Origin: a virus
Strand: one strand, 5' to 3'
DNA length: 64,000 bases
IMG/VR virus record: IMGVR_UViG_3300020190_000042
Coordinates: 1 to 64,000 of that record
Positions 1-64,000 of the stretch are shown one piece after another (within the stretch, counting starts at the first letter, position 1; each line of letters begins with the position of its first letter). A model generated the notes under the pieces. The model was not told the origin of the DNA. It saw only the letters and a list, made by a program, of their open reading frames with translations, and made no database searches. Made by a program: the position numbers and the translations under genes.

Positions 1-107
1 ATTCACACAAGGAGGCTACATCCACGCTGCACGAGTATCAGCTCGCAGACTATTCGGCTGACTATTACATCAGCACACGTTGCTGCAAAGCATGGAGGGA
101 ATCATGA
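1..107 (+). CDS. C-terminal part of a small CKAWRE-family protein (partial)
   Basis: A reading frame open from the left edge ends with TGA at 105-107. Its end reads KEA...EYQLADYSADYYIS...CCKAWRES. It aligns without gaps to the end of the complete 54-residue protein at 1525-1689 (KEA...EYNSADQAARYYV...CKAWRER), so this is a paralogue whose N-terminus lies outside the window. Its stop overlaps the next start in ATGA. Function unknown; the family looks like a small cyanophage accessory protein. Confidence 0.75.
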   Translation, partial: SHKEATSTLHEYQLADYSADYYISTRCCKAWRES

Positions 108-280
108 ACCAACAACAGTTCGACAAGTTGTACACAACCATCTACGACGCTTATGAACAAGCTGCACTAAAAGATGAGTACGTTCGTTCCACATTGGGCG
201 ACGCATTGGCTCACATGATCCTGCTCAAGCAACGCAAACTAATTACACCAACTGAACATGTACAACCCCGACTTTCCTGA
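104..280 (+). CDS. Small hypothetical early protein, 58 aa
   Basis: The ATG at 104 is chosen because GGAGG lies 7 bases upstream and because it overlaps the previous stop (ATGA). An in-frame start at 80 would lie deep in the upstream gene. The product begins MNQQQFDKLYTTIYDAYEQA and looks mostly helical, with no signal or membrane segment. It is first in a run of tiny co-directional genes. I do not recognise the family. Confidence 0.7.
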   Translation: MNQQQFDKLYTTIYDAYEQAALKDEYVRSTLGDALAHMILLKQRKLITPTEHVQPRLS

Positions 281-443
281 GTTCCACAAAGATCAACTCC
301 TCGCTGTAGTTAATCACTACATGCAGTCCGACATGCGCAAACATCTAATGCGCGAATGTCCCGCAGCGTATAACTCACTGTGCGGCAGGACTGTTGTCAC
401 CTCGCAGGTAGAAGATAACGGGGACAAAGTAATCTCCCGCTAA
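258..443 (+). CDS. Small hypothetical early protein, 61 aa
   Basis: Starts at ATG 258, overlapping the end of the upstream gene by 23 bases in another frame, which suggests translational coupling. The product begins MYNPDFPEFHKDQLLAVVNH and carries three Met-rich helical turns. Its stop lies inside the first intercistronic hairpin (434-450), so it closes a mini-operon. Function unknown. Confidence 0.65.
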   Translation: MYNPDFPEFHKDQLLAVVNHYMQSDMRKHLMRECPAAYNSLCGRTVVTSQVEDNGDKVISR

Positions 444-470
444 CGCGGGGCCACCTCACACAATTACACT
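434..470 (+). repeat. Intercistronic hairpin-leader repeat, copy 1
   Basis: CCCGC-TAAC-GCGGG forms a 5-bp GC stem, followed by GGCC and the leader TCACACAATTACAC. The next start codon follows at 477. The same unit recurs at 1694, 2705, 3354 and 4674. There is no U-run, so it is not a standard intrinsic terminator. An RNA processing or stabilising site plus translation leader is an inference. Confidence 0.85.
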
Positions 471-476
471 GCGATC

Positions 477-671
477 ATGATTGAACTTACACAATGTGAT
501 GAGTACGGTGTACACTATTGCACCGACACTTTCCTAACAATCGAAGATGCCAAAGACGCACTGTGGAATCTTGAATGTGCACTTGACACTGCTACCAACG
601 CGTCGCGTGCGTATTCTCTCCAAGGTGTAATCGCTGAGCTCCGCGAACTTATTTACGAAACTGAATCATGA
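477..671 (+). CDS. Small hypothetical early protein, 64 aa
   Basis: First gene after hairpin-leader copy 1, which has no Shine-Dalgarno sequence. The acidic product begins MIELTQCDEYGVHYCTDTFL, followed by a helical region (TIEDAKDALWNLECAL) with several Cys residues that form no clear metal motif. It overlaps the next gene in ATGA, indicating coupling. Function unknown. Confidence 0.7.
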   Translation: MIELTQCDEYGVHYCTDTFLTIEDAKDALWNLECALDTATNASRAYSLQGVIAELRELIYETES

Positions 672-898
672 CTCTCCCCGCTTACACAATCGCAAACAGT
701 GAGTTCACCTACGAACCACGCGCAGGTTTAACTAGCCTTGACTGGTACAACATCGCACGCTGTGCGCGTCAACGTATGCAACTAGCACACCACTATTACA
801 AACAGGAGGATCCTGAAGCTGGCCTGAACCTATGGAAGCGCGAACGTGAAACGTTCTGGCGTATGAATAGAAAGTCTATCCCAGATCACTTTGTGTAA
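668..898 (+). CDS. Small hypothetical early protein, 76 aa
   Basis: Coupled to the upstream gene by an ATGA overlap. The product begins MTLPAYTIANSEFTYEPRAG and continues with an aromatic- and Arg-rich helical part (LDWYNIARCARQRMQLAHHYY). It is the last gene before a convergent minus-strand gene. I do not recognise it. Confidence 0.7.
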   Translation: MTLPAYTIANSEFTYEPRAGLTSLDWYNIARCARQRMQLAHHYYKQEDPEAGLNLWKRERETFWRMNRKSIPDHFV

Positions 899-903
899 CT
901 AAC

Positions 904-1110
904 TCAAACGCCACGCAGGCCAATGCCGCTGATCTGATTCTGTAACTGTAACAACGTCTCTTTATGTTGAGCAGGATCACCTAACTCACCCCGCATAATC
1001 ATTTTATACAGTATCCTAGCTTCCTCACGTTGACGCGTCCTGTCCCCATAAGATGATGCCAGCGCAGGATCATTCTCCTCTGCTGTGAACACTTCACCTG
1101 CGAGTCGCAT
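904..1110 (-). CDS. Small hypothetical protein on the opposite strand, 68 aa
   Basis: The only minus-strand gene candidate in the first 17 kb. ATG at 1110 is preferred over an in-frame TTG at 1113. The product begins MRLAGEVFTAEENDPALASS and ends in a charged helix. The plus strand here has frequent stops in all frames, which supports real coding on the minus strand. It converges on the gene ending at 898. Function unknown; it could be a chance frame. Confidence 0.5.
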   Translation of the reverse strand: MRLAGEVFTAEENDPALASSYGDRTRQREEARILYKMIMRGELGDPAQHKETLLQLQNQISGIGLRGV

Positions 1111-1172
1111 CAACGTGTACCAAACCCATCGCTTCAGTCTAACCCAACAACAACACTAACCCCATCAACATC

Positions 1173-1520
1173 ATGCGAGTAATCGAACAGCAAATGCTGG
1201 ATGCAATCCGCAACCGCAAGGATTGGAAGAACGCAAACACCCGTGTGGAGGTAACACATTTCGCCCACGGTGATCGTGTTATCGACCGCATCAATGTGTA
1301 CCTGCACGGTAACAACATTGCTCGGATTGAACCCGACTGTGTTCGCATCTGTGACTGCGGGTGGCAGACACCGACAACAAAGTCACGACTTAATGTAATC
1401 CTGCACGACCTTTGTGAGGCAGGTATTTATCAGAAGAACCATAAGTGGTTTGGTGTTGCAATCGAAGAACAAGATTGGGAGATTGAGGAGAACAGCCAGC
1501 ACATCTTTGTGAGAGGCTGA
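1173..1520 (+). CDS. Conserved cyanophage-type small protein, 115 aa
   Basis: The product starts MRVIEQQMLDAIRNRKDWKN and contains VYLHGNNIARIE and GWQTPTTKSRLNVILHDLC. This arrangement (helical N-terminus, a HGN.IA strand, then a TTKSRLN helix) is one I associate with small proteins shared by cyanophages and other phages, from memory only. There is no catalytic motif. Followed after 4 bases by the CKAWRE paralogue. Role unknown. Confidence 0.8.
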   Translation: MRVIEQQMLDAIRNRKDWKNANTRVEVTHFAHGDRVIDRINVYLHGNNIARIEPDCVRICDCGWQTPTTKSRLNVILHDLCEAGIYQKNHKWFGVAIEEQDWEIEENSQHIFVRG

Positions 1521-1524
1521 ATCA

Positions 1525-1689
1525 ATGCCGTATTACATCCAGCGTAATAGTGAGGGCTTAGTCGAAACTGTGGACGAAGTTGATGATAGTAAGGAAGCGT
1601 ACAGGCTGGCAGCTGAGTACAACTCAGCAGATCAGGCTGCACGTTATTACGTTAAGCGCACGCCATGTAAAGCGTGGCGCGAACGTTAA
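1525..1689 (+). CDS. Small CKAWRE-family protein, 54 aa
   Basis: Starts at ATG 1525, five bases after the preceding stop, and ends with TAA at 1687-1689, just before hairpin-leader copy 2. It begins MPYYIQRNSEGLVETVDEVD and ends YYVKRTPCKAWRER. The C-terminal 35 residues align with the partial protein at the left edge (KEA, EY, AD, YY, CKAWRE shared), so the window holds two members of this family. The single conserved Cys next to Lys-Ala-Trp is the distinctive feature. Function unknown. Confidence 0.75.
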   Translation: MPYYIQRNSEGLVETVDEVDDSKEAYRLAAEYNSADQAARYYVKRTPCKAWRER

Positions 1690-1693
1690 CCCT

Positions 1694-1730
1694 CTCCCGC
1701 TAACGCGGGGCCGAATCACACAATTACACC
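1694..1730 (+). repeat. Intercistronic hairpin-leader repeat, copy 2
   Basis: Has the same stem and loop as copy 1 (CCCGC-TAAC-GCGGG), then GGCCGAATCACACAATTACACC. The start codon of the next gene is at 1740 after a CA-rich, SD-less stretch. Confidence 0.85.
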
Positions 1731-1739
1731 AACATCACA

Positions 1740-2159
1740 ATGTCTTACACACAACACGCCGCAACAGCTACTTGTCAGATTACGAGTGTTCTCGACACGA
1801 GTGATCTAATCTCGCAGGTCTACGATTACCTAACTAACCACGGGGATGAAGCTCCTACTGAACTATTTAACTGCAGTTCTTCTGATGAGTTCTTTGACAT
1901 CCTCGAAACTTATGTAAGCGTCAGCGACAATATGCTGACCATCAACATGGACACCGAAAAAGTTAACTCTGACGGGGAAGTGTTTGACTTTCTGACTGAT
2001 CACTACGCCCACTTAATGAGCAGCGAGTTTATGAAAGTTGTGTGGGTGAGCTACGACAGTAGAAGCGGTCTGTCTGCAGACTGCACTTATTATGACAACC
2101 AAGGTAACGTGATCGACATTGAGAAACTACTCAAAACCCAGCCAAAGTCGGCTATTTAA
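1740..2159 (+). CDS. Hypothetical acidic early protein, 139 aa
   Basis: Translated from the leader of repeat copy 2. The product begins MSYTQHAATATCQITSVLDT, is acidic, and contains a helical segment (DLISQVYDYLTNHGDEAP) followed by alternating strands such as FMKVVWVSYDSRSG. No known motif seen. It could be a host-takeover protein by position, but that is only inference. Confidence 0.75.
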   Translation: MSYTQHAATATCQITSVLDTSDLISQVYDYLTNHGDEAPTELFNCSSSDEFFDILETYVSVSDNMLTINMDTEKVNSDGEVFDFLTDHYAHLMSSEFMKVVWVSYDSRSGLSADCTYYDNQGNVIDIEKLLKTQPKSAI

Positions 2160-2178
2160 CTGACGGAGACACATCACC

Positions 2179-2370
2179 ATGAGATTTTTAGTAACTGAGA
2201 TTGAGTTTGACTTCGATGACACCGCACCTACGGGTTATCGAGAAGATCTAACTTGTGAGGTCTGCACTACAATTTGGGACGCAGACGATGAAGATGATTT
2301 AGTAGAGGAAATTACCTGTGCAACGGGTTGGTGCATCAAAGGTCTTAATTATCAACACGTTTTGGTGTAA
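2179..2370 (+). CDS. Conserved small acidic cyanophage-type protein, 63 aa
   Basis: The product begins MRFLVTEIEFDFDDTAP and has the acidic block DADDEDDLVEEI followed by GWCIKGLNYQHV. I associate this strand-acidic helix-GWC strand layout with small proteins common in cyanophages and cyanobacteria, from memory only. It is about 20 bases after the upstream gene in the same mini-operon. Function unknown. Confidence 0.75.
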   Translation: MRFLVTEIEFDFDDTAPTGYREDLTCEVCTTIWDADDEDDLVEEITCATGWCIKGLNYQHVLV

Positions 2371-2375
2371 CAATT

Positions 2376-2531
2376 ATGTATCCACTCGAAGCATCCGATG
2401 AGTACGGTCTGCAAGGATTAGCAAATCGAGAGGATTTGCTGCAGTGGCTGCAATCGTGGCTACTGGACCCTGACAGCAGAGAATGTAAATTGGAGAAACT
2501 TTCAGATTTCAAACCTGACGACTACAACTAA
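2376..2531 (+). CDS. Small hypothetical protein, 51 aa
   Basis: A short frame between two other genes: ATG 2376, TAA 2529-2531. It begins MYPLEASDEYGLQGLANRED and carries a Trp-rich helix (LLQWLQSWLL). It is separated from its neighbours by only 5 and 2 bases, and such tight packing supports it. Function unknown. Confidence 0.65.
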   Translation: MYPLEASDEYGLQGLANREDLLQWLQSWLLDPDSRECKLEKLSDFKPDDYN

Positions 2532-2533
2532 TC

Positions 2534-2701
2534 ATGGACATTTACAAACGCGTACATGGACAATCAGCGCAGGATAAATTGCGCGAACTGGTTGATCTCC
2601 ACGGGTACGAATTGTTTATTGCGCGGGCATTGTTGCTACGCGTCGATGACAAAGTATGCGAGGACTTGTTGGATGACATAGCGGAGGGCCGCATTATTTA
2701 G
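2534..2701 (+). CDS. Small hypothetical protein, 55 aa
   Basis: ATG 2534 follows the previous stop by two bases; the stop TAG at 2699-2701 precedes hairpin copy 3. The product begins MDIYKRVHGQSAQDKLRELV and is predicted helical with an acidic C-terminal half (VCEDLLDDIAEGR). Not recognised. Confidence 0.65.
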   Translation: MDIYKRVHGQSAQDKLRELVDLHGYELFIARALLLRVDDKVCEDLLDDIAEGRII

Positions 2702-2704
2702 TCT

Positions 2705-2740
2705 CTCCCGCTTCGCGGGGCCGCCTTACACAATTACACC
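2705..2740 (+). repeat. Intercistronic hairpin-leader repeat, copy 3
   Basis: CCCGC-TTC-GCGGG followed by GGCCGCCTTACACAATTACACC. The loop differs from copies 1 and 2 (TTC instead of TAAC) while the stem is unchanged, as expected if the hairpin itself is under selection. Confidence 0.85.
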
Positions 2741-2755
2741 ATCATTACTAACATC

Positions 2756-3160
2756 ATGACCGGCAACAGTTCCGATGACGGCAAAGCACCCATCGTTCTC
2801 GTCATCGACCGCAACATGGACAACTTCGTTCAACACTACAGCATCAAACATCTAGAACCTAAAGGCTACGGATTGTGGTGGATTGATTCCTGTGGATCAC
2901 GATCTGTGCACTATTACGCACCCAGCGCAAACAATAATACCCGCGATCATTACGACACCGCAGAAGATCTGCCTGAAGATGTCTACAACAGCCTGCTCAA
3001 GTTCCTCACCACGCACTTAAAAATTGATCTGGACAGTCTCACAGTGCTGTACCGCATGGAAGATCCCGGACTTGGCATCATGCTGCCCGAGGATTACGAA
3101 GTCTTAAAACAAGGCGGCGTGCCTGATGGTTGTATTCCCGTCAAAACTGCCACTAAATAA
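2756..3160 (+). CDS. Hypothetical early protein, 134 aa
   Basis: Follows repeat copy 3 with an SD-less leader. The product begins MTGNSSDDGKAPIVLVIDRN and contains GYGLWWIDSCGSRSVHYYAP, an alternating hydrophobic pattern suggesting a small alpha/beta fold. Acidic overall. No recognised family. Confidence 0.75.
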   Translation: MTGNSSDDGKAPIVLVIDRNMDNFVQHYSIKHLEPKGYGLWWIDSCGSRSVHYYAPSANNNTRDHYDTAEDLPEDVYNSLLKFLTTHLKIDLDSLTVLYRMEDPGLGIMLPEDYEVLKQGGVPDGCIPVKTATK

Positions 3161-3162
3161 CA

Positions 3163-3330
3163 ATGACAAATCACACAGTTACACTCAGCAAACACACATG
3201 GTTGGGGGTACTAATTCACCTCAAAGAGACTGTGGAAACGATCCCAGTGTCAATAATCGAGCCAGATCCATGGGAATGTGTACAGAAAGCGATCGAGGAG
3301 ATCGAGCAGTTTGTAACTTTGGAGGATTGA
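3163..3330 (+). CDS. Small hypothetical protein, 55 aa
   Basis: ATG 3163, just after the preceding TAA, to TGA 3328-3330. The product begins MTNHTVTLSKHTWLGVLIHL and ends in a Glu-rich helix. This frame is preferred to a longer overlapping frame because it starts at an ideal distance from the upstream stop and ends before repeat copy 4. Its first bases (TCACACAGTTACAC) resemble the repeat leader. Function unknown. Confidence 0.65.
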   Translation: MTNHTVTLSKHTWLGVLIHLKETVETIPVSIIEPDPWECVQKAIEEIEQFVTLED

Positions 3331-3353
3331 CTTTATTGCCACACGGTTGATCC

Positions 3354-3390
3354 CTCCCGCTACGCGGGGCCGATTCACACACCTACATCT
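3354..3390 (+). repeat. Intercistronic hairpin-leader repeat, copy 4
   Basis: CCCGC-TAC-GCGGG followed by GGCCGATTCACACACCTACATC. The leader is diverged from copies 1-3 but keeps CACAC...TACA. The next ATG is at 3399. Confidence 0.8.
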
Positions 3391-3398
3391 TCATCACA

Positions 3399-3632
3399 AT
3401 GTCACCCCTACCTCATACAGTAGAATCTCTGCTGGACCTGTTCACCGTATCCCAACTGCAACAAGTTTTCGAACATCAACTAAACCTTGATGAAACCGTA
3501 GACGATTGGGAGCAACGTCACCTGCTTGCCGTCGATTACCTATGTAACTACAGCGAGCTTATGTATTCCAAACAGCTCGCTAAATACTGCGACAAACTAC
3601 GCACCAAACTCAACCTCTACGATAACAACTAA
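3399..3632 (+). CDS. Small hypothetical protein, 77 aa
   Basis: The product begins MSPLPHTVESLLDLFTVSQL and is entirely helical by pattern (QQVFEHQLNLDETVDDWEQR). Its stop overlaps the next start by one base (TAATG), so the two are translationally coupled. Not recognised. Confidence 0.7.
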   Translation: MSPLPHTVESLLDLFTVSQLQQVFEHQLNLDETVDDWEQRHLLAVDYLCNYSELMYSKQLAKYCDKLRTKLNLYDNN

Positions 3633-3886
3633 TGACACCAACAACTTTCTCTGTTTCCTTCGATCCATTAGCAGCACACTGCTTAGAGGAAATTGCCGCT
3701 GGTGACTATCGAACCGTCGAACACTTGATTCAGATACTTGTGTACCAAGGTATGCAGTCGTATCAGTTTGATCGTGAGCTAGTTGTACCCAAACGACCCG
3801 AAGATCACGACCTTAGCCTTAATAATAAGTTTCAGTATTACACAAACGAAGAAATCGTCGAATCCTTCAAACCTAAAATCAAATGA
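3632..3886 (+). CDS. Small hypothetical protein, 84 aa
   Basis: Coupled start at 3632. The N-terminal half (FSVSFDPLAAHCLEEIAAGD, then RTVEHLIQILVYQG) has the strand-helix-helix pattern of ribbon-helix-helix-type DNA-binding proteins; the C-terminus is charged and Tyr-rich. An RHH regulator is a guess from pattern only. It overlaps the next gene by ATGA. Confidence 0.65.
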   Translation: MTPTTFSVSFDPLAAHCLEEIAAGDYRTVEHLIQILVYQGMQSYQFDRELVVPKRPEDHDLSLNNKFQYYTNEEIVESFKPKIK

Positions 3887-4107
3887 TTAACACCGTAACT
3901 AAGCACACTCGCGCATCTGCTGCGGGCAAACTCATTTATTGCCCACACTGCGGTGTCGAATCTCGTGTGTACCACTTCAGTTTCTCTGCTCTCGTATGCC
4001 AGAAATGCAACAGAATCGTGGATAAATACGAGTATCTGCTGCAACCCTTGCGGTCCTCAGATACATCTGGCTACAAGTTTTTCCTCAATCGACTCACAGT
4101 AGTATGA
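3883..4107 (+). CDS. Zinc-ribbon small protein, 74 aa
   Basis: The product has two CxxC pairs, IYCPHC near residue 20 and LVCQKC near residue 45, separated by a VYHFSFSAL strand. This is a classic zinc ribbon. I recall similar small proteins from cyanobacteria and cyanophages, without a search. Likely a nucleic-acid or protein-interaction adaptor. Overlaps its neighbours on both sides by 4 bases. Confidence 0.8.
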   Translation: MINTVTKHTRASAAGKLIYCPHCGVESRVYHFSFSALVCQKCNRIVDKYEYLLQPLRSSDTSGYKFFLNRLTVV

Positions 4108-4436
4108 CTTACTTTGTACATTACGAAGACAGCGCAAACGTCCGGCGTGTCAACAACGTGTTGCACATTTGCACATCCAATGACGCTAACGGCAACCCGC
4201 GCAGACTGATCGTGTGTCTGGGATCTTACGGTCACATCGTTGCAACATTCGACGAAGGATGTGACTGGGGCGGACTTTACCAACTCGATAAAGACTTCGC
4301 TAGTTGGACAAATCGGCACAGCGTTCAAGTCAACGTAACCGTGTCTGAGTTCAATCGGTGGAGTTCATTTGAGCCCGGTAAGGTCTACAAAGTATCCACG
4401 CAGCCTGAACTTCCCGCCTTCCAACAACAGATTTAA
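4104..4436 (+). CDS. Conserved small cyanophage-type protein, 110 aa
   Basis: Contains NVLHICTSNDANGNPRRLIV followed by a short strand and FDEG. The CTSNDANGNPRRL block is highly characteristic; I recall it from small conserved proteins in cyanobacteria and their phages, without being able to search. No enzymatic motif. It sits third in a four-gene coupled set. Function unknown. Confidence 0.8.
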   Translation: MTYFVHYEDSANVRRVNNVLHICTSNDANGNPRRLIVCLGSYGHIVATFDEGCDWGGLYQLDKDFASWTNRHSVQVNVTVSEFNRWSSFEPGKVYKVSTQPELPAFQQQI

Positions 4437-4438
4437 TC

Positions 4439-4669
4439 ATGTCCTTTTACTTCATCGAAGTCACCGATACGTTCGGCGGCCAAGCAAATTACAGCTGGGT
4501 CGAAAAGTATTGCATCGAAGCAACAGACGCTACAGCGGTACGGCGAGCCAAACGTGAGATTGGTTGGAGTGGTGTTCGGTGTGACCGTCAAGACTGTGGG
4601 GAGTACATAGAATTACGTCCACGCGGTATGGCGCAGGTTGCGTTTATTCAGCGCGAGCACACTAGCTGA
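4439..4669 (+). CDS. Conserved small cyanophage-type protein, 76 aa
   Basis: Begins MSFYFIEVTDTFGGQANYSW, then a helix with AVRRAKREIGWSGVRC and a terminal RP.G..QV.FI strand. The TDTFGG.ANYSW and GWSG blocks are, from memory, recurrent in small cyanobacterial and cyanophage proteins. It starts two bases after the previous stop and ends just before repeat copy 5. Function unknown. Confidence 0.8.
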   Translation: MSFYFIEVTDTFGGQANYSWVEKYCIEATDATAVRRAKREIGWSGVRCDRQDCGEYIELRPRGMAQVAFIQREHTS

Positions 4670-4673
4670 CTCA

Positions 4674-4710
4674 CTCCCGCTACGCGGGGCCGCCGCATAC
4701 AACACCTCCA
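4674..4710 (+). repeat. Intercistronic hairpin-leader repeat, copy 5
   Basis: CCCGC-TAC-GCGGG with GGCCGCCGCATACAACACCTCCACATC. This is the most diverged leader. The next ATG is at 4715. Confidence 0.8.
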
Positions 4711-4714
4711 CATC

Positions 4715-4909
4715 ATGAACTACTACAAAGTTAAAGTTCAAATCGAATCAAATCAAGGCGAGCATCTCGTAATGGAGACGCATCGTAATTTTGTTGCGGA
4801 TCAAGATGTATTTCTCTTCGCAAGCGGATTTGCTGATGGTTTCGCCATGGCACATGAAGGATCTGTGCTGGAGAAACAGATCGAGAAATTAAATGATGAT
4901 AGGAGCTGA
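4715..4909 (+). CDS. Small hypothetical protein, 64 aa
   Basis: Last gene of the repeat-separated cluster. The product begins MNYYKVKVQIESNQGEHLVM, a beta-hairpin pattern, then a Phe/Ala-rich helix (FLFASGFADGFAMAH) and a charged tail. Not recognised. A 257-base AT-rich stretch containing a promoter follows. Confidence 0.7.
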   Translation: MNYYKVKVQIESNQGEHLVMETHRNFVADQDVFLFASGFADGFAMAHEGSVLEKQIEKLNDDRS

Positions 4910-5032
4910 GAGGAGCGAGTGGACTCACTTTGCACATTCTTTAGTCTTAAACGCACAGAAAACTATAACTATTTATAGATTTAGAAATTCGTGTTAAATT
5001 TACTTAGGTAATTAAAAGTTTTTCTTAATTCT

Positions 5033-5060
5033 TTGACAACCAAGCTACACATTGTATGAT
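5033..5060 (+). promoter_or_regulatory. Consensus sigma-70 promoter
   Basis: TTGACA at 5033-5038 and TATGAT at 5055-5060 with a 16-base spacer, in an AT-rich tract (4955-5140) that codes for nothing recognisable. It points right, toward the RNA and genes from 5146 on, and is the best host-type promoter in the left half of the window. Confidence 0.75.
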
Positions 5061-5145
5061 CTACAAAGCATTTAGTTTGCCTGAATGTTAAACCTTAAAC
5101 AATTATTTGTTTCAAACGCGAACACTAACTAAACTGATTAAACTC

Positions 5146-5349
5146 ATGAGCGATTATTTCTGATCTGTGTCGTTTCAGCACACCGTTACCAAAACTCGCA
5201 AGTTTGACGTTTTTGCTCGTAAAGGCAAAACTGGCTGGGCTTATAAATGCACAATCGAAGCTAAGACTGAGGCCCACGCTAAAGAGCTTGTGCTCGAAGA
5301 ACATGTTGATCTCCAAAGGCATCAGCTGGCGGTTTACCCTAAACGCTAA
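5146..5349 (+). CDS. Small conserved protein with an in-frame early stop, 60 aa from GTG
   Basis: The main frame starts at GTG 5167 and reads MSFQHTVTKTRKFDVFARKG, then GWAYKCTIEAKTEAHAKELV. In the same frame 21 bases upstream lies ATG 5146, followed by four sense codons and TGA (5161-5163). Either the true start is GTG 5167 and the five-codon ORF is a leader, or the N-terminus carries a nonsense change. The strand-helix pattern resembles small cyanophage proteins with EA.AK..A motifs. First gene after the promoter at 5033-5060. Confidence 0.65.
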
Positions 5350-5352
5350 TTA

Positions 5353-5367
5353 TTTACCTTTGGTAAA
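5353..5367 (+). terminator. Small hairpin after the 5349 stop
   Basis: TTTACC-TTT-GGTAAA, a 6-bp stem. No U-run, so any termination would be weak. It could instead form part of the structured RNA that follows. Confidence 0.35.
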
Positions 5368-5380
5368 GTTACAGAGGCGC

Positions 5381-5457
5381 CGGGACGCCTGAAGGCTGTC
5401 GCGTTTTTATGGGAGTTTAATCACGACATGTGTGGGGTTTGATTCCCCCGGTCCCGA
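5381..5457 (+). ncRNA. Cloverleaf-like structured RNA (tRNA-like, not a canonical tRNA)
   Basis: Four stems fit together. The closing stem is CGGGAC (5381-5386) with GTCCCG (5451-5456). Hairpin GCC-TGAA-GGC is at 5387-5396. TGTCG (5397-5401) pairs with CGACA (5424-5428) around a 22-base loop. GGGG-TTTGATT-CCCC (5434-5448) has a 7-base T-arm-like loop. Spacing mimics a tRNA, but the D-arm lacks GG and the anticodon-type loop is three times too long. Bases 5412-5421 in that loop (GGAGTTTAAT) are perfectly complementary to 5545-5554, just before the next start codon, and 5410-5418 to 5474-5482. A cis-acting regulator is inferred. Confidence 0.5.
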
Positions 5458-5555
5458 CTCACCTATTTACATAAAACTCCCAAACTGCTATGCTCCGCAT
5501 ACGGGCGGCACCGGCCCCAACCAACGTGGCGCGTCTACACTCACATTAAACTCCT
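5458..5555 (+). promoter_or_regulatory. Leader with two anti-loop complements upstream of the 5556 gene
   Basis: AAACTCCCA at 5474-5482 and ATTAAACTCC at 5545-5554 both pair with the large loop of the upstream cloverleaf. The second abuts the ATG at 5556, where a ribosome would bind, and there is no purine-rich SD. Pairing would hide the start region, so alternative pairing to the first copy could act as a switch. Structure inferred by eye. Confidence 0.4.
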
Positions 5556-5978
5556 ATGACCATTAAAACCTCTGAGCTTGTTTCACTAGGTGCAGTTGCC
5601 GCTGAGGCATTCGATGACTTCGACACTGCACAGAAACAATTAAACGATTCCTTTGGTATTCCCTACACCGCAGCCAAAGATAACTTGTTGAGAGACGTAA
5701 CTATTGCCGAGTCAGAAGGCGTAGATCTTCGTCTGTTTTCGGGAGAAGAAAGCCGGTTCCGATTCCCTACCTTTAATACAAACATTGTGGTGCGTATCCA
5801 CCGTAAGCCCACGCAGCACACCAAGCTGGAAAAGCTCGCGGCGAAAGTTACAAAGCTCGAAAGCGAATTGAAGCTGGCGAAAATGTGTCTAAAACATGAA
5901 GCTGAGCAACTTATTGCCGCAGGCGCTTGTGACGAATTTACAGACAAGATTGTCTTAGCCTTCACTCGGATCAAGTGA
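5556..5978 (+). CDS. Hypothetical coiled-coil protein, 140 aa
   Basis: ATG 5556. N-terminal half: MTIKTSELVSLGAVAAEAFD and an acidic helical part. Residues about 90-120 form a heptad-like coiled coil (LEKLAAKVTKLESELKLAKM). No recognised family. Its translation may be controlled by the structured leader immediately upstream. Confidence 0.75.
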   Translation: MTIKTSELVSLGAVAAEAFDDFDTAQKQLNDSFGIPYTAAKDNLLRDVTIAESEGVDLRLFSGEESRFRFPTFNTNIVVRIHRKPTQHTKLEKLAAKVTKLESELKLAKMCLKHEAEQLIAAGACDEFTDKIVLAFTRIK

Positions 5979-5983
5979 GACTC

Positions 5984-6145
5984 ATGCTTAACACCATTAA
6001 CAACGTGATCTGTTACGGGATCGGCACCGTTGCTTGCGCCATCTCCTTCATGGGTCTCCTGGGTGTCGATCCGAATGTGTCAAGTACTACAAATCAATCC
6101 TGTAAAAACCATGAAGCAGGTGCCATTCTGTGTAAAACACGCTAA
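5984..6145 (+). CDS. Small membrane or exported protein, 53 aa
   Basis: A short frame five bases after the preceding stop: MLNTINNVICYGIGTVACAI, then SFMGLLGV. Residues 8-27 are a hydrophobic segment; the rest is polar with two Cys. Could be a single-pass membrane peptide or carry a signal sequence. Followed by an intrinsic terminator. Function unknown. Confidence 0.55.
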   Translation: MLNTINNVICYGIGTVACAISFMGLLGVDPNVSSTTNQSCKNHEAGAILCKTR

Positions 6146-6187
6146 TCTCTGCTGAGGGGTCAGCCCCTAAGCGATGGAGTACGCGAG

Positions 6188-6211
6188 CCCTCTCCACGGA
6201 GAGGGTTCTTT
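6188..6211 (+). terminator. Intrinsic terminator
   Basis: CCCTCTC-CACG-GAGAGGG (7-bp stem, 6188-6205) followed by TTCTTT. It closes the transcription unit from the 5033 promoter. A smaller AGGGG-TCAG-CCCCT hairpin lies just upstream of it, after the 6145 stop. Confidence 0.75.
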
Positions 6212-6249
6212 ACTTGCGTTCCGCACAACAATTTGTCTAACTAACCCAA

Positions 6250-7449
6250 ATGACCACCCATTACTTGCTGACCTGCTCTATTTCTGCAGACGTTCGGCAA
6301 TCTGTTCAAATCAAGTTTGATGACCTCAAACTTCCTAAAACGGTCGTTGAAACTCTTCAACGCAATAATACCGTTAGCCTCCGTCCTAATCTCTCCAATG
6401 CGCTTAAAGCAGAGCTTGATTCACTTCGCGTCATGCAGCGTGATCTTTATGACAGCTACTGCATTCATAGTGGTGACGCTCACTTTGTCACTTCTTCCTA
6501 CTTTTATCTGGCTAATGAACGAATAAAGGATATTCGTAAAGAAGCTCAGAACGCAAACGACAGGCTCAAAGACCTGTGGGAACAAGAGTTTGAATCCTGG
6601 CAGCAAACTGCAGAGGGCATACTAAAACCCCTCTTCCGAGATTCTGACGAATTCAAGTTGGCCTTTGATGCCTACATGAAGTTTTTCCCCACGAAGGAAG
6701 AATACAAAGCTCCAATTCGTGTTTCAGTTCTCGGTCCTCTTCCTGTTTCTATGGAACGGGTAAGCAAACCGATTGAGGGAGATTTCCAATCTCTTGTCGC
6801 GTATGAGAATCAGATCAACACGCAACAAGTTCTTGAAGCAGCGCGTAACAATGCTGCAGATCGAGCACTTTTAATCGGAGCTGAGCTTCTCGATGATCTT
6901 GATGTTCGATCAATTACCAAGATCGGTCGCCAACAAACAGGTGGCGATAAAAAACGCGGTAGCTGGCAGATCACTGCACAGAAACTAAAGCTGATTAGCG
7001 ACAGCGTACCTGGGTTTGAGAATCTCTCTGATCTAGCAGACCGATTGCTGAAAGCTGGCAACGACATTCAAGCTAATGATCGTGCTGTACGGCAAAAGGG
7101 AACGAAGGATTTCTACGCGGTACAGGACGAAATCCGTTCGGAGTTGTCAGAAATCTGCCAAACCCGCGACAGTTCTAAAGGCTTAGAGATGCTCAAGCAA
7201 TCTCTTGCACTTTCATCTACTTACAAGCTGTTGTGTGACCGCATAAAGAATGCAGAAAACTCAAACGCCCTAAATCTTTTGATCAAAGACGCCAACGTAG
7301 AGATTGACATTTACGCTCAGCGTTCCAAACACCTCAACAAATTGATTGAGCAACGTAAGGAATTAATTGGAGCTGCAGGCGAAAATCTTGATCAACTACT
7401 TTCTGATTTGAAAGAACCCGAACCTGAATCTAAGGAGATTGATTTCTGA
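6250..7449 (+). CDS. Large helical protein of the AAA/VWA module (possibly DUF3150-like), 399 aa
   Basis: First gene of a set with a MoxR-type ATPase (7702) and a VWA protein (9075). The N-terminus has short strands (HYLLTCSISADVRQSVQIKF); residues about 60-120 are long charged helices (ANERIKDIRKEAQNANDRLK), and the C-terminal 200 residues are helical with a coiled-coil region (LNKLIEQRKELIG) and an acidic tail. DUF3150 proteins are known to sit beside CobS-like ATPases and CobT-like VWA proteins; I suggest that family from layout and the helical pattern, not from a clear motif. Probably a substrate or scaffold for the ATPase. Confidence 0.6.
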   Translation: MTTHYLLTCSISADVRQSVQIKFDDLKLPKTVVETLQRNNTVSLRPNLSNALKAELDSLRVMQRDLYDSYCIHSGDAHFVTSSYFYLANERIKDIRKEAQNANDRLKDLWEQEFESWQQTAEGILKPLFRDSDEFKLAFDAYMKFFPTKEEYKAPIRVSVLGPLPVSMERVSKPIEGDFQSLVAYENQINTQQVLEAARNNAADRALLIGAELLDDLDVRSITKIGRQQTGGDKKRGSWQITAQKLKLISDSVPGFENLSDLADRLLKAGNDIQANDRAVRQKGTKDFYAVQDEIRSELSEICQTRDSSKGLEMLKQSLALSSTYKLLCDRIKNAENSNALNLLIKDANVEIDIYAQRSKHLNKLIEQRKELIGAAGENLDQLLSDLKEPEPESKEIDF

Positions 7450-7676
7450 TGAAACGACTCTCGTATGCAATCGAATCGACTCAAGGGTTTCTTAAAGACA
7501 TCGAAGATTACACCAACGATGTTTTAGAAGCAGTTACTTTCACTAATTTCGAGTTTGCTTGCGAGCGGCTCGCCATTGTAAATAACTTGCTCTCTACCGA
7601 ATGTTGGATCAGCGCAGTCTACATTCCTTTCCCACGGCCTGTGCCTGTGCCTCCACTCAGTAAAACGCATCAGTAA
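7449..7676 (+). CDS. Small hypothetical protein, 75 aa
   Basis: Overlaps the previous stop (TGATG), so it is coupled. The product begins MKRLSYAIESTQGFLKDIED, is helical, and ends in a Pro-rich tail (FPRPVPVPPLSKT). It lies inside the AAA/VWA module between the helical protein and the ATPase. Function unknown. Confidence 0.65.
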   Translation: MKRLSYAIESTQGFLKDIEDYTNDVLEAVTFTNFEFACERLAIVNNLLSTECWISAVYIPFPRPVPVPPLSKTHQ

Positions 7677-7701
7677 ACACCGCACGTACTCCTTCCGCAC
7701 C

Positions 7702-8889
7702 ATGAACGACGCACTTTTTACTAAGCTTCAGAATTTTCGTGGCGCACTCAATGCCGCGACTTTAGAGCGTGAGTTTGTTATTGACGGTTTGCTAGCGACT
7801 CTTTTGAGTAAGCAAAACGCTTTTTTGTTGGGGGTTCCTGGCACGGGTAAGTCTGATCTCGTCCGTAACATTTGTCGAGGGATTTCTAAAGCAAACTACT
7901 TCGGATACTTACTCACCCCGACTACAGATCCCTCGGAAGTATTCGGTCCAGTAGCAGTAACTAAACTGCTTAAGGATGAGTACACCCGAGATGTTTCAGG
8001 TTATCTGCCTGACGCCCACATCGGTTTTCTGGATGAGCTGTTTAGGGGGAGCTCAGCAATCCTAAACTCGCTGCTGACTCTTCTTAACGAACGCACGTTC
8101 AATAACGGTAAAACTGTTGTTGAAACGCCCATCCAGTCTATTGTTGCTGCCACGAACAGTTGGCCTGACGAAGAATCTCTCCAAGCATTTGCGGATCGAT
8201 TTTTGTTCCGCCCTACCGTGGATGTTCTTCGCAAGCCTGTGTCAAAGCGCCGCCTAGATGAGTGGGCGCTCGGCCTGGTGGATCGACCAGAAGTCGGCGA
8301 GCATCTAACTCTTAAAGAACTTCAAGAACTTCAACAGGCAGCCAACGACATTACAGTTTCCGAGGAGTTCCTAGACCGCTTCAGTAACGTCTGGGAAATG
8401 CTCTCTAGCCGTAACATCACCATCAGTGATCGTCGGCGAGTACAAATACTTAAGTTCCTTAAGGCTTGGGCTGTAGTTCAAGGTGACGACGAACTTTATG
8501 CAGAGCATCTGCACAACAGTTTGATCCATATCGTGTATCAAACGCGAGAGGATCAAGACATCATCAAAGAGGTTCTTGAGCAGGAGATTCCCACGGCGGA
8601 TCGGGTATTTAATGACGCCAAGCGGGCTGCTGCAGGCATCATGGCGGAATACACTTCGCACTCACACAAGTACAAAGTTAAAGGTTTGGGTGATCTAAAT
8701 GATTTTGTGGTTAACCTCCGCAAGTATCACAAGGACATGCAGACAGTCCGCGATAAAGTAGGGGAGATTCTGGACGGAACCCGCTTCAGAATGTCTGTGA
8801 CAACACGGGCATCTGGGGTAAAGCTGCAGCAGAATCTGCAAAACCACTGCGATACCCTGGCCCGTGCAATCAGCGAAATCAGTAGCTGA
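7702..8889 (+). CDS. MoxR/RavA-type AAA+ ATPase, 395 aa
   Basis: Walker A is GVPGTGKS (residues 44-51). Walker B is GFLDELF (about 108-114), followed by SSAILNSLLTLLNERTFNNG, the conserved post-Walker-B segment of RavA-like MoxR ATPases. The sensor segment (IVAATNSW) and an arginine-rich lid follow. MoxR ATPases form hexamers and remodel targets presented by a partner VWA protein; the partner here is at 9075. The last 26 bases overlap the next small gene. A phage RavA/ViaA or CobS/CobT-like chaperone pair is inferred; the target is unknown. Confidence 0.9.
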   Translation: MNDALFTKLQNFRGALNAATLEREFVIDGLLATLLSKQNAFLLGVPGTGKSDLVRNICRGISKANYFGYLLTPTTDPSEVFGPVAVTKLLKDEYTRDVSGYLPDAHIGFLDELFRGSSAILNSLLTLLNERTFNNGKTVVETPIQSIVAATNSWPDEESLQAFADRFLFRPTVDVLRKPVSKRRLDEWALGLVDRPEVGEHLTLKELQELQQAANDITVSEEFLDRFSNVWEMLSSRNITISDRRRVQILKFLKAWAVVQGDDELYAEHLHNSLIHIVYQTREDQDIIKEVLEQEIPTADRVFNDAKRAAAGIMAEYTSHSHKYKVKGLGDLNDFVVNLRKYHKDMQTVRDKVGEILDGTRFRMSVTTRASGVKLQQNLQNHCDTLARAISEISS

Positions 8890-9097
8890 CCGTTTTGATC
8901 TAAACGAAACGGACTTCGACGCAGATGGTGTAGCAGTTAAATACGATCAGGATCACAGCGGCAACGACTGTTACCATGTGATCCTGAAATTGGGTGTCGT
9001 AGCCACGGTCTCCTCGGCTCATTTAGTGGAGGAGAAAAAAATTCAATTACTTCGTTTCTATCCTGTAGATCAACATGAACACAACAACTCATTCTGA
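8864..9097 (+). CDS. Small hypothetical linker-gene protein, 77 aa
   Basis: GTG 8864, overlapping the ATPase gene by 26 bases and the VWA gene by 23. The product is acidic with a beta pattern (CYHVILKLGVVATVSSAHLV). Overlap on both sides suggests it belongs to the same complex or is translationally coupled. No known motif. Confidence 0.6.
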   Translation: MQSAKSVADRFDLNETDFDADGVAVKYDQDHSGNDCYHVILKLGVVATVSSAHLVEEKKIQLLRFYPVDQHEHNNSF

Positions 9098-10625
9098 GAT
9101 CATTCGGATCGTAGACAACGAACCGCTGACACTTGCGTGCTCAGCATTAGCAGATTTTCTGTGGCAAGATTTCATACGTGATGCGCGCCCGATCGTCACT
9201 TATTTAATTGATCATTACAACATTAAACAGTTATCACGGTTTGGTAAGGAGATCTTCGAGCGTCTGTACAGTGCTGATAATGTATCCTGGTTAGTTACCG
9301 AAGACGCCTACGAGGATTATTTCCGGAAGGTGTGCGATGGAGATACCGCCGCAATCCCAGAAGGTTACAAACCAGAAAACGGGATTTGGTACTCAATCAT
9401 GAGCGATTTGAGCCAAGCTGCTGCGTGGCCTGAGCTCGTGCGTCGGTCCATGGGCGACCAGTTCAACGCAGGCAACAACGCTGTAAACATCATCAATGAA
9501 CTCTCTAAAGTAATCGAGCAAGCAATTGAGAGCGGACAATTTGATGTACAGCTTCTAACTTCTGCAGATCAAAAGCTTCAAGAGTTACGCGAACAATATC
9601 AAGAGGCGATCGACAAAGGCGACAAAGAGAAAGCGGAACAGATTCGCACTGAGGGTAAGAAACTCGGGGAAGCAATCAACGAAGCGATTCAAGAAGCAAA
9701 AGATAAAATTCAAAGCCAGTCGCACAAAATTATCGACAAGGCAGTTGAAAAAAATGATGACATAAATGAGGCTATCAGTGGCTTCCACGGTGGCACCGCC
9801 GGCACCGGTAAGCATGGTGCAGACTTAGAGGCAAAGAAAGCGCTTGCAAAAAAACTCCGTAATAACAAAGAACTCGCAAAGCTGACGCAGAAATTAGGAG
9901 CGCTCCGCAGGATTTGGCACGAGCGTAAGAAGGCGCGCCGAACCAAAGATACCTACGAATCAATTACAGGCGCTCGGTTTGGCAACGATGTAACCAAAGC
10001 TTTCCCGGTGGAAGTAGCTTTGGCTGCGAGCCCAGAGGGCAGCGCACTGTTTGCTCTGAAGTATTCTCAAAAGACACTATTTATCAAAGACTACACATCA
10101 ACACGTAAAGATATTGGCAAAGGCCCAATCGTCATGTATGTGGACGTGTCCGGATCGATGCACGGCGATACAGAGGTATGGAGCAAAGCTATCGCGTTTG
10201 TAATTGCGGAGGAAGCTCTGAAACAGAACAGAGAGATACAGATTTACCTGTTCGACACACAGATCAACGGTTCTGTGAAACTTCAGAAAGATCGTAAAGA
10301 CAACAAGGAGCTGATCGATTTTGTCTGCACTTGGACCCTCGGCGGAGGCACTAGCTTTAATGCCGTTCTGGGCCACGCGCTGGACAAAGCGAAGATCTCA
10401 GAACGAGCTGATGTGCTAATGATTACAGATGGACACAGCGAAGTTCATGATAATTTTATTAGGCGCTTAAACTCCTTTAAGCAAGCCAGCGGTGTTCAGT
10501 GGAGCACAGTCTGCATCAATACAGACATCCCTAGTGTTTGCCGTGCCTTTAGTGACGAACTCTACTCAGTCAATTTGTATAATCCGGACGTAGCAGTTGA
10601 CGCTATCCAAAAATGTTTAAGGTAA
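9075..10625 (+). CDS. VWA-domain (MIDAS) protein, ViaA/CobT-like, 516 aa
   Basis: The C-terminal VWA domain starts near residue 345. YVDVSGSM (about 355-362) gives the DxSxS metal-ion-dependent adhesion site; a Thr in GGGTSFN and the aspartate in MITDGHSE complete it. The middle (residues 150-300) is a long, charged, helical stretch rich in Lys/Glu/Gln. The N-terminal 130 residues form a separate helical domain. VWA partners of MoxR ATPases act as adaptors that hold the target. Adjacent to its ATPase in one operon. Confidence 0.88.
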   Translation: MNTTTHSEIIRIVDNEPLTLACSALADFLWQDFIRDARPIVTYLIDHYNIKQLSRFGKEIFERLYSADNVSWLVTEDAYEDYFRKVCDGDTAAIPEGYKPENGIWYSIMSDLSQAAAWPELVRRSMGDQFNAGNNAVNIINELSKVIEQAIESGQFDVQLLTSADQKLQELREQYQEAIDKGDKEKAEQIRTEGKKLGEAINEAIQEAKDKIQSQSHKIIDKAVEKNDDINEAISGFHGGTAGTGKHGADLEAKKALAKKLRNNKELAKLTQKLGALRRIWHERKKARRTKDTYESITGARFGNDVTKAFPVEVALAASPEGSALFALKYSQKTLFIKDYTSTRKDIGKGPIVMYVDVSGSMHGDTEVWSKAIAFVIAEEALKQNREIQIYLFDTQINGSVKLQKDRKDNKELIDFVCTWTLGGGTSFNAVLGHALDKAKISERADVLMITDGHSEVHDNFIRRLNSFKQASGVQWSTVCINTDIPSVCRAFSDELYSVNLYNPDVAVDAIQKCLR

Positions 10626-10632
10626 ATCACCA

Positions 10633-10836
10633 ATGAACTATAAACCGCTCGCTAACGAACTGAGTGAACTCATTGATGAATATGAAATTAGGGACACAAC
10701 AGAGCAAGCTAAACAAAAGTGTAACATAGGTGACTTTTGGTTTAATTCAGAAACAGGTCAGTTATACGTTTGTCACGGAAAAGTTTTTGGGAAGCTCATT
10801 TGGTCTAAGGTCGACGGCATAGAATGGATTGAATGA
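10633..10836 (+). CDS. Small hypothetical protein, 67 aa
   Basis: Starts 8 bases after the VWA stop. The product begins MNYKPLANELSELIDEYEIR and has a Trp-rich C-terminus (GDFWFNSETGQLYVCHGKVF) that looks like a beta meander of the kind found in phage virion WF..ETG.LYV repeats. AT-rich codon use compared with the ATPase. Overlaps the next gene in ATGA. Confidence 0.65.
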   Translation: MNYKPLANELSELIDEYEIRDTTEQAKQKCNIGDFWFNSETGQLYVCHGKVFGKLIWSKVDGIEWIE

Positions 10837-11285
10837 CTATTGAATCGCCACTACTAATTACTCTGGCGATGCTTTTGGAGATTCAAGAGGAATACTGTGT
10901 GCGAGAAATTACAATAGATGATCTACAAAACTGGGTAAGCAATTGTATTTATACGTCAATCTATGACGATGATGCACAGAAAGAAAAAATTAAAATAACA
11001 TATAACGATTGCAGTATCGAATATTTATATAACTGTCTGTTATTTTCTATTGTCAAAAACGAAACAGAGGAGGGGTTCTTAACCGGTGTGTCCTATGACG
11101 TAGCAATAAGTTTAAAACCTTATCTTCACGATTTTTTCGGTACGGATCGAATACCCGTCTTAAAAGCAGCTATGACTCTCCTATCTGAAGACATCGAAGA
11201 GGTAAGCTCAAAGCTCGCGGGAGACATCCACAACTGGTCTGAAAACGTCGCGCTGGTATTCAGTGGCTTGGGTTACACAAGCTGA
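10833..11285 (+). CDS. Hypothetical protein, 150 aa
   Basis: ATGA-coupled to the upstream gene. Acidic, AT-rich in codon use, mostly helical (LLITLAMLLEIQEEYCVREI near the N-terminus). No recognised motif. Last gene of the AAA/VWA transcription unit; an 80-base gap follows. Confidence 0.65.
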   Translation: MTIESPLLITLAMLLEIQEEYCVREITIDDLQNWVSNCIYTSIYDDDAQKEKIKITYNDCSIEYLYNCLLFSIVKNETEEGFLTGVSYDVAISLKPYLHDFFGTDRIPVLKAAMTLLSEDIEEVSSKLAGDIHNWSENVALVFSGLGYTS

Positions 11286-11377
11286 GGAAAACTAAAAAGA
11301 ACCTTAAGTCTCCTGATACCGGGATTGCTTTCCTGTCTTCCCTTTCTACGCTTATTCAGTCATTCACAGTGTTTGAC

Positions 11378-12157
11378 ATGAATTTCCAATTCTGTCTAGC
11401 CGGAACTCCTATCGAACCCCACGAAGCGGTGGCTCTTCTTGAGATCGCAGCTCCTAAAGGGTCTTCAAAACCTATGATCGACATCAGCACGATCATCGAC
11501 ACAAAAGAGCTCAACGCTTCCAAGCTTTTCGAGCTCGCCGTTTCCAAGCAGAATCAAGACCTTGCGTCGCTTGCTTGGAAGATCTCTGTCCAACAGAAGC
11601 AACCCGCGACATTCGGCGCCCCCAAACTCAAGGTTGTTTCCAGCGTCAAGGAGCCCACTCTCGAAGGGATCATCGAGCAGCTTAACGGTACCAACTCGTA
11701 CTGTGCTCTTGGCACCGCGATGCTGCTGAAGGCGACCAGCTTTAAGCAGTGGGTCACCCTACGCGAAACGGCGACGTATTTCGCTGGTGAGATCGTAAAC
11801 AAAAAGCTTGGGTTCCCCACCTCTAAGTTCTTACGCGGCTTTGAGATGGTGGAGGGTAAGCCCACGCCGATCGACCTCAGCAGCGGCATCGAGCGTAAGC
11901 ATACGTTCCACGTGTCGCCGATGTACATCGCGCTGCGCGAGGGTCTTGTGTACTGCAAGAAGCACGGCCTTGTGGAGCAAAAGCAGATGCTGTCCGTGGG
12001 CGCCCCGTACTCCAAAAACAGTTCTCTGCAAATCGACAGCACTCGGCGGATCTATTACAAGATCAATTGCTCCAAGCGTGGTCTCCAACTGGTCGAAATG
12101 TGGGCGGACATGGATCGCTATATTGAGAAAAATTTTGAACTGCAGGCGGTTAGCTGA
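11378..12157 (+). CDS. Hypothetical protein with strongly biased codons, 259 aa
   Basis: ATG 11378 is preferred; GTG at 11369 in the same frame is possible. Neither has an SD. The product begins MNFQFCLAGTPIEPHEAVAL and has a Pro/Ala-flanked central linker and a C-terminal half of basic helices (RGLQLVEMWADMDRYIEKNF). Codon use is richer in C-ending and GC-rich codons than in the genes on either side, which often marks an abundant product. I see no known domain. It precedes the polymerase and may be a DNA-binding replication accessory; that is a guess. Confidence 0.75.
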   Translation: MNFQFCLAGTPIEPHEAVALLEIAAPKGSSKPMIDISTIIDTKELNASKLFELAVSKQNQDLASLAWKISVQQKQPATFGAPKLKVVSSVKEPTLEGIIEQLNGTNSYCALGTAMLLKATSFKQWVTLRETATYFAGEIVNKKLGFPTSKFLRGFEMVEGKPTPIDLSSGIERKHTFHVSPMYIALREGLVYCKKHGLVEQKQMLSVGAPYSKNSSLQIDSTRRIYYKINCSKRGLQLVEMWADMDRYIEKNFELQAVS

Positions 12158-12348
12158 TGGCCTCTGAGAATCCGTATGAGAACGAACTCATAGAAGCTTT
12201 AGCAGATTGTTTTTGTATTGCTGCCGAGGTTCTAGATTCTCAGTCAATCATCTGTTGCATCCAAGCAGCACTCGATCTACAAGTCAAGTATCACCAAGGT
12301 CAGTACGAACTTTTTACAGCCGTTAAAAGTTCTATAACCGAGGTCTGA
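12157..12348 (+). CDS. Small hypothetical protein, 63 aa
   Basis: Starts at the last base of the previous stop (TGATG). The product is acidic and helical (ENELIEALADCFCIAAEVLD) with Cys residues. Followed directly by a terminator. Not recognised. Confidence 0.65.
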   Translation: MASENPYENELIEALADCFCIAAEVLDSQSIICCIQAALDLQVKYHQGQYELFTAVKSSITEV

Positions 12349-12358
12349 TTCCATCCAC

Positions 12359-12388
12359 GTGCGCTGCCTAAGGTGGCGCACTTTTTTT
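12359..12388 (+). terminator. Intrinsic terminator before the polymerase gene
   Basis: GTGCGC (12359-12364) pairs with GCGCAC (12376-12381), with an inner GCC/GGT stack, followed by seven T (12382-12388). The polymerase ATG is only six bases beyond, so polymerase mRNA must either read through or start within this element. Confidence 0.8.
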
Positions 12389-12394
12389 CTTCTT

Positions 12395-14287
12395 ATGGAT
12401 TTTATTTACGTCGACACCGATCTCAAGTGCCAGGAAGCACTTAAAGAACTTGCTGGGTTTGAAAAAGTCGTCCTCGATACAGAGACCACGGGGCTGGACA
12501 GTTGGATCGCAAAACTGCGGTTGATCCAATTGTGCTCAGCATCAGTCGACGATATAACCAAACCCGTATACGTGTTTGATGCTTTTAAAATTAATATAGA
12601 ACCTGTGTGTCGCTATATCGAATCACGTAAAACTCTGGTAATTCACAATGCAAACTTTGACCTACAGTTTTTATATTCGGTAGGCTGCGATTTTAAGGGG
12701 AACATCTTTTGTACATACGTCGCTGAACGCATCCTGCGGGCAGGTTTTAAAGAGAAACGAATCGCGCCTCAAACAAAGAAACCTTATTTTGCGGACGTTT
12801 CGTGTGGCCTTAAAGCTGTTGCCGAACGCAGGTTAGAAATCGAAATTTCAAAAGAAGAGCAGGTTAGTGATTGGGGAGCAGAAGTCCTTACAGAAAGTCA
12901 ACTTGAATATGCGGCTAAAGATGTTCGCATCCTACCGTTGATCGCTAAGCAACAGTTTGAAGAACTTAAAGAGGAGAATCTGTTAGGGCTTTATTCGATC
13001 GAGAGCAAGTGCATCCGCCCCGTGGCACAGATGTGTAAACGAGGGTTCAGTGTAGATATCGCAAAATTAAAAAAACTAAAAATCAAAATAGAAACTGAAC
13101 TTAACAACAAAACCGAAGAGTTTGTAATGCAGTTAGACGCGCGATTACTTGATGATAGGAAGCTTCCAAGGAGAGACGACGGAAGCTTAGCCATAGGTAA
13201 AAAACGTGCAAAAGAGTTTAATCCAAGCAGCCCTGCTCAGTTGATTGCAGCATTTACTGAATGTAGTATCGACTTACCGGTTGATCAAAAAACCGAGAAG
13301 ACGACTTTAAATCAAGTAGCTCTTGCTGAATTCGATAGCGAAGATCCCACGCTAAGGCTGTACCGGGAACGAGCCAAGGTAGAAACACGTTTAGAACACG
13401 TAAATAAACTTCTCGATAATGTAAATCCTGTATCGCATAGGCTGCACTCAGGATATAACCAAGTAGGAGCAAACTCTGGTCGTTTTACAAGCAGCGGCGC
13501 TCCTAAAACAGCTAAAACAAAAACTAAAAGTATTTTTAGTGTAAATATCCAACAAGTACCCCGATCAAAAGACTTCCGAGAGACGTTTGTCGCAGCACCC
13601 GGGTTCAAATTAGTTATCTGTGACTGGGCTCAGATTGAGTTGCGGTTAGGCGCTGAACTGATCAACATACCTCAAATGAAGAAAGCATTTATTGAAGAAA
13701 TTGACCTACATACACTTACGGCTAGTTTGATTTATAAAAAACAGATACAGGACGTAACAAAAGATGAGCGTCAAGATGGTAAAACACTTAACTTTGCCCT
13801 GTTGTACGGCATGGGCTACAGGAAGTACAAAACATATGCTGCGCAAAGCGGCAAAATAATCTCTTTATCAGAGGCAAAGGTCGCCCACACAGGTTTCCAC
13901 GCTGCTTACCCGCGTTTGAGGATCTGGCACCAGGAGCGAGCTGCATTAGTGGCGGATGGATGGACCTATACCAGAACTGCCTGCGGGCGGCGACGGTTGC
14001 TGAGCTACGACGACGCCACAATGATGTGCAGCGCAAATACTCTGATTCAAGGTTCGGGCGCCGACATCCTAAAAATTGCAATAGCGCAATTAAGTGAGCA
14101 CCTTAACGAAGACGCATATTTAGTAGCGTGTGTTCACGATGAACTTGTCCTTGAAGTACGTGAGAACCTTGCGGAAGAGTATAAAAAAATACTGGAGTTG
14201 ATTATGATCCAAGCCGCACAAAATGTATTAAGATCTGTTCCAGCATCAGCAGATGCCAGTGTCGGCGACTCTTGGGCCGCTAAATAG
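12395..14287 (+). CDS. polA: Family A DNA polymerase with 3'-5' exonuclease, 630 aa
   Basis: The exonuclease motif is LDTETTG (D28, E30). The polymerase domain shows motif A D410 in CDWAQIELR, motif B K463 in DGKTLNFALLYGMGY, and motif C HDE at 581-583. Length fits a phage Pol I without the 5' nuclease domain. ATG 12395 is chosen because an in-frame GTG at 12359 lies inside the terminator stem. The motif A serine of the usual DYSQIELR is replaced (DWAQIELR). Replicates the phage genome, probably with the primase-helicase at 20211 and the SSB-like protein at 16249. Confidence 0.95.
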   Translation: MDFIYVDTDLKCQEALKELAGFEKVVLDTETTGLDSWIAKLRLIQLCSASVDDITKPVYVFDAFKINIEPVCRYIESRKTLVIHNANFDLQFLYSVGCDFKGNIFCTYVAERILRAGFKEKRIAPQTKKPYFADVSCGLKAVAERRLEIEISKEEQVSDWGAEVLTESQLEYAAKDVRILPLIAKQQFEELKEENLLGLYSIESKCIRPVAQMCKRGFSVDIAKLKKLKIKIETELNNKTEEFVMQLDARLLDDRKLPRRDDGSLAIGKKRAKEFNPSSPAQLIAAFTECSIDLPVDQKTEKTTLNQVALAEFDSEDPTLRLYRERAKVETRLEHVNKLLDNVNPVSHRLHSGYNQVGANSGRFTSSGAPKTAKTKTKSIFSVNIQQVPRSKDFRETFVAAPGFKLVICDWAQIELRLGAELINIPQMKKAFIEEIDLHTLTASLIYKKQIQDVTKDERQDGKTLNFALLYGMGYRKYKTYAAQSGKIISLSEAKVAHTGFHAAYPRLRIWHQERAALVADGWTYTRTACGRRRLLSYDDATMMCSANTLIQGSGADILKIAIAQLSEHLNEDAYLVACVHDELVLEVRENLAEEYKKILELIMIQAAQNVLRSVPASADASVGDSWAAK

Positions 14288-14288
14288 A

Positions 14289-14786
14289 ATGGACTTACTT
14301 AAGATCCCCAAAAACCCCGAAAAGGAAGTGTTTACCGTAAAACACAACGGCAGTTACTACGCTGTTATTACGGGAGATGATGTGCTTTATGTGAGCCCGG
14401 AAGTATTTGATTCCCCTTTAAAAGCTAGTAACCACGCTCGGTCGATAAAACGACAGCACAAGATCGACGTAAAGATTAAAAAAGACCAAAAACCTGAGGT
14501 GTTAAATAATAAGACTAAAATACCTAGGAAAAATAAACTCTACACTGAAGCCGAAATGGCCTCGGAAACACAATTAAAGTTTCGTGAGGTCTGGATTATC
14601 CTTGACTCATGGGGTCGCTATGCCAAAACTATTATAAAGAACAACACCGTGGTGGAGTACGCCTCAAATAAGGAGAAAGCCCAACGGTTTAGCAGTTATG
14701 AGGAAGCCATTCTTCAATTAAAAACTTTAGATATGGTCGTCAAACGCGGGCATAAACTTCAGCGATTTTTCGAACGTAAAGATTGA
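14289..14786 (+). CDS. Hypothetical basic protein, 165 aa
   Basis: ATG 14289 follows the polymerase stop by one base; an upstream GTG at 14253 would overlap the polymerase. The product begins MDLLKIPKNPEKEVFTVKHN and is Lys-rich with a linker (KIKKDQKPEVLNNKTKIPRK) between two small strand-helix units. Probably co-translated with the polymerase. No recognised domain. Confidence 0.7.
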   Translation: MDLLKIPKNPEKEVFTVKHNGSYYAVITGDDVLYVSPEVFDSPLKASNHARSIKRQHKIDVKIKKDQKPEVLNNKTKIPRKNKLYTEAEMASETQLKFREVWIILDSWGRYAKTIIKNNTVVEYASNKEKAQRFSSYEEAILQLKTLDMVVKRGHKLQRFFERKD

Positions 14787-14813
14787 CGCGATGAAACCGC
14801 TAAGCTAAAGCAG

Positions 14814-14819
14814 TATAAT
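14814..14819 (+). promoter_or_regulatory. Candidate -10 box
   Basis: TATAAT 25 bases before the ATG at 14844. A TTGACG lies too far upstream (25-base spacer), so if this is a promoter its -35 is weak or activator-dependent. Confidence 0.4.
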
Positions 14820-14843
14820 CAATAAAGATCCGGCTTTTAACTA

Positions 14844-15713
14844 ATGGCTCGCCGTCGTTATAACCTTGATTTTGCTGGACAGTCTTTCGGGTTTGAACTG
14901 CCCTCAGTTACCGAAGAAGACGGCGAGACGAAAACGGAATCAGTTTTAGCAGATTACTTCCCAGAAATTAAATTTTCCTTCGGCTCAAAAACCCAGCGAG
15001 GGGGTCGTTTAGGGCGCGCTGCTACTCAGGTTACTCCTGAACTTATGTTGAAACAAAAAGAAGTTGCGACTCTGGGAGGAGGTGGTCCAATTACCGTTGC
15101 CCCAACTTTTACTAATACTTTTACTCCTCCTCCTGCGGCTCCGGCGCCCGCACCGGTTCAAGAGGCTCCGAAACCGTCCCGACCTGCGATCTCAACGGCT
15201 TATGGCGTGAGCTCAAAGTATTTCGGTCACGAAGACTATTTCAGGAATTTAGAAGCTGGTTATACTCCTGCTGAATTAAAAGAATACATCATCAAAAATG
15301 AACAACTCCTCAACCCTGAGTCTTCCAATGTACGAGGTGGTGGAGGTCTATTTGATCAGATCATGAAGGGTCAAGTGCAAGTACAAACCGGTCTCCCTAC
15401 CACGCCTGTTACTCTTAAAACAGAATCGGCTCCTTCTGCGCCGCCTGCTCCTAAGTTTGAAAATCCTTTACAAACCCAGTCTTTTGTGTCAGCTCCGCAA
15501 ACCCCTCAGCCACGGGGTGAAATCTCTACTAAGTACGGTATTGACCCAACCTATTTCGGTGGGGAAGACGTGACAGCAGCTAAATCAATGGGTTACAGTG
15601 CTGGAGAAATCCTAGATTACATTGAACGCACTAAAGCTCCGTTGCGTGGTACTCATGTTCGTGGTGGCGGTGGGCTTTACGATCAGCTTATGAAAGAAGC
15701 CGGACGCGCATAA
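14844..15713 (+). CDS. Hypothetical protein with two 60-residue repeats, 289 aa
   Basis: Residues about 116-176 and 227-285 are repeats of one unit: YG(V/I)...YFG.ED, a GY(T/S).(A/G)E(L/I).(E/D)YI helix, and HVRGGGGL(F/Y)DQ(I/L)MK (SNVRGGGG in copy 1). They are joined by Pro/Ala-rich linkers (TPPPAAPAPAPVQEAPKPS). The N-terminal 60 residues are basic and unique. Disordered linkers with short repeated modules suggest a binding scaffold. Own -10-like box upstream. Not recognised. Confidence 0.75.
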   Translation: MARRRYNLDFAGQSFGFELPSVTEEDGETKTESVLADYFPEIKFSFGSKTQRGGRLGRAATQVTPELMLKQKEVATLGGGGPITVAPTFTNTFTPPPAAPAPAPVQEAPKPSRPAISTAYGVSSKYFGHEDYFRNLEAGYTPAELKEYIIKNEQLLNPESSNVRGGGGLFDQIMKGQVQVQTGLPTTPVTLKTESAPSAPPAPKFENPLQTQSFVSAPQTPQPRGEISTKYGIDPTYFGGEDVTAAKSMGYSAGEILDYIERTKAPLRGTHVRGGGGLYDQLMKEAGRA

Positions 15714-15722
15714 TTTAAAATT

Positions 15723-16286
15723 TTGAGCGGACAATATACTCTTCTTCTGCGGCACAAAAAGACAAAACTATTAACACCTATTCAAGCAATCGATACAAAC
15801 CACGCGCAAGCGCAGGCGCAAGATATTGCACGTGCTCTTAATATAAGCGAATTAGAACTTACGTATGAGCAACATGAAGGCAATGAACTTTCGATATTGT
15901 TCGAAAAGCTTGCTTTAAATACTTTTAACCATAAAGACTGCGATTTATGGACAGGAAAAGTTACAAATAACTGCCCGTGCGTCTATGCGTTCGGCAAACG
16001 ATTTTATGTTAGAGACATAATACTTAGATATTTAAATATTCCCAAAGATAAAAGTGTGGCTAAGCCCAGTTGTAAAAATAAAAACTGTGTAAATCCATAT
16101 CATTTTGAATATCACGAGAATCAAAATTCGAAATTAACTTGCGGCGACACGAAACTGCTCCTAGCGTACCGAAGCCAAGGCGTCCGGATTGACCAGATCG
16201 CTAAGGCCCTTAACGTCCACCGTTCGACCGTCTACCGCAAACTGAAGCATGAACGTCTTTCTATTGGGGCTTCGAATCACAGCTGA
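15723..16286 (+). CDS. HNH-type zinc finger plus helix-turn-helix protein, 187 aa
   Basis: Starts at TTG 15723. Residues about 115-135 contain CKNKNCVNPYHFEYH, the Cys...CxNPxH zinc-binding end of HNH homing nucleases. The last 50 residues form a resolvase-type HTH (LLLAYRSQGVRIDQIAKALN, then VHRSTVYRKL). The upstream HNH catalytic His is not evident, so this may be a DNA-binding regulator derived from a homing nuclease. The same zinc motif recurs at 38496 and 39786. Overlaps the next gene by 38 bases. Confidence 0.7.
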   Translation: MSGQYTLLLRHKKTKLLTPIQAIDTNHAQAQAQDIARALNISELELTYEQHEGNELSILFEKLALNTFNHKDCDLWTGKVTNNCPCVYAFGKRFYVRDIILRYLNIPKDKSVAKPSCKNKNCVNPYHFEYHENQNSKLTCGDTKLLLAYRSQGVRIDQIAKALNVHRSTVYRKLKHERLSIGASNHS

Positions 16287-16893
16287 GGCTCAAGAAGATG
16301 ATGGAACTCTCAACGTACTCGCTGAGGCGCTTCCTTCAAATGACAAACGTGTCGCAACCAAAGTCCAATTAATCCAACAAAAAAATCATTACGTTGGCAA
16401 GCTTTTAAAAAACCTCAAAGCTGACGACACTGTATTAGCCATTGGCCCGACCCGTCCAACTCCGGACGGCGTTCTGCAGATGCAGCCCATGCTCGTGGTG
16501 ACCAAGGAGAACTTCGATGATCTCCTTGCCATCAATCTCTTTATGGCCACGGGTGGTTTGGGTCCCAAGGCAGAGGAAGTTGAGCTCGGCGATACGACCG
16601 TAACCAACCGATCTCTGGCATGGCAATCCGAAAACTCTGAAACCAACTGGTTCAAGCTGACCGGCTGGGCAGAACTTTCCAAACAACTTGCTGAACTCTC
16701 GCCCGGAACACCGACAATTGCAGTCGGTAAAGTTTCCACGAGTGAGAAAGACGAAAAACTTTATCTCAACTACAACGTTGACAAAATTCTGTATTTACCC
16801 AAATCAACTAAATCTGCACCTAAAAAAGCTGCAGACCCTGAGAAGGGTAAAGTAGCCGCCGCTGCTATCGGTTCGATTGATTTTTCGCTCTGA
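16249..16893 (+). CDS. SSB-like OB-fold protein (tentative), 214 aa
   Basis: The C-terminal half has the SSB layout: TNWFKLTGWAELSKQLAEL followed by GTPTIAVGKVST and a strand with NYNVDKILYLP. The N-terminal strands (VFLLGLRITAEAQ) fit an OB-fold. The tail is Ala/Lys-rich and ends IDFSL, with an acidic residue and aromatic near the end but no DDDIPF tip. Lies between replication genes. Single-stranded DNA binding is inferred. Confidence 0.5.
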   Translation: MNVFLLGLRITAEAQEDDGTLNVLAEALPSNDKRVATKVQLIQQKNHYVGKLLKNLKADDTVLAIGPTRPTPDGVLQMQPMLVVTKENFDDLLAINLFMATGGLGPKAEEVELGDTTVTNRSLAWQSENSETNWFKLTGWAELSKQLAELSPGTPTIAVGKVSTSEKDEKLYLNYNVDKILYLPKSTKSAPKKAADPEKGKVAAAAIGSIDFSL

Positions 16894-16902
16894 TTTACGA
16901 CC

Positions 16903-17724
16903 ATGGTTTTCATTGCCGGCCAATTTTCTGCGGACGAAATTCTCTGTAATGTTCCGCCGCACACTCTCAGGATCGATCTTCAAGCCCGCCGTTGGAAGTC
17001 TGACGTAGACCCTGACAGCGCCATTGTCGATAAAAACGACAATGGTATTCCCATCGAGTTTATTCTGCTGGGTTTTACACCCTACTTTGGAAATCTTGGA
17101 CTTCGTAATCAAGAGGAGTTCTTGCGGATCGCTTACGTGGGTGTCAGCCCTAACCACAGGCTGCTGCCGCCTCGGTGCGTTACGACCTCAATGATCTCAG
17201 GTAAGTCTTCTCAGAAGAACTTCATCAGTTATTTTCAGACTTTGTATAACAACAGGATTAACTGTGCCTCTGTGATTACTGCTTGCAAGTTTGTTACTCG
17301 CAGCTTTAACGAAAGGGATCCCGTCACCGGAGCTGACGGCGCCAAAATCAACTTCAACGCACTCGAATTCTCCGACCGCCCCGCTGCGAGCGAAGAAGAA
17401 AAAAACCTAATCGAAGACGTAAATGCTTGGCTTTCCGACAAGGGCACACCGCTCATCACAGCAGCGCTCAAGTCTCACATTCCTGGATCGGATCTGGTTG
17501 AACTTCCACTTGGGTCAGATCACACGGAGATTAAGGCCCAGTTTGCTGCAACGCGTGGGGCGCCGGCTGATCGTTCTTTGCCTTCAGCTAATGTTGCTAG
17601 CAAAGCTCTTAAAGCTGCTAGTGTGGATGATGATGCTGAAGTCAGCGCGCCGCCTTCGCCAAAGACTAAAAAGGCGGTTGAACTGACCGAAGAGCAAGCG
17701 AAAGCTTTGGGTCTCGACTTCTAA
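16903..17724 (+). CDS. Hypothetical replication-region protein, 273 aa
   Basis: Starts 9 bases after the SSB-like gene. The first 150 residues form a compact beta-rich domain (FILLGFTPYFGNLGLRNQEE); the last 100 are a Pro/Ala/Asp-rich linker ending EEQAKALGLDF, an acidic-aromatic tip like those that recruit replication partners. Could be a second ssDNA-binding or annealing protein; not recognised. Followed by a strong terminator. Confidence 0.65.
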   Translation: MVFIAGQFSADEILCNVPPHTLRIDLQARRWKSDVDPDSAIVDKNDNGIPIEFILLGFTPYFGNLGLRNQEEFLRIAYVGVSPNHRLLPPRCVTTSMISGKSSQKNFISYFQTLYNNRINCASVITACKFVTRSFNERDPVTGADGAKINFNALEFSDRPAASEEEKNLIEDVNAWLSDKGTPLITAALKSHIPGSDLVELPLGSDHTEIKAQFAATRGAPADRSLPSANVASKALKAASVDDDAEVSAPPSPKTKKAVELTEEQAKALGLDF

Positions 17725-17742
17725 ACCTTTAAAAAAAGTTCA

Positions 17743-17768
17743 AGGGGTCGTAAGCGACCCCTTTTTTT
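17743..17768 (+). terminator. Strong intrinsic terminator
   Basis: AGGGGTCG-TAAG-CGACCCCT (8-bp stem, 17743-17762) and a run of seven T. The next ATG (17769) follows immediately. Confidence 0.9.
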
Positions 17769-18182
17769 ATGAAACGTAAGCTTGTGCGGTCAAAAGTTGG
17801 TTCCTATTGGTGTTCGCTTTACGCCAATCAGATTGAATCGGATGTTTGGAACATAGGTCTCATCGTTAATAAATCCAAGCGGGCAAGTAACGACTGGTTT
17901 GAGCGGCGTCAAAACAAACGAAGCCGAAGAGCAGCAAGCGAACGAAAGAAAAAATCTCTAAGGCAATTTAAAAGTTGCGTAGACAACCTCTTCGTCTTGC
18001 TACGTCAGCTCCCCGCAGGTGTCCACGCGGTGATAATTAATGATTTTCAGAAGGCCAGAGCGCTGTCCAAATATGTTGAGCGCTTTGGTTTTATGCCGAT
18101 TCCGAAGGGTGATCAGCTTGTGTGGGTTCTAACAGCTCAGAAAAGGGAGGAAGTTCTACGCCCGTCCAAACACACCACCTAA
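17769..18182 (+). CDS. Hypothetical basic protein, 137 aa
   Basis: ATG sits directly after the terminator T-run, so it needs its own promoter or read-through. The product begins MKRKLVRSKVGSYWCSLYAN and has an Arg/Lys-rich helix (RRQNKRSRRAASERKKKSLR) and a C-terminal alpha/beta part ending WVLTAQKREEV. The last 92 bases are antisense to the nblA-like gene. Function unknown. Confidence 0.65.
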   Translation: MKRKLVRSKVGSYWCSLYANQIESDVWNIGLIVNKSKRASNDWFERRQNKRSRRAASERKKKSLRQFKSCVDNLFVLLRQLPAGVHAVIINDFQKARALSKYVERFGFMPIPKGDQLVWVLTAQKREEVLRPSKHTT

Positions 18183-18369
18183 CTAACTGAGAAAATAAAT
18201 GCCCCTTGAGTTGGTACTGCTGGTGGATTGCCTCAAAGATCTCTAACAAATCATCTTTATCTAACTTACGGGCATCCATCATTACGCGCTGGTGCATAAA
18301 ACTCTGCTCAGGCGTAAACCACTCAAGATTTAACATAATCTTTAGAGCGTACATAGCTACTTTAGTCAT
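18091..18369 (-). CDS. nblA: NblA-like phycobilisome degradation protein, 92 aa
   Basis: Residues about 14-65 follow the NblA pattern: LEWFTPEQSFMHQRVMMDAR, an acidic-helical turn, LLEIFEAIHQQYQLKGHLFS, then LVRW. NblA proteins (about 60 aa) bind phycobiliproteins and bring the Clp protease to phycobilisomes; phage copies are known from Microcystis phages. An inner ATG (residue 12) may be the true start. The C-terminal 25 residues (from TGVELPPFSELLEP) are an extra tail. The gene is antisense in a plus-strand region and converges on 17769-18182. It implies a phycobilisome-bearing host. Confidence 0.72.
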   Translation of the reverse strand: MTKVAMYALKIMLNLEWFTPEQSFMHQRVMMDARKLDKDDLLEIFEAIHQQYQLKGHLFSQLVRWCVWTGVELPPFSELLEPTQADHPSESA

Positions 18370-18429
18370 TATTTACTGGACGCGCCCGACTGGACTGGCT
18401 AAGCTCAGCAGACCCTGATTTCCCGGGTA

Positions 18430-18969
18430 GTGGACGACTTCTACAGCATCCCAAACGGCGTGACTCACGCGCTAATAAAACACAGTTACATCACAGGTAA
18501 AATTCTTGTTCCTCACGATCCACTCGGCGTCTTAAGCGACCAGCTTCAATCTCATAACTACACCGTTATCAGGAACGAAGACGAAAGCAACCTGACCGAT
18601 CCGATATGGTGGGTCTCGGAAAAACAGAAGGGTTATGACTGGGTAGTCGCCTGCACTATGGGTCTGCCTCAGTACAGCGAATACATCCTCGAATACGGAA
18701 TCCAGATTGCGACTCAGGGCATCGCAGTATTGGATCGGCTTTCGTTCATTGAACCTGTCGCCCGACGCAAGACGTTCTTGCTGAAGAACAAGCTCAGCAA
18801 CATGATCGTGCTCAATCCACGCCCGAAGTTCAGAGCAATGGGTAGCACTAGAGACTCAGTAACTAGCTGCTGGTTTTTATTCCAAACTCCCGAAACCTGG
18901 CGCGATGGCACTCAAGTGACATTTGGCTTAGATTGGGACCGCGTTGATCCGTTGCCTCCTTTAGAGTAA
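18430..18969 (+). CDS. Degenerate adenine-methyltransferase-like protein, 179 aa
   Basis: GTG 18430. Residues 70-130 match the middle of phage N6-adenine methyltransferase-like proteins: DWVVACTMGLPQYSEYI where D(W/V)VVTNPPYS is expected, then IATQGIAVLDRLSFIEPVAR, RKTFL and IVLNPRPKF. The catalytic NPPY is replaced by MGLPQY, so it is probably not an active methyltransferase, or it uses another chemistry. Ends with TAATG coupling to the next gene. A second protein with a damaged NPPY lies at 41065. Confidence 0.6.
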   Translation: MDDFYSIPNGVTHALIKHSYITGKILVPHDPLGVLSDQLQSHNYTVIRNEDESNLTDPIWWVSEKQKGYDWVVACTMGLPQYSEYILEYGIQIATQGIAVLDRLSFIEPVARRKTFLLKNKLSNMIVLNPRPKFRAMGSTRDSVTSCWFLFQTPETWRDGTQVTFGLDWDRVDPLPPLE

Positions 18970-19334
18970 TGACATCAAGATCACATAAGTTCGAGGCATT
19001 TCAGAAGTCCATCTTTGAGCAACTGATAGAAACCAACGCCAAACTTGACAAGATCTGTGCTTTATTGGTTTCCAATCAGCTCTTACAAGAATGCGTATCC
19101 CCTGAGGGAGAAGCTCGATCTGCCGTTGACTGCGCGGAGATTGTTACTGAAAGTTTTTGCGCAGGCATGTGCCTCTCCGAAGACCTGAATTCACGCAGCA
19201 AAGAATTCGAATATCAGAAATCTGAATTCTTTGTGGACTCAGATGAAGACGAAAAGATTGAAGAAGACAGCGAAGAACATAATGACGATGATGATAACTC
19301 TCCGCCGCGACACCCTTCTCTGACTTTTAGATAA
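18969..19334 (+). CDS. Hypothetical protein with an acidic tail, 121 aa
   Basis: Coupled to the upstream methyltransferase-like gene (TAATG). The N-terminal half is helical (FEAFQKSIFEQLIETNAKLD); the C-terminal third is strongly acidic (DEDEKIEEDSEEHNDDDDNS). Acidic tails can mimic DNA or bind basic proteins. Not recognised. Confidence 0.65.
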   Translation: MTSRSHKFEAFQKSIFEQLIETNAKLDKICALLVSNQLLQECVSPEGEARSAVDCAEIVTESFCAGMCLSEDLNSRSKEFEYQKSEFFVDSDEDEKIEEDSEEHNDDDDNSPPRHPSLTFR

Positions 19335-19359
19335 AAACAAGTTAGTATCTGTTTAATTC

Positions 19360-19375
19360 GACACAAATTTGTGTC
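19360..19375. promoter_or_regulatory. Perfect 16-bp palindrome over a start codon (operator candidate)
   Basis: GACACAAATTTGTGTC reads the same on both strands and covers the GTG start (19371) of the exonuclease gene. Such a site could bind a dimeric repressor that blocks transcription or translation. TATCTG-like bases lie just upstream. Confidence 0.55.
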
Positions 19376-20150
19376 TCAAACACGGCTAACTCTTAAGGGT
19401 CTACGGCACTACAATTGCGCTGGTGTTCCAAAACCGCTACCTTCGGTAACGAGCATTTTATCGGCCACGCAATCGGAGGAGACGCGTAAAAAACTTGCGC
19501 ACTGGAACATCATGAATCCAGGTGCGCTTGAAAACGCTGCTGCGCGTGGGACATTCATCCACAACGCGGTCGAAAATTGGATACGCGGGTTGCGTGTCGA
19601 ACCGCCGCGTGAGTACATGCCCTACTGGGAAGGGATGCCGGCAAAACTAGAGGAGTTGCTAAACGAAGGCAAGGTCCTTTGGTCCGAAAAACCCTACAAC
19701 CAGCCTCAATGGTCCCGCTATACGGGTGAGGATGGCGTGGGTCGAATCCATTACTACGACAAAAACACCGGCTATGGTTACGCCGGTTGCTGCGATATTA
19801 TTTACGTTGACGGAAACGGGGAGATAATTCTGGGGGATTTTAAAACCTCAGCTGGTCCGTACAGTTATCGGTTCCCACGTGCAGACTCAAAGCTCGACGA
19901 TAAAACTCGTAAAGCTTTGATCTCAGGAGTCTTCAAACTTAAGAAAACCCAGCTTCAATTAGCAGCATATAAGATTGCTGCCGAGAGTTGTTTAGGTATA
20001 AAGATTGATAAGACTCAAATTATTGTCTCAACTCCGAGCCCAGAATATTCCGTTCAAGTATTTACTTTCGGTAAGAACGATGTGGAAAAACACGAGGTTC
20101 AGTGGATGGAAGTCATCAAACAATTTTACGAATTACAAAAAGCGATTTAA
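19371..20150 (+). CDS. PD-(D/E)XK (RecB/Cas4-like) exonuclease, 259 aa
   Basis: GTG 19371. The nuclease core is visible: RGTFIHNAVE (helix with His), AGCCDIIYV with the metal-binding Asp, then EIILGDFKTS giving the D-x-K catalytic pair, and QLQLAAYKIA giving the Q-x-x-x-Y helix. No iron-sulfur cysteine cluster as in Cas4. Likely a 5'-3' exonuclease for phage recombination or DNA breakdown. Under the palindrome at 19360 and directly before the primase-helicase. Confidence 0.82.
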   Translation: MSQTRLTLKGLRHYNCAGVPKPLPSVTSILSATQSEETRKKLAHWNIMNPGALENAAARGTFIHNAVENWIRGLRVEPPREYMPYWEGMPAKLEELLNEGKVLWSEKPYNQPQWSRYTGEDGVGRIHYYDKNTGYGYAGCCDIIYVDGNGEIILGDFKTSAGPYSYRFPRADSKLDDKTRKALISGVFKLKKTQLQLAAYKIAAESCLGIKIDKTQIIVSTPSPEYSVQVFTFGKNDVEKHEVQWMEVIKQFYELQKAI

Positions 20151-20210
20151 AGGTTTCTTCTGTGGCCACGCGGGGTCGCGCGTGTCACAATAGCGGGGCG
20201 GGATCAAGCG

Positions 20211-22964
20211 ATGAAGTTTTATTACAGCCGAAATAAAGAGGTCCGGAATCACGTCAACTCTCGGACCGGCAAAATCTCGGCTGGCGGCAACTTCAAAGCA
20301 TTCAACGAGAACTGGGAGGCTCAGACCGATACCGTCCAGGCTATTGCTGATAACGTCACGGAAGGCCATGGTCTGTGTGCGTGGCACCTTAACGACGGTA
20401 AAAGATCGCGAAACGAAACCGGTTGTATAAAAGCTGGTCTGTTAATTATCGACGTTGATAATCAAGCTGACGGTAAAGATAAAGATGGAAACAAAATACA
20501 AGATCAACAGTTAGATGAAACTCAAGCACTCGAATTAGAGATCTGCAAAAAATATCTGAGCTTTGCATATTACTCGCCAAGTAATGAAGAAGGCTGGCCT
20601 AGGTTTCGTTTAGTTTTCGGCTTAGAAAAAGAGATTATCGATACTGGGTTTTATCAGTGGCTAACTCGGGAAATCTCTAAACAGATCCCAGGCTCAGATA
20701 TCCGCGCAACGCAAGTACCGAACCTGTTTTACGGAGCAAAAGAAAATTCAAAACTTATTTATATAAGTAAGAACTACATACCAGCTAGCAAAATTGACGA
20801 GGCAAACCAAAAATATTTATCTCTACCTAAAGACACAACTGATCGCGGGGGTGCCCACGAAGCTCTGGAAGCCCGTGTGGATCCTACGGGAGTCAACCTT
20901 GAGCAGCTCTTAGCTGCAAGCGTTCGAGGCATCCTCGACGGCGAAGAGGTCGAAGATCGATCCTTTGCCATGGCGGCGGCACTGAAGGAGATAATCGGCT
21001 GGTGTAACTGGCTGAACGAAGCGGGGGTTGCGGTTCGTAAACACCCCCTTGACACAGCGAACCAAGTGTTCGAGAATATCTACGAGTACGACCCCCAACT
21101 CGACGGCAAATTTGACCGGATCCTAGGCAGCATCACGGATGTTGCTTCCCTCAAGCCAGCGATCTCGATTGCATCGGAATCAGGGGAGGTAGCAATCTGG
21201 AAAAAGATAAAAACGCAAGATCGCGTTTTGTTTGATGCCGTTTGCCCAGATACGGTTAAAAATCAACTTAAAAGTCAGAAACCGAAGCCTTCAAACTCAA
21301 TCCTGACGTTTGAAGACCCAACATTAACACCTCAAATTACATCAACAAAAACAACGGATACTCCTATGGCACCCACGCCAACTCCTTCTTCCCCTGCTCA
21401 ACTCGTTCAGCTTCAGTCCAACAACAAACAGTTCTCAGAGAACGACATTGCCGACGTAATCGTCAACAATTACGGCGATAAGTTCTTGTTCGATTCCAGC
21501 TTGGATGAGTTCTTCGCGTACGACGAAGATGAGGGTATATGGTACATAAACGACGAACATCACATTAAGCGCCGTATTGTAAAAACTCTGGACACCTTTG
21601 TCACCGCAGGGGTTTTGCCAAAGTACAACTCAGCTACTGTCAGCTCTGTCTTCCATATCCTTAAGGCAAAGCTGCTGAAGTCCATTGACGGCGGACGCAG
21701 CTCAATCTGGAAGGCGGGACGCGGCAAAATCGCTTTTAGAAACGGCGTCTTCGACACCAAAGATCAATCTTTTAAAGACGGCAATCAGAAAGATCTGTTC
21801 TTTCAGACGAAACTTGCCTACGATTTTGACCTCAGTGCCACGTGCCCCGAGTTTTTAAAGTGGCTCGGATGGGCTGTCGGAAGTGACAAAGTAGTCTTAA
21901 TCCGGGCTTACTGCCGTGCTGTTCTGACGGGCTATACAACAGGCGAGAAGTTTCTGCACCTGATCGGCGCGGGTGGCTCGGGTAAATCCACGCTGCAGCA
22001 GGTGCTAATTGCGCTTGCTGGTTTCAGCGGCACTCACACCAGTGATCTTGAAACGATCGAGACAAACCGATTCGAGGCTCATAGCTTGATCGGTAAGCGC
22101 CTGTTGCTACTGACGGACGAAGCTTCGTTCAGCAAACGTTTGGACACTCTTAAGAAACTTACCTCCGCATCTGACACCCTGCGCGCAGAACGTAAGTACG
22201 GTACTCAAGTTATAAACTTTAAACCCGAACTGCTGGTCTCGATCGCAAGTAACGAGCACATCAGCTCCTCGGACATCAGTAGCGGTCTTGAGCGTCGGCG
22301 TCTGACGATCGTGATGAACAACGTTGTGCCGCCATCACAAAGGCGAGATCTGATTAGTGTGTACTCCGATAGAGTCGAAGGTGAGCTTGCCCCTGAGCTG
22401 CCGGGAATCGCTGCCTGGGCACTCAACATGCCGATCGACGAGATGCGCGAGGTGTTGGCCAACCCCGTCAAGTTCTGTCCACATCTGAACGCTACGAACC
22501 TGGAAGCTCTGGTATTCAACAACCCGATTTGCGCATGGCTTGCAGAATGCTGCTTGTACGCTCCCAATAGTCACACCACGCTCGGCGGTGGCGCTTTCCG
22601 ACCCAGCATTGACGAACAGGAACGCGGTCTTTACATCAAAAACGCGTATCAGGAGATTTACGCGTCCTACGCAAACTTCGCTAAGTCAAACGGATACAAG
22701 GCTGCAGCTAAACCACGTTTTGTGGATCGTTTAAAAGAAACTGTAAACAACGTGCTCAAGATTCCTGGTGTTGAGCCCAAGTTTGTAAATGGTCGTGCGG
22801 TTGTTAAAGGTCTAAGACTGAAACCTTATGACATGACGACAGATCGGGCATCCTGCGGTGACACGCGTCTGCCGTCACCTATAGAATACGCGTCGAATCC
22901 AAATCTTTGGGACGCTGCTTTTGCAGCACACGATACACCAAAACAAGACGACACCATTAATTGA
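20211..22964 (+). CDS. Primase-helicase (PrimPol-like plus SF3 helicase), 917 aa
   Basis: The N-terminal region contains LLIIDVDNQ (D81, D83) and RFRLVFGLE, consistent with an archaeo-eukaryotic primase domain. A Pro/Thr-rich linker (residues about 370-400) leads to a D5-type domain (VIVNNYGDKFLFDSSLDEFF) and an SF3 helicase with Walker A GAGGSGKST (about residue 586), LLLTDEASF, and SIASNEHIS as sensor. Such fused proteins unwind and prime at the replication fork. Length is typical. Works with Pol A and the SSB-like protein. Confidence 0.9.
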   Translation: MKFYYSRNKEVRNHVNSRTGKISAGGNFKAFNENWEAQTDTVQAIADNVTEGHGLCAWHLNDGKRSRNETGCIKAGLLIIDVDNQADGKDKDGNKIQDQQLDETQALELEICKKYLSFAYYSPSNEEGWPRFRLVFGLEKEIIDTGFYQWLTREISKQIPGSDIRATQVPNLFYGAKENSKLIYISKNYIPASKIDEANQKYLSLPKDTTDRGGAHEALEARVDPTGVNLEQLLAASVRGILDGEEVEDRSFAMAAALKEIIGWCNWLNEAGVAVRKHPLDTANQVFENIYEYDPQLDGKFDRILGSITDVASLKPAISIASESGEVAIWKKIKTQDRVLFDAVCPDTVKNQLKSQKPKPSNSILTFEDPTLTPQITSTKTTDTPMAPTPTPSSPAQLVQLQSNNKQFSENDIADVIVNNYGDKFLFDSSLDEFFAYDEDEGIWYINDEHHIKRRIVKTLDTFVTAGVLPKYNSATVSSVFHILKAKLLKSIDGGRSSIWKAGRGKIAFRNGVFDTKDQSFKDGNQKDLFFQTKLAYDFDLSATCPEFLKWLGWAVGSDKVVLIRAYCRAVLTGYTTGEKFLHLIGAGGSGKSTLQQVLIALAGFSGTHTSDLETIETNRFEAHSLIGKRLLLLTDEASFSKRLDTLKKLTSASDTLRAERKYGTQVINFKPELLVSIASNEHISSSDISSGLERRRLTIVMNNVVPPSQRRDLISVYSDRVEGELAPELPGIAAWALNMPIDEMREVLANPVKFCPHLNATNLEALVFNNPICAWLAECCLYAPNSHTTLGGGAFRPSIDEQERGLYIKNAYQEIYASYANFAKSNGYKAAAKPRFVDRLKETVNNVLKIPGVEPKFVNGRAVVKGLRLKPYDMTTDRASCGDTRLPSPIEYASNPNLWDAAFAAHDTPKQDDTIN

Positions 22965-22965
22965 C

Positions 22966-23532
22966 ATGATCGGCAAAACATTTGGTGCCATTATTGGACT
23001 CGGTGCAGCCTCCAGCATCACAGCTTTAGTGCTTGCACCGTCTCTTTATCCCGCGAGCATGGCAGCCATGGGCGGTGCGCTGGGCGGAGCTGCAGTAGTG
23101 AACGAATCAAGGCGACGCCGAGAGCAAACCGTTGTAGAGGCAACCCGAGTGGCTGCCGCCTTCAACGGTCTTTATGAAATCAACAAGGGTCTGGTGAGTC
23201 CACAGCAGCTTAGTTTTATGTGCGGGGTGCCGATCCAAAAGACGACTATTTTTCTAAAAGCTCTTTGCGAGCAACAAGGTGGAAAGCATATCCCTACAGA
23301 ACGCGGCGAGGTATTTAACTTCCCGCATCCTACCAGCGTGTTAGATCAATTGACCTCGAATGCGCAAGCGTGGGCCAAGAGTCAGACGGATCCTTTGCTG
23401 CAAGAGAATGCAACCCTTAAAATCGAAGTGTTGCGCCTCAACGCAGTCCTTAGCCGTCAGCCGTCTCAGATACAACCAAAACCATTAAATAATTCTGAAG
23501 AACAAGTTGACCCTTGGAATAAGCTCTTATGA
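22966..23532 (+). CDS. Hypothetical membrane-anchored protein, 188 aa
   Basis: ATG 22966 follows the helicase stop by one base; an upstream in-frame start would overlap it. Residues 5-48 are Gly/Ala-rich and hydrophobic (GAIIGLGAASSITALVLAPS and AAMGGALGGAAVV), likely a two-pass glycine-zipper membrane segment. The rest holds a winged-helix-like stretch (GLVSPQQLSFMCGVPIQKTT) and a coiled coil near the C-terminus. Function unknown. Confidence 0.65.
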   Translation: MIGKTFGAIIGLGAASSITALVLAPSLYPASMAAMGGALGGAAVVNESRRRREQTVVEATRVAAAFNGLYEINKGLVSPQQLSFMCGVPIQKTTIFLKALCEQQGGKHIPTERGEVFNFPHPTSVLDQLTSNAQAWAKSQTDPLLQENATLKIEVLRLNAVLSRQPSQIQPKPLNNSEEQVDPWNKLL

Positions 23533-23558
23533 TAAAGGAACGCGCGAAGGCGAGTATG

Positions 23559-23590
23559 AGCCGGGCCTAATTAAGCCCGGCTTTCGCTTT
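23559..23590 (+). terminator. Intrinsic terminator (convergent region)
   Basis: AGCCGGGC-CTAATTAA-GCCCGGCT, an 8-bp GC stem (23559-23582) followed by TTCGCTTT. It separates the plus-strand replication operon from the minus-strand thyX operon; the symmetric stem could also stop the minus transcript. Confidence 0.85.
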
Positions 23591-24296
23591 AGAGATAATT
23601 CCAGCCAGCTAATCCAGAGTTGCTGTCCTGCAAAGCCGCTTCCAGCAGAGCATCGCGTATAACGGGAACTTGCTTGCCAATAAGCTGCCCGACTTGCTGA
23701 GCGATTAAACGGTGCTCTTGTTGCGTCCCAGGCGCATTCCGCAACCCGACATAAAAGATCCAACTACGAAGCGTGCCCATCATGTGAAGGCGGGTCGGAA
23801 CGCACATCAACAAAATGTTACGGGCACATTCCTTCGCCACGCCTGCGTTAACCATCTCGGCGTACAGGTCCTGAGATTCCTCAAACAGATCAATAATTCG
23901 CTGCCGGAAACCGCGCTCCGCTTGATCGTCATCAAAGGCAAAGCTGTTTTGTCGATTTTTAAGATCCTGCGCCCGAAGCTCGAATAGCGGAGCGTCATCG
24001 ACGACCTGTTCAAGGACATCAGAGGGATCGCAATACCTTTGGCTCGTTTCCTGGAAAGTGAAGGAGCGGTGCCTAATGATCTGTGGCGAAATTGCCCGAG
24101 TCGTAATAATCTCAAACGAAGCACAAACCTGCTCAAACACACTCCAATGACCGTGTTTGATGCAGTAGTTCAGGAGACGGACCGCTTCCCCACGGTCTGG
24201 ATCTTTCGTGGAAACCCGGGCGTGGGCGGCAACAATCCGCTCAGCTTCCGGGGTTATCCAATCAAGACAAACCGAATGAAGCTTATTGCTCGCCAC
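23589..24296 (-). CDS. thyX: Flavin-dependent thymidylate synthase, 235 aa
   Basis: The ThyX signature RHRx7S is present as RHR at residues 75-77 with Ser85, followed by QRY. ThyX makes dTMP from dUMP using methylenetetrahydrofolate and FAD, supplying thymidylate for phage DNA. Length is usual for the family. Start is a GTG at 24296, overlapping the upstream gene by 14 bases. Last gene of a minus-strand operon running from 27417. Confidence 0.96.
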   Translation of the reverse strand: MASNKLHSVCLDWITPEAERIVAAHARVSTKDPDRGEAVRLLNYCIKHGHWSVFEQVCASFEIITTRAISPQIIRHRSFTFQETSQRYCDPSDVLEQVVDDAPLFELRAQDLKNRQNSFAFDDDQAERGFRQRIIDLFEESQDLYAEMVNAGVAKECARNILLMCVPTRLHMMGTLRSWIFYVGLRNAPGTQQEHRLIAQQVGQLIGKQVPVIRDALLEAALQDSNSGLAGWNYL

Positions 24297-24447
24297 CGTG
24301 TTTGATTACTTTTGACCCAGGAATAATAGCCTCAGTAATACGCTCTACCAACCCCGGATTCCGTTTGGGTAGTTCCCCAGCCATACGCTGAGTCACGTAG
24401 GGCATCGAGGCGGGATCAGTCTGAGTGGCGGGTCCGGCGAAACGCAT
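24283..24447 (-). CDS. Small hypothetical protein, 54 aa
   Basis: A short frame directly upstream of thyX: MRFAGPATQTDPASMPYVTQ, then RMAGELPKRNPGLVERITEA. Its stop lies inside the thyX start. The packing with thyX and the next small gene supports it. Function unknown. Confidence 0.6.
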   Translation of the reverse strand: MRFAGPATQTDPASMPYVTQRMAGELPKRNPGLVERITEAIIPGSKVIKHGGEQ

Positions 24448-24449
24448 TG

Positions 24450-24581
24450 TCAGGTCCTGGGAAAAGCTTCTTGGTAACGAAGACGGCGGGTAACTTCAGA
24501 GGGAGTAATCCCAGCCAGCTTGTACGGTTCTAAACCGAGGCGCTGACCGGCCATCCGAATCGGAAAATCGGTGTCCCTCAT
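24450..24581 (-). CDS. Small hypothetical protein, 43 aa
   Basis: ATG 24581 overlaps the previous stop (ATGA). The product starts MRDTDFPIRMAGQRLGLEPY and continues KLAGITPSEVTRRLR. It shares an RMAG(Q/E).L...P motif with its 54-aa neighbour, hinting at related partners. Function unknown. Confidence 0.6.
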   Translation of the reverse strand: MRDTDFPIRMAGQRLGLEPYKLAGITPSEVTRRLRYQEAFPRT

Positions 24582-25072
24582 TTGCCTTTTTGTAATTTAG
24601 CGCGAGCAATTGACATCAAATTATCCATCATGTTATGCGTACTTAAAGGATAATCGGTCTGTTGCAGATGAGTATTTAAGAAGTTTTGTTTCGCGCCAGC
24701 CAACGCAGCTTGCATACGCATCCGCTGTTGGGGAGAGCCCTGCTGCAGCGACATCAAATACTGCGACTGACTCATGTCATCGGGACTATCCGGCAGAGGA
24801 ATAGCCTTTTGGTTATAACCAGCGGGACCGGTCAGCGCAGTGCTTTTTTTGATATTGCCCTCAGCGTATTCGACGGGTCCCACGGGGGGCCGGACATATG
24901 CACCGCGATCATGCTCCAGTTGAGAAGCAATACGGTTGGCATTATCGAGCTGAGCGACACGACGGATGCCCAGCAGGGGCTCTTGATTAATCCCGCCAAG
25001 ACCAGGAGGCGCCATCAACATGGCCTGGTTCTCGGGGATTTTATTGGGCCCTGAGCCGGGTAAAATCGCCAC
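24578..25072 (-). CDS. Hypothetical Pro/Gln-rich protein, 164 aa
   Basis: Begins MAILPGSGPNKIPENQAMLM; low-complexity Gly/Pro-rich N-terminus, then a helical, Gln-rich C-terminus (QYLMSLQQGSPQQRMRMQAA). Chained by overlaps to the genes on each side. A virion-associated or scaffold-like role is possible; not recognised. Confidence 0.6.
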   Translation of the reverse strand: MAILPGSGPNKIPENQAMLMAPPGLGGINQEPLLGIRRVAQLDNANRIASQLEHDRGAYVRPPVGPVEYAEGNIKKSTALTGPAGYNQKAIPLPDSPDDMSQSQYLMSLQQGSPQQRMRMQAALAGAKQNFLNTHLQQTDYPLSTHNMMDNLMSIARAKLQKGK

Positions 25073-25296
25073 TACTGATCGCTCCTGTTAGCCGAACGGT
25101 CTCTAACTCTTATATTACTCGAACTATTATTCAGCGGATTGTGATCTTTGTGATCAACATCTTTGCCGTCACCTTTGCTCACACGTCCGTCACGCTCTAA
25201 ATGACGACGAGCTTTGTTGCGTGCAGCCCGACGTTTTTTCTGTTCCGCAGTTCCGTGAAAAGAATCATACTCTTCGCGGTAGTCTCTGTCGGGCAC
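25072..25296 (-). CDS. Small HNH-like phage protein, 74 aa
   Basis: Basic helical first half (TAEQKKRRAARNKARRHLER), then GDGKDVDHKDHNPLNNSSSN, an HNH-type DH...N..N pattern, and a terminal RSANRSDQ. I recall small phage proteins with this GDG-DH motif; whether they cut DNA is not clear to me. Lies between lysis and nucleotide genes. Confidence 0.6.
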   Translation of the reverse strand: MPDRDYREEYDSFHGTAEQKKRRAARNKARRHLERDGRVSKGDGKDVDHKDHNPLNNSSSNIRVRDRSANRSDQ

Positions 25297-25310
25297 GAAA
25301 TTACTTATTC

Positions 25311-25547
25311 TTAACTAATTGTAGGTACAGGGAACAGCCACGGCTTACCAAATCGCTGGTCTTGAGAATCAAGGCGACTATGGTCCCGAACGAACTCTGC
25401 CAGATCGCGCTGATATTGCTGAAACAGCCCTGTATAACAGTAGTCACTGGGGGTATAAAACTCATAAAGTTCATCCAAGAACTCAGTTTTCGACTGCTCC
25501 CAGGAGGTGTCCCAGGTAGTCAGGACCTGTTCTAAGTCAAATGCCAC
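25311..25547 (-). CDS. Small hypothetical protein, 78 aa
   Basis: Begins MAFDLEQVLTTWDTSWEQSK, acidic and rich in Trp/Tyr/Phe (LYEFYTPSDYCYTGLFQQYQ). No known motif. Part of the minus-strand operon between endolysin and thyX. Confidence 0.65.
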   Translation of the reverse strand: MAFDLEQVLTTWDTSWEQSKTEFLDELYEFYTPSDYCYTGLFQQYQRDLAEFVRDHSRLDSQDQRFGKPWLFPVPTIS

Positions 25548-25577
25548 GGTGAGTTTGTAAGCGAGAATACGTGAGCA

Positions 25578-25742
25578 TCACGAGTCTAAGCAGACCCGTA
25601 AAAGAGTTTGGCGATAATTCATCATTCGCGCCATTTCACGGGTCTCTAGATCCCCTAACGGGCTGTTATCTTCGTCCCAGTTAAAGGTCTTAAAGTCGGC
25701 ACGTTGCTGAGCGCAACGCTCAATATTTCTCCAGTCAATCAT
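25578..25742 (-). CDS. Small hypothetical protein, 54 aa
   Basis: ATG 25742 shares one base with the endolysin stop (TGATG), so it is coupled. The product begins MIDWRNIERCAQQRADFKTF and ends in an Arg-rich helix (EMARMMNYRQTLLRV). Function unknown; its position suggests a late or lysis accessory. Confidence 0.65.
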   Translation of the reverse strand: MIDWRNIERCAQQRADFKTFNWDEDNSPLGDLETREMARMMNYRQTLLRVCLDS

Positions 25743-26980
25743 CATTTGTAAGCTTTAATGTACCAACCACTGTGAGGCGACTCCACTAGCCACCGGGGAC
25801 CCAGGTTTTTCTTTGAGTAGGACTTGGCGTTCCCGTTGGTGGATTCGTATCCTCCACGAATTAGGTTAAGGTCGCCGAAGGGATCGTGGACAATATATGC
25901 GGTTCCGCTTTCATTGCGTCCGATAACGATGATCCAATGACCCCCGCCGGTGGGGTTATCGACGGAACCCTTATGAAGGATCCCGATGGGAACAGGGATA
26001 CCTTTATCTAACTGTTCATCAAGCGAGGCCCAGCTTCCGTTTTGTTTAAAGTCGGCTTTCACTCCGTAATCTTCTAAAGCTGCGAGCTGCGCAGCGGCAG
26101 ACGTAGTATCTCCGTTTTTATATACCGTATTTATATACTCATCATCTGATTTAATACTATTAGGTTTTAGATACTTCAGCAGCATCGCGCAGGAACTTGA
26201 GAAACAAGTCCGCATCGGATCCCGCTGATTATCTCGTTGAGAATAATACGGGACGTTTAAGATCCGAGGTGCTGCCTCTGTAGGTTCCGTCACCTCAGGT
26301 TTGGGGTCGTTAATAATCTTCCAATGGCTGGGATAAAACCACCACGGCTTGTCGGGCTGCGCTTCAAGTTGCACACGATAATGAGTCGCACCCGGGACCA
26401 TTGTGATGGTCTGCCAAACGTGGGCGGAACCCTTGGGCACAAAGAGTTTTTCTTCGGCGGCAAGCGCACTGGATGCGAGAGGTTTGCGTTTCAACCACGT
26501 GTCGCGCTGAGCCAAAATCGAGTGCGCCAAAGCCGCGTTTAAAGGCTTTGATAAAAATAACTGCTTTTCCTTCTCGCGCCGGATTTTTAATCCTTCGCTT
26601 ATTTTTCCGTCTTGGACCTTAACCCACCGCAAAAATTCGGACGCAACGATCTGTTTCGAACAGTTGTCATGCAGCAAACGCAATAATGTTGAGCTACCGA
26701 AAGCGCCGAGACCGACGTTATAGGCAAAGCTAACTAAAGCATCGAATTCGTTTTGATTAACCTTTACTTTTAAGTAATTGTTGACTCCCTGCTCAAAAAC
26801 CTGTAAGTCCTCTTCAAACAAACGATCCGCTTCTTCTTTTGTGATACGCATTTGGGGGCCGATCTCAGGGCCGGTCGTACCGTATCCAATAGTCCAGATT
26901 CCGGCCTGGCATTGATACGAAACTAACTCAAGCCCTTCGAATTTCTTTATAAAGTCGACCCCGCTTGAGGAGACTTTCAT
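25742..26980 (-). CDS. Bifunctional endolysin: GH24 lysozyme plus C39-like peptidase, 412 aa
   Basis: Residues 1-150 form a T4-type lysozyme (GH24): E15 in KFEGLEL and AGIWTIGYGTT, the usual catalytic Glu and Thr region. Residues about 175-225 are a linker domain, perhaps SH3-like. Residues 240-410 look like a C39-family papain-fold peptidase: C259 in RTCFSSSC, H348 in GGHWIIVIG and D366 in VHDPFG form a candidate triad. Lyses the host by cutting glycan strands and perhaps peptide stems. Holin candidates are nearby at 27510 and 28110. Confidence 0.85.
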   Translation of the reverse strand: MKVSSSGVDFIKKFEGLELVSYQCQAGIWTIGYGTTGPEIGPQMRITKEEADRLFEEDLQVFEQGVNNYLKVKVNQNEFDALVSFAYNVGLGAFGSSTLLRLLHDNCSKQIVASEFLRWVKVQDGKISEGLKIRREKEKQLFLSKPLNAALAHSILAQRDTWLKRKPLASSALAAEEKLFVPKGSAHVWQTITMVPGATHYRVQLEAQPDKPWWFYPSHWKIINDPKPEVTEPTEAAPRILNVPYYSQRDNQRDPMRTCFSSSCAMLLKYLKPNSIKSDDEYINTVYKNGDTTSAAAQLAALEDYGVKADFKQNGSWASLDEQLDKGIPVPIGILHKGSVDNPTGGGHWIIVIGRNESGTAYIVHDPFGDLNLIRGGYESTNGNAKSYSKKNLGPRWLVESPHSGWYIKAYK

Positions 26981-27417
26981 CAGGTGCTGGTAACGTCGAT
27001 GCCCACGCGGTACTCGGCACCGCTACGTCCCTTCAGTTGAATGTAGGTGTAGAAAGCACCCGAGCTGTTGATCGTGGTGGAGCTAACAGCGGTAGCGCGG
27101 GTGCTGAACTTCGAGGGAGCAGCAGTCAGCACGCCCGAACCATAAGAATCTAAAACAATCACGTCTCCACAAGAGTTCTGATTGCGGATCGCCACGCGCA
27201 TGATGCCGGTAGCGTTTACGGTCAGTTGGTAATAATCGGAGATGCCGTAGATGCCATCAGCGGCGTATTCACGAGACGAGGCAGAGACAACAACCACACC
27301 GCTAGCATTCAGGGTCCGACGCTGATCGAAATGCGTGGACTCAGTGCGGCGGGAAGTATCAGTAATACCGCTATTAATAACGCCATCCAGCTCTAAGTTC
27401 TTGGTAAACTGTGACAT
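26980..27417 (-). CDS. Hypothetical beta-rich (virion?) protein, 145 aa
   Basis: ATG 27417 is chosen because GAGGA lies 8 bases upstream; an in-frame ATG at 27459 has no SD. The product begins MSQFTKNLELDGVINSGITD and is Ser/Thr/Gly-rich with alternating hydrophobics (GIMRVAIRNQNSCGDVIVLD), typical of phage fibre or decoration proteins. First gene of the minus operon that ends with thyX. Confidence 0.65.
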   Translation of the reverse strand: MSQFTKNLELDGVINSGITDTSRRTESTHFDQRRTLNASGVVVVSASSREYAADGIYGISDYYQLTVNATGIMRVAIRNQNSCGDVIVLDSYGSGVLTAAPSKFSTRATAVSSTTINSSGAFYTYIQLKGRSGAEYRVGIDVTST

Positions 27418-27509
27418 CAACGGTTCCTCACGATAGTTATATTTTAAGCGAAAATCCATGTTCGTTTATACCCGCCGCCAAGTAAAATTTATTTAGCAAA
27501 GCAGAAAGT

Positions 27510-27779
27510 GTGGGACCCGAGGCCTTGATTGCAGCATTTGCCACGCTGGCTGGTGTGCTTACGTGGTCTCATCAACAGAGACAAAACGTTTTAAATGAGC
27601 GGTTTAGCTCAATAAAGAAACGATTAGAGCAGGTAGAGAAAGATATAGTTGACTTCCCGCGTGTATATGCGTCCAAGACTGATCTTAATTCAGGATTAAT
27701 AGATATTAAAGATCGTTTAAACCATATTAATGACAAATTAGATCAATTAATACTGAGCAGAATCAATGAAAAACCCTAA
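27510..27779 (+). CDS. Small membrane protein with coiled coil (holin or spanin candidate), 89 aa
   Basis: GTG 27510. Residues 4-19 (ALIAAFATLAGVLTWS) form one N-terminal transmembrane segment; the rest is a charged coiled coil (IDIKDRLNHINDKLDQLIL). Divergent from the endolysin operon. The topology fits a phage holin-like or lysis-accessory protein, but no family is clear. Confidence 0.6.
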   Translation: MGPEALIAAFATLAGVLTWSHQQRQNVLNERFSSIKKRLEQVEKDIVDFPRVYASKTDLNSGLIDIKDRLNHINDKLDQLILSRINEKP

Positions 27780-28080
27780 GTACAATTTTTGGTGTGCAGT
27801 AATTTATGAAATCGTAAACGCGTTTGCACAACACTACAAATCCTTAAGAACAAATAAAATTGTAAAATTACTTTTAAATTACTGTAAGCACGATTGGGTG
27901 CTTTGGAAGGTTGAATCTACGCTGCGGGATCTTGAGGTGCAGACTGAAAAAATAAAAAAGCAATGGGAGGCTCAAGAGCCTCCAAAATTCTCAATAATCG
28001 AGCACGAGCCCGATGGGTCAAAAGCTCAAGAGCTGCTCGGAGGCGCAATCGAAATCAAAAGTAATTTTAAACGCGACTGA
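27766..28080 (+). CDS. Hypothetical protein, 104 aa
   Basis: Overlaps the upstream gene by 14 bases. The product begins MKNPKYNFWCAVIYEIVNAF, has a Lys-rich middle (YKSLRTNKIVKLLLNYCKHD) and an acidic C-terminus. Not recognised; AT-rich. Confidence 0.6.
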   Translation: MKNPKYNFWCAVIYEIVNAFAQHYKSLRTNKIVKLLLNYCKHDWVLWKVESTLRDLEVQTEKIKKQWEAQEPPKFSIIEHEPDGSKAQELLGGAIEIKSNFKRD

Positions 28081-28109
28081 CTAAACTTAAATAGAAGGGT
28101 TTATCACAT

Positions 28110-28286
28110 ATGGAACAACTTCTCACCCACCTCCAACAACTGATGGCGATTTTATTCGCTATCCACGCTCTGGCTCTCGCCATTGTGAACCTGACGCCTA
28201 CGCCCAAAGACGATGCTGTGGTGGCAAAGTACTACCGAATCATCGAAATCTTAGCTGGGATCGTCACTCGTCTCGTTAAGAAGTAA
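28110..28286 (+). CDS. Small holin-like membrane protein, 58 aa
   Basis: MEQLLTHLQQLMAILFAIHA, then LALAIVNLTPTPKDDAVV and EILAGIVTRLVKK. One hydrophobic helix (residues 10-27), the TPTPKDD turn and an amphipathic end fit small phage holin-like proteins I know of. Near the endolysin; overlaps the 3' end of the HNH gene on the other strand. Holin role inferred. Confidence 0.65.
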   Translation: MEQLLTHLQQLMAILFAIHALALAIVNLTPTPKDDAVVAKYYRIIEILAGIVTRLVKK

Positions 28287-28682
28287 ACCAGGATCATCTT
28301 CGGGGCGTGCCGGGAGTTTTAAAGGCTCTCGGCACACTTCTTCGTATTCGCGAGCAGCTATACTCTGCTCATGGTTGTAACTTAACCAATTCCAAATTGC
28401 CAATTCTCTATCGGGATCCCAGAATGTCTGGGACCGATACCACAATAGCCAACATTCATCAGACTTTTGCAGGTTGCAGGTCGGACAACAGGCTAATAAA
28501 TTGCCTCGCTTTGTTGTCCCGTTTTTAGCGCGAGCTACAATATGATCAAGTGTATAAGCGCGATCCGATCCGCAGTAAGCGCATATATTATCCCAAGCGT
28601 CTAAAATATCCTTCCTAAACCGTTTTCTAGCAGTACGACGTTGTAAACACTGAAGATTAAATACAAGGTCGGACTCGCTCAC
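28251..28682 (-). CDS. HNH endonuclease, 143 aa
   Basis: CAYCGSDRAYTLDHIVARAK and CCPTCNLQKSD give the full HNH zinc site (CxxC...CxxC) with catalytic His in LDHI and Asn in the GNLLACC segment. Free-standing HNH nucleases in phages can be homing enzymes or packaging helpers. It lies antisense to the holin-like gene at its 3' end. Confidence 0.9.
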   Translation of the reverse strand: MSESDLVFNLQCLQRRTARKRFRKDILDAWDNICAYCGSDRAYTLDHIVARAKNGTTKRGNLLACCPTCNLQKSDECWLLWYRSQTFWDPDRELAIWNWLSYNHEQSIAAREYEEVCREPLKLPARPEDDPGLLLNETSDDPS

Positions 28683-28722
28683 AAAAAATGTGCGCGGGAT
28701 TACTACTGTCTTAGCTACATAT

Positions 28723-28728
28723 ATTATA
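28723..28728 (-). promoter_or_regulatory. Candidate -10 box for the HNH gene
   Basis: TATAAT on the minus strand at the very end of the speD gene, about 41 bases before the HNH start. No clear -35. Could drive the HNH gene independently of speD. Confidence 0.35.
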
Positions 28729-29110
28729 CACTAATTTTGCTTAAGAATTTAGGTGATGAGCGTTCAATAACGGAAACACTGTGTCCCCTAGCACTAAAGG
28801 CAGTAGCTAAGTAATTACAAGCTAATTCTGGATCAGTCGTATCGCCGCACGTAAATGCGTCCACAGCGGCAAATTCGCACTCGGGCCAGGTGTGGATGGA
28901 AATATGGGATTCGGCAAGGAGCGCAAACCCTGTAATACCTTGCGGATCAAAAGCATGTGTGCAAATATCGATGAGCGTTGCGCCAGCTAAATCAGCTGCA
29001 TTAGATAGCGCATTACGCACATAAGCTTCATCATTAAGCTTTGTTGCGTCCGCCCGATAAAGTTCAGCGACACAATGCTTACATTCCAATGAAGGCGCCC
29101 AACACGACAT
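28724..29110 (-). CDS. speD: S-adenosylmethionine decarboxylase proenzyme, 128 aa
   Basis: AESHISIHTWPE carries the self-cleavage site (Glu67-Ser68, which becomes the pyruvoyl group), with the catalytic His nearby, and FTCGD supplies the active-site Cys. Length matches the short bacterial class. Makes decarboxylated SAM for spermidine synthesis; a known auxiliary metabolic gene in cyanophages, where polyamines may help DNA packing or photosystem function. Divergent from the glycosyltransferase at 29159. Confidence 0.95.
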   Translation of the reverse strand: MSCWAPSLECKHCVAELYRADATKLNDEAYVRNALSNAADLAGATLIDICTHAFDPQGITGFALLAESHISIHTWPECEFAAVDAFTCGDTTDPELACNYLATAFSARGHSVSVIERSSPKFLSKISV

Positions 29111-29158
29111 TTAATTTTAAGAGCGATACCCTAACCTGAAGCCCGGCATACAAATCTT

Positions 29159-30040
29159 ATGAACAACGTAAGAATCCAATGGCTGAGTTCGGATAAAAAC
29201 CTGTTCGAGGTTGATTGGCTCAGATTCTTATTTAAAGGTATTCAAGATTTTGTAGATGTTGAGTTCGATAGCCGCAAGATACGAGCGGACGCCAACGCGA
29301 TACTCATATGCAACCACGCGGTGCCCTACCGGGATGTGCTCGATCAGTTACGAGCTAATGGCAAGAGATATGCGATCGTTTTACTGAGCGACGAAAACTT
29401 GCGCGAGCCCTGCGAATGGCTGCACGATCCAGCCTGCGTAAAACTACACCGTAATTACATACACCCAAACCACTTAGACCATCCAAAAGTTCAATTTTTT
29501 GGGCTCGGGTATAAACGTGACCTTGTAAGACACTTAAAAAACCCCGTTTCTTCCAGGGATTACAGCTGGTGTTTCGCAGGAACCCCGCACGGCGAACGCC
29601 AAAAAATGCTAGATATTTTTCAAAAAGTTAAAAGCTACAAAATTCATACCTGTAGCGGTTTCGGCGCTGAAGACGGTTTAACGACTGAAGAATACGCCGA
29701 AATGCTGCAGCGGAGCGTTTTTGCCCTGTGTCCGGAAGGGCAGGACAGCATGGATTCGTTTCGAATTTACGAGGCACTCGAAGCAGGCTGCATCCCTGTA
29801 ACTAGAACGCATTCCAGGCAATTTCTGATTAAACCATCGTATTGGCACGCAGCTTTTTACGGTGTTCAGGATCTGCCGTTCGTTTACGCCGAGACATTTG
29901 AGGACTGCTTGGCTAAGATGACGGCCTTATCGACGCAGGAGGTTGAGGCGCTTCAAAAGAACTGCAAACAGCTCTGGGCACATTATAAAAACGTGTGGCA
30001 AACCCAATTCACCCAAACTTACAATCTTTTAGTTAACTAG
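29159..30040 (+). CDS. Exostosin-like glycosyltransferase, 293 aa
   Basis: The C-terminal half shows the exostosin-like (GT47-type) block CPEGQDSMDSFRIYEALEAG followed by CIPV. The N-terminal half alternates strands and helices as in a GT-B fold. Likely transfers a sugar to a phage virion protein, DNA base or host surface; the target is unknown. At least three more glycosyltransferases lie at 57799, 60306 and 62754. Confidence 0.78.
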   Translation: MNNVRIQWLSSDKNLFEVDWLRFLFKGIQDFVDVEFDSRKIRADANAILICNHAVPYRDVLDQLRANGKRYAIVLLSDENLREPCEWLHDPACVKLHRNYIHPNHLDHPKVQFFGLGYKRDLVRHLKNPVSSRDYSWCFAGTPHGERQKMLDIFQKVKSYKIHTCSGFGAEDGLTTEEYAEMLQRSVFALCPEGQDSMDSFRIYEALEAGCIPVTRTHSRQFLIKPSYWHAAFYGVQDLPFVYAETFEDCLAKMTALSTQEVEALQKNCKQLWAHYKNVWQTQFTQTYNLLVN

Positions 30041-30091
30041 ATCTACACACTACGAAGTTCACCAACGACACAAAAACACCCGATTACGGCG

Positions 30092-30532
30092 TCAAGACCC
30101 GGCAATCGGTCCGCCATAAAGCCACGCGTCACAAGTGCGTGCCGCTGCGCACTTAAATTTAAATAACTGGCAATAACCTAAATCAGCTCGCTCCTGAACA
30201 TCCCAGGGCTCAGCAAGTTGATTTTCGTTTATCCCTTCAATAATACAATTCAAAATTTTATCGGACTGATCAAAAGCAGCACAGTTACCGCAACGAGCTG
30301 TTTGGGCGGTCTCGATGTCCGTGTTCCACATATCGGCTTTTTTCTCCCAAAATCCCGGATCTGGATTTGCCGGATTTAAAGGACCGTATTTAAATTTATC
30401 TATTGTCCAATTTCTATTTTTTGTGTTTTCTTCCACGTCCAAGGTGGCGCTCGGGCACCTGGCGCTGACCTCAGAAACGCGTTTATTTAAGAAAATTTCA
30501 GCTCTTTCTTTCATGACAGAATCCTTGTTCAC
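30092..30532 (-). CDS. Conserved cyanophage Cys-rich protein, 146 aa
   Basis: The C-terminal half has six Cys in RCGNCAAFDQSDKILNC, GYCQLF.FKCAA and RTCDAW, ending GGPI. This CxxCxAF...GYC...KC...RTC.AW layout is, from memory, common in hypothetical proteins of T4-like cyanophages and fits a metal or small iron-sulfur site. The N-terminus is helical and charged. Function unknown. Confidence 0.75.
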   Translation of the reverse strand: MNKDSVMKERAEIFLNKRVSEVSARCPSATLDVEENTKNRNWTIDKFKYGPLNPANPDPGFWEKKADMWNTDIETAQTARCGNCAAFDQSDKILNCIIEGINENQLAEPWDVQERADLGYCQLFKFKCAAARTCDAWLYGGPIAGS

Positions 30533-30535
30533 TAC

Positions 30536-33013
30536 TCACCTAGCGCGGGCGTAGGCGAAGGGCGATTCGGCAAAACTCGCATACACATACGTTGTTCCGT
30601 TGCCATTTACTTCAGTGCCAGATGCGCGAAACTTGAAGCCATTAGAAAGAATGTCAACGTAGCGAAGTGAGCTAGAAAACTCTGCCTCAGATGTATCTGC
30701 CCGAAGAAAGGCGTCAACCACGTTGTACGTCGAACGCGCTGTGTCGATGATGATCCAGCTTTCGTTTGTAATAGAAGTTGCTTTAAGAAGTATCCACCTA
30801 GGACGGTGCCCGGTATAAACAAACGGCCCATCCGAGCTGCCGTTGCCGGTGTAGCTGCCAAAAGAAGAGTACCCGGCTACTGGGGCGAAGCAGTAGGCGA
30901 TTAAGCCTTCACCTGATCCGCTATTGCCACCAACATCGGTATTGATGCCAATAGTAAAAATACTACTGGTAGGTTCTGTGTTGTTCCAAATGCCAAAGTT
31001 GGATGAAGCAGCGGCAGTTGAATTAAGGACTAATGGCAAAGAAGCACCAGAGGCAGAGTGATAGACGCGCCAGTTGGCTGATCCATCATTGCGATTCTTC
31101 AGGATAATTAGATTAGGTTTTACACCAAGTCCGTGGCCTACGGTTCTTGCCGATCCCGTATATGCCGCTGTATAACTAACCACCGAAAAACCCGCACTAG
31201 CATTAGCCCTCACCTGAGAAGTGATGCTGCCTTGTGTGTTGGATGCGGTAGAAGAACCGGCGTCCCACGCCCAAGCCACGTAGCTATTGCCGTTGATGTT
31301 TGTGCTGAAAGTGGTGCCGCCTGATCCGGTTGAGAAACCAGTCGAATCGAATGACGTTAGCGAGTTACTATCGGTAATCTCTCCGTTGGTTAAGTTGGAA
31401 AATAAACCTTTTGTGGTGCCACGAATTACGTCGAATAAGCCGTGACCATTTGCTTGTGAACGGTCTTTGATCCAAACAAAGTCAGGCGAGAAGTTCAGCC
31501 CACTGATGGTCTGCGTTGAGCCATTGCCGGTGTAGAGCTTCACGTCCATGTAGTCCGAGCCTTTGGCAATCGTCGGCGTCGGCAGGTTGGCCGTGCAGAG
31601 GGATTTGAAGCCCGCTGGTGCTGCATAACTAAACTGGCGTTGGCCGAAGTTATAGTCCCACGTCATTGAGTTTCCGTAACTAATCTGAGAAACCGGCGTA
31701 TACGTGCCCGATGTCAAATTGAATAAGGCTGTCCCTCCGGGACTTAGCCCATCTATCCACGTTCCGTTCTTGTGTGCGTAAAATTTATTGTTGTCGAGAT
31801 CAAATGCAATTCCGATAATGTCGCCTTGAACTGCTCTCGTTGTGTTCGTTGCAGTGGCAGACCCATTGTTAATCTTATAAATATTCGCAAAAGCGGTGTA
31901 GTTATAGATTATGTATGAAGTCGCGTACTGTCCCGGTTCTTTAGTTAAATCTATCTTGGTGATGTCAGTAACGCCAACGGCTGCGTCGGATCCAGAATTA
32001 GTCCAAGAGGTTAAAGTACCCTCGAAATACCATTTGCCGGATGACGCTGCAAATGTAGACGGTCGCTCTCTGCCGTTACCACTTCCGCCTGAGTGCGTCA
32101 GGTTTCCATTAGACAAAGTGCCGTTGGAACTGGAAAGCGGATTCAACGTCGCATAGTTCCCCACCGTGACGCCACCCGCGTCTCCTCCAGTGCTGGCGGT
32201 GCCATTAGAGGGGGAGTCTACGAGGCTGTCGTTGCCTGCGCCTGCCGTGACTGAAAGGTTGTTCGGCGTCCAGTTGTGCCCGTTGCCAGAAGTGTCCTTC
32301 CCTAATGTGCTGGCGGTGTTGTTGCTGTTGTCGGCAAAGTCGAGGTGGAAGCCGTTGGTGCCGTAGCTGCCGCTGTATGCCTTGGGGTTCCACGCGCCCG
32401 TGGTGGCGTCGGTTTCGGCGAAGTCTCCCGGAACCTTGGCAGACCCATCAATGAAAAATATATCCGCTAAATAAGCTGATAAATAAGCCTCTGTATAGGC
32501 ACCAGTCCGCCCAATGTCGTGAGCGTTTGCGGCATTGATGAACGAGTTTTCGCTAGGACCGGGATACGTTGCCGTTGAGAATGAAGTTTGCTGCGTGCCG
32601 TTTACATAAACCTTTGCACGATTGCTGGAGGTGCCTTGGGTGGTGTCCCAAACAATGACGATGTGATACCAAGCAGAAACGTCTCGGAAGACGGCGGTTG
32701 TTATCAGGTTGGTTGTAACACTTCCACCCGCCTGGTTAAGGATTCGGAGCTTGTCGTCCGACTCAAACATCAACTGCGTTCTATTGGAGCCATCGCTGTA
32801 ACCGTCAAACAATGTTTGCTGACTTCCAAGAGCACTTCTTTTGACCCACGCGCTCCAGGTCCAAGTGGTTCTGCTGCCTGCCGATGAGTAGGTTCTGGCA
32901 CAGAAACCACTGTCACTACTGTTGAAACGCAGTGATCTTGAAATTTGATAGCCTGCGGCTCCACCGCCAGCTGCCGCAGACAACAGCAGTTGTTTACCGG
33001 AAGTTAGGCTCAT
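30536..33013 (-). CDS. Large tail-fibre/receptor-binding protein with LamG-like and SPRY-like domains, 825 aa
   Basis: Residues 20-230 follow a concanavalin/LamG pattern (SRTTWTWSAWVKRSALGSQQ, W.H..IVWD, KVYVNG, YLADIFFIDG). Residues about 290-460 resemble a SPRY/B30.2-type domain (GKWYFEGTL, VGVTDI, IGIAFDLDNNKFYAHKNGTW). The C-terminus is Gly/Ser-rich beta repeats (SFGSYTGNGSSDGPFVYTG). Such proteins recognise host surface glycans. The start overlaps the stop of the repeat-rich fibre gene (ATGA). Confidence 0.8.
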   Translation of the reverse strand: MSLTSGKQLLLSAAAGGGAAGYQISRSLRFNSSDSGFCARTYSSAGSRTTWTWSAWVKRSALGSQQTLFDGYSDGSNRTQLMFESDDKLRILNQAGGSVTTNLITTAVFRDVSAWYHIVIVWDTTQGTSSNRAKVYVNGTQQTSFSTATYPGPSENSFINAANAHDIGRTGAYTEAYLSAYLADIFFIDGSAKVPGDFAETDATTGAWNPKAYSGSYGTNGFHLDFADNSNNTASTLGKDTSGNGHNWTPNNLSVTAGAGNDSLVDSPSNGTASTGGDAGGVTVGNYATLNPLSSSNGTLSNGNLTHSGGSGNGRERPSTFAASSGKWYFEGTLTSWTNSGSDAAVGVTDITKIDLTKEPGQYATSYIIYNYTAFANIYKINNGSATATNTTRAVQGDIIGIAFDLDNNKFYAHKNGTWIDGLSPGGTALFNLTSGTYTPVSQISYGNSMTWDYNFGQRQFSYAAPAGFKSLCTANLPTPTIAKGSDYMDVKLYTGNGSTQTISGLNFSPDFVWIKDRSQANGHGLFDVIRGTTKGLFSNLTNGEITDSNSLTSFDSTGFSTGSGGTTFSTNINGNSYVAWAWDAGSSTASNTQGSITSQVRANASAGFSVVSYTAAYTGSARTVGHGLGVKPNLIILKNRNDGSANWRVYHSASGASLPLVLNSTAAASSNFGIWNNTEPTSSIFTIGINTDVGGNSGSGEGLIAYCFAPVAGYSSFGSYTGNGSSDGPFVYTGHRPRWILLKATSITNESWIIIDTARSTYNVVDAFLRADTSEAEFSSSLRYVDILSNGFKFRASGTEVNGNGTTYVYASFAESPFAYARAR

Positions 33014-34056
33014 GAGACAGTGCCAGAACCAAAGTTAAGGTTACTAACAACATTAATACGGTTGGAGTTAACAACGTAATAGCCAAACATATCGATACCG
33101 CTAGCCGTCGTTGTTAGTGTAGGTGCTGTATTACTAGCGAACGACCACGAACCGCTATAAGTAAGTAAGCGAGTTCCTGCGCTGTCCTGGCGAACAATTA
33201 TGGCTCCACATTGACCGCCACTGGCATTAGTCGGTCTAGCAAGGGTTGATGTACCCGCAGTCAAAACAATTTCAAAATTATCGCGAGCACCCAAATTTAA
33301 AATAATTACACCAGAACCTAAAATAGTACCGCTAGGAACGCCAAATGTTTGAGACTGAGTAAAGGCTGGTCCGCTAATGGGCCCACCAGTTTTGTCATAT
33401 TTACCTGTTAAACCAGCAAGAGCTGCGTTACCAGAAGCTAAAGCTGTAGAACCAACTACAAGAGCAGCATTGCCGGAAGCTAAAGCTGTAGAACCAACTA
33501 CAAGAGCAGCATTGCCGGAAGCTAAAGCTGTAGAGGCAACTAAGTTAGCTGAGTTTGCTGTCGACTGAGCACTTGCAGCGTTAGCAATACCTAAGTTGCC
33601 GCTTGCTAGTGCATTTGCAGCAGCCAGTAAAGCGGCATTACCAGAAGCTAAAGCTGCAGTACCAGAAGCTAAAGCTCTAGAACCAACTACAAGAGCAGCA
33701 TTGCCGGAAGCAAGGGCGGTGGCTGCATTAGTTAAAGCGGCGTTACCCGAAGCAAGAGCACCGGCTCCCACGACGAGCGCGGCATTTCCAGAAGCTAAGG
33801 CGGTCGCCGCCCCGGCAATACCTAAATTGCCAGAAGCTAAGGCACTGGCCCCAACAACGAGAGCTGCGTTACCAGAAGCCTGAGCAACAGCGGCGTTTGC
33901 AATACCAAGATTGCCGCTTGCTAGTGCATTTGCTGCGGCAACGAGAGCAGCATTACCCGAAGCTTGTGCTGTAGTATCAATACCCGGAACTAAATCACCG
34001 GGCGGTAATTCGGACGAAGCTCCGCTGATTAAAACAATTGGTTTACGCGTAACCAT
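33010..34056 (-). CDS. Tail-fibre protein with many ASGNAAL repeats, 348 aa
   Basis: Residues 25-215 consist of about a dozen 14-residue units (ALASGNAALVVGS.AL and variants), followed by a beta-rich C-terminal domain (GARDNFEIVLTAGTSTLARP). The repeats predict a trimeric fibrous shaft. DNA-level repeats of 42 bases are nearly identical at 33434-33535. N-terminus MVTRKPIVLISGAS. A related shaft is in the protein at 45378. Confidence 0.78.
   Translation of the reverse strand: MVTRKPIVLISGASSELPPGDLVPGIDTTAQASGNAALVAAANALASGNLGIANAAVAQASGNAALVVGASALASGNLGIAGAATALASGNAALVVGAGALASGNAALTNAATALASGNAALVVGSRALASGTAALASGNAALLAAANALASGNLGIANAASAQSTANSANLVASTALASGNAALVVGSTALASGNAALVVGSTALASGNAALAGLTGKYDKTGGPISGPAFTQSQTFGVPSGTILGSGVIILNLGARDNFEIVLTAGTSTLARPTNASGGQCGAIIVRQDSAGTRLLTYSGSWSFASNTAPTLTTTASGIDMFGYYVVNSNRINVVSNLNFGSGTVS
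33434..33535 (-). repeat. 42-bp near-identical tandem repeats in the fibre gene
   Basis: Unit GAAGCTAAAGCTGTAGAACC... begins at 33434, 33476 and 33518 (plus-strand numbering); copies 1 and 2 are almost the same base for base. They encode ASGNAALVVGSTAL. Weaker copies continue to about 34000. Repeat number could change by recombination. Confidence 0.85.
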
Positions 34057-34086
34057 CGGAAACTCCCCCGTTATTTAAGTATAGCT

Positions 34087-34590
34087 TTAGTCAAACAGAA
34101 CTACCGGCGGTTCAATTTCGATTTGAAGTTCTGTCGGACTTAAAGCCTGTCCGATATAAACCAAAGCAGCATATCCACTAGCTGCCGTAACTAAACCAGA
34201 GCTAGTTGCATATTTAGTTAACTTGCCATCATATTTTGATAAGTAATAATACTGACCGGGAGTAAGTTGAGTTTCCCCAACTAAGTTGGCAGAAGTTAAA
34301 ACGGCAACACCATCAACATTAATATCAACCGTGCTTGAAGAGGAAGCACTGGATGCAGTTATCCCCACGGCGTTATAACTCGTAGCATTTACTCCACTCG
34401 CAGCGGTCGCCGGCAAAGCGTAAGTGCCGCTTACGTAAACAGCATCGCCTTGTATAAACGTGGCGCCAGCAATTAAGTTTTGTACGGTTGCCGGTGTAGT
34501 TGCGACACCGGCTCCATTAACGAGCCAAACCTCAGTAGTACCCGGCGTAAACGATTCGTATTTACGGTTAAATATCGCGCGGGTAGACAT
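34087..34590 (-). CDS. Virion decoration-like protein A, 167 aa
   Basis: Beta-rich Ser/Ala/Val sequence. It shares with the protein at 36087 the blocks F..G.A...G.AVYV, LTPG...YLS and (A/F)L..(I/L)G.ALS...I..E...PV, so the two are paralogues on either side of the integrase gene. A capsid-decoration or fibre-cap role is guessed from composition. Confidence 0.65.
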   Translation of the reverse strand: MSTRAIFNRKYESFTPGTTEVWLVNGAGVATTPATVQNLIAGATFIQGDAVYVSGTYALPATAASGVNATSYNAVGITASSASSSSTVDINVDGVAVLTSANLVGETQLTPGQYYYLSKYDGKLTKYATSSGLVTAASGYAALVYIGQALSPTELQIEIEPPVVLFD

Positions 34591-34619
34591 AAGACTAATT
34601 ACTCTCTAATTAATTCTAC

Positions 34620-35117
34620 TTAGATCGATTCCACAACTCCAGAAGGATCTGGAGGAGTCGGGGGGTTTAATTGAGGCCACATAGGATAGCCAGACCCAGT
34701 TATATAAGTTGCCAACTCATCCGTAGTCTGGGTTGCGCGAATCTGCACAACTTTACCTTCACAAGAAACGCGTAATTCTTGTCGCCAATTTTTAATGCCG
34801 CTGGGCATTGGGGTGCCATTATCCGCCTCACGAACAACGGTCCAATCTGTCGGCAACAATAAACTATTTGCCGTTTGACGAGTCTGATCGGTCCACCCGG
34901 ACACCAAGGTTCCGTGATCTTTAGGAATTAAAGTACCGCTAGCGGTGTAGCCCCAATAAAAACGTTGATCGTAACTCGGAGGATCAGGAACTTCAGTAAT
35001 TCCTTGTGCGGCGCGCTCATCCGGCGTAGCTAACCGCAGCCAATTTGCCGGAAATAAAGTTCCGTTAGCCTCAAACGGGGTATCTAAAGGTAGGGGTTGT
35101 CCGTTGAGTACAAACAC
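34620..35117 (-). CDS. Tail-fibre-assembly-like protein, 165 aa
   Basis: Begins MFVLNGQPLPLDTPFEANGT; PANWLRLATPDERAAQGITE is a pattern I know from small proteins encoded next to tail fibres in phages, followed by YWGYTASG. Probably a chaperone or a fibre part. Last gene of the minus block right of the integrase promoter. Confidence 0.6.
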   Translation of the reverse strand: MFVLNGQPLPLDTPFEANGTLFPANWLRLATPDERAAQGITEVPDPPSYDQRFYWGYTASGTLIPKDHGTLVSGWTDQTRQTANSLLLPTDWTVVREADNGTPMPSGIKNWRQELRVSCEGKVVQIRATQTTDELATYITGSGYPMWPQLNPPTPPDPSGVVESI

Positions 35118-35195
35118 AACCAGAAGCCTATTTTCCTAGTTTAAGTATAAAACACTTTTGGAGTCTGTAGCTAAGTGCATTATATAAAACCAGGC

Positions 35196-35223
35196 TTTAC
35201 AAAAGGATTATACGCTGTAAAAT
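35196..35223 (+). promoter_or_regulatory. Promoter for the integrase gene
   Basis: TTTACA (35196-35201) and TAAAAT (35218-35223) with a 16-base spacer, 23 bases before the integrase ATG. The whole gap 35118-35245 is AT-rich and non-coding and could also hold an attachment site, but no tRNA-like sequence is visible here. Confidence 0.55.
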
Positions 35224-35245
35224 AACAAAGATCACTACAGCAGAG

Positions 35246-36097
35246 ATGGCGACACCAACACTACAAGAGGCTTGGGCGGAGTTTCACGCTGAGCGAAGCG
35301 TTACCTTGTGCCCGACAAGTTTAGTTACGGATTACAAGCAAACAACAAAATGGCTCATAAAGGCGCCAATAACAGATTTAACTCAGGGAAGACAGTTAAT
35401 GGCTTGGGTTTTAAATCAAAAACCGATTAAATCGGCGAGGCGTGTAGCTATGTATGTAAAAGCTTTATATACATGGACATCAAGCGAGGAGATTGGTTAT
35501 TTAGATAAAAATCCGATAGCGAAATATCGAATGCCAAAACCGCCCCAAAGCGATGATGAAGTAATTGTGATCCCACGAGCAGAAACGGCTCTTTTACTCA
35601 TAGCCTTTAAGGCAAAACAACGTAAATCCGATTGGGCATCGTACTCCGAGTTTATGTTGCAGACAGCAATGAGAACGGGAGAGGTACGAGCAATGAAATG
35701 GGAAGATATAAAGGATAATAAAGTTTTGGTGCACCGTAACTACACGCTGACGCACGGACTTAAAAATTCAACAAAAACTAACAAAAAACGTGTGGTGCCT
35801 TTAAATACGGTTGCACAGGAAATAATAAATAAGATGCCTCAAGATAACGAATACATATTCCCATACGACCGAAATTCTTATATGAGTTTTTTCTACGATC
35901 GCGCAAAAGAACTACACGCAGCAGATTTAATATCTAACAGATACAGACCTTATGATCTCAGACATACAGCAATAAGCCGTTGGCTAGAAGAAAAAATTCC
36001 TGTGGCTCAGGCGGCAAAATGGGCCGGAAACAGCTCAGAAGTAATATGGAAGCATTATGTAAACGTAACGCAAGAGTATGAAATGCCTACTTTATAA
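35246..36097 (+). CDS. int: Tyrosine integrase/recombinase, 283 aa
   Basis: R143 in TAMRTGEVRAMKWED, Lys in KTNKKRVVPL, RPYDLRHTAISRW (R239) and Y271 in WKHYVNV give the catalytic set. The usual His positions are Tyr236 (in YDLRHT) and Asn262 (AGNSS instead of GHSS), variants that also occur in active enzymes. The first 90 residues are a SAM-like core-binding domain. It is a single plus-strand gene inside minus-strand tail genes, overlapping the 3' end of 36087-36470 by 11 bases. Suggests integration into a host chromosome, site unknown. Confidence 0.92.
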   Translation: MATPTLQEAWAEFHAERSVTLCPTSLVTDYKQTTKWLIKAPITDLTQGRQLMAWVLNQKPIKSARRVAMYVKALYTWTSSEEIGYLDKNPIAKYRMPKPPQSDDEVIVIPRAETALLLIAFKAKQRKSDWASYSEFMLQTAMRTGEVRAMKWEDIKDNKVLVHRNYTLTHGLKNSTKTNKKRVVPLNTVAQEIINKMPQDNEYIFPYDRNSYMSFFYDRAKELHAADLISNRYRPYDLRHTAISRWLEEKIPVAQAAKWAGNSSEVIWKHYVNVTQEYEMPTL

Positions 36098-36470
36098 CGT
36101 ATACAGGTTTTTGCACTTCAACGTCAATGCTTATGGTGGAAAGTGCCCGGCCAAGATTAGTTAAAAAGGCGCCTGATAATGTAGTGGCGTTTAGCTCAGT
36201 TTGCCACGTAGCGTAAGAAACAATGTTGCCGGAAGTTGCGACAGATAGATACTGAGGATTTCCCGGCGTTAATAAAGATAAAGATGAGTAAATACAGTCA
36301 GAAGCTACTCGAACAAGATTGGATTGAGTCGTAGTATCTAAAGAAACTCCGATTACAGATGCTTGAGTTTGATTGGTTGCAATAGCTTTATACAGAAAAC
36401 CCGAAGGATTTACATAAACAGCATTTCCCGCTGAGATGGCTTCACCAGCAATAAACGAAGTAATAGTCAT
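36087..36470 (-). CDS. Virion decoration-like protein B, 127 aa
   Basis: Paralogue of 34087-34590: FIAGEAISAGNAVYV, LTPGNPQYLS and NLGRALS...DVEVQKPVYV. Shorter, lacking the middle insert. Beta-rich with Gly/Ser, as in phage capsid decoration or spike-associated proteins. Convergent with the integrase gene. Confidence 0.65.
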   Translation of the reverse strand: MTITSFIAGEAISAGNAVYVNPSGFLYKAIATNQTQASVIGVSLDTTTQSNLVRVASDCIYSSLSLLTPGNPQYLSVATSGNIVSYATWQTELNATTLSGAFLTNLGRALSTISIDVEVQKPVYVIK

Positions 36471-36495
36471 CTCAGACTCCTCTAATAGTTACAGT

Positions 36496-36621
36496 TTAAC
36501 GACCCTGACCTCTGTAGGCTTTCTTGCCGCGACGCTCCGGACGAGAGTTGACACCGTGTCCAATTGAAGTGGTCTTAGGCTTGGACTCAATTTTGTTTTG
36601 AATGCTTTTGGGTTTTGCCAT
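36496..36621 (-). CDS. Small basic protein, 41 aa
   Basis: MAKPKSIQNKIESKPKTTSI, then GHGVNSRPERRGKKAYRGQG. A short Lys/Arg-rich protein; I recall cyanophage proteins of very similar composition and ending YRGQGR. Perhaps a virion DNA-associated or assembly protein. Lies between decoration and fibre genes. Confidence 0.7.
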   Translation of the reverse strand: MAKPKSIQNKIESKPKTTSIGHGVNSRPERRGKKAYRGQGR

Positions 36622-36646
36622 GTTGAGTCAACGAGACGAGAAAAGC

Positions 36647-37534
36647 TTAGACCTGTTTCCAGGTGGTGCCGTCCCAAACGAATAGGTGTTGATTAACTGT
36701 GTCATACCAACCGGCACCCTGAGTGGAAGGAGCAGGCGCCGTAGAGCTGTAAGCAAACGAACGCGACGGACCCGCCTCGTACCAACCGCTAGACATCGCG
36801 TCGTAGACAAACAGATTGCCTACAAGCGTATTGAACCACAGGGAGCCATCGCGGGCCGGGGCTTCAGTTCCGGTTCCTGAGGGAGGAACGTCACCTTTTA
36901 AAACTACGGCATCCGCATTAGTTTGATACCAGGCAGGGTTTGATACGCCATTACCGCTTGCGTACACAAACATGCGCCCTTCATTGGTGTCAAACCACAA
37001 AGCGCCCGCGTTGTAGTTTGTACCCGGAGAGCCAGAGACAGTAACTGTAGAGCCTCCGCCAGCTCCACTAATGATTACATTATTACCACTGTAACTAACT
37101 GTGTTAGAACCTTGGCCAAATACATGACCAGAAACAGAATTCTGAAAAACGTTCCCGTAATTGACGTTAAACTCAGTTCCGTTAACTAAATAAAGACCGG
37201 ATCCAGCCGTAAAAATCGCGCCCGATGCAGAAGTAATACTTGCGTTTATAACAGTCGTCGTTCCGCTAGCAGTAAAGAAAATACCAGATCCAGCTTGTAT
37301 ACCTATAGCGCTTGAAGTTTGGATACCGCTTATAGTCGTATTTAAATCCTCTAACGCTCGCACAACCCCATCAAAGTTAGGGGTATAACCAGTAGCGCAC
37401 CTAGAGTAACTTGTAGTTCCCACTCCAGATACCGTATCTAAAAGGAGTTCGATGACATCGACAATGCCACGGAAGTTTGGTTCGTGTAGAGCACGATATG
37501 TACTCCCGTGTGTCGGGCAGGGAGCTAGTGTCAT
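36647..37534 (-). CDS. Tail-fibre-like protein with WF/FVY repeats, 295 aa
   Basis: The N-terminal part is helical (FRGIVDVIELLLDTV), followed by Ser/Gly-rich shaft residues and three C-terminal copies of (A/S)LWF(D/N)T..G.(M/L)FVY...(G)W(Y) ending GTTWKQV. This repeat is typical of phage fibre or head-fibre ends. Function: host binding or fibre trimerisation, inferred. Confidence 0.7.
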   Translation of the reverse strand: MTLAPCPTHGSTYRALHEPNFRGIVDVIELLLDTVSGVGTTSYSRCATGYTPNFDGVVRALEDLNTTISGIQTSSAIGIQAGSGIFFTASGTTTVINASITSASGAIFTAGSGLYLVNGTEFNVNYGNVFQNSVSGHVFGQGSNTVSYSGNNVIISGAGGGSTVTVSGSPGTNYNAGALWFDTNEGRMFVYASGNGVSNPAWYQTNADAVVLKGDVPPSGTGTEAPARDGSLWFNTLVGNLFVYDAMSSGWYEAGPSRSFAYSSTAPAPSTQGAGWYDTVNQHLFVWDGTTWKQV

Positions 37535-37585
37535 CTATAAAGTCTAAAGCTAGCCTCCTCTTTCGATTCTACAGCATTGTTGAAA

Positions 37586-37924
37586 TTAAGCGGAACGTTT
37601 TTGCTTGTTGTACTGAGCGGAAAGGCGTTTAATAGAACTTACGGAAACACCCAAAATCTGTGAAACTTTTGAGCAACTGTTGCCAGCGTTTAAAAGGTTT
37701 AGAGCTTCGGTTGTCTGCCAGGTTCTCGACCGCCGGCGATCTGCAGCAGCCTTAATAACTTTAAATTCTTCAGCGGTCGAACCTTGCCGGAGGATTTGCC
37801 TGACTCGTTCGTGCGAAACACCAACCTTTAAACCAATCTCACGCAGGCTCAGACCATCAAGATATAAATCGTAAATTTGGCAATAACGAGTACGCCGCTG
37901 GTCTGCGGTTAAGGTTTCAGTCAT
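37586..37924 (-). CDS. Double helix-turn-helix regulator, 112 aa
   Basis: Two HTH motifs: LSLREIGLKVGVSHERVRQI (sigma-70 region-4-like) and CSKVSQILGVSVSSIKRLSA. They are separated by a basic linker (AAADRRRSRTWQTT). Probably a small transcription factor or sigma-like activator. Lies at the right end of the minus fibre block next to the non-coding region 38126-38495. Confidence 0.75.
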   Translation of the reverse strand: MTETLTADQRRTRYCQIYDLYLDGLSLREIGLKVGVSHERVRQILRQGSTAEEFKVIKAAADRRRSRTWQTTEALNLLNAGNSCSKVSQILGVSVSSIKRLSAQYNKQKRSA

Positions 37925-37951
37925 TTAAAAGTTTTTGGGTCGTTTCGGGTC

Positions 37952-38125
37952 TTACTGACCGTACCGACCTTCTGATCGGGTGTCAACCCGTTCATGAAAA
38001 AAACCGTCTTCTGCTAACTGCCATGCAGGGACTCCAAGCTCCTCAGCACGCTGACGGCACTCCTGCCAGAATTGCACTTCAGGATTTTCTAAAAACACTG
38101 AAGTTTTAGTGGGTACTGAAGCCAT
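37952..38125 (-). CDS. Small hypothetical protein, 57 aa
   Basis: Starts at ATG 38125: MASVPTKTSVFLENPEVQFW, then QECRQRAEELGVPAWQLAED. The FWQECRQ.A..LGVP.WQLAE pattern looks like a ribbon- or helix-type regulator. It opens the minus-strand block from the non-coding region. Confidence 0.65.
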   Translation of the reverse strand: MASVPTKTSVFLENPEVQFWQECRQRAEELGVPAWQLAEDGFFHERVDTRSEGRYGQ

Positions 38126-38495
38126 TGGGCTTTAGCAGCGTTTAATGTCTATAAGGTAGCACACAAAATAAAGAAATTGTTGTATTCCGTGTTTCCACAG
38201 TGCTTCTGCGCAACAATCGAGATCAAAAACTGAAGCTTTAAAACCGTTTATTTAACGCGAGTTTCAAGTAAGTGGAGTTAGATAAAAAGTTTAAAATTAA
38301 TTCTTATATAACTGTGCGCACACCGTAAAGCTGCGATTGTGCTGGATTTTTAAATAAGCAAACCTAAAAACCCCTTATAAAATTCAAAGATACGGTAAAA
38401 CCCGTTAAGAAATCCCTCCTAGAGAAAAAATAATTTCTAAAACACCGACAGCCATGCTATCCTCAGATGAGCACCAGATCACTAGGTACTAATAC
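38126..38495. promoter_or_regulatory. 370-base AT-rich divergent non-coding region
   Basis: No gene in any frame can be supported. It separates minus-strand 38125 from plus-strand 38496, so divergent promoters are expected. TG-C-TATCCT at about 38454-38462 may be an extended -10 for the right gene, and TTATAG near 38150 (minus) for the left. TTTCCACAG at 38194-38202 resembles a cyanobacterial DnaA box. It could hold an origin or operators; I see no strong repeats. Confidence 0.45.
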
Positions 38496-39155
38496 GTGCG
38501 CTCCTTAGACCTCGTTGCGGTCTTTGGTCTGCTGGAACCGGCTCCAGTCGAATCCTTAGACCCAGTAGTACAGAAAACCTATACTCTCGACTCCTTTGCC
38601 GTCTCCCTCCACGGTGCGGTCGCTTCGTTTGAATGCGCTTGCAAGCGCTCCGAGCCCTATCTCCTCGCTGTTTCGGACCTAGACCGGATCCTCCCACCAT
38701 CAGGTCATTACGCCTGCGCGCTTTGCCTGAATGAATTAAGAAACGCCCGTACCACTGCTGAGAGGGTCGCGGTATGGTTTCTTCAGAACCGCCCTTCGAT
38801 AACCAGAGATCAACATCTTTATCTTCCTGAAACGTTTAAGCGTCTTATCGACGCCGAGGAAGGAGTGATCATGCGGCCTCGACGGTTCGTCTACGCCAAG
38901 TTTCATAACGTGGCGTTAACACAACGCGATAAAGTGCTCAGCACGTGCGGCGATCCGCACTGTGTGAACCCTTATCACATGATGCTGGCTGCAAGCACAG
39001 CAACCAAAATGACACCCGACATGAAAAAGGACGTAAAAACATGGCACTCCAATCAAGTCAGCCCACGGGTTATCCAACAACTGCTCGAAATCAAATACAG
39101 CCGTTCTTTCTCTCTGCGGACGATTACAAATCTAAAAAAATCGTTGCCTGCATAA
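38496..39155 (+). CDS. CVNP-H zinc finger protein with C-terminal HTH-like region, 219 aa
   Basis: GTG 38496. A CALC pair near residue 70 and CGDPHCVNPYHMM near residue 155 give zinc sites; the latter is the same HNH-derived CVNPxH motif as in 15723 and 39786. The last 50 residues (MKKDVKTWHSNQVSPRVIQQ) look like an HTH. Probably a regulator or inactive homing nuclease. First gene of a plus-strand regulatory operon. Confidence 0.7.
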   Translation: MRSLDLVAVFGLLEPAPVESLDPVVQKTYTLDSFAVSLHGAVASFECACKRSEPYLLAVSDLDRILPPSGHYACALCLNELRNARTTAERVAVWFLQNRPSITRDQHLYLPETFKRLIDAEEGVIMRPRRFVYAKFHNVALTQRDKVLSTCGDPHCVNPYHMMLAASTATKMTPDMKKDVKTWHSNQVSPRVIQQLLEIKYSRSFSLRTITNLKKSLPA

Positions 39156-39373
39156 AAACGCACACAGAATTACTGCACCTGCTAAACTTTCGTCAACCGT
39201 TGTCGACAAAAGAGCTTTTAAGTGAAATTGGGTACTCGAAGCAAAAGCTTCTAAGAGACCTAAAACAACTTCAAAAGAATGATTTGGTGAAGCGCATCTC
39301 ATTTGAGTCACACATTCTCTACGTCATCAATGGCAATTTCAACACCCTTATTAAGCAGACTTTAGGTTTATGA
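39041..39373 (+). CDS. Winged-helix DNA-binding protein, 110 aa
   Basis: ATG 39041 inside the 3' end of the preceding gene; longer frames upstream are overlaps only. LSTKELLSEIGYSKQKLLRD and LKQLQKNDLVKRISFESHIL form a typical winged helix (H2-H3 and wing). Likely a transcription regulator. Overlaps the next gene by ATGA. Confidence 0.7.
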   Translation: MALQSSQPTGYPTTARNQIQPFFLSADDYKSKKIVACIKTHTELLHLLNFRQPLSTKELLSEIGYSKQKLLRDLKQLQKNDLVKRISFESHILYVINGNFNTLIKQTLGL

Positions 39374-39789
39374 CTTTTACACAAGAAACAAAGCCATGTC
39401 TCTGGTCTCGTGAGCACGTCATTGAGAATCTTCCGGTCTGGATTTACTCTGACAATCCTGAGCCCACGTCGATCTCTGAATGCAAAGCTAAAGTCTCAGC
39501 CATTGAGTACACCATTCGGGACATCGAACTTCAAATCGAGGTGCGCGAATTGGAGTTACAGACCGGTAATAGCCGGCACACTTCTAATTTTGACTTTCAA
39601 AAATGGCGTACCCAAGCTCTGCGAGCTAAACAAACGCATCTGTATTTGTTAAACGCCTACAAGTATTGGCTTTTGCTTAACGAGCGCGAAAAACTGAGCG
39701 ATAACGTGGAGCATAAGCTTCAACAAGTTATTAAACTTCTAATTGAGGAGCCAAAAGACTTCGTAACCCAGCTTGAAGCACTGCTTTGA
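39370..39789 (+). CDS. Hypothetical coiled-coil protein, 139 aa
   Basis: ATGA-coupled. Contains a helical coiled-coil part (AIEYTIRDIELQIEVRELEL). Aromatic-rich middle (TQALRAKQTHLYLLNAYKYW). Not recognised; perhaps a partner of the regulators around it. Overlaps the next gene by 4 bases. Confidence 0.65.
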   Translation: MTFTQETKPCLWSREHVIENLPVWIYSDNPEPTSISECKAKVSAIEYTIRDIELQIEVRELELQTGNSRHTSNFDFQKWRTQALRAKQTHLYLLNAYKYWLLLNEREKLSDNVEHKLQQVIKLLIEEPKDFVTQLEALL

Positions 39790-40211
39790 TCTGTATAAGA
39801 AATAAGTATCACCATAAAACAGACACGGTGTGTGAAGATTGCTTGAAAACAATCGACGAACCACCGTGTAAGCCAGATTTAAATCAAATGTCACCTGAAC
39901 TACGAGCCCTTTTTGTTCAACTAACTGCTCAACACCACGATTTAACTGAGTGTTGGCGTTCTAGTTACACAAACATTCATATAAAAAACAGAAAATTACG
40001 TATACAGAACCTGCTTTATGCCTTTTATAAAGGCGATATCGGAAATTTCAAACTAAAACGCATCTGCAACACCATAGATTGCGTCAATCCTGCGCACCAC
40101 AGGTCTCGATTTGAGTCACCGAATGTTTTTAAATCTGTACGCGCCGGTTTTCAACGCAAAATAACAAAGCTAGCTGATTTATTAGACTCACAATGGTTAC
40201 AGCAGCCTTAA
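39786..40211 (+). CDS. CVNP-H zinc finger protein, 141 aa
   Basis: TTG 39786. CEDC at about residue 17 and CNTIDCVNPAHHRSRF near residue 105. The CVNPxHH motif is shared with 15723 and 38496. Helical middle (LRALFVQLTAQHHDLTECWR). Third member of an HNH-derived zinc protein family in this phage. Role unknown. Confidence 0.65.
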   Translation: MICIRNKYHHKTDTVCEDCLKTIDEPPCKPDLNQMSPELRALFVQLTAQHHDLTECWRSSYTNIHIKNRKLRIQNLLYAFYKGDIGNFKLKRICNTIDCVNPAHHRSRFESPNVFKSVRAGFQRKITKLADLLDSQWLQQP

Positions 40212-40263
40212 ACTGTGACTACTGGCTCTTGTAAGAAAGGTCTGGTGCCAGTACCGTGGGGGC

Positions 40264-40292
40264 GCATACCGTTTTCACCTTTTCCGGTGTGC
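40264..40292 (+). other. Hairpin in the leader of the excisionase-like gene
   Basis: GCATACCG (40264-40271) pairs with CGGTGTGC (40285-40292) over a 13-base T/C-rich loop (one wobble pair). The 40212-40354 gap codes for nothing obvious and may regulate the gene that follows. Confidence 0.4.
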
Positions 40293-40354
40293 CGTAAGCG
40301 ATCCGGAGTGCTTGGCGCTAAGTGCTCAGGCGGCCCTCACATTATTTCTTTAAG

Positions 40355-40663
40355 ATGATCAACAAAGAAACACTTGATCTGCTACGAAGCATCGACACAA
40401 GTCTGCAAATAATCGCAAACTCAAAGTCATCGAACATAACCACGGCGTTTGTCAATAAAAAAGCGGTCGCTGCTCGGTTAGGGGTTTCTCCAGTAACGAT
40501 CGACAAACTGATTTATCAAGGAATCACATCTAAAGGTTCGTCTGGTTTAGTGGAGGGGCGTCACTACTGCAAACTTGATCCTTCGGAAAGCAACACAAGT
40601 AATTTTTTGTTCGATAGCGCTAAAGTGCTACAGGATGCTTGGACCTCTTTTACAGGTTATTAA
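40355..40663 (+). CDS. Excisionase/AlpA-like DNA-binding protein, 102 aa
   Basis: ATG 40355 preferred over 40322. The MerR-like HTH FVNKKAVAARLGVSPVTIDK is followed by a wing. The fold fits phage Xis/AlpA regulators. Together with int at 35246 it suggests a lysogeny or excision circuit, although such small HTHs have other roles. A second protein of this type is at 44577. Confidence 0.6.
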   Translation: MINKETLDLLRSIDTSLQIIANSKSSNITTAFVNKKAVAARLGVSPVTIDKLIYQGITSKGSSGLVEGRHYCKLDPSESNTSNFLFDSAKVLQDAWTSFTGY

Positions 40664-40664
40664 A

Positions 40665-41084
40665 ATGCCGAAAAGCAACACAGCTAACAACCTCGCCAAA
40701 AAGATCTTTAGCAAGAGCGAAGTTCAGAATCAAATCGCCGTCAACGTCGTCAAGATGATCGTGGGCGATATCGTAACGCTCTACGAAGAATTTAGAAGTG
40801 CAGAGGGTTTAGGGGCACTTTTTTTTAATCCGATTGCTCCTGAGAACAGTTCTTATATGACCATAAAAGACATTAAGAACGACATAATTCTTGCGGAGGA
40901 AATAATGGATGAAGACTTAAAAGACTTCTTAAAAAAATTACTGAATATTGTTGATAAGGAACAAGATAACAAGCAAGCGATTGTTATCCTCATCAACAAC
41001 CAAACGATGAGTATTCATCTAATCGATCTAAATTCTGTCGACACTCAAATTAAAGAACTTGTAGATGCCCTTAGCCGCGATTGA
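40665..41084 (+). CDS. Hypothetical protein, 139 aa
   Basis: ATG 40665 right after the upstream stop. Helical and acidic (DIILAEEIMDEDLKDFLKKL) with a C-terminal strand (AIVILINNQTMSIHLIDL). Not recognised. Overlaps the methyltransferase-like gene by 20 bases. Confidence 0.65.
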   Translation: MPKSNTANNLAKKIFSKSEVQNQIAVNVVKMIVGDIVTLYEEFRSAEGLGALFFNPIAPENSSYMTIKDIKNDIILAEEIMDEDLKDFLKKLLNIVDKEQDNKQAIVILINNQTMSIHLIDLNSVDTQIKELVDALSRD

Positions 41085-41643
41085 TTTTGTATCTCCGCCG
41101 GAAGTTGTTGGCGTAACGACTTCATTTTTTAATGGGTCTATTGATTTAGACCCAGCGTCGAGTGAAGACGCAAATACTTTAATTAACGCCAATCGATTTT
41201 TCACGCACGAACACAACGGTTTAGTCCAGGATTGGCGCGGTAAGAACGTTTATCTTTATCCACCACGCGATGTTTTGCTTTCGGGGGAACAACCAAAAGA
41301 GGTTTTGTTGTTTAACCGTCGCCGAAGATTTCAAAAGTCAGCTCAGCGAGTGTGGCTCGAAGAGTGTCTTAGACGTTATCGAAAAGCTGAATTTGACGAA
41401 GCAATCATTTTTTTAACTTCTTCGCAAGTTGCGTTATTAGTTACGCAGAAGTTAAATATTGATCTGCCTATGTGCGTACTGAAGCATCACCCTAATTTGC
41501 ACTTAGATAGTCCTGGATTACCAAAACTAGAGAGCACTCGATGCCTTGGTTTTGTTTTATATTTACCTTCTCCTTTTAATACAGAAGAAAGGATTATGGA
41601 ATTCGCTAGGTTATATAGTCAGCTGGGCCGTGTATATTGCTGA
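41065..41643 (+). CDS. Degenerate phage Dam-type adenine-methyltransferase-like protein, 192 aa
   Basis: Matches phage N6-adenine methyltransferases up to the catalytic site: GSIDLDPASSEDANTLINAN, then FFTHEHNGLVQDWRGKNVYL. Where the family has NPPY the protein has YPPRD (residues 65-69), so the catalytic Asn and Tyr are gone. Followed by a conserved helix and AIIFLTSSQVALLVTQ. It may bind DNA or SAM without methylating. With 18430 there are two such proteins. Confidence 0.7.
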   Translation: MPLAAIDFVSPPEVVGVTTSFFNGSIDLDPASSEDANTLINANRFFTHEHNGLVQDWRGKNVYLYPPRDVLLSGEQPKEVLLFNRRRRFQKSAQRVWLEECLRRYRKAEFDEAIIFLTSSQVALLVTQKLNIDLPMCVLKHHPNLHLDSPGLPKLESTRCLGFVLYLPSPFNTEERIMEFARLYSQLGRVYC

Positions 41644-41908
41644 GTGATTCGACCGTACCGTAGGTATTGTCCGGTCCGTAAGAATCGCGGTTTGCAAATC
41701 CAAGGCCCACGGGGGTGTTCTTCATCTGAGCGAACGTGCGCTCGCGGCGCAAACGTTTTTGTCTTTCATCTGAGCTTTCCGCCCAGACTTGTCCCGCTAA
41801 ACGAATTACGTTTCGGCTGCGATACCGATAGTCGTGTTTAGCAAAGGGCGCCTCCCCGTGGAAGCGAATTTTACGTTCGTGCCCAGATTCCCTAATGGAA
41901 TCAGACAT
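41606..41908 (-). CDS. Hypothetical structural-region protein, 100 aa
   Basis: Basic and Arg-rich (SDERQKRLRRERTFAQMKNT). 38 bases overlap the methyltransferase-like gene tail to tail. Last gene of the minus virion operon. Not recognised. Confidence 0.6.
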   Translation of the reverse strand: MSDSIRESGHERKIRFHGEAPFAKHDYRYRSRNVIRLAGQVWAESSDERQKRLRRERTFAQMKNTPVGLGFANRDSYGPDNTYGTVESLSNIHGPADYIT

Positions 41909-42449
41909 TGTACGTATATAACTGACGGAAAGAGTCTACATCGCTAGTTACAGTAGGAGGCTTTTTAGCTAACTCCATGTAAGTCGGATCATAGAGTTTA
42001 TTGAAAGCCGGTTTACTGGCAATAGCTTCAAAGCCAATTACTGGCGCTGCCAGAGCTTCATAGAGACGAGATTGAGCTTTAGTCGACGCTTTATCCATGC
42101 CTGCGGTGTATTCGCCTGCGCTGCCACGGAGCACATCGGCTAACAGATTTATAGAACTACCCGGTGTTTGAATATCTAAAACTCCGGGACGGAAATACTT
42201 TTGCTTCGCCTCGTATTCACCTTTAAGCGCAGGAACTCCGACAGCAAAACGTTTTTCGTATTCGGTCCGAGCTTCCGTGCCGGTACGACCGAAAATTTTA
42301 TCTAATTCCGCTTGCGAAGTTTCGCGCTTAGCTTCGTAAGTTTCAGCCCGAGCAAGAACATCTTTCGCAAGTTCTTTCTGTTTATCTAAAGCATCATTTA
42401 CGGCACTACGTGCCATGGCAGCGTAATCAGGTTGTTGCCGAGCGCCCAT
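41901..42449 (-). CDS. Hypothetical virion protein, 182 aa
   Basis: Mostly helical and Ala/Lys/Glu-rich (LDKQKELAKDVLARAETYEA). It precedes the muramidase gene by two bases and is likely co-translated. Could be an internal virion or ejection protein; not recognised. Confidence 0.65.
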   Translation of the reverse strand: MGARQQPDYAAMARSAVNDALDKQKELAKDVLARAETYEAKRETSQAELDKIFGRTGTEARTEYEKRFAVGVPALKGEYEAKQKYFRPGVLDIQTPGSSINLLADVLRGSAGEYTAGMDKASTKAQSRLYEALAAPVIGFEAIASKPAFNKLYDPTYMELAKKPPTVTSDVDSFRQLYTYNV

Positions 42450-42451
42450 TG

Positions 42452-43801
42452 TTAAAACACTGGTTGTCCTTTAGCCAGTCTATCGCGAATTTGATAGCCT
42501 ATCTTCAAAACTTCAGGACTGGTCTTGTTCTCACCTGGATTATAGAAATCAGCGGAAACGTGAGCTCCAGTAGTAGAACCACTGCGACCTTGTGTACCGA
42601 TAAATGTTCCGGGATCAATAACGGCGCCAGGTTTTAGACCGGGATTAAGTTTATCGAAATGAGCCAGACGCACATCGAATGCTCGTCCCGTCTGCGGGTC
42701 GACGCCACGGAGATCGACGTAATTCCCGTAGCCTCTACGGCCTGGACCTTTTTCTAAATTAGTTTCCCAAGGATCGTTAACTACCTTTAAAACTTGGGCT
42801 TTAAATGGGAGGTTGAATGCCGCCCCACGACCGCCGGGAATCACAAAGTCAAATCCTGGCTCACCAGAAGTATCAACGGCAGAGGTGATTTGAACCCCCG
42901 GAATTGTTGTTCCTCCAGAAGGAGTCAGTGCCCCGGTGGACATAGGCTGAGCACCTATGGATTTATTTAGCTGACTTTCTAAAGCTTCAGCTTGTTGGTT
43001 GAAAACTTTTTCGGTTAATTTTGCCTGCAGAATTTGTGTTGCTAAGGCTGTTGGATCAGCGTTCGGCGTTACAGATTCCATCGAAGCCGATAAGGCTTCA
43101 GCTCGATACTTTTCAGCTAAGTCAGTAATACCCTGTTCATCTAAAGCATTAGCTAGCTCTAAGTATTTAGTTGCTTGATCCCCCGTCGATGCGGGCTGTT
43201 CTGTTTTGGTAGCAAACTCACTAACAATATTTTTAAGCGCTCCTTTGAAATCAAATCGAGGTATAGAAACCGGACTTACAGAAGAAGTTTCGGTTGTACT
43301 CTGATCCTGAACTACGGGACTGGGTACGCGCCCGTAAACCTCCTGAATCGAACTTAAGGATTTGACGGGCTGACCATAATAGCTTTTACCCGATTCAGTC
43401 GGGAAAGATGCCCACGCGGGGGATAAAGCGGCGGCAACTCGTGGACTTAACCCCTCTTGCTTTAAAGCAGCGAGACCGCCAATCTTCATCAGCTTGTCCC
43501 GAGCCAAAGCCAAGGCGGCAATATCCTGCTCTTTGGGTCCGAAAGAGCCCAGTCCTAATCGAGACGCATAAGAACCCCAGGTATAAGGCATGAACTGATA
43601 TGCACCTGCCGCTGCGCTCTTATATCCCCCGCTAGAAATAACAGTATCGGGGTGCTTACTCAGATCGCTAAAAGTGCCGCCACCAAACATAGTTTGGTAA
43701 CCTTTAGGTCCTGCAGTCCCTTCAGCAAAACGAATCGCCTGTAATAACCGCTGCCCCTCAGGAGTCTGGCGAAACTGTTCCAGTAATTGCCGCTCATTCA
43801 T
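42452..43801 (-). CDS. Virion muramidase with M23-like C-terminal domain, 449 aa
   Basis: N-terminal domain: IRFAEGTAGPKGYQTMFGGG, SAAAGAYQFMPYTW and GPKEQDIAALALAR, a phage lysozyme/GH104-type pattern with catalytic Glu at about residue 27. The middle is Thr/Ser/Pro-rich. The C-terminus resembles peptidase M23 (RRGYGNYVDLR, RLAHFDKLN, IGTQGRSGSTTGAHVSADF), but the usual HxH pair is not intact (HVS). Probably a particle-borne enzyme that opens peptidoglycan during entry. Confidence 0.8.
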   Translation of the reverse strand: MNERQLLEQFRQTPEGQRLLQAIRFAEGTAGPKGYQTMFGGGTFSDLSKHPDTVISSGGYKSAAAGAYQFMPYTWGSYASRLGLGSFGPKEQDIAALALARDKLMKIGGLAALKQEGLSPRVAAALSPAWASFPTESGKSYYGQPVKSLSSIQEVYGRVPSPVVQDQSTTETSSVSPVSIPRFDFKGALKNIVSEFATKTEQPASTGDQATKYLELANALDEQGITDLAEKYRAEALSASMESVTPNADPTALATQILQAKLTEKVFNQQAEALESQLNKSIGAQPMSTGALTPSGGTTIPGVQITSAVDTSGEPGFDFVIPGGRGAAFNLPFKAQVLKVVNDPWETNLEKGPGRRGYGNYVDLRGVDPQTGRAFDVRLAHFDKLNPGLKPGAVIDPGTFIGTQGRSGSTTGAHVSADFYNPGENKTSPEVLKIGYQIRDRLAKGQPVF

Positions 43802-43863
43802 CAGGTATTACTGGAACTAAATTTCCAATAACTTAGTTTAAATGATCCTGACTAAAGAAGAAC

Positions 43864-44115
43864 TTATTCCTCTGCGTCAAGCTCATCATCAAATAAACTC
43901 ATGTTGGTATCCATAGCAATACCAACCTCACTCATTACAGTTTTATAAGCCCGTTCGCGACAAATTAACTTAAATACCGTGGCCCACAGAAACTGATCGC
44001 GGTCTTTGTCCTTCAGTGAGTGAGCCGTGGTGCGGATACGGGTCAGAACAAATTCATCTTCGAGAGTAAGCCCGCAATCAAGGCTTTGAGACTCATTTGA
44101 CTTACGGGAAGCCAT
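43864..44115 (-). CDS. Small conserved protein, 83 aa
   Basis: LEDEFVLTRIRTTAHSLKDK and RDQFLWATVFKLICRERAYK are helical and highly charged. I recall the RDQFLW...ICRERA pattern from cyanophage genomes. No enzymatic motif. Upstream of the muramidase in the minus operon. Confidence 0.65.
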   Translation of the reverse strand: MASRKSNESQSLDCGLTLEDEFVLTRIRTTAHSLKDKDRDQFLWATVFKLICRERAYKTVMSEVGIAMDTNMSLFDDELDAEE

Positions 44116-44200
44116 CGCGGTGAGCCGACTAATTAAAGTCTAGCTCTACTCACAAAAAAGCTCTTAAAGTTATAGCACAGAATGTCTTAATCGTTCTGTA

Positions 44201-44449
44201 TCACCAGTTTTTGCAGCTCCAATAGCCTGGAGTTAACTTACTCTTTTTCTCGTCACAGCTATGCCTAGATCTAAACGCAGCGCGTCGTTTAGGATCATCG
44301 CTACGATTTTCCATATTCGGATCACCAAAGCGAACTAAACGAACAGTATCGCCTTCTTTAGCCGCCACGGAGTATTCCTTACCGCTCTGAACGTCACGCT
44401 TGGGCTGGTTATACCTTTTGAAAACTTCTCCTGCGATACGAATTGTCAT
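44201..44449 (-). CDS. Small conserved phage protein ending in YWSCKNW, 82 aa
   Basis: VRLVRFGDPNMENRSDDPKR, RRAAFRSRHSCDEKKSKLTP and GYWSCKNW. The RFGDP.M...RR..FR.RH.C...K...YWSCK.W pattern is shared by many phages, from memory. Cys and His could bind metal. Function unknown; often near structural genes. Confidence 0.75.
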   Translation of the reverse strand: MTIRIAGEVFKRYNQPKRDVQSGKEYSVAAKEGDTVRLVRFGDPNMENRSDDPKRRAAFRSRHSCDEKKSKLTPGYWSCKNW

Positions 44450-44576
44450 AGAACTAAACGCTGCAATTTAATATTAGCCGACCGAAAAATAAAGAACACC
44501 TTTAATCGGATAAGACTGAGCGTGCACAGAAGAAACAGAGCTAATATACAACCGTCACATTTTCTCCGCATATACA

Positions 44577-44846
44577 ATGTCGGACGGTAAAGCACTTCTT
44601 ACCATCGCTGAAACCGCTGAACTTCTTAACTGCAGCTCCGGCTTTGTGCGTAAGCGCATCGCGCTGTCTGAAGCTAATCAGCCTGGCGGGTGGCCCAAAT
44701 CTGTGTACGTGAACCTGCAACCTAACGGTGCAAAATCTCTGTACCGGGTAAACAAAACTGCGCTCGAAGAGTATCTCCAAAGTTCCCCTACCGCTAAAGT
44801 GGAGGCAGAAGAAACTCCGATGGCGGCTGTTGCCTGCACTTTCTGA
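44577..44846 (+). CDS. Excisionase-like HTH protein, 89 aa
   Basis: LLTIAETAELLNCSSGFVRK forms an HTH_17-type helix-turn-helix, followed by GAKSLYRVNKTALEEYL, the C-terminal strand-helix of Xis/AlpA proteins. First of a two-gene plus-strand insert inside the minus virion operon, directly before the Dps-like gene. A DNA-binding regulator of its partner is inferred. Confidence 0.65.
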   Translation: MSDGKALLTIAETAELLNCSSGFVRKRIALSEANQPGGWPKSVYVNLQPNGAKSLYRVNKTALEEYLQSSPTAKVEAEETPMAAVACTF

Positions 44847-44847
44847 T

Positions 44848-45381
44848 ATGACGTTCTCCGGCTCTTTTGAGGCAGCTCCCACCCCTATGCCGGGTGAGGC
44901 AATCGTCATTATCGAAGAGCAGGAATTGAAGCCTGTGGCCACGGCTGACGAGCTTATTAGTCAACTTGTGGCCCTCGCCTCTTATACCAATCAGCTGTAT
45001 TTACAGGCTCACCTCATTCATCTGAATGTGGAGGGGCCTATTTTTCTGCCGATCCACGAGTTCCTTAAAGAGCAGTACGATGCGCATATTGCGCAGTTCG
45101 ATGCGCTGAGCGAGTTTGTTCGCTCAATGGATTATTTAATGCCTATGTGCGCAAAAGGTCTTCAAGGCGCCTACAAAAACTTTAAGCACATTAAATCATA
45201 CGAAGCCCGCGAGATGCTGACGGTGTACGTCAAAAATCTCGAAGCTGCTGGTTTCATGGCTAAAGATGTCGGTATGACTGCTAAGGAAGTGCAAGCACCC
45301 GACATCGAAAATTACCTGGCGGAACTTGTGGGGATGATGTTCAAAGCTGCCTGGTTCCTCAAAGCGACTCTGCGCGATTAA
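44848..45381 (+). CDS. Dps-like ferritin-fold protein, 177 aa
   Basis: ATG 44848 is one base past the upstream stop. Residues 52-92 match Dps: QAHLIHLNVEGPIFLPIHEF, then LKEQYDAHIAQFDALSEFVR. Compared with E. coli Dps (H51, H63, D67, D78, E82) the ligands H58, H70, D85 and E89 are present, but the D67 position is Lys74. Dps proteins bind DNA and store iron, protecting it from peroxide. The phage version may protect DNA or take host iron; with K74 the ferroxidase may be altered. Plus strand, stop overlaps the fibre gene tail by 4 bases. Confidence 0.75.
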   Translation: MTFSGSFEAAPTPMPGEAIVIIEEQELKPVATADELISQLVALASYTNQLYLQAHLIHLNVEGPIFLPIHEFLKEQYDAHIAQFDALSEFVRSMDYLMPMCAKGLQGAYKNFKHIKSYEAREMLTVYVKNLEAAGFMAKDVGMTAKEVQAPDIENYLAELVGMMFKAAWFLKATLRD

Positions 45382-46034
45382 ATTGCAGTCCAGGTATTAG
45401 AGAACTGAATATATAGACCCGCCGCGTAAACACCGGAGGTTTGTATTTGGTAAAACAAAGCTCCAGAACCATAACTGCTCGGACTAGGTAATCCGCTTAG
45501 TCCTATATCGGCACTTTTAACTGTGCCCGAGGCCAAGATCGCCCCTGACGCCAAAGTGGCTGTATTAGCTGTGATTGCTCCCGAGGCCAAGATCGCCCCT
45601 GACGCCAAAGTGGCTGTATTAGCTGTGATTGCTCCCGAAGCCAAGACAGCGCCGGAAGCTAATACTGCTACGTTTGCAATACCAGCAACGGAAGCTGAGT
45701 CTGCCGTGGTTGACGAATCAGAAAAAGACGCTCCGATCTTTTGCCACGCTGAGCCTGTCCAAACTTTTAAATAGTAAGCAGACGTAGAGCTGTCGGACCA
45801 CAGTTCACCAACTGAGTTACCCGCTACTCCAACGGGAGTTGAGTTAGGCGCCGTGGCCCCATAATGCGAGGGACCGATCTTCCTGATAGCACCAGCTGAG
45901 TCTTCGAAATAAAGCCCTGGATCGGCGGCACCCACTGCCATAGCCAGTTCACCGTTCTGAATAACAGTTCCGCTAGGGCGATCAGACGATTGACCGGAAC
46001 GCTTTAAAAGAAGAACAACAGGTGTTGAAGTCAT
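45378..46034 (-). CDS. Tail-fibre protein with LASGA repeats, 218 aa
   Basis: Starts MTSTPVVLLLKRSGQSSDRP with ELAMAVGAADPGLYFED (phage fibre N-terminal pattern). Residues 115-170 carry shaft repeats LASGAILASGAITANTAT, identical at DNA level (54-bp unit at 45526-45633). The end is a beta-rich cap. Similar to the long repeats of the 33010 gene. Confidence 0.75.
   Translation of the reverse strand: MTSTPVVLLLKRSGQSSDRPSGTVIQNGELAMAVGAADPGLYFEDSAGAIRKIGPSHYGATAPNSTPVGVAGNSVGELWSDSSTSAYYLKVWTGSAWQKIGASFSDSSTTADSASVAGIANVAVLASGAVLASGAITANTATLASGAILASGAITANTATLASGAILASGTVKSADIGLSGLPSPSSYGSGALFYQIQTSGVYAAGLYIQFSNTWTAI
45526..45633 (-). repeat. 54-bp perfect tandem repeat in the fibre gene
   Basis: Copies 45526-45579 and 45580-45633 are identical; a third begins at 45634 and diverges after about 17 bases. 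It encodes 18 residues (LASGAITANTATLASGAI). Perfect copies suggest recent duplication or selection for variable shaft length. Confidence 0.85.
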
Positions 46035-46035
46035 A

Positions 46036-47571
46036 TCAGTACGTACCGCCGTTGATCAACGAAGGGAATCCAGCGGGCGGAATTAAGACCCCGTTAGCAT
46101 ACTGCCCTCCAACAAAAGTGTTAATAGGTTGCGATACTAAAACCCCGTTGGCGTATGTACCGCCGTCATACACCTGAAGTTGATCGAAGTTAATCGGAGC
46201 GAATGGGTCGAATTCCTCGATGGTAAACATCTCGAAATTCTCCGCCTCCATTGGCGTCAAAGAATTTATATTTCCAAAGTTCAGTGTTTTACCCATCATG
46301 TTGTACATGTCGGGGTACATCATGTGCGTAGGCATATCGTTTTTCGCAGGGCTATACCTCTGCCACCACACGAGATTTCGCTCGCGTTTAAAAAAGTCTG
46401 TCTGTTTAGCTAAATCAATTTCGAATTTTTCTCTGTAATACTCGTTCATCGGTTCGTCGTTTGGTTGAGCTAACCACATCGATGTTGTAGTGGTCTGCCC
46501 AAATCGCAGCTGAAGATCCCACATAGCCGCATAAATATGCTTACACCAACGCGGCTGATAATAAAAAACGTTTGGATCTGAGTACACGGCTTCCGTATAC
46601 TCAGGGATGTTATAAATTTCGTTTAGATATATAAAACCAAATGTCCGAGCAAAACCAGGGTTGTCATTAGAAGGAACCTGCCGCACAGTCGAGTCGGGAC
46701 CGGCATCGTAAAAACCTGGATTGGTATTCTGGACTCGGGTAAACGGATATTTACGACGCAACGAGGCTTCATAAAGATTGAAACCTTCTCGGGCTAAGAA
46801 ATCCGGGCAAGTGCATTGAGACCGCATTTCGGTAGTCAAATATTCCCCGACTGCCGGAGGACCTGTAGCAGGAACTGCCATGGTCGTGGAATTAACCACG
46901 GCCCAGCTATTAGCTTCGGTATGGGATAAAAACAGAGTATTAAATATGGGCAGAAAACCCGGAGCTTGAGGAACCCCGTTAATTCCTACAGCGGTAACCG
47001 TATAGTTGTTATATCCGTACGCTTTTTCTGTGCCGTCTGCGTTATATCTATTTGATAAAACTTCTCCAGCAAAGAATGAAATTGGTGCGCCAAAGTTAGA
47101 ACTCAACCGAACCGCATAAGTGTTTGCGTCGTAATCAGTGACGGAAACGACCGAATAACCAAAATTCAGGAAGTTAAATGAATCCCTAGGTCGAATTCCA
47201 ACCATCCACATGCGCATGTCTGCACGCGTGGTTGGATACATAAAAGCAATACCAGGCAAAAATGTCCCAACACCGGGAGCACCTGATACAAAATATTTAA
47301 AGCTATACGTCAGACCTTCATATGCTTGCTGCGAGTACATCGCAAGCTCATACCCACGTCTCCAACGAGCCCAAAGGGACGCGTAATCGTAGTCACTTAA
47401 AAGACTAAAGTTTTTAGTCCCCGTGACAGGACGAAAGCGTCTTTTAAACGGTAGAGGACGTAATAATTCGCCTGCGTTATCAGAACCGCGAATCGTGCGA
47501 GGTTGATTTACAGGGTTAGTGGCTTTAAAATCTCGAAAGCCAAAATTATCAGATCCTCTTTTTCTTGCCAC
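46036..47571 (-). CDS. Large virion protein with a SWIM-type CxC...CxH motif, 511 aa
   Basis: Basic N-terminus (MARKRGSDNFGFRDFK), beta-rich middle with many aromatics, and a tail of GG(T/Q)YANGVL repeats. Residues C253-x-C255 (CTCPDF) and C343-x-H345 (RWCKHIYAAM) give the CxC...CxH order of SWIM zinc fingers, though the 87-residue gap is unusually long. Probably a structural or tail protein; a zinc finger would be unexpected in that role. The TTF and TTS stretches are low in complexity. Confidence 0.65.
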   Translation of the reverse strand: MARKRGSDNFGFRDFKATNPVNQPRTIRGSDNAGELLRPLPFKRRFRPVTGTKNFSLLSDYDYASLWARWRRGYELAMYSQQAYEGLTYSFKYFVSGAPGVGTFLPGIAFMYPTTRADMRMWMVGIRPRDSFNFLNFGYSVVSVTDYDANTYAVRLSSNFGAPISFFAGEVLSNRYNADGTEKAYGYNNYTVTAVGINGVPQAPGFLPIFNTLFLSHTEANSWAVVNSTTMAVPATGPPAVGEYLTTEMRSQCTCPDFLAREGFNLYEASLRRKYPFTRVQNTNPGFYDAGPDSTVRQVPSNDNPGFARTFGFIYLNEIYNIPEYTEAVYSDPNVFYYQPRWCKHIYAAMWDLQLRFGQTTTTSMWLAQPNDEPMNEYYREKFEIDLAKQTDFFKRERNLVWWQRYSPAKNDMPTHMMYPDMYNMMGKTLNFGNINSLTPMEAENFEMFTIEEFDPFAPINFDQLQVYDGGTYANGVLVSQPINTFVGGQYANGVLIPPAGFPSLINGGTY

Positions 47572-47574
47572 GTA

Positions 47575-48129
47575 TTAATAGAACCCGCCTTGGGCCCAGA
47601 TCGTGATTCCGGAAGAGCTAAGACCGCCAGAAACAGAAGTAGGACCGTTGCCGAGATAGCCGGCGCAAAGGATATAACCTTTTTCAAGGTAAAGACCTTC
47701 TCCTTTACCGATTTGAATCGGAGCAATGATGTTTGTGTCACCGGTTTTGGGCACCGGAGCATTAACAGCAAACAGCTGTACGGGAAGCGGATAACCAAAG
47801 GTACTTCCGCTCAGCCCCACCTCGAAACGACCCACCATAAGAGCCGCCGACGTAGAAGGTGCGGCCTGGTTAGGAGCGTAAACGTAAAGCCCAATGTCAG
47901 CGGTTCGAATACCGCTCTTATCAGGGTAATCTTCGTTGCTAACAATCGTGATGTCCTCAACGAGAGCCGCGTCTTCTGAAGGCAGGTCACCCACGCGGAC
48001 TAACTGAATCAGATCAGTCAGATTCGGGTTCGTCGGATCGCATTGTCCCGTGCCGCTGGTAATGCGCGCGCCGCGAAGAAACGGGCGGTCAATCAGACAG
48101 GGCTGCTTGTTTGTGCTAGTCGAGGCCAT
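47575..48129 (-). CDS. Virion structural protein, 184 aa
   Basis: Beta-rich with Gly/Ser/Pro (LSGSTFGYPLPVQLFAV, EGLYLEKGYILCAGYLGN). Ends three bases before the 47571 gene. Typical of a phage head-tail or collar protein; not recognised. Confidence 0.65.
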   Translation of the reverse strand: MASTSTNKQPCLIDRPFLRGARITSGTGQCDPTNPNLTDLIQLVRVGDLPSEDAALVEDITIVSNEDYPDKSGIRTADIGLYVYAPNQAAPSTSAALMVGRFEVGLSGSTFGYPLPVQLFAVNAPVPKTGDTNIIAPIQIGKGEGLYLEKGYILCAGYLGNGPTSVSGGLSSSGITIWAQGGFY

Positions 48130-48147
48130 TGTATGCGCTCTGTAATA

Positions 48148-48483
48148 TTAGAGAAGCAGACCCTTGAGGGGATTGAAGGAATCGGCTTCCTTCGTAGATT
48201 TATCAACAATCGATTTCAGTAAATCAGCTAGGTAACTCTCCTGACGCTGGGTCTGCAGATATTCCTGCAAACGTGATCCGGCCATGCGCGGAGCTTCGCC
48301 ACGGATGCCTCGGATTAAATCACCAACTCCACCAAACAAATCTTGGAGACCGGCGCCAGCAGCTAAATAGTCAAAACCGGGTTTAGAAGGACTCGGAGCA
48401 GTACTACTCCCGACGCCGCCAAAGTCACTAATAGTTGCTTGATCCGACGGAGTGATGTAGTCCGTGTATGAGTAGTTAGGCAT
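48148..48483 (-). CDS. Hypothetical virion-region protein, 111 aa
   Basis: Tyr/Ser-rich start MPNYSYTDYITPSDQATISD, a Gly-rich segment (LAAGAGLQDLFGGVGDLIRG), then a charged helix. Not recognised. Confidence 0.6.
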   Translation of the reverse strand: MPNYSYTDYITPSDQATISDFGGVGSSTAPSPSKPGFDYLAAGAGLQDLFGGVGDLIRGIRGEAPRMAGSRLQEYLQTQRQESYLADLLKSIVDKSTKEADSFNPLKGLLL

Positions 48484-48524
48484 GGTCAGCGTCCGCTTGT
48501 TTAAGTTTACTTGGAAATAAACAA

Positions 48525-50030
48525 TCAGATCAGGTTTCGGCCCTGCAGCGCATAAATAAGCGCCGGATCTAACCCACGGACCTCATCGATGATCTGCGGC
48601 GTGGTAAACGACCGTAAATCAGATGCCCCTTGAGTACCGTCAATAGCGGCCTGAGCAGCTGCCGAAGTGTTGCCAATAATATTGTTGGCGTTATTCGAAC
48701 CAGCGGGTGCGGTAATAACCTTCTGGGTTTGTTGAGGAATTTGCTGACTAGGTAACGTATAAGAACCAGTCGCTTTACGCAGCAGTTCGTAAGCAAGCTC
48801 CGGATTAGCGTTAGCCCAAGTAACGAGCTGAGGGCTGTCTAACACGCCGCGCTTAGTTAACTCTGAAACAATCTCAGCTTTGTTAGCCGGGAACGAAGCA
48901 TACTGCTCACGTTGACCGTAATACTCACGCAGTTGAGCCTGAGGCTTGGTGTACTGTTGCTTCGCCGCACGAAGCGCTTCGTCTTCACCGCGAGTTGTGA
49001 TGACGGTCTGACCCTCGGCACCCCGATAAACAGGGGCAGGCATAATGGCCCGCGCAGCGGGGCTCATGCTCTCAGCAATTTGTTGAGCGGTATTTGCTTG
49101 CCGATTTTGAGCAGCTTGGGGATCATTAACTAATCCGCCGGCATCAGCGCTTTCGGTTGTGGGACCCATCGGAGTCTCCAACGGAGCCTCAGGAACAGCC
49201 GTAGGAGCAGTGAAACGACCAGCAGCAAAAGCTGCAGCTAAACCGCCAGGAATACCTAAAGCCAAACCGAGTTTACCGAGGTTGCCTTGGCGCACACCGC
49301 CCATGGCGTTGGAGAGTTCGCGAACATCAACATCCACAACGTCTTCCACACCACGGCGAGCACCGCCGCGTTGAATAAACTCGTCGAGCAGACCGCCGGG
49401 AGACGGCACAACAGCACCGCCTTTTTCGGTCATTTGGATTGCTGCTGCACCGGCGGGAGGACGCATCCCACCACCAGGGCTACGCACCAATGCGCTAGCG
49501 CCGGAAAGATTTTCTTCTAAATTGCGAAGAAAATTGGTGCCGGCGGGGGACACCAAATCATCAACAGAAACGGGCTTACCGTAATAAGCCGTGGCACGCT
49601 TAGCTAACTCATTAATTGCCCGGTAAGTGCCGGGGTCATTAGCGTAAAGCTCCTCAGCAGTTTTACTCACAGGACCCTGCATTGGGGTCGTCTTAAAAGC
49701 AGGAGCTGGAGCCGGAGCAGTTTCAAATAAATTTAATTGATCCCGGCTAGGGGCTGCAGGAATCTGAGGGGCATCCACAGCCCTAGGGTTCGGACGAAGC
49801 ATCGCCCGATAATCCACATCGGCAGGAGAAATCTTAGGGCCGTAAATAGAACGACCGGGTTGAGTGCTTTGAAGAGCAGGGAGTAAGGAGCCCTGCCGAG
49901 CAGCGGGTTTGGCTGCTTTAATGGCCGCCTCTCCAACTTCCCGAGTTACTGCGCCGCCGGGCTTCAGCATCCCGCTTTTTACTAAACCAGAACCAAAGAT
50001 TTTTAGAATCTCTAATAACTGACGGTTCAC
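48525..50030 (-). CDS. Large internal-virion-like protein, 501 aa
   Basis: Low complexity, Ala/Pro/Gln-rich, with a hydrophobic Gly/Ala segment (LGLALGIPGGLAAAFAAGRF) near residue 260 that may cross a membrane. C-terminal helical region. Proteins of this kind form the internal core or ejection channel in podo-like phages; family not recognised. Confidence 0.6.
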   Translation of the reverse strand: MNRQLLEILKIFGSGLVKSGMLKPGGAVTREVGEAAIKAAKPAARQGSLLPALQSTQPGRSIYGPKISPADVDYRAMLRPNPRAVDAPQIPAAPSRDQLNLFETAPAPAPAFKTTPMQGPVSKTAEELYANDPGTYRAINELAKRATAYYGKPVSVDDLVSPAGTNFLRNLEENLSGASALVRSPGGGMRPPAGAAAIQMTEKGGAVVPSPGGLLDEFIQRGGARRGVEDVVDVDVRELSNAMGGVRQGNLGKLGLALGIPGGLAAAFAAGRFTAPTAVPEAPLETPMGPTTESADAGGLVNDPQAAQNRQANTAQQIAESMSPAARAIMPAPVYRGAEGQTVITTRGEDEALRAAKQQYTKPQAQLREYYGQREQYASFPANKAEIVSELTKRGVLDSPQLVTWANANPELAYELLRKATGSYTLPSQQIPQQTQKVITAPAGSNNANNIIGNTSAAAQAAIDGTQGASDLRSFTTPQIIDEVRGLDPALIYALQGRNLI

Positions 50031-50065
50031 AAACCTAGGGCGCAGTCCTTATCTAACTATAGCTT

Positions 50066-50692
50066 TTATCGCCAATTTGCGTAGAAGTATAAGCGGTCTG
50101 CACGTGAAGTATCTGGTGGTCCAGGAATAGCCTGAATAAACTCACCGCCACTGCGCTCAAACCGATACCGCGCTGCCACGGGGTCCCGATAGTTAGGCAC
50201 ATACAGCATGTGAGCTAAACGGTCACACTCATAAAGGTAATTTTCCCGCCAGATCCGGGCGGTCTCACGCTTGTCCTGAATATTAATCGAACGACTAACG
50301 TCGCCCAGAATCGTTTCTTGACGACTGGTTGCCCGCCCCGTGGCCAATTCCGTCAGGCGCTCTGCTTCTTCGCAGCGCTCAATCTGCTGAACTATTTTGT
50401 CGTAATAATATTCACTTGGAATGCTATTACAAGCCTCCATTAATCTGGCGTAATCGCCAGCCGGCACAGTCGCAATATTGTATCCAAGGTGATACGCAAC
50501 ACGACTAAAGTTAAAGTCGTCAAGCCTATAACCAAATACCTGCGCAGGGTTGCGAGTAAGTTGATTAATTGCGGCGTATATAACTTCACGCTTTGTGGCG
50601 TCAGTTGTGTCGGGCTGAAAGACAACACCTTGACCCGCAAGGTAACTTTGTATCTGTTGAAGTTCTTGCGTGCTTAACTGAGCCACTACCAA
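50066..50692 (-). CDS. Head-tail connector-like protein, 208 aa
   Basis: Starts at TTG 50692 or GTG 50686. Helical, with aromatic pattern FGYRLDDFNFSRVAYHLGYN and a charged middle (TSRQETILGDVSRSINIQDK). Its position between capsid and internal genes, plus size, suggest a neck or connector protein; not recognised. Confidence 0.6.
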   Translation of the reverse strand: MVVAQLSTQELQQIQSYLAGQGVVFQPDTTDATKREVIYAAINQLTRNPAQVFGYRLDDFNFSRVAYHLGYNIATVPAGDYARLMEACNSIPSEYYYDKIVQQIERCEEAERLTELATGRATSRQETILGDVSRSINIQDKRETARIWRENYLYECDRLAHMLYVPNYRDPVAARYRFERSGGEFIQAIPGPPDTSRADRLYFYANWR

Positions 50693-50744
50693 AGCCTGCT
50701 ACATATTTAGATTCTAATTCTTTATTTAAAAGACCTCTACGTGA

Positions 50745-51182
50745 TCACTCAACGTAAACGTGATCGCCCTCTAAAACAGAATCCCAATCCACACGGGAAA
50801 TCGAGCGAAGCTGATCAAGTTTAGTAAACCGCTCTCCCGGCATTGATTGCTGCAGTTCTTTGATCTCAGTAGCGGTCTTTAAACCAACTCCCTTGAGCAC
50901 TTGCGTCAAAAGTTGCGGGGTGGCCGAATTAATGTTGACTCGGTTAAAAGCTTGGACCTCAGGTTTTACGATCTGTCGCCCACGACGCTGCTTAGCTGGT
51001 TTTTCAGTAGGTTCAGGAGCGTCTACAAGATCCTCAGAGATTTGATTTTTATGTGCGAAAAATACTTTCCCCGTGGTTAGGGAGCGAACCATTTTATATT
51101 CACCGTCATCGTGCTCACTTAGAATTTCAATCTTTACGCCATTAGGAGTAAAGGTGAACTCTTTAACAGACACGGCAGTCAT
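50745..51182 (-). CDS. Helix-hairpin-helix (ComEA-like) protein, 145 aa
   Basis: The C-terminal third is a HhH motif: VNINSATPQLLTQVLKGVGL followed by KTATEIKELQQSMPGERFTK, as in ComEA. The N-terminal half is an OB-like or Tudor-like strand set (KIEILSEHDDGEYKMVRSLT) with a Lys/Arg-rich linker. HhH binds DNA non-specifically; role perhaps in genome packaging or entry. Confidence 0.75.
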   Translation of the reverse strand: MTAVSVKEFTFTPNGVKIEILSEHDDGEYKMVRSLTTGKVFFAHKNQISEDLVDAPEPTEKPAKQRRGRQIVKPEVQAFNRVNINSATPQLLTQVLKGVGLKTATEIKELQQSMPGERFTKLDQLRSISRVDWDSVLEGDHVYVE

Positions 51183-51225
51183 TATGTAGACAGTGATCTG
51201 TTGTTAGTTATAGCACAACAGGCAA

Positions 51226-51250
51226 TAAAAAACCCCCTCCGAAGAGGGGG
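51226..51250 (-). terminator. Intrinsic terminator, minus strand
   Basis: CCCCCTC-CGAA-GAGGGGG hairpin (51233-51250) with a run of A on its left (T on the minus strand). It ends transcription of the 51276-52139 gene and so allows separate dosage of capsid genes. Confidence 0.85.
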
Positions 51251-51275
51251 TAAGCACTCCGATAAAACAAGTTTA

Positions 51276-52139
51276 TCAGGAGGGCACAGTCGAGGTGTAC
51301 ACGTTGGATTCCACCACGCCGCCGGGCTGCAGAGCCAGATCGTCGCGCTTGGGCGCTTCGTCGGGGATGAGCCAGCAGACTTCGCAGATACCCAGAGCCT
51401 TGTTCTTGCCAGACAGTTTGTTGGCTTGAGCACGGGGATCGTACACACCGGAACCGAGACCCAGGCCGGAGCCAGGAACAGTAGCGGTGCTGTACAGACG
51501 GTACTTCACATCGCGAGTAACGGCGTGCATGCTGGCATCACTCCAGGCGTTGCTGGAAATGTAGCTACCGTTCTCGATGCGGCTGTTCGAACCAACGAGG
51601 TTGGCGAAGAAGCCACTGGGGCTAGGCGCGGTGGTGAGACCGGAGGACAGAGCAGGACCCACGCCGAGGGCGGGGGCGCTCTGAGCACCAGCAATACCGC
51701 TGCTGATCACGTCGCCGCCGTCGAGACGCACGGACACGCGATACACGTATGCACCGGAAGGCACGGTAATGCCGTCGGTGATGTCAGCACGGACATCCTT
51801 AGACGCGTCAGGAGACGGAATAATAATGTCAGCAGCCCGGAAAGGCTGGTTCGCGCTGTTCTGACCCGAACCATAAGGCTGGGTGTAATAATCCAGCTGG
51901 TTGGTGCTAGAGCTGGCCTGATAAGACAGGTCAACGTAACCCACGGCTTGCTGAGCAATCCAACCGGGGCGGAAGACCACGCCCACCGGGCCGCCAATCG
52001 GCTGGTTGGTATAGGTCTCGCTGGTGCCGTTCTCATTCAGGAAACTGAAGTTGCTGGTGGAGTGCCAGTAACGGAGAACGTTGGTGTAGTTGCCAGGATA
52101 AATCTTGGCGACTGCGATCTGATCGGGATTAATTGCCAT
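51276..52139 (-). CDS. Major virion protein (capsid-associated), 287 aa
   Basis: Starts MAINPDQIAVAKIYPGNYTN, beta-rich and Ser/Ala/Gly-rich, with codon use strongly biased to G/C-ending triplets like the adjacent capsid gene, a mark of high expression. Its own terminator follows. Probably a decoration protein or a second abundant capsid protein; family not recognised. Confidence 0.7.
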   Translation of the reverse strand: MAINPDQIAVAKIYPGNYTNVLRYWHSTSNFSFLNENGTSETYTNQPIGGPVGVVFRPGWIAQQAVGYVDLSYQASSSTNQLDYYTQPYGSGQNSANQPFRAADIIIPSPDASKDVRADITDGITVPSGAYVYRVSVRLDGGDVISSGIAGAQSAPALGVGPALSSGLTTAPSPSGFFANLVGSNSRIENGSYISSNAWSDASMHAVTRDVKYRLYSTATVPGSGLGLGSGVYDPRAQANKLSGKNKALGICEVCWLIPDEAPKRDDLALQPGGVVESNVYTSTVPS

Positions 52140-52153
52140 CGTTAGTTACCTCC

Positions 52154-53269
52154 TCAAGCGTTAAAGGAGTAAGCCACGGTGGCGAAGTCAGCGTTCAGAA
52201 GTTCGAAACCTGCGTACAGGCTCCAAATCATCATGATGAAACGGCTGAAATCGTCGTTGTTGTTCAACAGCACCTGAGCGTTGTTGCCGCCGATACCGAC
52301 GCCAACGCTCTGGGGACCGAAGAACATACCGATTGCGGTTTCGTAGGAAGCCGAGGTGCCGCCGATAGAAGCGGTGGCATTCTGAGATGGCATGTTGGTG
52401 GATTCGAAGAAGCGAACGCCTTCGAACACGAAACCGGTGGGCATAATCGGCTCACCAGCCACAAAGGTGGCTTGACCAAAGCCCTGACCCATGTACAGCG
52501 CAGCGTTGGGCTGCATTGCCGACATTAGGGGGTTGATCTGACCGTTGCCGGGGTAACGAGCAACTTCGCGGAAGTCGCTGTTCTGGCGCAGGTGCATTAG
52601 GAAGGTAGGATCGCAAACACAGCGATAGAAACCGTCCTGGAAGGTAGGAACGTTACGCTTACGCAGGCTCTTCACCACGCGCAGCAGGTCGTCCTTAACG
52701 TCGAACTTAGCTTGTTCGGCGTTGGTGTAGGTGAGGCTACCAACGGCGAGATCACCGGGGTAGTAGTAACCACCTTGGGAATCGGAAGCCTTACCCTTGG
52801 AAACAGCTTTCAGGAGTTCGTTGATGAACACTCGATCGCGCCAACGACGATAGTCGTCGAGCAGAGTCAGCGAACCGATGGACTGGTGAAAGGCAGTCAG
52901 GTTGCCGGTATCCAGCAGAAGACGCTGCGCGGTGATCAGAGTCTCGCGAGCAATCTTGAAGGTGCTGGGCTGAGTGGGATCAGTCGGGTCGGCAGGACCG
53001 GTGTACTCGCGGAGGGTCACGAGCACCTTGTCCTTGACGATGTTTCGGCTGTTGGCAGTACCGATGGTCTGCTCAGCAGTGCGCTCCCGAGACTCCTTAG
53101 AGCCGGGGTTGCCCCAGAAACGATAACGGTCAAGCTGTACGGTCTGGCCAGGTTGCTTCGAAAAATCGTGAACAACCACCGGCTCAGCAGCCATCTCTAC
53201 GACGTACGCAGGATGGGGACGGTATAATTCCGCACCGAGCAGCTTCGGAAAATCATTGTCGACGAACAA
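52154..53269 (-). CDS. Major capsid protein (putative, HK97-type), 371 aa
   Basis: Start is TTG 53269 with GGAGG at 53278-53282, 8 bases upstream; no ATG or GTG fits better. Residue blocks RYRFWGNPGSKESRERTAEQ, FQDGFYRCVCDPTFLMHLRQ and NPLMSAMQPNAALYMGQGFG resemble capsid proteins of podo-like phages, in order portal-scaffold-capsid as usual. G/C-ending codons are strongly preferred. A rare start codon on an abundant protein is notable. Confidence 0.8.
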   Translation of the reverse strand: MFVDNDFPKLLGAELYRPHPAYVVEMAAEPVVVHDFSKQPGQTVQLDRYRFWGNPGSKESRERTAEQTIGTANSRNIVKDKVLVTLREYTGPADPTDPTQPSTFKIARETLITAQRLLLDTGNLTAFHQSIGSLTLLDDYRRWRDRVFINELLKAVSKGKASDSQGGYYYPGDLAVGSLTYTNAEQAKFDVKDDLLRVVKSLRKRNVPTFQDGFYRCVCDPTFLMHLRQNSDFREVARYPGNGQINPLMSAMQPNAALYMGQGFGQATFVAGEPIMPTGFVFEGVRFFESTNMPSQNATASIGGTSASYETAIGMFFGPQSVGVGIGGNNAQVLLNNNDDFSRFIMMIWSLYAGFELLNADFATVAYSFNA

Positions 53270-53349
53270 AGCGTCAACCTCCGAAGAACTACATATTTAA
53301 TTTAACTAAAAGATTGCAAAAACAACACACCGCTGTTGCATTCTTAGCG

Positions 53350-54477
53350 TTAAATCGCTTTTTGGTTGCTGGAATTTACCGTGGGACTAAAAACCCTCAC
53401 CATGTTGCGCACAGACTCAGCACCCTGCATATAAACAGAGCCATAGTTGTAGGCATAACGCGTGGACTTACCGCGATATACGTACCGCAAAGCAGAAGAC
53501 ATTAAGCCAGGTGTTCCCGACCGGATAGTTTCTGTGTAAGTCTTGCAATAAACAGGAGAGTTATAAACCCACTCAGAACGATCAGAAGTGCCTTGAGAAC
53601 CTAAGGCGTTTGTTAAGAGTGTGCCCTCATAACTCCGATGAGTAACACCGCCTCCTGTTTGCCCCTGCGCTGCGCTGTTGGCTTCTGGAGTGTTATAAGG
53701 ATTGTAATTTTGATCAGCCGGCGCAACCCCGCCATAATACGTGTAAATACCTTCGTTACGAAGGCCGTATTCTGGTCCGGTCGACGTAACAACTTTTACA
53801 TTTGCAATCGTCGTTACGCTTAGAGGGCGATAACCGTTATAAGAACTAAGAGAACCGCTTGGCAAATAGTCTGTGTTCTGATAATCAACCCAATAACCAG
53901 AAACAGCTTGAGGAACAGTCCTAAAAGCAGTGCTCTTATACCACTGAGTGCTATTTACTGTTGCGACTACAGCAGAGCTGCCCATATTAGAGTGGTGATC
54001 ACAGTAGTAATACAGAAAAGAAGGTGCCGAATCGGCAACAACAATTTGAATGTAACTATTCGGCGTCCCTGGTGTTCCGCTAGTTGTTACGCCGACTGTA
54101 TATTGAACCCCACCACTGTGCGTGCCATTGCTGGTCGTGGAAAATCGAAAAGGATGTCCCGCGTTTGACGGATCAGATAGATTAAAAATAAAAGTCTGAC
54201 CTCGCCTTAGCTGAAGCACAGCTTGAGGTTGATTATTTACATAAAAAATATTTCCCGTGCCAGGATTAGCAACTGTTACATTTAAATAAGTCGTTATTTG
54301 TGCGTTATAGATATCCGCGTAACTCTGATCAGGAGGTCCGGGAACAGTTACACCGAGGTCAGCCCCAGTATCGCGGATACCCGAGCTAAGGACGATGTAG
54401 CCCTCGTGGTTAGGACCGGATTGAATCCGATGAAAACCCGTGTCGTATTTGTAATTAGATAGCGGTGTATAAACCAC
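53350..54477 (-). CDS. Virion protein with a cupredoxin-like copper-site motif, 375 aa
   Basis: Residues about 60-170 form a cupredoxin-like beta domain: LQLRRGQTFIFNLSDPSNAG, HPFRFS (H108), GTHSGGVQYTVGVTTSGTPG, then LYYYCDHHSNMG with C159, H162 and M165 in a type-1 copper pattern. The rest is beta-rich and Tyr/Asn-rich. Similar YYC..H..MG proteins occur in ocean viruses and bacteria, from memory. Role: structural or metal-stabilised virion protein; no electron-transfer role is implied. Lies between small coiled-coil genes and the capsid. Confidence 0.7.
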   Translation of the reverse strand: MVYTPLSNYKYDTGFHRIQSGPNHEGYIVLSSGIRDTGADLGVTVPGPPDQSYADIYNAQITTYLNVTVANPGTGNIFYVNNQPQAVLQLRRGQTFIFNLSDPSNAGHPFRFSTTSNGTHSGGVQYTVGVTTSGTPGTPNSYIQIVVADSAPSFLYYYCDHHSNMGSSAVVATVNSTQWYKSTAFRTVPQAVSGYWVDYQNTDYLPSGSLSSYNGYRPLSVTTIANVKVVTSTGPEYGLRNEGIYTYYGGVAPADQNYNPYNTPEANSAAQGQTGGGVTHRSYEGTLLTNALGSQGTSDRSEWVYNSPVYCKTYTETIRSGTPGLMSSALRYVYRGKSTRYAYNYGSVYMQGAESVRNMVRVFSPTVNSSNQKAI

Positions 54478-54511
54478 GGTGAGTACGCGGGCCTACACCA
54501 AGTATAGGATT

Positions 54512-54706
54512 TTAACTAACGACTTCCGTATCGACGGAAGTGGGGGGATCCACTTTTTGACTCAGGTTGTTCATATCCGCGCTGATATTTTGCATATCTT
54601 GCACGTAGGCAGCGCGCAGAGATTCAAGCTCAGCTTTTAATTCCTCAACTTCACTGGAAGATGAGGAAGCGCCGCTATCGCGACGACGGCCAAGAGAATT
54701 AGGCAT
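54512..54706 (-). CDS. Small coiled-coil virion-region protein, 64 aa
   Basis: Basic and Ser-rich start MPNSLGRRRDSGASSSSSEV followed by a heptad coiled coil (EELKAELESLRAAYVQDMQN). Similar short coiled coils beside portal and scaffold genes are common. Function unknown. Confidence 0.65.
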   Translation of the reverse strand: MPNSLGRRRDSGASSSSSEVEELKAELESLRAAYVQDMQNISADMNNLSQKVDPPTSVDTEVVS

Positions 54707-54707
54707 T

Positions 54708-54881
54708 TCAAGAAGTCTTCTTAGATTCAGTATACTTCCGAGCTTTTTTCTTCGCTTTTACTCGTTCGGGTAAATTCCCTTTAGTTTCTTTTTCGTACTC
54801 AGCCACCTTGGCTTTTGAAATCTCGCCGCGTTCAGCCATTGCGTAAAATTTACGACGCTGACTCTCTGACGCAAAAGGCAT
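54708..54881 (-). CDS. Small basic phage protein, MPF(A)SE family, 57 aa
   Basis: MPFASESQRRKFYAMAERGE followed by ISKAKVAEYEKETKGNLPER. The MPF.SE.QRRKFY...RGEIS....AEYE..TKG..LPERV pattern is, from memory, a common small phage protein near capsid genes. One base from the next gene. Function unknown. Confidence 0.75.
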   Translation of the reverse strand: MPFASESQRRKFYAMAERGEISKAKVAEYEKETKGNLPERVKAKKKARKYTESKKTS

Positions 54882-54910
54882 CAGTTTAAATAACTCTAAT
54901 TAACTATAAA

Positions 54911-54939
54911 TAAAAAACCCCGCCTGTGAAGACGGGGTT
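54911..54939 (-). terminator. Intrinsic terminator, minus strand
   Basis: AACCCCG (54916-54922) pairs with CGGGGTT (54933-54939), with an A-run on the left. It lies downstream of the scaffold gene (54961) and before the small genes. Confidence 0.8.
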
Positions 54940-54960
54940 CCGAAGTTCCTGATTACTGTA

Positions 54961-55872
54961 TCAGGCGTTGTCCATGAACAGAAGCTTGCCACGGAAGGCG
55001 TCAGGGCTCATCTGAGACAGATAGCGCCAAGCCTGCTCGGGGCTACGGTTCATAGCTTCGCTAAAACCGTTCCACTGAGAATCGGAATCCACGTTGGGAG
55101 CGCCGGCCATAGCCGAAGCAGGAACAGCAGGCAGCTGATCGTAACGAGGCTGATAATTCTGGGTATCAGCTTCGGTGTCCACCGGGTAAACCTCAGTAAA
55201 GAAGCGGTTGGTGTAGTCAGCTAACTGATCGGGATCGGTCAGGATATGCTCCATAGCCATCCCACGAGCAGCGATGTTCTCCAGAACACCGTGTTGTTCG
55301 ATCAGGGCATCCTCAAGCACGGTGGCATACTGATTCAGAATGCCAGGAGCTTCGATACCGAAGTGATTAACGACGGCGGCGGTTGCCTCGCTTAGGGCCG
55401 GAGCTTGTTGCTGCTCCGTAGAAGTCGGATAAGAAGTCTGGGTTGTAGAGTCGCTGCTGTACGAGGTCGGCTGAGCCGTAGGCGCTTGGTAAAGATACGG
55501 TTGGGCCTGTAAACTCTGACTGTACAGTTGAGTATCCTGCGGCGCCGTCTGGTACTGCGGATACTGTGCTGTCTGGCTGGGGGACGGGGAGAGGCGCGAA
55601 ACCACCCGCTCCAGGCTGCCCATTGCCGCCTCCCAGGGGTTGGACGGGGAGGACGTTGACGGAGACTGGCTGAACTGGCTGTTGGTAGAAGGGACCGTAG
55701 CCGGTGCCACCTGCAACGGCGCTTGCGGCATAGTTGCCGAAGGTGCCGCCTGGGTAGTTGCTACCCACTGGGGGTAGGCTGTAGAGCCCTGGTCCGCCGA
55801 GGGCGCCGCCTGCGGGGCTGCTACCGCCGGGGAGACCGGGCTCGGGATCGAAGCTTGGATCTGCTGGCTCAT
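54961..55872 (-). CDS. Scaffold-like head protein, 303 aa
   Basis: Pro/Ser/Gln/Ala-rich N-terminal half (SPVSPAVAAPQAAPSADQGS), NPWEAAMGSLERVVSRL in the middle, and a helical C-terminus (LSEATAAVVNHFGIEAPGIL). Composition and location between portal and capsid fit a scaffold. The first 506 bases overlap the portal gene in another frame (offset +1); both frames stay open there. Ends before a terminator. Confidence 0.7.
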   Translation of the reverse strand: MSQQIQASIPSPVSPAVAAPQAAPSADQGSTAYPQWVATTQAAPSATMPQAPLQVAPATVPSTNSQFSQSPSTSSPSNPWEAAMGSLERVVSRLSPSPSQTAQYPQYQTAPQDTQLYSQSLQAQPYLYQAPTAQPTSYSSDSTTQTSYPTSTEQQQAPALSEATAAVVNHFGIEAPGILNQYATVLEDALIEQHGVLENIAARGMAMEHILTDPDQLADYTNRFFTEVYPVDTEADTQNYQPRYDQLPAVPASAMAGAPNVDSDSQWNGFSEAMNRSPEQAWRYLSQMSPDAFRGKLLFMDNA

Positions 55873-57601
55873 AGCTGCCCGAGTAAGTCAGTTCTTGCGC
55901 AAGGTGGTCAAACGTCCTATAGAGCAAGGGCGTTATGTTTAGCCGAGGATCAGCCGCAAGCGGTTGATTCGGCGCAAGTGGATGTGGCGCTTGCAACATC
56001 TGATTTAATAATACTAGAAATTGTTGAAACGCGCCTTGTGTTTGTTGAATCATTCGGAAGGGAAATCCCTTCAACATTTCGGCTCGTTCAGAATCGGTTT
56101 TATCGGGGAAGAGATACTTAAGAGCTTCGACGCTATCCACGCCGAGTTCTTGTAAGTTCCGAACGACGATAGATTTTTGGTTTACGTCATACGCCGTATC
56201 TTCGTAAACGTCTCCTTGGAAGCGATACGAAACGTCGCGATCACCGTTAGGCGGTAAACCAAAAACACCCCGTGGGACCTTATTTTCTTGTAACGCAACC
56301 TGCATCGCAGCAGTTACGTCACTTTCGTACTTGGCTAGCTTTTTCTGATAACGAGCTAAGGCTTCTTCCGTTTGTTCCTTAGGTTCTTTAGGGGGCTCAA
56401 GCCCCATAACCTGAATGAAGCTTTCGCGGAAAACTTGCTCTTGATGATAGAGAATCATCTCAAGCAAACGACAGAAACCGTAGGTCAAGAAGCTCTTGTT
56501 CTTGCGCAGAGCCGTGGCCTGAGCCCGACCCATAAGACCTTTGATTTCGGTTGCGGTAGCGCCGGCAGAAATAGATATTTCGTCAACGCCGCCCAAAGCT
56601 GTACGAATTTCTTCCCGCAGTAACAAAGCGTAACGGTTCATATCCCCGTTAACCGGGTCGGGCGTCATATAGCCCACGCGGTCAGACGGTTCGACGTTGG
56701 CAATAACCCGAGGAACTCTCAGGCCGCCAAGCATCGCAGATGAACCAAACGGTTCCGACACTCGGGTCGACGGAGTATCGCGTCCGGCAAAACCGCTTTG
56801 ACTACTAATAGTCGGACGGAATGTACGATCCGCATCCGAAGCTTCGACCAGATCGCTTCGAGGACGCGAACTGATCAGCGTGGGATTACCAAAGAACTCA
56901 ATATTCTTAGCGATATTTTTCATCATGCTGTCGTGCAGCACGATTTGCTCCATGAAGGGCTCAAACTCGCCTTCGCCCTCAGTACCGCTGCTATTGGGTT
57001 TGTTTAAAACCTCAACCGCAGGAATAAAACCTAATTCATTAACGCGACTGTTCCTAGGAGTCAGAACAGTGCCGGGTTCTAACTCAAAACTAAGTTCACT
57101 ATTAGATTCAAATTCATTGATTTTGTCTGCAGTTATAGAAATGCGGACGTAGCGCTTATTTTGTCCGTAGGTATCCGCAGGCAAACCTAAAGTCGAATTT
57201 CGGACTTTATAGCTATATAAAATGACGACTTCTTCGATTTCACCGTTGATATCGTGATAAACCCGGTATTGATTTTTCGCAAAGAAATAAATTTGATACT
57301 TCAGCTTCTGATCCGGACGAAAATAGAACAGCCCACACCCATCGATCAAAAAATTACGGATAATCGCTGGAAAGCGAATATCCATCCGGTTGAGACTAAT
57401 TAAAGAGTCAATAAATTTGCTTCTTGACTTATAAGTATCCTGCTCACAGTAAAAAAACAGCCCTTTTTTGATCATAAGCAGCGTCATCTGCTGCAAATGA
57501 CTCAAAACGACCATCGTGGCAGATTGCTTACTGCGATCCTGCGTCCGAGAAGCTTCGAGAATCTCGTTAAAACGCTGACGAACGCCTAATGAATCTGCCA
57601 T
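55367..57601 (-). CDS. Portal protein, 744 aa
   Basis: Dodecameric head-vertex portal by family knowledge: YRVYHDINGEIEEVVILYSY, KNIEFFGNPTLISSRP and the helical stem region (TALRKNKSFLTYGFCRLLEM). The C-terminal 160 residues form a Gly/Pro-rich tail ending GPKRGNRRRR, whose coding overlaps the scaffold gene in another frame. Start ATG 57601 (MADSLGVRQRFNEI). Upstream are glycosyltransferase and small-protein genes. It threads DNA in and out with terminase (61180). Confidence 0.85.
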   Translation of the reverse strand: MADSLGVRQRFNEILEASRTQDRSKQSATMVVLSHLQQMTLLMIKKGLFFYCEQDTYKSRSKFIDSLISLNRMDIRFPAIIRNFLIDGCGLFYFRPDQKLKYQIYFFAKNQYRVYHDINGEIEEVVILYSYKVRNSTLGLPADTYGQNKRYVRISITADKINEFESNSELSFELEPGTVLTPRNSRVNELGFIPAVEVLNKPNSSGTEGEGEFEPFMEQIVLHDSMMKNIAKNIEFFGNPTLISSRPRSDLVEASDADRTFRPTISSQSGFAGRDTPSTRVSEPFGSSAMLGGLRVPRVIANVEPSDRVGYMTPDPVNGDMNRYALLLREEIRTALGGVDEISISAGATATEIKGLMGRAQATALRKNKSFLTYGFCRLLEMILYHQEQVFRESFIQVMGLEPPKEPKEQTEEALARYQKKLAKYESDVTAAMQVALQENKVPRGVFGLPPNGDRDVSYRFQGDVYEDTAYDVNQKSIVVRNLQELGVDSVEALKYLFPDKTDSERAEMLKGFPFRMIQQTQGAFQQFLVLLNQMLQAPHPLAPNQPLAADPRLNITPLLYRTFDHLAQELTYSGSYEPADPSFDPEPGLPGGSSPAGGALGGPGLYSLPPVGSNYPGGTFGNYAASAVAGGTGYGPFYQQPVQPVSVNVLPVQPLGGGNGQPGAGGFAPLPVPQPDSTVSAVPDGAAGYSTVQSEFTGPTVSLPSAYGSADLVQQRLYNPDFLSDFYGAATSSGPKRGNRRRR

Positions 57602-57632
57602 GGCCTTATTCTCCGATTTTTAAGGCCGAAAA

Positions 57633-57806
57633 TCAAGCTTCGGCGCCTTTCTCTTCAGCTTTACGCTTCATTTTGGCTTTCTGAGCCTTCCGAAGCGCTT
57701 CTTTGCGCTTCATTTTGGAGTGCTCTTCCGATTTCTCACCGTGCTCGCCGCCTTTTTCCTTCGATTCAAAGTGCTTCCGGAGCGCTTCGGGCATTTTCTC
57801 AGCCAT
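57633..57806 (-). CDS. Small Lys-rich phage protein, 57 aa
   Basis: ATG 57806 preferred. MAEKMPEALRKHFESKEKGG, then a run of Lys/Glu-rich residues. The MPEALRKHFESK start is recurrent in phages near portals, from memory. The gene overlaps the upstream one by 8 bases. Function unknown, possibly DNA-condensing. Confidence 0.7.
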   Translation of the reverse strand: MAEKMPEALRKHFESKEKGGEHGEKSEEHSKMKRKEALRKAQKAKMKRKAEEKGAEA

Positions 57807-58641
57807 TTGGTAAAAGATACTGGCGGACTCTCTCAAGTTTAAACAATTCTGACGGCAAAAGCTCATGCGGATAAGCTTCTAGGATGTGATCGCAGCGCCC
57901 CAGAGGGTCTGTACCGCCAGCTTTTGCTTTGTAGTTGTCTAAATGCGACAACATTTCGTCACTGTTAGCCGGAGCCACGGAGTTCGGGATGTCGTCGAAG
58001 CAATGGGAGAAGGAAGTGACTTTGCGCTTCATCCGATCCGCATCGCCCATCCAAGAAAAATGCCAACCAGCGTCGCAATCGCCCACAACGAGATCGTTGG
58101 GGTTCATCCGAATTTGAGAAGGAGTCTGCTCTAGATGCTCATAGAGCACAACGGTGCCGCAGGTCCAGTTATTGGGAGCCTTGGAGTTATCGCCATGAGG
58201 ATCTTTCACACGCAGATCAGCGCGCCCGTAAAACATCGGCATTGACAGACGAACGCAGCGCGACGCGTCGGCTTTAGCGATTTCCACAGCCTCAAGGAGT
58301 TTCTCCGGCTTGGGAATTTCGTCTACGTCGCTGAAGAAAAATACAGAGTCCGGGGGACACATCCGCATACCGACTCCAAGTGCGTCCCGTTGGGCGTATT
58401 CCCGAGACCAGGGAATAGAGCATTCTTCAGGCGTGGGCAGCTCGACGTGCAGTACCTGAAGCTTTTCCTCAGGCAATCCGAGTTCACGGATGGTGTCTAC
58501 GCAAGTAAACGGTTTAGGGTCTCCACGGAACGTGCGGTTCCCATCGGTGATAATGAAACCGTCAACGACATCTTTAAGAATGTTGTAACGGAGCTCTAAG
58601 AGCTCCTTTTCGTCAAAATATAAAAAGCAATCAAACAGCAT
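57799..58641 (-). CDS. GT17-family glycosyltransferase, 280 aa
   Basis: Begins MLFDCFLYFDEKELLELRYN and contains VDGFIITDGNRTFRG, FFFSDVDEIPK (DxD-type metal site) and HFSWMG, the usual layout of GT17 (beta-1,4-GlcNAc-transferase III type). May glycosylate phage or host surface. Located among head genes; overlaps the small Lys-rich gene by 8 bases. Confidence 0.88.
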   Translation of the reverse strand: MLFDCFLYFDEKELLELRYNILKDVVDGFIITDGNRTFRGDPKPFTCVDTIRELGLPEEKLQVLHVELPTPEECSIPWSREYAQRDALGVGMRMCPPDSVFFFSDVDEIPKPEKLLEAVEIAKADASRCVRLSMPMFYGRADLRVKDPHGDNSKAPNNWTCGTVVLYEHLEQTPSQIRMNPNDLVVGDCDAGWHFSWMGDADRMKRKVTSFSHCFDDIPNSVAPANSDEMLSHLDNYKAKAGGTDPLGRCDHILEAYPHELLPSELFKLERVRQYLLPNG

Positions 58642-58666
58642 CTGGAGCTAAAAAGCTGCCAGTATG

Positions 58667-58993
58667 CTAACTCTTAATGGCGGTGTTGTAACCCCCACCC
58701 GCGCGAATCACTAAAGAGCCGTTCGAAGGGCGGCGACGCTCACGAGCAGCGCTCAAAAGATCTTGCTTAAGGCTTTCTAAGTCAGGTGCAGGTCCCTGAT
58801 CCTCACCATAAGGACCAGACTTAGGGGGAACAGCACCCTGCATGTACGAAGCATCGTACCCGGCGTCGTAGCGAGTATCATCCATACCCGTGCCTTGGAT
58901 ACGCTCCTGCATCTGCGAAGCGCGCTCCATATCGTTAAAAGCAGCGCCGAAAAATTCGCTTGCTCGACCGAAGGGGCTAGATGGGCGCATCAT
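58667..58993 (-). CDS. Hypothetical virion-region protein, 108 aa
   Basis: Begins MMRPSSPFGRASEFFGAAFN; Gly/Pro-rich middle (SYMQGAVPPKSGPYGEDQGP) and a basic C-terminus (LLSAARERRRPSNGSLVIRA). ATGA overlap with the upstream gene. Not recognised. Confidence 0.6.
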   Translation of the reverse strand: MMRPSSPFGRASEFFGAAFNDMERASQMQERIQGTGMDDTRYDAGYDASYMQGAVPPKSGPYGEDQGPAPDLESLKQDLLSAARERRRPSNGSLVIRAGGGYNTAIKS

Positions 58994-59205
58994 GAGCTTT
59001 TACGTTTAATATACTCGGAAGCTTTACGTCTAGCTTCCCGAGCTTTTTCAGTATTAGGAACCTGAGTATTAACAGGTTTATCTCCACGCGTGGCAGCTTT
59101 TTTACGCTCGTCGGTAGCGCGACGTTCCTCTGGACTTAAAGCTGCCCAAGCTGCCCGAGGAAGATAACGTTCAGTTCTTCCTTTTTCACGAGCTATGTCA
59201 GCCAT
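58990..59205 (-). CDS. Small basic phage protein (DUF6321-like), 71 aa
   Basis: LPRAAWAALSPEERRATDER followed by KKAATRGDKPVNTQVPN and an Arg/Lys tail. The LP.AA(W/F)..L.P.ER..TD..K pattern fits a small basic phage family I know as DUF6321, from memory. Probably structural or DNA-associated. Confidence 0.65.
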   Translation of the reverse strand: MADIAREKGRTERYLPRAAWAALSPEERRATDERKKAATRGDKPVNTQVPNTEKAREARRKASEYIKRKSS

Positions 59206-59419
59206 AAAGATTGCCCGCCATTAGGGCTCTATCCGTTAAAGCTTTAGCTAACAAAGCATCTTTCGTGTAATCAACTAAACCGCTCATAATCGAAGTTTGA
59301 GTCGGTGTTGTAGCTGAGCTCAACCACGAAGCAAAATCTTTGGCTTCAGGAAGAGCTCGTTCCCGAAATGTTGAGCCTCCGCTTAAAGCGGTAATTAAAT
59401 CCGACGCCGAATAGTTCAT
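59198..59419 (-). CDS. Small hypothetical protein, 73 aa
   Basis: Helical, Ala/Ser/Leu-rich (LITALSGGSTFRERALPEAK, MSGLVDYTKDALLAKALTDR). Overlaps genes on both sides. Function unknown. Confidence 0.6.
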   Translation of the reverse strand: MNYSASDLITALSGGSTFRERALPEAKDFASWLSSATTPTQTSIMSGLVDYTKDALLAKALTDRALMAGNLYG

Positions 59420-59649
59420 TTTTTATCTTTCGATTTTTCGTACTCTTCGCGAGTTTGCCAATCTTCCTTACCCCAACGGGTAAGACGGTTCTCCGAAGAT
59501 TTTTTACCTTCGTAAGATCCACCCATTTCTTTATAGTACTTAGTCGCTAGCTGCATCGCACGAGCGCTGTGGCCACCGAGTTTTTTGCGGGCTTTTGCTT
59601 TAGCGCGAGCCCATTTCTCAGGGTCTCTTTTTTTAGCAATCTCAGCCAT
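59416..59649 (-). CDS. Small basic phage protein (DUF5872-like), 77 aa
   Basis: MAEIAKKRDPEKWARAKAKA then KLGGHSARAMQLATKYYKEM and WGKEDW. From memory this is the DUF5872-type sequence (R.P..W..AKA.A....GGHSARAMQ.A...Y) widespread in phages and some large viruses. Function unknown; present next to head genes. Confidence 0.72.
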   Translation of the reverse strand: MAEIAKKRDPEKWARAKAKARKKLGGHSARAMQLATKYYKEMGGSYEGKKSSENRLTRWGKEDWQTREEYEKSKDKK

Positions 59650-59651
59650 GA

Positions 59652-59936
59652 TTAGTACAGTACGTAGCAGTGATCAATAGTCGAGGTGCCACTAATTTGA
59701 GTAATCGATATTGGCAACAAAACGTCCGTACGGATGTGGTTAAATGTAATAGGCGATTTAGAGTCCGCCAATAACACAACTAAAGTTTTGTCCGTGTTCT
59801 TGTTTGCATTCTCAACATAAACTGCACGACAAGCAGCAAAGTTGACGTTAGCTCCCGATGCGTTTACAAGGAAACCACTGGTATAAGGCAGCGAAGCTGT
59901 CTGCCCGTAAACACCCCCAAACGCTCTAACGTCCAT
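59652..59936 (-). CDS. Small beta-rich virion protein, 94 aa
   Basis: VNASGANVNFAACRAVYVEN, TLVVLLADSKSPITF, HIRTDVLLPISITQISGT and a terminal YVLY. Matches the beta-sandwich style of small phage proteins that cover capsid or tail. Family not certain. Confidence 0.62.
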   Translation of the reverse strand: MDVRAFGGVYGQTASLPYTSGFLVNASGANVNFAACRAVYVENANKNTDKTLVVLLADSKSPITFNHIRTDVLLPISITQISGTSTIDHCYVLY

Positions 59937-59938
59937 AT

Positions 59939-60244
59939 TTAATCCAGTGTCTCTATCAGTTTAACCAAATATTCGACAGCTTTTTCCAAATCTTGTTTTC
60001 CGTTTTTTTCTTCCCACCGCCATAGATATTTTTGCGCACAGCCCTCTAGGTAACCTTGGTATTTAACCAAACCCATAGATGCGTTCTGTGCATCATAACA
60101 TTCCAGACCTCCTTTTTTGTAATAAGAAGGGCGGACTGCAGGATCCTCACTCCGCAACGTTAAACCACCAAATTGTGGCTCCGCGCTGCTCCAAAAATCG
60201 TCGAAGTCTGTAGGCGTCGCGTCGGTGTAGGGTTTGTCGCTCAT
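59939..60244 (-). CDS. DUF3310-type protein (SaV-like), 101 aa
   Basis: ATG 60244 preferred (GAAGG 5 bases upstream); ATG 60277 or GTG 60286 in frame would add 11-14 residues. RPSYYKKGGLECYDAQNA, VKYQGYLEGCAQKYLWRW and DLEKAVEYLVKLIETL are the DUF3310 signature found in many phages. Its biochemical role is unproven; some members bind DNA or nucleotides. Confidence 0.85.
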   Translation of the reverse strand: MSDKPYTDATPTDFDDFWSSAEPQFGGLTLRSEDPAVRPSYYKKGGLECYDAQNASMGLVKYQGYLEGCAQKYLWRWEEKNGKQDLEKAVEYLVKLIETLD

Positions 60245-60305
60245 TTTTACCTTCAAAGTAGTAGCAGATGTGGACATACTCCGCACCGCGTGGGACCAAT
60301 CTAGG

Positions 60306-61178
60306 CTACAAAATAAGCATCTCCTCTATACATAGTAAATCTTTTTCGCGTTCTTTAAACTGTCTTGAGTATTTGTCATCGTCATGACAAATCAACCCAC
60401 ACTCTAGAATGCAATAACTGTCTTTACGTTTTACAACAGGCACACAACGTCTGTGCTCAAAGTTTATCGGTAAATATTCAAACGCTAATCCCATCGAACT
60501 ACGGTCCGCAATTGGCCAATTTCTAATGCCCGTTTTGGCGTAACTTTTTTGAGGATCAAAGCTATCGGAGCGAATATATAGTTCTCCGTCTTGCTGATCT
60601 AAGATCATCCCGCAGTAATAAGGACTGCCTAATTGAATAAAGAAATCAATCTCATGATCAACAACAAGAATTTTTGGAACCGTGAATCCAATATTGTGCC
60701 AGACATTAGGAGTTTCTTTGGTTAAAAGCCATTTTTCATAGTTACCAATCGGGATTCGTTTCCCTTCAAAATTTTCATAAAGGGCAAACCCAGGCTCTAA
60801 CCCATATCGGTTTAATACTGGTTTCCATTTTCTGTAATAGTCAAAATTATCTTTCCGAATTAAAACGTCATTTTCTTGATAAATGTAATAGTCCGCCGCG
60901 CGGTTCAAAATCGCTAAAGCTAAATCAGTTTTGTGTGCCCAGGTCAGATACCAACCCTCATACTCTGGACCGGCAACTTTAACCTCGACAGTAATATTTT
61001 TAAATTGCTCAAACAGCGTATCTAATGTCTCAATATTATCCTGAGCTTCATAATTTATATAAATATGTATATGAACGTCCTGTTTAAATTTATCGTACTC
61101 TGTTAAAACATTTAAAAGCGGGTTAATCCGCTCCAACGGATTGTGAGCCGTAATCGCAACCCAGATTTTCTTAGTCAT
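60306..61178 (-). CDS. Glycosyltransferase-like protein, 290 aa
   Basis: ATG 61178 immediately follows the terminase stop (TGACATG); an in-frame TTG at 61190 overlaps it. The N-terminus KIWVAITAHNPLERINPLLN has a GT-A-like strand, and YYIYQENDVLIRKDNFDYYR contains an acidic cluster (END) in the place of DxD. The remainder is alpha/beta with Cys. Sugar transfer is inferred; target unknown. Confidence 0.6.
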   Translation of the reverse strand: MTKKIWVAITAHNPLERINPLLNVLTEYDKFKQDVHIHIYINYEAQDNIETLDTLFEQFKNITVEVKVAGPEYEGWYLTWAHKTDLALAILNRAADYYIYQENDVLIRKDNFDYYRKWKPVLNRYGLEPGFALYENFEGKRIPIGNYEKWLLTKETPNVWHNIGFTVPKILVVDHEIDFFIQLGSPYYCGMILDQQDGELYIRSDSFDPQKSYAKTGIRNWPIADRSSMGLAFEYLPINFEHRRCVPVVKRKDSYCILECGLICHDDDKYSRQFKEREKDLLCIEEMLIL

Positions 61179-61179
61179 G

Positions 61180-62700
61180 TCAGTATTCAATGCTGAAGTT
61201 GCCTCGACGCTGTAAATACTGGATCAACCACGTGTAGGCGTCTAGCAGGTCGTCATGAGCTGTTGCGCCGACGTTGATCAACTGATCGAACAAAGCGTCG
61301 AATTTTCGGTATTTATTGAACACAATTTTCTTGTTTTCTAGCAAACCTAAAGTTCCGCGAAAACGAGCGATCTTGTCCCCTCTAAAACCTTTAACTTCAT
61401 GAATATTTAAGTTACCTAAGCCGCGCTCATTTATCAGCACTCGTCGAAGATCTGCCGCGAGAGATGCTTGATACGCCACGGATTCCACAACCAGCGTCAC
61501 CGTGGAATAAGTCGGCATAAACTGATTGTCGTGCTGAGTGAGGATACCCCACTCCAAGAGCATGTCGCAGAGTAAATCAATTTTCTCCAGGTTTCCGATT
61601 GAGCGGCATTGGTGAGCGTCAATGATGTAGTATTTATCGCCTAAACGACCACCAAGAACAAAAGCTGTGTAATCGCTCGTTTCGTTTTTGCTAGCCGAAA
61701 GGTCAATACCGACTGCAAGTGAATCAAACTCGGTAACAACTTCCCCTTTAACTAATAGATCTGGTGAAACAACCAGATCGGAAGTCATCACAGGTTGTTG
61801 CTGATACTGGAACGCAAACGCCACGGGGTCCAGTTCTTTCTGGGTTAATAAATACTGCGACGACCACTGCTCCGGCCAATAGCTCACGGGTCCTCCATTG
61901 TTGTCGTATGTAATAGCCTCTTGGGTCACCTGTTTCCACCCTTTCTCAGGCACAAACATTGTCTTGTGGATGTCTAACGGGTGGAATCGAGTTCCTAGGC
62001 AGATTGATCGGCCACCTTCAAACACAATCGGCGCAATAACAGAAGACCAGTTGGTATTCATCTCGTCTCGAATCGCTGGGTTTTTAATATCTGCGCTGGA
62101 TTTAATAGGGTCATCAACGACAACTAAGTGTGCGCGCTTAGACGTAATAGAACCACGCAGGCCCGCAGCACGCAGCGTAAACTCTTCGTCGCCAAGCCTG
62201 GGAATACCGGCGTAATCAAAATCAATCGACCAGCCGATGTCCGATTGCATCCCGGACTTCAACTGCACCCGGGGAAAAACTTTTCTAAATTCTGGAGAAT
62301 CAATGAGCTGACGGATGATTCGGCTCTTAGGAATGGCCGTGGCGATGTTGTACGAAACATAAATAATCTGTAACGGCATCTTCGCCGTCGTGTGTTTTCC
62401 AATAATCCACGCGGTAAACATGTTGAGGCAGGTGCTCTTGGCGCTACCCCGTGGAGCCAAAATGTCTAAATTTGGTCCAGCAATATCAAGTAGATACTTA
62501 TTGGACTCACCAGTGATCAGGTGCCGATGCCATTCCAGCATGTGTTTTGCCGGAGGTTTATCGAGAAGCGTACAGAACGTATGAAAGTCATCTGCTGCTT
62601 TTTTGTATATCGTGTCGACGCCAGATCCAGTGTCCTCACTAGCACGTAGTGCACGCATTTGTGCTGCACGACGATACGCGGATGTTTCCCGGCTAGGCAT
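61180..62700 (-). CDS. terL: Terminase large subunit, 506 aa
   Basis: ATPase: Walker A APRGSAKST (residues 82-90), Walker B LVVVDDP (192-198). Nuclease: VGIDLSASKNETSDYTAFVL (first catalytic Asp) and later DDLLDAYTWLI (third Asp cluster). It packages phage DNA into the prohead through the portal at 55367. First gene of the minus virion operon; no small subunit is recognised nearby. Confidence 0.95.
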   Translation of the reverse strand: MPSRETSAYRRAAQMRALRASEDTGSGVDTIYKKAADDFHTFCTLLDKPPAKHMLEWHRHLITGESNKYLLDIAGPNLDILAPRGSAKSTCLNMFTAWIIGKHTTAKMPLQIIYVSYNIATAIPKSRIIRQLIDSPEFRKVFPRVQLKSGMQSDIGWSIDFDYAGIPRLGDEEFTLRAAGLRGSITSKRAHLVVVDDPIKSSADIKNPAIRDEMNTNWSSVIAPIVFEGGRSICLGTRFHPLDIHKTMFVPEKGWKQVTQEAITYDNNGGPVSYWPEQWSSQYLLTQKELDPVAFAFQYQQQPVMTSDLVVSPDLLVKGEVVTEFDSLAVGIDLSASKNETSDYTAFVLGGRLGDKYYIIDAHQCRSIGNLEKIDLLCDMLLEWGILTQHDNQFMPTYSTVTLVVESVAYQASLAADLRRVLINERGLGNLNIHEVKGFRGDKIARFRGTLGLLENKKIVFNKYRKFDALFDQLINVGATAHDDLLDAYTWLIQYLQRRGNFSIEY

Positions 62701-62709
62701 ATCACTAAG

Positions 62710-62739
62710 TTGACACTATCGCTATATTACTCGTATCTG
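62710..62739 (+). promoter_or_regulatory. Consensus-like promoter for the 62754 gene
   Basis: TTGACA (62710-62715) and TATCTG (62734-62739), spacer 18. The gap to the minus-strand terminase is only about 53 bases, so divergent transcription starts here. Confidence 0.6.
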
Positions 62740-62753
62740 AACACCTTTCAGGA

Positions 62754-63926
62754 ATGGCCAAAATTCTTTGGTACGGTGATGCTTGCTGTAATACAGGGTT
62801 TGCCCGAGTAACACACAGTGTATTAGAGCAGCTGCAAAAAGAGCACGAGATCTATGTGCTCGCAATCAATTATTCTGGCGATCCTCATAACTACCCCTAT
62901 ACCGTTTACCCCGCGTCGAACGTCAACTGCGGAGACCGGTTTGGTATTCCACGGATTCCGGAAATTTTAGAAAAAGTAAAACCAGATATTTTTATCTGCC
63001 TACAAGATATTTGGGTTTGCAATCAGGTATGGGAGCGCTGCCAATTCCTTAAAGATTCCTTGAAATTTAAATTTATCTGCTATTTCCCTATCGACAGCGA
63101 GTCCTACATGCCGGACATGCTGCGCAATATCCCTGAGTGGGACATGGCCATCACGTTTACCATTGAGTGCGCTCAGCGAATTTTAAAACACGATATTAAA
63201 CCTTCTCGTTTAGGTGTTCTTCCCCACGGGGTGGACATCGACAAATTTATGCCCGGCTCTCGATCAGAAGCACGTAAAGCTTTTGGGTTGCCCGAAGATA
63301 AATTTATCGTTCTTAACGCCAATAGAAATCAGCCTCGTAAGCGCATTGATCTAACGATTAAAGCGTTCGCAAAATTTGCGGTCAATAAACCCGACACCAT
63401 GCTGTACCTCCACATGGGGGCCAAGGATATGGGATGGGACGTTATTCCGCTCTTTAAATACGAAATGCAAAAGCTGGGACTTGACGGAACCAACCGTCTG
63501 ATCCTGACTTCGAACCAAATAAATTACTTAGACGCGCCGTCAGATGCCATGCTTAACCAGATTTACAACTGTTGTGACGTAGGTATAAATACAGCAGATG
63601 GTGAAGGCTGGGGTCTTGTTCCCTTCGAACACGCAAGCTGCAAAAAACCTCAGGTCGTACCCAACCACACGGCGTGTAGTGATATTTGGGAAGGCGCTGC
63701 TCAGCTTGTGGACATCGCTACGTGGTACGTCGATAAAGATCTCGGCGTGGAGCGCGGCCTAATTGACGTAAACGATGCTGTTAAGAAATTAGACGAGCTC
63801 TATTACGACAAAAATATTTACGACGAAGTAGCCGAAGCATGTTACACCGTAACCCGCCGTCCGGAATACCGCTGGCAAAGCGTAGCCGCTGGATTCTCTC
63901 ACGCTATTAAAGACCTCACCGCTTGA
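62754..63926 (+). CDS. GT4-type glycosyltransferase, 390 aa
   Basis: GT-B fold: N-terminal strands MAKILWYGDACCNTGFARVT, linker VLPHGVDIDKF, RNQPRKRIDLTIKAFAKF and the GT4 donor site NTADGEGWGLVPFEHASCKK. A Mg-independent retaining transferase by family. Likely decorates the virion or host surface. First gene of a plus-strand unit. Confidence 0.93.
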   Translation: MAKILWYGDACCNTGFARVTHSVLEQLQKEHEIYVLAINYSGDPHNYPYTVYPASNVNCGDRFGIPRIPEILEKVKPDIFICLQDIWVCNQVWERCQFLKDSLKFKFICYFPIDSESYMPDMLRNIPEWDMAITFTIECAQRILKHDIKPSRLGVLPHGVDIDKFMPGSRSEARKAFGLPEDKFIVLNANRNQPRKRIDLTIKAFAKFAVNKPDTMLYLHMGAKDMGWDVIPLFKYEMQKLGLDGTNRLILTSNQINYLDAPSDAMLNQIYNCCDVGINTADGEGWGLVPFEHASCKKPQVVPNHTACSDIWEGAAQLVDIATWYVDKDLGVERGLIDVNDAVKKLDELYYDKNIYDEVAEACYTVTRRPEYRWQSVAAGFSHAIKDLTA

Positions 63927-63929
63927 TCC

Positions 63930-64000
63930 ATGCAGTCAACCACACGCTTTTTTCACGCTCACAGCAGCGTCCTTTATCCGATCAAACGTCAAACAACGGG
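63930..64000 (+). CDS. Start of a further gene (partial)
   Basis: ATG 63930 four bases after the previous stop; frame MQSTTRFFHAHSSVLYPIKR stays open to the right edge. Coupled with the glycosyltransferase; identity cannot be told from 23 residues. Confidence 0.5.
   Translation, partial: MQSTTRFFHAHSSVLYPIKRQTT

Follow-up and report, generated by a model that had tools for sequence, protein, structure and literature searches.

A conserved, non-decoding tRNA mimic behind a small phage gene: a candidate substrate for host tRNA-processing enzymes

Between a small open reading frame (ORF) of a virus genome and the gene that follows it lies a segment whose RNA can be drawn as a tRNA-like cloverleaf, and whose enlarged loop is complementary to the start of that following gene. 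This raises the question of whether the segment encodes a tRNA, a switch acting on the next gene, an antisense RNA, or a mimic of tRNA shape. The window, by which we mean the whole stretch of DNA analysed here, represents 64 kb of a virus record that is 75,226 bp long. Among cultured phages, Synechococcus phage S-EIVl, which comes from a high-arctic lake, is the closest to it (68% identity in the major head protein and 48% in the terminase), and this kinship, together with the gene content of the window (SpeD, ThyX, a family A DNA polymerase, and a bpMoxR/vWA pair), points to a freshwater cyanobacterium of the Synechococcus type as the probable host. The cloverleaf element was not found in S-EIVl; among 50,697 phage records there were neither nucleotide relatives nor relatives of a 399-aa neighbour protein, and a scan of bacterial genomes with an alignment of the neighbour protein yielded nothing. 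The relatives compared here are all metagenomic contigs.

The sequence-only reading of this locus had described four tRNA-like stems and an anticodon-like loop of 22 nt, all of which are present in the window, with the following parts being read from the window sequence unless stated otherwise.

5381-5457, plus strand: tRNA-mimic RNA, delimited by covariation; the covariance model scores 94 bits in the window
5381-5386/5451-5456, plus strand: acceptor-like closing stem of 6 bp, CGGGAC/GTCCCG
5387-5396, plus strand: D-like hairpin of 3 bp, GCC-TGAA-GGC, with loop TGAA
5392, plus strand: D-loop base equivalent to tRNA position 19, elbow partner of T5440 (tRNA 56); A-U here, G-C in the sister clade
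5397-5401/5424-5428, plus strand: anticodon-like arm around the 22-nt loop (annotated as 5397-5403/5422-5428)
5404-5421, plus strand: enlarged "anticodon" loop containing TATGGGAGTTTAAT; 5407-5421 complementary to 5545-5559, 5410-5418 to 5474-5482
5434-5448, plus strand: T-arm, GGGG-TTTGATT-CCCC
5440, plus strand: T-loop base equivalent to tRNA position 56, elbow partner of A5392 (elbow-pair analysis)
5457, plus strand: discriminator-like base A5457

The element does not encode a CCA 3' end, and its base -1 is not conserved. Judged on the single sequence, the window fold is unremarkable (z -0.45), and the cloverleaf is not its predicted lowest-energy fold: a structure with the big loop and the T-arm paired is predicted at -27.2 kcal/mol versus -23.6 kcal/mol for the cloverleaf. 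The lowest-energy fold of 5379-5570 contains a 15-bp helix between the loop and the start of the next gene. It is the comparison with relatives, not single-sequence folding, that raises the cloverleaf above chance.

For this comparison, viral contigs were searched with two downstream proteins, which gave about 55 contigs, and a structure-guided scan together with covariance model R1 detected the element at a matching position on about two dozen contigs, with one copy per record. These amount to 18 distinct sequences (the window, L004, L005, L006, L007, L010, L011, L015, L016, L019, L020, L022, L024, L029, L039, L043, L048, and G007). In the alignment of 10 syntenic sequences 98% of cells pair, double-sided changes occur in 14 of 20 pairs, and 0 of 500 shuffles are equally good; sliding the stem partners lowers the paired cells from 97-98% to about 38-51% (38-50% in the 10-sequence alignment). 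In an alignment of 21 sequences, which is biased towards the structure because it was fitted to the model and which includes five weak outliers, 19 of the 20 pairs covary. The covariance search of relatives that the sequence-only reading had called for thus came out in favour of the stems, all four of which are supported by covariation. The closing stem alone is found as CGGGAC, CGGAAC, CGGAGC, CGGGGC, CCTCGC, CGGCGC, and CGGCGG, each with its complement, and the acceptor, the D-hairpin, and the anticodon-like arm form when L004, L005, L006, L010, L011, and G007 are folded individually. The cloverleaf at 5381-5457 is real. It is also dispensable, because several relatives live without it, the element being missing from L017, L025-L028, L031, L035-L037, and L053.

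The likeness to tRNA extends to the elbow, where G19-C56 is the canonical tRNA pair. The D-loop mostly reads U-G-R-N, with two purines being kept, and the T-loop UUYGAUU, and the equivalent positions vary together: U56 goes with A19, and C56 with G19. R19 and Y56 can pair in all 10 aligned sequences (A-U in six, G-C in four), a level reached by 3 of 500 shuffles, and the other members inspected for this pair show no exception. On the tree of the 399-aa neighbour protein the switch falls on a single branch, so it represents one compensatory change that has been kept without exception. This covarying elbow argues for a tRNA-like three-dimensional fold, beyond the cloverleaf drawing.

Could the element then decode? 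It has the acceptor/T-arm stack, the TTCRANY-like loop, and the D-loop/T-loop elbow of canonical tRNAs, and it lacks their 7-nt anticodon loop on a 5-bp stem; its acceptor of 6 bp, followed by an unpaired junction and then a 4-bp T-stem, is shorter than the canonical 7+5. The anticodon-position arm has 5 bp with a 3-nt loop in L020, and 7 bp with a 9-nt loop in L039; in the window the loop reaches about 22 nt. ARAGORN called no tRNA at the element in the window or its relatives, and as a control it called real tRNA-Met and tRNA-Leu genes elsewhere in the relative G007; no tRNA, tmRNA, or Rfam family was called by ARAGORN or Rfam anywhere in the window, none of the Rfam models (riboswitch, T-box, tRNA, tmRNA, and others) reaches its gathering cut-off at the element in the window or relatives, and a permissive Rfam scan of the window region returned chance matches only. 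A decoding tRNA is excluded because the "anticodon" loop measures 3 to about 22 nt and because ARAGORN and Rfam are negative, and an identity as a decoding tRNA was dropped as already contradicted. The element is a non-decoding tRNA mimic, and the earlier remark that no riboswitch class matches it is borne out by the same searches, with the tRNA shape being upheld by covariation. Neither the tag peptide nor the G3-U70 pair of tmRNA was found, the third pair being G-C or U-A (alignment A3), and the idea of a mini-tmRNA with the loop reading frame ATGGGAGTTTAA was rejected, as this frame is not kept in relatives.

The surroundings of the element bear on how it is transcribed and on what it could act upon.

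5033-5060, plus strand: sigma-70-type promoter TTGACA-N16-TATGAT, 11/12 (consensus match only)
5168-5350, plus strand: conserved ORF of ~60 aa (...FDVFARKGKTGWAYKC..AVYPKR)
5466-5494, plus strand: promoter TTTACA-N17-TATGCT with TG before the -10, its spacer holding AAACTCCCA (hexamer match)
5502-5532, plus strand: 5'-terminal H-type pseudoknot of the next gene's leader (24 relatives)
5502-5506/5514-5518, plus strand: pseudoknot stem 1, outermost pair mismatched in the window
5508-5512/5528-5532, plus strand: pseudoknot stem 2, GCACC/GGCGC, outer pair seen as G-C, C-G, and A-U
5545-5559, plus strand: start region ATTAAACTCCTATGA, complementary to the loop
5556-5978, plus strand: next gene (ORF 5556), a 140-aa protein with no PHROG match and only sub-threshold Pfam matches

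The promoter at 5033, upstream of the ~60-aa ORF, is the probable source of the cloverleaf-bearing transcript, judging by its consensus match. The ~60-aa ORF has no PHROG or Pfam match, and the element starts 6-50 nt past its stop (VYPKR-like end) in 16 of the 19 cases scanned; the three exceptions are L004, where this ORF can be seen although the automatic call chose another frame, and the variant elements L042 and L050, whose placement differs. Promoter-like hexamers lie 3' of the element at a distance of a few to tens of bases, with a mean of 8.3/12 matches versus 4.9 in shuffles, clear in about half of the relatives and weak in the others, and in relatives without the element the promoter directly follows the stop codon; a simple scan found no terminator-like site. 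Since a sigma-70 promoter stands between the element and ORF 5556, the main mRNA of this ORF should start at about 5501 and lack the cloverleaf. The pseudoknot was found in 24 distinct relatives (A6), with 92.9% of cells paired compared with 33-40% after sliding, and it is kept even where the cloverleaf is missing; thus the leader of ORF 5556 carries an RNA structure distinct from the cloverleaf, which may serve in autoregulation or mRNA stability. This pseudoknot (GGCACCG ... AACGTGGCGC), with which the leader of the 140-aa gene opens directly after the predicted mRNA start, has no Rfam match. We also observed, 3' of the 5033 promoter, a five-codon frame at 5146-5163 (ATGAGCGATTATTTCTGA), a possible leader peptide, which is preceded by ATTAAACTC, a motif also found before ORF 5556.

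Structure, elbow covariation, synteny, the lack of a fixed anticodon loop, and the promoter-like sequence 3' of the element are the basis on which we lean, with moderate confidence, towards a conserved non-decoding tRNA mimic that is cut out by host tRNA-processing enzymes, with transcription, enzyme recognition, cleavage, and function being inferred. The acceptor/T-arm stack and the elbow are the parts of a tRNA that RNase P, RNase Z, and the CCA enzyme recognise. The element would be made as the 3' end of the ~60-aa gene's transcript and would fold into a tRNA-like L, with the acceptor/T-arm stack joined to the D-loop/T-loop elbow; this shape would be recognised by host RNase P at 5381, by RNase Z after A5457, and perhaps by CCA addition. 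Cleavage would cut read-through transcripts at a defined place, provide the upstream mRNA with a processed 3' end, separate it from the next gene, and release a stable RNA of ~77 nt, while the anticodon-position arm would be free to vary and, in the subclade of the window, its large loop may pair with the start of the next gene. In short, the element probably makes use of host enzymes that trim tRNAs, either for cleaving viral messages or for freeing a small regulatory RNA. This role is favoured because the parts recognised by the enzymes are shared, because the animal RNAs mascRNA and menRNA are processed in this manner, and because RNase P processes phage RNAs, having been reported to act on M3 and C4 (PMC11143913).

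The complementarity of the loop opens two other readings, both centred on the start of ORF 5556. The sequence-only reading had noted two matches, and both are present: GGAGTTTAAT at 5412-5421 is complementary to ATTAAACTCC at 5545-5554 over 10 bp, and TGGGAGTTT at 5410-5418 to AAACTCCCA at 5474-5482 over 9 bp. If two G-U pairs are included, the helix with the start region grows to 15 pairs, joining 5407-5421 with 5545-5559 and spanning the ATG; for the window loop its own start ranks first among 122 ORF starts, the own start is the best of 15 target start regions for the window, L004, L005, L011, and L016, and between the window and L004 the helix carries one A-U to G-C double change. Of the switch on ORF 5556 that had been proposed from these matches, complementarity beyond composition in the five phages stands, but a cis switch, in which the cloverleaf loop hides or frees the start within one read-through transcript, is poorly supported. 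Despite the loop/start helix in the predicted fold of 5379-5570, we regard such a switch as very improbable because promoter-like hexamers separate the element from ORF 5556 (read-through from 5033 being possible), because the loops of most cloverleaf-bearing relatives are unrelated and lack start complementarity, and because gene, promoter, and leader pseudoknot are retained where the element is missing; nor is there, beyond the tRNA-like loops, a conserved core of the ligand-binding type. The main rival is an antisense RNA resembling C4 of P1/P7, a ~77-nt RNase P-processed antisense RNA (PMC5320573): the open loop of the excised, tRNA-shaped RNA would pair with the start of ORF 5556, in trans or in read-through RNA, and repress its translation. 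The continuous pairing across the ATG, the ranking of the own start, and the double change speak for this account, which we nevertheless consider rather unlikely, as in ten members (L006, L007, L010, L015, L019, L022, L029, L039, L043, and L048) the loop shows no preference for the own start, the promoter spacer being the better complement for that of L010; start-complementary loops are thus found in five sequences and not in ten others, a single compensatory event is seen, AAACTCC-type start regions are not generally enriched, and the AAACTCC/AAACCCC start motif family occurs also beside non-matching loops. The loop/start pairing may reflect antisense use in one subclade, with shared descent plus chance as the alternative, and an antisense function could coexist with the cutting of messages. 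General trans-regulation of many starts by GGGAGTTT was rejected, since apart from a few cases (three in L005) AAACTCC shows no enrichment near starts. Within the -35/-10 spacer, AAACTCCCA or AACTCCCA is kept (window 5471-5482; L004, L005, L010, L011, and G007), and this loop-complementary sequence could be an operator instead of an RNA pairing site.

The tRNA likeness itself admits further explanations. That the element is a degenerate true tRNA or a tRNA pseudogene of tRNA-Pro type is hardly credible: the window acceptor CGGGAC/GTCCCG-A (C1-G72, A73) and a UGGG in the loop recall tRNA-Pro, but the stem pairs are maintained through compensatory change, L020 has no room for an anticodon, ARAGORN finds nothing, and the acceptor sequences vary freely among relatives, on which ground a tRNA-Pro origin was rejected. 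A decoy for host tRNA-acting factors (anticodon nucleases, modification or charging enzymes) is improbable, as is a role solely as a substrate of enzymes that bind the elbow; the conserved acceptor, T-arm, and elbow are the parts that such enzymes bind, whereas conservation is lowest in the anticodon arm, at which anticodon nucleases act, and a decoy would not need fixed placement after one gene. An extension of the favoured reading, excision of the mimic by host enzymes, is more speculative than that reading and may be doubted: these viruses would share a family of tRNA mimics lacking an anticodon, which host RNase P and RNase Z would release from 3' UTRs, and the position of the anticodon would serve as an exchangeable antisense module, with a start-tuned loop in the subclade of the window and a plain hairpin elsewhere.

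Anticodon-less tRNA mimics are known mainly from animal lncRNAs and RNA viruses; here a covariation-supported family of mimics is found in DNA phages, fixed after one gene. If excision by host enzymes is correct, phages exploit the tRNA processing of their hosts to generate mRNA ends and possibly small RNAs, and as tRNA finders and Rfam miss the element, similar ones may be overlooked in other phages. The tRNA mimicry of a bacterial non-coding RNA is exemplified by the tRNA-like module of bacterial Y RNA (YrlA), from which the element differs in that no long Ro-binding stem is seen; the neighbours examined include no Ro/TROVE protein, the vWA protein encoded at 9075-10625 being of the CoxE/MoxR type. 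With the tRNA-like domain of tmRNA the element shares the acceptor/T-arm and a reduced D arm, but it has no conserved tag frame, and an arm of ordinary size takes the place of the long P2 helix. The closest parallel in form is provided by mascRNA and menRNA, from the 3' ends of animal MALAT1 and MEN-beta, which like the element are tRNA-like RNAs ending a longer transcript, and which combine a small D arm with two guanines, a variable anticodon-equivalent arm, and missing junction linkers with RNase P, RNase Z, and CCA processing (PMC11693755). The element has the features expected of this type, namely a tRNA-like fold, an elbow with a Watson-Crick pair of the 19-56 type, a small D arm with conserved purines, missing junction linkers, and a variable, non-decoding arm in place of the anticodon arm. 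Unlike it, mascRNA and menRNA belong to animal nuclear lncRNAs and have a 7-bp acceptor (6 bp in the phage element), and their processing is demonstrated whereas that of the element is proposed; the phage loops also reach ~22 nt and vary by lineage, and common descent is unlikely. C4 of P1/P7, an RNase P-processed antisense RNA according to Citron and Schuster 1992 as cited in PMC8546580, is likewise a phage RNA, comparable in length, that lies upstream of a gene and has target-specific loops (PMC5320573, PMC11143913), but it consists of three stem-loops and is no tRNA mimic, while the element has no Rfam match and an antisense target supported in part of the family.

Beyond the family, scans of viral contigs for the D-loop/T-loop pattern returned real tRNAs, chance matches, and one tRNA-like element, L068 (L156), at 942-1018 on the minus strand of an apparently unrelated 16.3 kb phage contig, which carries a 12-bp arm at the anticodon position and is flanked by the stop of a 158-aa ORF on one side and a terminator-like hairpin on the other. 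At the same locus as the element, upstream of the 140-aa homologue, L040, L041, L042, L044, L046, L050, and L051 hold variant tRNA-like elements with a T-arm of canonical size and a hairpin for the anticodon loop, followed by a hairpin of the GCCTC...GAGGC type; L046 was placed among these look-alikes by eye. The covariance model gives 25 bits for L068, 16-18 for L050/L051, and 17 for L040-L044, and ordinary tRNAs reach up to 21 bits with it; common ancestry with the element is not claimed because these scores overlap or barely exceed those of ordinary tRNAs. A tRNA-Cys call with the odd anticodon ACA is confined to one sub-lineage (L010 743-812 minus, L018 525-594, and L052 2530-2599). In L008 (4306-4378) and L009 (258-330) the T-arm half remains and the 5' half is lost, an apparent decay of the element.
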